Shown piece by piece: positions 1-15,764 of a DNA stretch of 15,764 nucleotides. Made by a program: the position numbers and the translations under genes. Source of the stretch: an uncultured Collinsella sp. Its GTDB lineage: Bacteria > Actinomycetota > Coriobacteriia > Coriobacteriales > Coriobacteriaceae. The DNA lies in assembly GCA_937981515.1 (NCBI GenBank), contig CALJNY010000137.1, positions 1-15,764 of the forward strand. Reading direction: 5' to 3'. Numbering within the stretch: the stretch's first letter is position 1; every line of letters starts with the position of its first letter. The notes under the pieces are model-generated. The model did not search any database and was not told the origin of the DNA. It saw only the letters and a list, made by a program, of their open reading frames with translations.

Positions 1-45
1 CCAGGCCCGATTTTGCCTCTTGACAATGTCCTGCTCATATTAAAA

Positions 46-72
46 GGAACGTCCCCAAGTGCCAAGTGTTCC
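46..72. repeat. REP-like hairpin with ACGTCCCCAA core, left copy
   Basis: GGAAC (46-50) and GTTCC (68-72) form a short stem around a 17-nt loop. The loop contains most of ACGTCCCCAA (49-58) and a tandem CCAAGTG duplication (55-61, 62-68). The same ten bases occur in a different hairpin near the right end (15596-15605), in the same orientation and at almost the same distance from the structured element that follows. GGGGACGT hairpins of this kind resemble REP sequences mobilised by REP-associated tyrosine transposases; that link is an inference, as no transposase gene is in the window. Confidence 0.5.
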
Positions 73-97
73 GGCAACGCCGATGTTTTGGCAACGA

Positions 98-222
98 CAG
101 CGAGCGGGTCGCATTTGAGACAAGGTGACGTGAAGCGAAAGGGCGCTGACCTTCTGGTCGCGCCCTTGAAGTTGAACGTCAGATTGTCCAAATGCGGCCC
201 GCGCAGCGTCGAGTCGTTACGG
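98..222 (+). repeat. Structured repeat element, left copy (putative RNA fold)
   Basis: This is a three-helix fold. Outer stem: 104-123 pairs with 184-202 (18 bp, one T-G wobble at 109/197, one bulged A at 118). Middle stem: TGACGT (126-131) pairs with ACGTCA (176-181). Apical hairpin: 139-151 pairs with 156-167, loop TTCT, one bulged T at 147. The right-hand copy (15642-15764) keeps the linkers AAGGTGACGTGAA, TTGAACGTCAGATTG and GCAGCGTCGAGTCGTTACG (one T/C change) but has unrelated, still complementary, outer and apical stems. The plus strand is favoured as the RNA strand because the other copy has a C(UUCG)G tetraloop on that strand; the minus strand would instead place it in the 3' UTR of the LCP gene. 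No function is assigned. Confidence 0.65.
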
Positions 223-243
223 CGTTTGGTAAAACGCCGTAAC
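216..243. other. 12-bp perfect hairpin immediately after the LCP gene
   Basis: GTTACGGCGTTT (216-227) pairs perfectly with AAACGCCGTAAC (232-243) around a 4-nt loop. It begins inside the conserved tail of the structured element (CGTTACG) and ends one base beyond the LCP stop codon (TAG, 245-247). There is no T run on either side, so it is not a classical intrinsic terminator. It could protect the 3' end of the murA-LCP transcript or be the terminal helix of the repeat element. The right copy stops at CGTTACG at the window edge, so its counterpart cannot be seen. Confidence 0.6.
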
Positions 244-244
244 T

Positions 245-1477
245 CTAGTAGTTGGCTTCGTAGCCGTTGCCGTCACCGGTGGGCTCTTCGTAGTAGTCCG
301 AATCGCTTGAATCGCTTGAGTCATCGGAATCGTCAGAGCTGACCGATGAGGTTGCGGTACCGTTTGCGTAGTCGTCAGACGTGTTGTTGTTCAGGTCGCC
401 GATCGTAGAGCTGGAACCGTCGGAAAGACCCATGGTGTTGGGACCCTTGGGATCCTTGCCGGCATCGACGCGCTCCATCATTTCCTTGAGCTCGTCCTCG
501 TAGACAAAGACGTAGCTCACTCCGTCGATCATGGTGCTGTCGTCGGCGTACGAGGGCAGGTTGGCCGAGTAGATACCGTCGACATCCATACCGCGCATGG
601 CATTGACCGTAGCCACGATATCCTGAACGCTCATATCGGTTACGAGCATATCGGACAGCGAATTAACCAGGCCAAAGATCTTCGTGGCATCGAAGTTATT
701 GAGAATCTGGTTGGCAAGGGCGCCAAGCACCTGACGCTGATGGCGCATGCGCGTGTAATCGCCGTCGGCATAGGTGTAGCGGCAGCGGGCATAGGTAAGG
801 GCGGTAGCGCCGTCCATATGCTGCTGACCAGCGGTAATCTTAATATCCAGGTGCTCGGGATCGTCGACGTCGTCGGTCGCGTTGATATCGATACCGCCAA
901 CCGAATCAATAAGCGACTGCATGCCGTCAAAGCTGACCTCGGCATAGTGAGAAATCTGCACGCCGCACAGCTCGTTGACCGCCTGGACCATGGCCTCGGC
1001 GCCGCCAACGGTGTGGCAGGCGTTGATCTTCATGGTCTCGCCCTTGTACACGACCTTGGTGTCGCGCGGAACGGAAATGAGCGTCGCCTGCTTTTGCGTG
1101 GGGTCGATGCGTGCCAGGATAATCGAGTCGGCACGATACGTATCCTCGCCCGGACGACCGTCGGTACCAAGAAGCAACACGTAGAACGGATCTTTTGCCT
1201 CATCGGTATCGACCAGAATCTGGCGCAGGTTGTTGGTAATGACATTGGAGTCACCAAGCTTGCCCATGATAGTGGCAAACCACAGACCTGCAGCGGTCGT
1301 GGCGCTCAGCAACACACCGAGCACGGCGATGAGCGCGACACGGCGAACCGTGCGGCCGCGACGGCGCTGACGGGCGCGCTCGGAATAGCGTGCGACATTG
1401 TCGCGACTGTAGATCTTGGCCTGCGCACCAGTCGAGGGTCTTCGGGTGTTATCCGCTAGGGGCTTCTTGTTAAACAT
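245..1477 (-). CDS. LytR-CpsA-Psr (LCP) family cell-wall glycopolymer ligase
   Basis: This is a membrane-anchored LCP protein of 410 residues. The family transfers undecaprenyl-linked glycopolymers (teichoic acid, capsule or similar) onto peptidoglycan outside the cell. A basic cytoplasmic N-terminus rich in Arg (to about residue 47) precedes one membrane helix (about 47-68). The LCP domain starts near residue 97 (YVLLLGTDGRPGED, then DSIILARIDP, ISVPRDT, VGGIDI). The family motif of an Arg-rich helix (YTRMRHQRQVLGAL) is present. The last 60 residues are a low-complexity Ser/Asp/Asn tail ending in Tyr, Glu and Gly. The ATG at 1477 is preferred over an in-frame TTG two codons upstream because AGGT lies 5 nt before it. 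It starts 12 nt after the murA stop, so the two are probably cotranscribed. The substrate cannot be told from sequence. Confidence 0.93.
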   Translation of the reverse strand: MFNKKPLADNTRRPSTGAQAKIYSRDNVARYSERARQRRRGRTVRRVALIAVLGVLLSATTAAGLWFATIMGKLGDSNVITNNLRQILVDTDEAKDPFYVLLLGTDGRPGEDTYRADSIILARIDPTQKQATLISVPRDTKVVYKGETMKINACHTVGGAEAMVQAVNELCGVQISHYAEVSFDGMQSLIDSVGGIDINATDDVDDPEHLDIKITAGQQHMDGATALTYARCRYTYADGDYTRMRHQRQVLGALANQILNNFDATKIFGLVNSLSDMLVTDMSVQDIVATVNAMRGMDVDGIYSANLPSYADDSTMIDGVSYVFVYEDELKEMMERVDAGKDPKGPNTMGLSDGSSSTIGDLNNNTSDDYANGTATSSVSSDDSDDSSDSSDSDYYEEPTGDGNGYEANY

Positions 1478-1489
1478 AGGCAACCTGCA

Positions 1490-2773
1490 TTAGTAGATGA
1501 CGGGATCGGGAACGGTGGCATGTTCGACATGCGCGCCAAGCGCCTGCAGCTTTTCGACAAACCGCTCGTAGCCACGTTTGATGTGATGGATGGCCGAGAC
1601 CTCGGTAACGCCATCGGCGATAAGACCGGCAACCACAAGAGCCGCGCCGCCACGCAGGTCGGGTGAGGTGACCTGTGCGCCCGAGAAGCCCTTGACGCCG
1701 TGAATCATGGCGTGATGGCTCTCGATACGAATATCGGCACCCATACGTACCAGCTCAGAGGCGAACATGAAGCGGTTCTCGAAGATGTTCTCGGTAATTA
1801 CGGAGCTTCCGTCGGCAAGGGCCGAAAGCACCATGATCTGCGCCTGCATGTCGGTCGGGAAACCCGGGAACGGAAGCGTCTGGATATCGACCGGCTTGAT
1901 GCGCTCGGCGCGATTGACGTGGACACCGTTCTCGATACGCTCGCACTCGATGCCCATAAGTTCCATCTTTTTGAGCACCATGCCCAGGTGGATGGGGCAG
2001 AAGCCCGTAACATCGACGCCGCGTTCATCGGCCATGAGGGCGCCGGCGACGATAAAGGTGCCGGCCTCGATACGGTCTCCCACCACGCAATGGGTAACGG
2101 GATGCAGCTCCTCCACGCCCTCGATGGTCACGACGGGCGTGCCCGCGCCGATGATCTTGGCACCCATCTCGTTGAGCATGTTGGCGAGGTCGACGATCTC
2201 GGGCTCGCGGGCCGCGTTGTCGATAACCGTGGTACCCTGCGCGCGCACGGATGCCATAATGAGGTTCTCGGTCGCACCGACACTGGCAAACTCGAGCGTG
2301 ACGGTGGTACCGCGCAGACCTTGGGGCGCATTAGCGTTGATGTAGCCGTGGGCGGTGTCGAACTCGACGCCCAGAGCCTCGAGACCCAAGATATGCATAT
2401 CGATCTTGCGAGCGCCCAGGTTGCAGCCGCCCGGCATGGCGATCTTGGCGCGATGGAAACGACCCAGCAGGGGGCCCATCACGGCCGTAGAGGCGCGCAT
2501 CTTGGCGACAAGCTCGTAGGGAGCCTCCCAGGAATCAACCTGGGAGGTATCGATTTCGAGCGTGTGCTCATCGAGAACTTCAATCGTGGCGCCCATGCCC
2601 TTGAGCACCTTGCCCATCACGTGGACATCGGAAATATCGGGCACGTTCTGCAGCGTCGTCTTGCCCGGCGCCAGAAGCGTTGCCGCCATGAGTTTGAGCG
2701 CGGAGTTCTTGGCACCCGAGACGGGCACGGAGCCTCCGATGGCGTGGCCACCCTCAACGCGGATAATATCCAA
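1490..2773 (-). CDS. murA: UDP-N-acetylglucosamine 1-carboxyvinyltransferase
   Basis: This enzyme catalyses the first committed step of peptidoglycan synthesis, transferring enolpyruvate from phosphoenolpyruvate to UDP-GlcNAc in the cytoplasm. The protein is 427 residues, normal for the family. It opens with the substrate-binding SGAKNSALKLMAATLL segment (19-34). The catalytic loop PGGCNLGAR places the nucleophilic Cys at residue 117, so the enzyme should be fosfomycin-sensitive rather than of the Asp type. The start is a TTG at 2773, supported by AAAGGG six bases upstream; no in-frame ATG fits better. It lies directly after an intrinsic terminator that follows atpC, so its expression depends on readthrough or on a promoter I cannot identify. 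murA next to atpC is also seen in Bacillus and other Gram-positives. Confidence 0.97.
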   Translation of the reverse strand: MDIIRVEGGHAIGGSVPVSGAKNSALKLMAATLLAPGKTTLQNVPDISDVHVMGKVLKGMGATIEVLDEHTLEIDTSQVDSWEAPYELVAKMRASTAVMGPLLGRFHRAKIAMPGGCNLGARKIDMHILGLEALGVEFDTAHGYINANAPQGLRGTTVTLEFASVGATENLIMASVRAQGTTVIDNAAREPEIVDLANMLNEMGAKIIGAGTPVVTIEGVEELHPVTHCVVGDRIEAGTFIVAGALMADERGVDVTGFCPIHLGMVLKKMELMGIECERIENGVHVNRAERIKPVDIQTLPFPGFPTDMQAQIMVLSALADGSSVITENIFENRFMFASELVRMGADIRIESHHAMIHGVKGFSGAQVTSPDLRGGAALVVAGLIADGVTEVSAIHHIKRGYERFVEKLQALGAHVEHATVPDPVIY

Positions 2774-2786
2774 GGTCTACCCTTTC

Positions 2787-2825
2787 AAAAAGCATGCCCG
2801 GGGTGGCTGGGCCATCCCGGGCATG
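2787..2825 (-). terminator. Intrinsic terminator of the atp operon
   Basis: On the minus strand, a stem of 13 pairs with one A-C mismatch (2812-2825 with 2793-2806, loop CCCAG) ends in CATG and is followed by C and five T residues (2787-2791). It lies in the 88-bp space between the atpC stop and the murA start. The T run ends one base before the AAAGGG ribosome binding site of murA, so termination strength should directly set how much atp transcription reaches murA. Confidence 0.85.
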
Positions 2826-2861
2826 ATGTGTTCGCAAATGGTCGAACGCTAAATCGTTTGA

Positions 2862-3254
2862 CTATTGGGCAAGCTTGAGCTTACACCATGCGATTTCATT
2901 ATAGAGGTAGGCGCGGCGTGCATCATCCTCCGACAAATTACCCAGCTTCTCTTCAAAACCTTGAATATCAGCTTTAACCTTGTCGGCATCGACGGTCGCC
3001 AAATCGCAAGCGCGCTCGGCGAGAACGGTCACGACATCGTCCGCAACCTGGGCATAGCCGCCGGCCACGGCAAACGTGTGGTCGACAGCGCCCATGGCCT
3101 TATCGGAAACGCGAACGTAACCGCGGTCGATCGTGCAGATTTCGCTGGAGTGAGCAGGCAGAACGCCAAACTCGCCATCCGTAGACGGAATCGACACAAA
3201 CGCAGCGTCACCCTCATAGGCGAGGCTCACGGGGCACACGATGCGGATACGCAT
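2862..3254 (-). CDS. atpC: F1Fo ATP synthase subunit epsilon
   Basis: This is the epsilon subunit of the central stalk, which couples gamma to the c-ring and inhibits ATP hydrolysis. At 130 residues it has the usual two-part form: an N-terminal beta-sandwich (about 1-85, with VSIPSTDGEFGVLPAH and the FAVAGGYAQV strand) and a C-terminal helical part (about 86-130). The ATG at 3254 lies three bases after the atpD stop (TAG GTT ATG); GGAG in the end of atpD serves as ribosome binding site. It is the last gene before the terminator at 2787-2825. Confidence 0.96.
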   Translation of the reverse strand: MRIRIVCPVSLAYEGDAAFVSIPSTDGEFGVLPAHSSEICTIDRGYVRVSDKAMGAVDHTFAVAGGYAQVADDVVTVLAERACDLATVDADKVKADIQGFEEKLGNLSEDDARRAYLYNEIAWCKLKLAQ

Positions 3255-3257
3255 AAC

Positions 3258-5620
<2,363 letters not shown>

Positions 5621-5625
5621 GGGGC

Positions 5626-7224
5626 TTAGTTCTCCTCTGATCCAGAAACATCCGAATGGTGCTTGGCCATGAACTGCTGCTTGAAGTCGCCGATGACGCG
5701 CAAGAGCTCAGCCTTGGTGTCATCATCGATCTTCTTGGCGCGAACCTTGTCGAGCAGCGAGCCAAAGCCATTGTCCATGTACTCGATGAGCTCGGCACGG
5801 AAAGGCAGCACGTCGGCGATCTCCAGGTCATCCAGGAAGCCCTCGTTGCCAGCGAACAGCGTAACGATCTGCTCGGAAACCTCGAACGGCTTGTAGCGCG
5901 GCTGCTTAAGGAGCTCGGTCATGCGAGCGCCGTGGGTAAGCTGCTTTTGCGTGGCCTCGTCGAGGTCGGAGCCGAACTGCGTAAAGCCGGCGAGCTCCTG
6001 GTACGAAGCAAGGTCCAGACGGAGGTTGCCGGCGACCTGCTTCATAGCCTTGGTCTGTGCGTCGCCACCGACGCGGGACACGGAGATGCCCACGTCGACT
6101 GCCGGGCGCTGGCCCTGGAAGAAGAGCTCGGACTGCAGGTAGATCTGACCATCGGTAATGGAAATGACGTTGGTCGGAATGTAGGCCGAGACGTCGCCGT
6201 CCTGGGTCTCGATGATCGGCAGGGCCGTCATGGAGCCGTAACCGTTCTTCTTGGACATCTTGACGGCACGCTCGAGCAGACGAGAGTGCAGGTAGAAGAT
6301 GTCGCCAGGATAGGCCTCGCGTCCGGGCGGACGATGCAGCGTCAACGACATCTGACGGTATGCCACGGCCTGCTTGGACAGGTCGTCGTAGATGACGAGC
6401 ACGTGGCCGCCGGGATTGGTCTCGCTGGCGGGCTTGCCGTCCTCGCCGTTGTACATGAAGAACTCGCCGATAGCGGCACCGGCCATAGGCGCGATGTACT
6501 GCATAGGGGCGGAATCGGCAGCGGTTGCCGAAACGATGATGGTGTATTCGAGCGCACCGTGCTGAGCGAGGGTCTCGCGGATGTTGGCAACCGTGGAGGC
6601 CTTCTGGCCGATGGCGACATAGATGCAGACCATGACCTTGCCGCGCTGGGTGAGGATAGCGTCGATGGCGATGGCGGTCTTACCGGTCTTACGGTCGCCG
6701 ATGATGAGCTCACGCTGACCACGGCCGATAGGCACCATGGAGTCGATGGCCAACAGACCGGTCTGAACCGGCTCGCACACCGGGGTACGGTCGATGACGC
6801 CGGGGGCCTTAAACTCGATAGGACGACGGTGCGTGGCGACAATGTCACCCAAACCGTCGATAGGCTGGCCGAGCGGATTGACGACGCGGCCGAGCATGGC
6901 ACGGCTCACGGGGATATCCATAATGCGGCCAGTGGTGCGGCACTCGTCGCCTTCCTTGATGGAGTCGACGGCACCAAACAGAACGGCGCCGACCTCGTCA
7001 CGGTCAAGGTTCTGGGCAAGGCCGAAGACGGTCTCACCGGTATCGGAGCTCTTGAACTCCAGAAGCTCGCCTGCCATGGCGCTCTTGAGGCCGGAGACGC
7101 GCGCGATGCCGTCGCCTACCTCGTCGACCGTTGAAACCTCATGCGTATCGACCGTCGCGGAGAGGCTCGTGAGCTGCTCCTGCAGTTTCTTGGCGATATC
7201 CTGGGCATTGAGGGTTTCGGACAT
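5626..7224 (-). CDS. atpA: F1Fo ATP synthase subunit alpha
   Basis: This is the non-catalytic nucleotide-binding subunit of F1. The protein is 532 residues. The N-terminal delta-binding helix and beta-barrel are followed by the P-loop GDRKTGKT (176-183), Walker B HVLVIYDD (274-281) and the arginine finger in [10 protein letters not shown] (Arg384), which completes the beta-subunit catalytic site. The ATG overlaps the atpH stop by one base (TAATG) and is preceded by a very strong GGAGGTGA site, which fits high expression and coupling to atpH. The last residues are hydrophilic and acidic. Confidence 0.98.
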
Positions 7225-7700
7225 TAGGCTTCACCTCCGTACGAATTAGCAGAGTTTGCGAGGGTCTCCTGCGCGACGCGCAGCTGCGTCTTGACGGAAA
7301 TGTCACGACGCTCGCCGCGGGCCTCGAGCACCAGGCCGCCCACGATAGACGGGTCGACCTGCTCGATAAGGAATACCTTGCGACCGAAGTCCTGCTCGCA
7401 TTTCTTAGTGATGGTTTGACGCAGCTCGTCGTCGAGCGGGATCGCCGTGGTGACGGTCACGCCCACTACATCCTCGTCTTCCTCGGCAACATACTTAAAG
7501 GCAGCTGCCACCTTGGGAAGAAGGTCGAGCTGGTCGCGCTTGGACATGGTGTCGAGCACGGCGATGATCTCGGGGCTGGCAGAAGCCAGGCGCTCGATCA
7601 TCTCGAGGTCCTCGAACACATGGTTCTCGGCCTTAGCGGCTTCCAGAAGGGAGCGCGCGTAGGTCTCGAGCACCTTGTCCTGATAGCGGCTAGTCGGCAT
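7224..7700 (-). CDS. atpH: F1Fo ATP synthase subunit delta (shortened N-terminal domain)
   Basis: This is the peripheral-stalk subunit that ties the b dimer to the top of F1. It starts with the typical [10 protein letters not shown] helix and ends with the conserved [25 protein letters not shown]... region of the C-terminal domain (about 115-140). At 158 residues it is about 20 shorter than the common 175-180. The shortfall appears to fall in the N-terminal helical domain, between [16 protein letters not shown] and [14 protein letters not shown] (about residues 43-70), where other delta subunits have two more helices. The ATG at 7700 overlaps the 3' end of atpF by 11 bases. Confidence 0.93.
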
Positions 7701-8292
7701 TCAGGCTACCTGCTTCCTGGATGTAGCGCTCGATGAGCTTCTTCTGCTCGGCCTCGTCCGTAAGCGACTCGCCCACGATCTTGGTGGCGACGGCAACGGA
7801 CAGGTCGGCGATGGAGCTCGCGGCACCGGCGTAGATGGACTTGCGCTCGTCCTCGACGGTCGTGTGGGCCTTGGCGATAATCTCCTCGGCCTCCTTGTGA
7901 GCAGCCTCGATGATACGGGCGCGCTCGGACTCGGCGTCCTTACGGGCCTCGAGAACGATGTCGGCAGCCTGACGACGGGCGTCGGTGACGATCGAGTCGG
8001 ACTCAGCGCGCTTGGCGATAGCCTCCTGCTTGGTCTTCTCGGCCTCGTCGAGGCTCTCCTCGATCTTCTTGCCGCGCTCCTCCATGGTTTTCATGATGCC
8101 CGGCAGGGCGACCTTGGCCAGCACGATCCAGATAATCAGGAAGGCGATAAGCGCCGGGATGAACTCCGCCATCTTAGGGATGAGGATGTCCGCACCGGCA
8201 GCGCCGTCCTCGGCGAACGCGGAAACCGGCATGAGCAGCGCGGCCGCGGACGCGGAGAGTGCGATCGCGCTCTTCTGGGATGAAAGATTCAT
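7690..8292 (-). CDS. atpF: F1Fo ATP synthase subunit b, with a signal-peptide-like N-terminus
   Basis: This is the membrane-anchored peripheral-stalk subunit. The protein is 200 residues. Residues 1-27 look like a cleavable signal peptide: a Lys at position 7, a hydrophobic Ala/Leu-rich core (about 9-22), and AFA before Glu28 as a type I signal peptidase site. The membrane helix follows (about 43-63, FIPALIAFLIIWIVLAKVAL), then a long charged coiled coil rich in Glu, Lys and Ala (about 65-160). A standard b subunit begins directly with the membrane helix. The ATG at 8292 has GGAG eight bases upstream. It overlaps atpH at its end and follows atpE by 15 bases. Confidence 0.96.
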   Translation of the reverse strand: MNLSSQKSAIALSASAAALLMPVSAFAEDGAAGADILIPKMAEFIPALIAFLIIWIVLAKVALPGIMKTMEERGKKIEESLDEAEKTKQEAIAKRAESDSIVTDARRQAADIVLEARKDAESERARIIEAAHKEAEEIIAKAHTTVEDERKSIYAGAASSIADLSVAVATKIVGESLTDEAEQKKLIERYIQEAGSLNAD

Positions 8293-8307
8293 ACTTGACG
8301 CTCCGTG

Positions 8308-8502
8308 CTATTTAACGATCAGCGCGACAACGAAGCCGATCAGAGCCAGAGCCTCGCCGAAGGCGGAGCCCATGATGAAGACGGTGAACACGCGGCCCTG
8401 GACCTCAGGCTGACGGGCCATAGCACCCGTAGCACCCAGAGCAGACAGGCCGATAGCAAGACCAGCGCCGATAACACCGAGACCGTAACCGATAACTCCC
8501 AC
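8308..8502 (-). CDS. atpE: F1Fo ATP synthase subunit c (proton type)
   Basis: This is the c-ring proteolipid. The protein is 64 residues, slightly short, and forms a two-helix hairpin with the polar loop ARQPEVQG (29-36). The ion-binding carboxylate is Glu50 in GSAFGEALALIGF. The sodium ligands known from Ilyobacter tartaricus are absent: the Gln of helix 1 is replaced by Ile17, and Ser/Thr/Tyr after the Glu are Ala51, Leu52 and Ile55. This argues for proton coupling. The start is GTG at 8502 with AAGGAGG four bases upstream, a strong site expected for the most abundant subunit. Confidence 0.97.
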   Translation of the reverse strand: MGVIGYGLGVIGAGLAIGLSALGATGAMARQPEVQGRVFTVFIMGSAFGEALALIGFVVALIVK

Positions 8503-8553
8503 GATTCCTCCTTTGTCGTGCGTGTCTTATTTCACGCAGGATAACCTTTTTAT

Positions 8554-8589
8554 AACTGCCGGGCTCCATGGGTACGGGCACCGGCGGTT
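8554..8589 (-). other. Intercistronic hairpin between atpB and atpE
   Basis: AACTGCCGG (8554-8562) can pair with CCGGCGGTT (8581-8589). In the minus-strand mRNA this gives eight pairs and one C-A mismatch around an 18-nt loop that itself contains the palindrome CCATGG. It lies in the 124-bp atpB-atpE gap, by far the longest spacer inside the operon. There is no T run, so it is not a terminator; an mRNA processing or stability element raising atpE output is a plausible guess. Confidence 0.4.
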
Positions 8590-8626
8590 TAACGAATTGC
8601 CTTACCTTTAAGGCGCGAACGGAAGA

Positions 8627-9430
8627 CTACTCCTCCTCCGCAACCTCCTCTGCCTCGGAGACATACACGGCGGTAAGGACCGTGAAGACGTAAGCCTGGA
8701 TGGCGCCGACCACAAGCTCGATCGTATAAATCAGGATGAGGATGGCAAGCCAGGCCAGCGAAGGCAGGGCGCCGACGGCGTGGGCCGCGGAAACCTGCTG
8801 AAGCAGCGGCTGCATGAACATGCTCGCCATGATGGCGAACGAGCCCATGACTACGTGTCCTGCGAACATGTTGCAGAACAGACGGACGGCGAGCGTGATG
8901 AGGCGCAGGAAGGTCGAGAAAAGCTCGACGACCCACACAAGCACGTTCATCGGGAAGCTCACACCCTGCGGGGCGAGGCTCTTGATGTAGCCGATCACGC
9001 CGTGAGCCTTGCATCCGTAGTAGATGAAGTACACGAAGGCGAAGATGGCGAGCGCGGCGGTAGAGCCGATTGCGCCGGTGCCGGGCTTCATTCCCGGGAT
9101 CAGGCCGATCATGTTATTGATCAGGATGAACAGGAAAAGCGAGCACAGGAACGGAAAGTGCTTCTTCCAGTTCTCACCCACGACACCCTTGCCGATATCG
9201 TTCTCGACGTACTCGATGATGTACTCGAAACCGTTGACGAAGAAGCCCTTAGGAACCAGGGTCTGCTTCTTCTTGAACACGGCCAGGACGATCAGGAGCA
9301 CGATCGTGGAGACGATCAGCCAAAACGAGTACTGCGTGATGCCGCAGCTCAGATCGCCCACGACAGGGGTGGAGCTGAACTCGCTGACCAGATGATTAAT
9401 CTCATCAGGCAGCTTTTCAAAAATTTCCAC
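8627..9430 (-). CDS. atpB: F1Fo ATP synthase subunit a
   Basis: This is the stator membrane subunit with the proton half-channels. The protein is 267 residues and highly hydrophobic, with five to six membrane helices (first about 35-52). The essential arginine facing the c-ring is Arg183 in the conserved LRLITLAVRLFCNMFAGH region. Conserved NNMIGLIPG (105-113) and a C-terminal helix TIELVVGAIQAYVFTVL are also typical. The start is GTG at 9430 with AAAGG six bases upstream, and it lies three bases after the stop of the preceding small gene. The tail is strongly acidic (SEAEEVAEEE). Confidence 0.97.
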   Translation of the reverse strand: MEIFEKLPDEINHLVSEFSSTPVVGDLSCGITQYSFWLIVSTIVLLIVLAVFKKKQTLVPKGFFVNGFEYIIEYVENDIGKGVVGENWKKHFPFLCSLFLFILINNMIGLIPGMKPGTGAIGSTAALAIFAFVYFIYYGCKAHGVIGYIKSLAPQGVSFPMNVLVWVVELFSTFLRLITLAVRLFCNMFAGHVVMGSFAIMASMFMQPLLQQVSAAHAVGALPSLAWLAILILIYTIELVVGAIQAYVFTVLTAVYVSEAEEVAEEE

Positions 9431-9433
9431 GAC

Positions 9434-9745
9434 TTACCTTTCGACCTCATGAGGATCTCGCAGCGCCTTGGCGACGCGAACCGTGCAGGCGGCCATAAAG
9501 GCCACGAAGCCGATCGCCTCGCCCAGGAGGAACATGCGAAATGCCTCTCCGAACAACACAAACACAACCAAGGTAAAGACGAGCAGGGCGATTGCCGAGA
9601 CCGCCAGACTCACCATACCCTTGAGCATGTCCGCATTCTGCTTATCGTCAAGAACCGGCTTGAGCGTAAAGACAAAGGGAAGGAAGGCAATTGCGCCCGC
9701 GATGGCGCCTGCAACGATAGCGAGCAGATCGGCTACCTGAAACAC
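9434..9745 (-). CDS. Small three-helix membrane protein in the AtpI position
   Basis: This is a 103-residue hydrophobic protein opening the atp operon. Three membrane segments are visible (about 5-26, 44-66 and 71-90), joined by a short charged loop (LKPVLDDKQNADMLKG) and ending in a basic-acidic tail. Its place directly before atpB is that of AtpI/UncI, the c-ring assembly and Mg-uptake factor, but I see no diagnostic AtpI motif, and AtpI usually has four helices, so the name is positional only. The GTG at 9745 (GAGGA five bases upstream) is chosen; a GTG at 9757 is possible. A TTG-started extension to 9820 is unlikely because it would run across the candidate promoter at 9807-9834. Confidence 0.75.
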   Translation of the reverse strand: MFQVADLLAIVAGAIAGAIAFLPFVFTLKPVLDDKQNADMLKGMVSLAVSAIALLVFTLVVFVLFGEAFRMFLLGEAIGFVAFMAACTVRVAKALRDPHEVER

Positions 9746-9806
9746 TGGCGTCCTCACTTTCCTTTTTAACGCCTCACAGAACAGTTCCCGCCAAACATTG
9801 GTGACT

Positions 9807-9834
9807 ATTGTACGAGCCAATCGCTAAAGTACAA
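9807..9834 (-). promoter_or_regulatory. Candidate atp operon promoter
   Basis: On the minus strand, TTGTAC (9829-9834) and TACAAT (9807-9812) are separated by 16 bases. The -10 box matches the sigma-70/HrdB-type consensus at five of six positions; the -35 box at only three. Transcription would start near 9800, leaving a leader of about 55 nt before the GTG at 9745. The rest of the 280-bp space between upp and this gene (9835-10025) holds no gene, tRNA or terminator with a T run that I can recognise. Confidence 0.55.
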
Positions 9835-10025
9835 CCGTAAAAACATCGGTTAATACGCACCTGTTCGTTTTCTTAAGACCTTCTTTATGCCGCAGGTAGG
9901 TAATACGTTTTTCTCGAACCCCTCTGGGCTAAACGTCCGTTAACAGGAGTGCGCGTGAACGTCTTTTGCTCGCCCGCGCGCACCATTTCTTCGTATTTGT
10001 GACCGTAGCCGACAAGGCCCGACGA

Positions 10026-10673
10026 CTAGAGCGTGCCGTAGATGCGGTCGCCGGCGTCGCCGAGGCCGGGAACGATGTAGGCAGCCTCGTTGAGATGGTC
10101 GTCGATGGCGCAGGTATAGATATGCACGTCGGGGTCCTTCTCGGTCAGCGACTTGAGGCCCTCGGGGGCCGCGACGATGCACAGCATGCGGATGTCCTTG
10201 ACACCGCGCTCGCGCAGGTAGCTGATGGCCATCTCGGCCGAACCGCCCGTGGCGAGCATGGGGTCGACGACCAGGCAGATGCGCTGGTCGATATCCTTGG
10301 ACATCTTGCAGTAATACTCGTGCGGCTCGTGGGTGACCTCGTCGCGCTCCATGCCGATGTGGCCCACGCGAGCGGAGGGCACCAGGTCGAGGATGCCGTC
10401 GACCATGCCAAGACCTGCACGCAGGATGGGGACGATGGCGAGCTTCTTGCCGGCAAGCTGCTTGAACGTGGCGGTTGTGATGGGGGTTTCGACCTCGACG
10501 TCTTCCATAGGCAGGTCGCGCATGGCCTCGTAGCCGTCAAAAAGCGCGAGCTCGCGCACGAGCTGACGGAACTGGTTGGTGCCGGTGTTTTTGTCGCGCA
10601 GGATCGACAGTTTGTGCTGGACGAGTGGGTGATCGACAAGGGTCACACGGGACGTATCGTAGGTGACGGTCAT
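10026..10673 (-). CDS. upp: Uracil phosphoribosyltransferase
   Basis: This is a pyrimidine salvage enzyme: uracil plus PRPP gives UMP and pyrophosphate. The protein is 215 residues. The PRPP loop [12 protein letters not shown] (135-146) and the C-terminal uracil-binding segment [16 protein letters not shown] (199-214) are intact, as is the [13 protein letters not shown] region (81-93). The ATG at 10673 matches the family N-terminus and has AAAGGGG upstream; longer in-frame extensions are not family-like. It sits 122 bp downstream of glpK, with a small leader hairpin in between, and before the atp operon, as in Bacillus. Confidence 0.97.
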
Positions 10674-10707
10674 GGGTTGATGCCCCTTTCGTTTCGGCCG
10701 GAAGATG

Positions 10708-10723
10708 GCCTTGCTGACAAGGC
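10708..10723 (-). other. Small hairpin in the upp leader
   Basis: GCCTTG (10708-10713) pairs with CAAGGC (10718-10723) around a 4-nt loop, 35 bases before the upp start. It lies in the 122-bp glpK-upp spacer, where I see no convincing promoter and no T run. It is too small to call an attenuator; it may simply be leader structure. Confidence 0.3.
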
Positions 10724-10795
10724 GCATGGCGACGTTGTTGCCTCGCGCCGTGCATAAGTTTAACGGTTTGTTGTATCGAGTGCCCCGTCGCAGCC

Positions 10796-12337
10796 CTATT
10801 GAGCGGTGCTGAGCGAACGCCTGACCGCATCGTGCCAACCGTCCAGGTTGTGCTCGCGACGCTCAGCGGACATATGGGGATGGAATGTCTTGACGATCTG
10901 GGTGTTTTGCTCCAGCTCCTCCAGATCCTCCCAATACCCAACCGCGAGGCCCGCCAGATACGCGGCACCGATCGCCGTTGTCTCCACCGACTCACATTGC
11001 AGTACGGGGATATCCAGCAAGTCTGCCTGGAACTGCATGATGAACTCGTTGCGCGAGGCGCCGCCATCGACGGACAGGCGCTCGATCGAAAGACCCACGT
11101 CCTGCTCCATGGCACGCAGCACGTCATAGCTCTGATAGGCCATGGACTCGCAAGCGGCACGCACGATGGTCGCGCGACTCGAGGCGCCGGTCAGACCGTA
11201 TACGATGCCGCGGGCGTGCGCGTCCCACCAAGGTGCACCCAAGCCCGCGAAAGCGGGAACGAAGTAGCAGCCCTCGTTGTCGCTGATCGAGGAGGCGAGC
11301 CGTGCCGATTCGGATACGTTGGAGATAACGCCCATGTTGTCGCGCAGCCAGTTCATCGTTGAGCCGGCGGCAAAAATAGAGCCCTCGAGCGCATAGCTGA
11401 CCTTGCCGTTCGCAGCGATACCGATGGTGGAGACCAGGCCATTCTTGGATTCGACGATCTCGTCGCCGGTGTTCATGAGCATAAAGCAGCCCGTGCCATA
11501 GGTGTTTTTGGTCTGGCCGGGATGGAAGCAGCAGTGACCGAACAGCGACGCCTGCTGGTCACCCGCCACACCCATGATGGGCGGCATGTTGGTCATGATA
11601 TCGCTCGCGACGCGGCCGTAGTCGCCCGAGCTCCAGCGAACCTCGGGCATCATGGCACGCGGGATGTCGAAGAGCGCCAGCAGGTCATCGTCCCAGTCCA
11701 GCGTATGAATATTGAAGAGCGCTGTGCGGCTGGCATTGGTGTAGTCGGTGGCAAAGGTTTGGCCGCCGGTGAGGTTGTAGATGAGCCAGGTATCGATGGT
11801 GCCAAACATGAGGTCGCCCGCCGCCGCGCTCTCGCGTGCGCCGTCAACGTTGTCGAGAATCCACTGCACCTTGGAGGCCGAGAAATACGGGTCGAGCGTA
11901 AGGCCGGTGCGGGAACGCACCAGCTCCTCGCAGCCCTTCTCGACCAGCTCGTCGATCAGAGGTGCGGTGCGACGGCATTGCCACACGATGGCGTTATAGA
12001 TGGGTTGGCCGCTTATGCGGTCCCACACCACCGTGGTCTCGCGCTGGTTGGAGATACCGATGGCGGCGATGCGATCGGAATGGATGCCGCTCTTAAACTG
12101 GACCTCCATCATCACGCCGATCTGGCTGGCAAGCACCTCCGTGGGATCCTGCTCCACCCAGCCGGGGCACGGGAAGCTGGTTTTGATGCTACGGCGCGCC
12201 TGGGCGACGATGCAGCCGTACTCGTCGACGATGGTCGCGAGTACCGAGGTGGTGCCGCAGTCGAGCGCCATGATGTAGGAACCGCCAAAGCTAAACGAGG
12301 CGTCTTCCATACCCAGGCTACCTAGATTCAACGACAT
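10796..12337 (-). CDS. glpK: Glycerol kinase
   Basis: This is a FGGY-family kinase phosphorylating glycerol to glycerol 3-phosphate with ATP. The protein is 513 residues. The phosphate loop LDCGTTS lies at 25-31. All glycerol-contact residues known from the E. coli enzyme can be placed: Arg99 and Glu100 (SNQRET), Trp119, Tyr151 (DPYFSASK) and Asp260 (GVAGDQQ). The ATP-site segment [15 protein letters not shown] is present. The N-terminus is about 17 residues longer than usual; the ATG at 12337 is supported by AAAGGTG eight bases upstream. The loop that carries the HPr-phosphorylated His in Firmicute enzymes has no His before GVAGDQ, so PTS activation is unlikely. It follows the TsaC-type gene by 13 bases and is presumably cotranscribed; no glpF or glpD is nearby in the window. 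Confidence 0.96.
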
Positions 12338-12350
12338 CGCTTACACCTTT

Positions 12351-13094
12351 CTATTGCATCGGGTCGGACAGGACCCGCTCGATCTCTGATGCGGGAAGTG
12401 CGCCTTGGCGCAGGATCCGGAGCTCGCCATGCTTAAACGCCACGATGGTCGAAGCGTCGCGGCACGGGGTCTCGCCCGCGTCGACGGCCACATCGACCCC
12501 CTCCAGAATGCGGTCCTCAACGTCGGCAAGGCTTGCCGGCGCGGGCGCGCCGTGCGTGTTGGCGCTGGTGCAGGCAAGCGGACTGCCGCACGCGCGGATG
12601 AGCGCTTGGACCACGGGAGAGGCCGACGCGCGAAGGGCCACCGTGTCGTCGGCAGCGCGCATAAAAGTCGGCACGCAGGGGGCCGCCTTGACCACGATAG
12701 TCAGGGCGCCCGGCCAGCATCGTCGGGCGAGCACGCGGGCCTCATTAGGGATATCCACGCCATAGCGGTCGAGTGCCTCGGCATCATCGACCAGCCAGGC
12801 GACGGTTTGCGTGAGCTCACGTTGCTTGAGGGTGAAGATACGGCGATAGCCGGTGCCGAGCGCAGGGACTGCGGCGCCGTTGACGGCAGCCTGCGGATCG
12901 CGCGGCCACGGCAGAGATTCGCTTGTATCTTGGGGCAAGGCGTCCGAGAAAGCGCTGACTGCCACAGCGACACCATAGACGGTCTCGGTCGGGATCAGGG
13001 CCAAGCCACCACAGCTGAGCACCTCGGCCGTACGCTCGACGGCGAGCCGATGCGGCTCACGCGCTCCCTCGAATACCCGATAGACCGTCTGCAT
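12351..13094 (-). CDS. tsaC: L-threonylcarbamoyladenylate synthase (TsaC/Sua5/YrdC family) with an internal insert
   Basis: This makes threonylcarbamoyl-AMP from Thr, bicarbonate and ATP for the t6A37 modification of ANN-decoding tRNAs. The protein is 247 residues and has only the YrdC domain, without the extra Sua5 C-terminal domain. Visible motifs: IPTETVYGVAV (34-44), KQR (90-92, the KxR site), CWPGALTIVVKA (126-137), the nucleotide-site SPLACTSANTHG (171-182) and STIVAF (215-220). About 30 residues rich in Pro, Ser and Asp (about 50-80) sit between PTETVYG and KxR, where other members have only a few. The start is ATG at 13094 with AGGGG upstream. It is followed closely by glpK. Confidence 0.92.
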   Translation of the reverse strand: MQTVYRVFEGAREPHRLAVERTAEVLSCGGLALIPTETVYGVAVAVSAFSDALPQDTSESLPWPRDPQAAVNGAAVPALGTGYRRIFTLKQRELTQTVAWLVDDAEALDRYGVDIPNEARVLARRCWPGALTIVVKAAPCVPTFMRAADDTVALRASASPVVQALIRACGSPLACTSANTHGAPAPASLADVEDRILEGVDVAVDAGETPCRDASTIVAFKHGELRILRQGALPASEIERVLSDPMQ

Positions 13095-13228
13095 GCGTAT
13101 GCCAGCCCCTTACGCTCTGGTGAAAGTTTGTTTACTGAGGGGCATTCTCGCACGAAACGTTTAATCCATTTGTCCACAGCGCATGTTGGTTTGGTGAGCG
13201 GCTCTAGTAGTCGGTGAAAGTGAGGGGG

Positions 13229-13675
13229 TTATTGGACTGCGACGAACTTCTTTGGCCTGCCGGCGTGGCGTTCTTGGGCGGCGTAGCGCTCGATGCTGTC
13301 TATCGTTATCATCCGACGGCCGTCGACGAGTTCAACATCGAGCTTTCCGGCTTTGACCAGCGCGGTAATCCGCGGAGCGGAGACTTTGAGGTCCAGCGCT
13401 GCGTCTTTAAATGTACGGCACGCCGCTTCCCGAGCGTCTTCGTGGTCGATTTCGACTGAAAGGGCCACGACCTCGGCCGAGCGTTCGTACCCTGCCGGAG
13501 TCAAACCGTTGTTGAGGTCGTCGGCCAAAAACGCCATCAGTGCCTCGGTGGCATGGGCAATCGCTTCTTCGCGCGTGTCGCCATCGGCAAAGGCGCCAGG
13601 AATCTGCGGGAAGCTAGCGCAGTAACCGTCGTCTTCTTTTATGAGAACGCAGTCATAGGTAAATCGCTGCCTCAT
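13229..13675 (-). CDS. hicB: HicB-family antitoxin with C-terminal DNA-binding domain
   Basis: This is the antitoxin of a type II HicAB module. The protein is 148 residues. The N-terminal degenerate RNase H-like domain shows the family pattern (YDCVLIKEDDGYCASFPQIP, then GAFADGDTREEAIAHATEAL). The C-terminus (about 95-135, DLKVSAPRITALVKAGKLDV followed by ITIDSIERYA) is a predicted helix-turn-helix of the MerR/excisionase kind and should bind its own operator. The ATG at 13675 is preferred because GGAGG lies four bases upstream; an earlier in-frame start at 13720 would overlap hicA. It lies 11 bases after the hicA stop and 134 bases before the TsaC-type gene. Confidence 0.9.
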   Translation of the reverse strand: MRQRFTYDCVLIKEDDGYCASFPQIPGAFADGDTREEAIAHATEALMAFLADDLNNGLTPAGYERSAEVVALSVEIDHEDAREAACRTFKDAALDLKVSAPRITALVKAGKLDVELVDGRRMITIDSIERYAAQERHAGRPKKFVAVQ

Positions 13676-13686
13676 TTTGCCTCCAA

Positions 13687-13872
13687 CTACCATCCAGCTT
13701 GGCGACGAATACTTGCCCACGTGCCCTTCTTTGGTCGATCACCACCAGAGCCGTTCACGGTGACAGCACGGTCACCAGAAACACACTTAGCATGACTACC
13801 GACTTGCGCGACCTTCACGAATCCATCGTACTTGAGTAGGGCAATGATTTCCCGAAAGGTAGGAGGTTGCAT
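13687..13872 (-). CDS. hicA: HicA-family mRNA interferase toxin
   Basis: This is a small toxin of the double-stranded RNA-binding fold that cleaves mRNA when not held by HicB. The protein is 61 residues, the usual size. It shows the family layout: an N-terminal helix (FREIIALLKYDGFVKV), the catalytic His28 in VGSHAKC, a beta strand (RAVTVNG), and the closing RPKKGTWASIRRQAGW segment. The start ATG at 13872 has GAGGT six bases upstream. The catalytic His is present, so the toxin is probably active. It is the first gene of the module, followed by hicB after 11 bases. Confidence 0.9.
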   Translation of the reverse strand: MQPPTFREIIALLKYDGFVKVAQVGSHAKCVSGDRAVTVNGSGGDRPKKGTWASIRRQAGW

Positions 13873-13896
13873 GGGCCGACCTCTTTCAGTCGTCCT

Positions 13897-13926
13897 AATT
13901 ATAAACTATTTTATAATTTTTGCTAA
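13897..13926 (-). promoter_or_regulatory. hicAB promoter with palindromic operator
   Basis: On the minus strand, TTAGCA (13921-13926) and a perfect TATAAT (13898-13903) are separated by exactly 17 bases. A perfect inverted repeat, AATTATAAA (13897-13905) and TTTATAATT (13910-13918), covers the spacer and the -10 box. Its position is that of an autorepressor operator, most likely bound by HicB. The stretch is strikingly AT-rich compared with the GC-rich surroundings. Confidence 0.75.
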
Positions 13927-13947
13927 CCAGTTAATAAATATTACTGG
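13927..13947 (-). other. Inverted repeat at the end of prmC, upstream of the hicAB promoter
   Basis: CCAGT plus AATA (13927-13936, with one extra T) faces TATTACTGG (13939-13947). It overlaps the prmC stop codon (13941-13943) and abuts the hicAB -35 box. It may be a second operator site or a weak 3' end of the prmC transcript; A and T follow it on the minus strand but no clean T run. Confidence 0.35.
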
Positions 13948-15191
13948 CGCTGTTTGGGCTCGGTGACGATGGCTCGAACGATGCGGGGACGATCGGTGAG
14001 GTCGCGGACGATGCGCACGTCCGAGAGACCCGCCTGGCGGCAGAGCTCGGCGGCGGCGTCGAGGGCACCCTCGTAGAGCTCGCAGGCAAACAGGCCGCCG
14101 GCGCGCAGCATGTAAGGCGCCGCATTGAGCAGGCGGCGGAAGATATCGAGGCCGTCGGCACCGCCCTCGAGCGCCAAATCGGGCTCGAAGTCCTTGACCT
14201 CGTGCGGCAACGAGCGCATAACGTCGGTCGGGATGTAGGGCGGGTTGGAAACGAGCACGTCAAAGGTGCCCCACTCTTCGCGGGGAATGGAACTCACCAG
14301 GTTGGTGAGGCTAAAGGCAACCTCATCTGCCGTGAGGCCGAGGGCATCGCGGTTTTTGGTGGCCAGATCGATGGCGCGCGGCTCGATATCGGTGGCGGTG
14401 CAGGTGACGTGGCCGCGGCGCTCCCAGGCAAGGGAGAGCGAGATGCAGCCTGTGCCGCAACCGACCTCGAGAACGCGGGCGATACAGGGCTCGACCGGCG
14501 CGGGCGAGGCGGCATCCTGAGCTGAAGCCGTCTCCTGGTCGGCGCCCTCGATGGCGATGCCGTATTCGTCGAGCTCGGGTTCGGCGGCTTCAGCGGCTTC
14601 GGCTTCTGCTGTCTGCGTGGCGGCTTCCTCGGCCTCGCGGTCGGCCAGTTCTTCGGCATAGGCACGACTGCCCAACACATCGCTACCCAACGCCGCCTCG
14701 TCGGCAGCCGTGAGGTTGGCGGCACGGCGCTCGGCCGTCGCTCGCTCGTCAGCCAATGCGACTTCGGCTTTGCGCGCTTGCTCGACTTCATCGTTCCAGG
14801 GCAGCTCAACGCGCTGACGGGCGGCAGCCTCGGGGCTCAGCACCTCGGCATCCAGATAATTGAGGACTTCCTCGACGAGCATCTCGGTCTCGGGACGCGG
14901 AATGAGCACACCGGGGGCGCATGCGACGTCGATCATGCGGAACTGCGTGCTGCCGGTGATGTACTGCAGCGGCTCGCCCTTGGCGCGGCGGACGACCGCC
15001 GCATGCATGGTCTCGAGCTGCGTCGCATCGAGCGTCTCGTCCATGCGCATATATAAGTCAATGCGTGCCAGACCCGTGGCTGCGCACAGCAGCCATTCGG
15101 CAGAAAGACGGGGGTGTTCCTCGCCGCGCTCGGCCAGGTACTCCTTGGTCCACTCGAGACAACGCTTGATGGTCCAGATCTCGTTTGCCAT
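13941..15191 (-). CDS. prmC: Peptide chain release factor N5-glutamine methyltransferase, with a large acidic insert
   Basis: This methylates the Gln of the GGQ motif in RF1 and RF2, using S-adenosylmethionine. The protein is 416 residues against a usual 275-290. The N-terminal helical domain (1-113) ends in the conserved GVLIPRPETEMLVEEVL (94-110); the methyltransferase domain begins at RVLEVGCGTGCISLSLA (239-255), and the catalytic NPPY is at 316-319. Between them lie about 120 residues (115-237; nucleotides 14481-14849) rich in Ala and Glu, without family homology that I can see. The ATG at 15191 has GGGGAGGA upstream; an extension to 15266 would overlap the promoter. prmC usually follows prfA, which may lie just outside the window. 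Confidence 0.94.
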   Translation of the reverse strand: MANEIWTIKRCLEWTKEYLAERGEEHPRLSAEWLLCAATGLARIDLYMRMDETLDATQLETMHAAVVRRAKGEPLQYITGSTQFRMIDVACAPGVLIPRPETEMLVEEVLNYLDAEVLSPEAAARQRVELPWNDEVEQARKAEVALADERATAERRAANLTAADEAALGSDVLGSRAYAEELADREAEEAATQTAEAEAAEAAEPELDEYGIAIEGADQETASAQDAASPAPVEPCIARVLEVGCGTGCISLSLAWERRGHVTCTATDIEPRAIDLATKNRDALGLTADEVAFSLTNLVSSIPREEWGTFDVLVSNPPYIPTDVMRSLPHEVKDFEPDLALEGGADGLDIFRRLLNAAPYMLRAGGLFACELYEGALDAAAELCRQAGLSDVRIVRDLTDRPRIVRAIVTEPKQRQ

Positions 15192-15209
15192 GGGGTCCTC
15201 CCCTCTTAA

Positions 15210-15223
15210 GCGCCGGGCGGCGC
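15210..15223 (-). other. GC-rich hairpin in the prmC leader
   Basis: GCGCC (15210-15214) pairs perfectly with GGCGC (15219-15223) around a 4-nt loop, a few bases before the prmC ribosome binding site and inside the transcript predicted from the promoter at 15240-15266. It may lower or regulate initiation. Confidence 0.35.
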
Positions 15224-15239
15224 GCGAATGTCGGAGCAG

Positions 15240-15266
15240 ATTGTACGCGAGGCCAGCGCTTGGCAA
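15240..15266 (-). promoter_or_regulatory. Candidate prmC promoter
   Basis: On the minus strand, TTGCCA (15261-15266) and TACAAT (15240-15245) each match the consensus at five of six positions, with a short spacer of 15 bases. The -10 hexamer is identical to that of the atp promoter candidate and, like it, preceded by G. Transcription would begin near 15233, giving a leader of about 40 nt. The short spacer lowers confidence. Confidence 0.45.
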
Positions 15267-15422
15267 GGGGCGATTGGAGGCGATTATCGAGAATCAGCCC
15301 AGAATTTTGCACCGGGCTCGCTCAAAGTGTTCATTCGCCGACGTCTAGATTTGCATTCGTCAAGCTTCTGGCAAGGTTGCCCCAAAACTGACCAATATCT
15401 AACCAAACGCTTGCCACATCGC

Positions 15423-15441
15423 TTGACGCGCGACGCGTCAA
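15423..15441. other. Perfect 7-bp inverted repeat next to the terminator
   Basis: TTGACGC (15423-15429) pairs with GCGTCAA (15435-15441) around GCGAC. It shares its last two bases with the terminator stem, so the two hairpins compete slightly. It could be a protein-binding site or the base of a two-part transcript end. Confidence 0.35.
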
Positions 15442-15472
15442 AAATCGTCCCGCGACTTCTTGGACGATTTTT
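15440..15472. terminator. Bidirectional intrinsic terminator
   Basis: AAAAATCGTCC (15440-15450) pairs perfectly with GGACGATTTTT (15462-15472), an 11-bp stem with an 11-nt loop. The stem carries an A run at its base on one side and a T run on the other, so it can act in both directions. On the minus strand it would end transcription of whatever gene lies to the right of the window, separating it from prmC. Confidence 0.75.
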
Positions 15473-15583
15473 CGAGCAATATTTTCGATAGCAGATGCAT
15501 GTCGTTAATTGCTTTAAGCAGGCAAACAGCCTAAAGGTCATCAAGACGGATTGAATAACATCTCAAAGCAATGTACCCAACCC

Positions 15584-15612
15584 AGTCATTTAAGTACGTC
15601 CCCAATGACTAC
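15584..15612. repeat. REP-like hairpin with ACGTCCCCAA core, right copy
   Basis: AGTCATT (15584-15590) and AATGACT (15604-15610) form a perfect 7-bp stem around a 13-nt loop carrying most of ACGTCCCCAA (15596-15605). On the minus strand the hairpin is led by GTAG (15609-15612), the tetranucleotide that precedes REP hairpins recognised by REP-associated tyrosine transposases; this resemblance is suggestive, not proof. Confidence 0.55.
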
Positions 15613-15641
15613 CTCTAAGGCGCCGCAGGTTGAGCATAAGT

Positions 15642-15764
15642 CAGCGAAAACTCCCCTAAGCGAGCAAGGTGACGTGAAAGAGGAGGGAAGCGTACTTCGG
15701 TACGCGACCGACGATTGAACGTCAGATTGCCGCTTAGGGGCGTTTGCAGCGTCGAGCCGTTACG
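15642..15764 (+). repeat. Structured repeat element, right copy (cut by the window edge)
   Basis: Outer stem: CCCCTAAGCG (15653-15662) with CGCTTAGGGG (15731-15740), continued by GCAA (15664-15667) with TTGC (15727-15730), and a bulged A at 15663, the same place as in the left copy. Middle stem: TGACGT (15670-15675) with ACGTCA (15719-15724). Apical hairpin: GCGTAC (15690-15695) with GTACGC (15700-15705), closed by a C(TTCG)G tetraloop. The tail 15746-15764 repeats 203-221 with one change. The 573-bp stretch 15192-15764 contains no gene that I can support. Confidence 0.65.

Follow-up and report, generated by a model that had tools for sequence, protein, structure and literature searches.

A structure-conserved, dispersed repeat family of Coriobacteriia placed frequently behind stop codons

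The two structured elements at the ends of a 15,764-nucleotide stretch of DNA from an uncultured Collinsella sp. (contig CALJNY010000137.1; hereafter the window, meaning the whole stretch analysed) are copies of one high-copy family. We give about an even chance to the reading that this family consists of dispersed, structure-conserved, mobile-type repeats of Coriobacteriia, which persist mainly behind stop codons and whose fold is read by a putative protein. Mobility or dispersal is favoured by the patchy presence of the family, by filled and empty states of one site, by exchange of subtypes and by remnants, and the best reading of the sequences is that the element, REP/BIME-like in style, is a candidate mobile or dispersing structured repeat.

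The original prediction, made from the letters alone, had described two elements with changed but still paired stems, and this proved true when the sequence was read at both ends and folded. The folding z-score of the + strand is -8.6 for the left copy and -5.6 for the right copy, with 0 of 200 shuffles equally stable; because the elements are near-palindromic, the minus strands also fold well (-6.2 and -4.8, respectively). The predicted contrast between a TTCT loop on the left and a UUCG loop on the right was recovered, as was the bulged A in both outer stems, but the predicted stem lengths of 18 and 14 bp were not: the left helix has 14+5 bp, and in the right helix 4+10 bp enclose a T.C mismatch and are followed by the bulged A and a further 4 bp. 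Three linkers had been described as fixed. They are kept in both copies, but they are mostly paired with each other, the blocks CAAGGTGACGTGAA and TTGAACGTCAGATTG forming CAA/TTG, a GG/GA loop, TGACGT/ACGTCA and a GA/GA loop; moreover, the wider family does not keep even the 'fixed' inner stem TGACGT/ACGTCA, which is replaced by different sequences that still pair, e.g. in the weaker matches of genome G015. Thus, the element is one long hairpin interrupted by 2x2 purine loops rather than the three-helix architecture proposed earlier, and it is followed by a second hairpin, H2, that the prediction had omitted (Table 1).

Table 1. Features of the two copies in the window and the gene abutted by the left copy
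Feature	Position	Strand	Remarks
Left arm, left copy (ACGCCGATGTTTTGGCAACGACAGCGA)	77..103	+	Terminates in the conserved AGCGA foot
Long hairpin, left copy	104..202	+	Sequence reading, folding, covariation
Outer helix, left copy	104-123/184-202	+	14+5 bp around bulged A118
GG/GA loop, left copy	124-125/182-183	+	2x2 purine loop
Inner stem TGACGT/ACGTCA, left copy	126-131/176-181	+	6 bp
GA/GA loop, left copy	132-133/174-175	+	2x2; apical hairpin with TTCT loop above
Conserved linker GCAGCGTCGA, left copy	203..212	+	Partial pairing with the AGCGA foot
H2, second palindromic hairpin (GTTACGGCGTTTGGTAAAACGCCGTAAC)	216..243	undefined	GTTACGGCGTTT-GGTA-AAACGCCGTAAC
LytR-CpsA-Psr domain gene, abutted by left copy	245..1483	-	NCBIfam TIGR00350 over cut-off; orthologues in relatives
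Left arm, right copy (GCGCCGCAGGTTGAGCATAAGTCAGCGA)	15620..15647	+	Sequence reading, information content
Long hairpin, right copy	15648..15745	+	Other outer and apical stems, identical loops, TTCG tetraloop
Linker GCAGCGTCGA and start of H2, right copy	15746..15764	+	GTTACG from 15759; ended by window edge

The left arm of about 25 nt is weakly conserved; across 123 copies, information content exceeds background as far out as about 46-57 nt on the left side of the core. In the left copy, the stop codon of the LytR-CpsA-Psr gene (245-247) is one base off the H2 end. The gene abutted by the right copy lies outside the window, and we infer that it is prfA: in 11/11 close relatives the prfA stop codon is followed by H2 and the element, and the flank beyond the prfA-side element in two of the loci (L325 and L328) resembles that of the window. 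H2 is part of the element, as 22/24 H2-like pattern matches in G015 lie within ~100 nt of an element match, while a reversed-pattern control gave 0; the idea that H2 is a gene's own terminator, unconnected with the element, was rejected on these grounds. No U-tract of an intrinsic terminator follows H2 in the 3' flanks examined, and a simple terminator detector flagged 7/68 element spans. Separately, a palindrome (AAAAATCGTCC...GGACGATTTTT) at 15440-15472, between the right element and a prmC-like gene (13941-15266), is likely a bidirectional U-tract terminator. The left copy lies inside an open + frame (13-342); as one-base length differences between subtypes break this frame, a coding reading was dropped.

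Two forms are distinguished. Type A, to which both window copies belong, is the composite form with hairpin, linker and H2, and type B is a subtype without H2 and foot. In the alignment of 84 sequences, 23/40 pairs have changed on both sides (shuffled mean 16.8; 0/500 as high) and 91.1% of cells pair, compared with 25-44% when the partner is slid by 1-3 columns. In the type B register (20 sequences), both-sided change is present in 24/37 pairs, and 89.7% of cells are paired versus 29-47% slid. The type B set comprises 17 sequences from the same genus, three of which (L191-L193) keep the type A foot, two from genome G030 of another family and a single sequence (L142) from the same-genus genome G021. 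The statistics of both alignments ignore kinship; the stems of the subtypes are nonetheless unrelated in sequence. Type B shares its loops with type A and has an additional tandem U.G/G.U wobble, with UG in 19/20 sequences (UA in 1) and GU in 17/20 (GC in 3), the exceptions being Watson-Crick pairs. The predicted compensatory changes and selection for structure are thereby upheld: the alignments support that pairing is kept under selection while the letters of the stems turn over. A chance palindrome is ruled out by the folding statistics and by compensatory change in both subtypes.

A pattern from two conserved blocks matched at least 120 stretches, and all 120 listed loci are titled Collinsella. 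This agrees with an origin of the window in Collinsella or a very near relative; G001, the nearest genome compared, has 50% of the sampled words of the window. Together with the window copies, these gave 123 extracted copies, which form 29 locus clusters by flank (neighbouring repeats may merge clusters) and contain 84 distinct cores, copies ended by contig edges being excluded. Since the registers of types A and B differ by one base, two models, R1 and R2 (R2 for type B), were built for wider searches, and these found many more copies in Coriobacteriia. R1 gave 32-47 matches in 13/24 same-genus genomes and 0-20 in the other 11, counts that include some reverse-strand rows of one copy; 46 R1 rows (E ≤ 0.01) in G015 correspond to 43 places, and 43 rows in G008 to 41 places. 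At E ≤ 0.001, R1 had matches in 22/39 relatives, including one match in another family. At E ≤ 1e-5, R2 had matches in 118/296 Coriobacteriia genomes and 38/125 genera; 13 candidates per genome were scored, and copy counts per genome are thus lower bounds. The earlier suggestion of a mobile-type structured repeat of Coriobacteriia is supported.

R2 matches are strong in families f1, f2, f5 and f7, and f3 and f6 have one weak match each; in 6 of the 118 genomes (G026, G037, G105, G162, G216 and G297), the best match is weaker than 1e-8. R1 also matched an ordinary GC palindrome (L322; 50 nt, E 3.4e-5 with 46 kb searched), so single weak matches prove little and these weak R2 matches are tentative. 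In 400 kb of the f2 genome G122 there are two places, and in 400 kb of the same-genus genome G167 there are seven (three reverse-strand rows dropped). Both G122 copies and another f2 copy (L403) have the foot and a different H2-like hairpin; hence, the composite form also occurs outside Collinsella. Tandem copies are present at L194, L138 and L406. Finally, G002 and G016, both of the same genus as the window, have zero matches with R1 or R2.

Most copies lie at the end of a gene on the opposite strand. Among 154 copies (some counted twice), a right-hand gene was predicted for 145 and is on the opposite strand in 135 of these; where both neighbours were called (130 copies), 72 copies lie between convergent genes and 49 have both genes running leftward. 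An opposite-strand stop codon is present 30-119 nt past the core in 93/123 copies, and in the other 30 there is none in that range; 75 of the 93 stops are 55-60 nt past the core, i.e. at the H2 end. In G015, 34/43 copies have an opposite-strand stop within -25 to +45 nt of the right end of the element, compared with 13.8% of random intergenic placements in the same stretches (n=9010), while a same-strand stop at the left is present in 5/43, which equals background. This stop-codon rule fails in 9/43 G015 copies. Among 28 R2 rows read together with their surroundings (they come from several genomes, some are orthologous, and L439 is a reverse match), 18 obey it. The f5 loci L405, L407 and L409 obey the rule, and 0/3 f2 copies do (L403, L416 and L422); gene calls came from a simple codon-bias finder trained on Collinsella. 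NCBIfam matches above cut-off were obtained for queA, tyrS, prfA, pyrE and the LCP-family gene; the match of the 'nadE' gene to NAD+ synthase is below cut-off.

Three observations concern individual sites and stop codons. First, the stops of abutted genes at the 120 listed loci (L001-L120) and in the window are TAG 66, TAA 27 and TGA 0, and for all called genes at the same loci the TAG/TAA/TGA counts are 280/242/17; TAG enrichment at abutted genes is possible, the copies being non-independent. Second, the f2 copy in L403 (1501-1734) lies ~50 nt from a tRNA gene, with no protein-gene stop there. Third, around 1501-1601 in L383 and L399, type B copies that probably represent a single orthologous site are flanked by two genes running in one direction (about 24 and 22 nt away), and here the structured strand is the sense strand, contrary to the antisense rule.

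We compared the same site among 11 close genomes for six genes. The element is present in 11/11 at queA, lytR, prfA and pyrE, with one lytR locus (L281), where the sequence and both models show the element without H2, counted as filled; it is present in 5/11 at tyrS and in 2/11 at nadE. Empty loci were verified with both models, and weak signals were found elsewhere only (L360, E 0.012; L300, E 0.098). Five further genomes of the same genus (G002, G006, G009, G014 and G016) are empty at all six genes. At queA, lytR, tyrS, prfA and pyrE, where the proteins are 89.8-100% identical, the filled loci show 3-5 distinct outer-stem 14-mers per gene, some differing by 1-2 letters and most by many. Moreover, queA (L255) and pyrE (L350, L353 and L356) have truncated copies next to full-length ones. 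In a separate observation, a variant left arm, gacagcggattgggtcatatgagcga, occurs in the queA and lytR 3' flanks (L247 and L273) and also in L039, L087, L089 and L103; at the queA and lytR gene ends it leads into nearly identical sequence of >100 bp, which is perhaps another mobile element fused to the hairpin foot.

At tyrS, a U-tract terminator stands within the first 150 nt of 6/6 empty alleles. This terminator hairpin is missing from all four filled alleles readable over 327 nt (the fifth ends at a contig edge), two of which carry a different candidate terminator at a distance of >330 nt from the stop. From this comparison of alleles, the element apparently stands in for the U-tract terminator at tyrS. 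At nadE, neither filled nor empty alleles have a U-tract terminator, so that terminator takeover is not general. The two filled nadE copies lie 18 nt and 4 nt from the stop and have a common outer flank. With gaps of at least 120 nt, U-tract terminators follow 17/66 filled genes versus 63/154 others, the loci being non-independent. Terminator replacement as a general rule was therefore rejected: it is true at tyrS and false at nadE, and the genome-wide difference is modest.

The stop-codon rule and the tyrS alleles suggest that the element may have a role at gene 3' ends. One explanation is that it serves the abutted gene as a functional 3'-end element (a terminator, RNase III processing site or mRNA stabiliser), selected in place and acting in the minus-strand transcript. 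Abutment of stop codons, the reciprocal occurrence of element and terminator at tyrS and the somewhat rarer U-tract terminators after filled genes would fit this explanation; against it stand the lack of a U-tract after H2, the two nadE states and the absence of any copy from G002 and G016. Moreover, candidate terminators lie beyond the element at 4/10 lytR loci scanned (two too short) and 2/5 tyrS loci (one too short), and the strand that is built to fold is the opposite one. We consider this explanation unlikely.

That one strand is kept foldable follows from the mismatches. In 39 chosen subtypes, paired under a score that gives G.T and A.C equal weight, the + strand has 295 purine-purine and 3 pyrimidine-pyrimidine mismatches, and 90 G.T versus 24 A.C, with a G.T excess in 30 subtypes, a deficit in 2 and equality in 7. 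The + strand is the stabler one in 39/39 of these subtypes, with a mean difference of 11.4 kcal/mol; the outer stems alone, in 89 distinct copies, gave 77 against 17. The excess of purine-purine and G.T mismatches indicates that the + strand, which is antisense to the abutted gene, is the strand kept foldable. A fold on one strand, with fixed purine loops on otherwise free stems, looks like a recognition shape. Targeting of one replication strand was considered and rejected: by a weak GC skew in G015, the structured strand coincides with the leading-strand template in 36/43 copies, but the elements track gene orientation, and genes there match that orientation at 72-76% by bases.

The one-strand folding signature would also be expected if the + strand were a non-coding RNA or antisense insulator, folding in transcripts that run toward the 3' end of the abutted gene and blocking or processing them before they enter it in antisense. 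The fixed place just before an opposing gene fits this possibility, and read-through RNA would carry the + strand where the left gene converges. Yet both genes run the other way at the 49 copies noted above, and on the + strand the hairpins are not followed by a U-tract. Similarly, a crude test for a + strand promoter upstream of the element in G015 gave p ≤ 0.05 (shuffle) at 2/26 sites with a leftward left gene and at 0/17 sites with a rightward left gene. We regard this explanation as quite unlikely.

REP and BIME repeats are among the nearest known likenesses. As described in PMC3733652, they are dispersed intergenic hairpins with heterogeneous stems, dimers and clusters, and as GTAG- and CGTC-tagged palindromes they include CGTC families said to be without a dedicated transposase. 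CGTC is also present in the linker of the element, a few bases upstream of H2 (~28 nt; the main hairpin is ~100 nt). The element differs from REP/BIME in being a composite of 100-170 nt with conserved 2x2 purine loops and a tandem wobble, in frequently abutting stop codons in one orientation and in having a structure conserved across families.

An ordinary REP/BIME moved by resident RAYTs (REP-associated tyrosine transposases) would account for dispersal, and RAYT-like genes (282-348 aa frames with a Y1_Tnp domain) are present in these genomes. REPs also favour gene 3' ends. Moreover, RAYT-type repeats adjoin the element in the window and at other loci: a second repeat family (AGTCATTTAAGTACGTCCCCAATGACT; GGAACGTCCCCAAGTGCC) lies at 15584-15610 and 46-67 of the window and often just outside the element. 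As the RAYT-like genes of L319 and L323 have similar repeats (CTCATGTAAGTCTGTCCCCAATGAG type) on their flanks, this second family probably represents these genomes' RAYT-associated REP. By contrast, in 14 Y1_Tnp loci (5 genomes, ~1.5 kb on each side) R2 found no element, and the sole R1 match is the 50-nt palindrome in L322, which reads as an ordinary terminator-like palindrome. With these 14 loci lacking the element and two of them flanked by the other repeat, RAYT was rejected as mobiliser. The long interrupted stem of the element also contrasts with the 20-40 bp given for REPs in PMC3733652, and we consider movement by resident RAYTs improbable.

It is highly improbable that the element is an attC-like recombination site, whose gene-complementary folded strand starting at the stop codon would be used by a tyrosine recombinase: the geometry is that described in the text of PMC3053210 (a site of 57-141 bp downstream of a gene, an imperfect palindrome whose bottom, antisense strand folds and whose structure is kept over sequence), but abutted housekeeping genes (tyrS and nadE) have close orthologues both filled and empty, so that gene and site do not move as an attC-type cassette, no RYYYAAC/GTTRRRY frame was recognised by eye, and the element has purine-purine loops versus the single extrahelical bases of attC.

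BOX, ERIC and RUP are, like the element, modular structured intergenic repeats with mosaic modules, in other phyla; to our knowledge, no stop-codon rule or comparable covariation has been reported for them.

It had also been proposed that the element might belong to a motif already described for Collinsella and that Rfam could name it. Rfam cmscan at gathering gave zero matches to either element in the window and zero matches in 20 further loci except for tRNAs in L403; no other family, including Collinsella-1 (RF01700), was recovered. Below gathering, the best matches of the left element are STnc380 (E 0.2) and PsiU2-55 (E 0.78), with none for the right element, and another such search gave mir-2237 (E 0.057), far below gathering. 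The Collinsella-1 motif, named in the text of PMC2864571, is likewise a candidate structured element of Collinsella and the human gut; it differs in that these scans gave no match to it. Literature on Collinsella or Coriobacteria repeats, structured RNAs and terminators (including passages of PMC8040213, PMC2864571, PMC3733652 and PMC6006769) gave no description of the element; an unnamed prior listing is possible, for instance among the 3161 candidates reported in PMC8040213. The main text of PMC3733652 contains none of the terms collinsella, eggerthella, slackia, atopobium or actinobacteri.

We therefore return to the reading of a dispersed, mobile-type repeat, to which we gave about an even chance. 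Copies would spread as mobile DNA or via conversion between copies. The folded single strand, with purine loops and tandem wobbles on free stems, would be the shape read by a putative protein. Copies would persist mainly directly behind stop codons, where they may be harmless, and could there assume 3'-end duties, e.g. those of the lost tyrS terminator. Several observations weigh against this reading. No mobiliser was found, and the 14 Y1-transposase loci hold no element. By reading, no target-site duplication, which together with terminal inverted repeats marks a MITE (non-autonomous IS), is visible at nadE (L373) or tyrS, and the comparison of alleles at these genes indicates that segments were replaced, not simply inserted. 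It would also be odd for a simple insertion target to lie exactly against stop codons, and neither the nine G015 copies outside the rule nor the three f2 copies fit. Finally, the polymorphism could arise through homologous exchange between strains, without transposition.

A more specific proposal, which we put forward tentatively and think rather unlikely, is that the tandem U.G/G.U wobble and the GA/GG and GA/GA modules form a class-wide, undescribed recognition shape. A putative dedicated Coriobacteriia protein would read this shape and place or exchange elements exactly behind housekeeping stop codons, such that gene 3' ends would be swapped between strains, sometimes replacing intrinsic terminators. 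If the reading of a dispersed, mobile-type repeat is right, some 30-45 gene ends per genome of the Collinsella aerofaciens group would carry one exchangeable structured module, and the 3' ends of core genes would be a fast-changing part of these gut bacteria. The family would then be a clean, covariation-supported entry for filing, could lead to a new protein that recognises hairpins and would allow study of the ways in which repeats end up exactly at stop codons.
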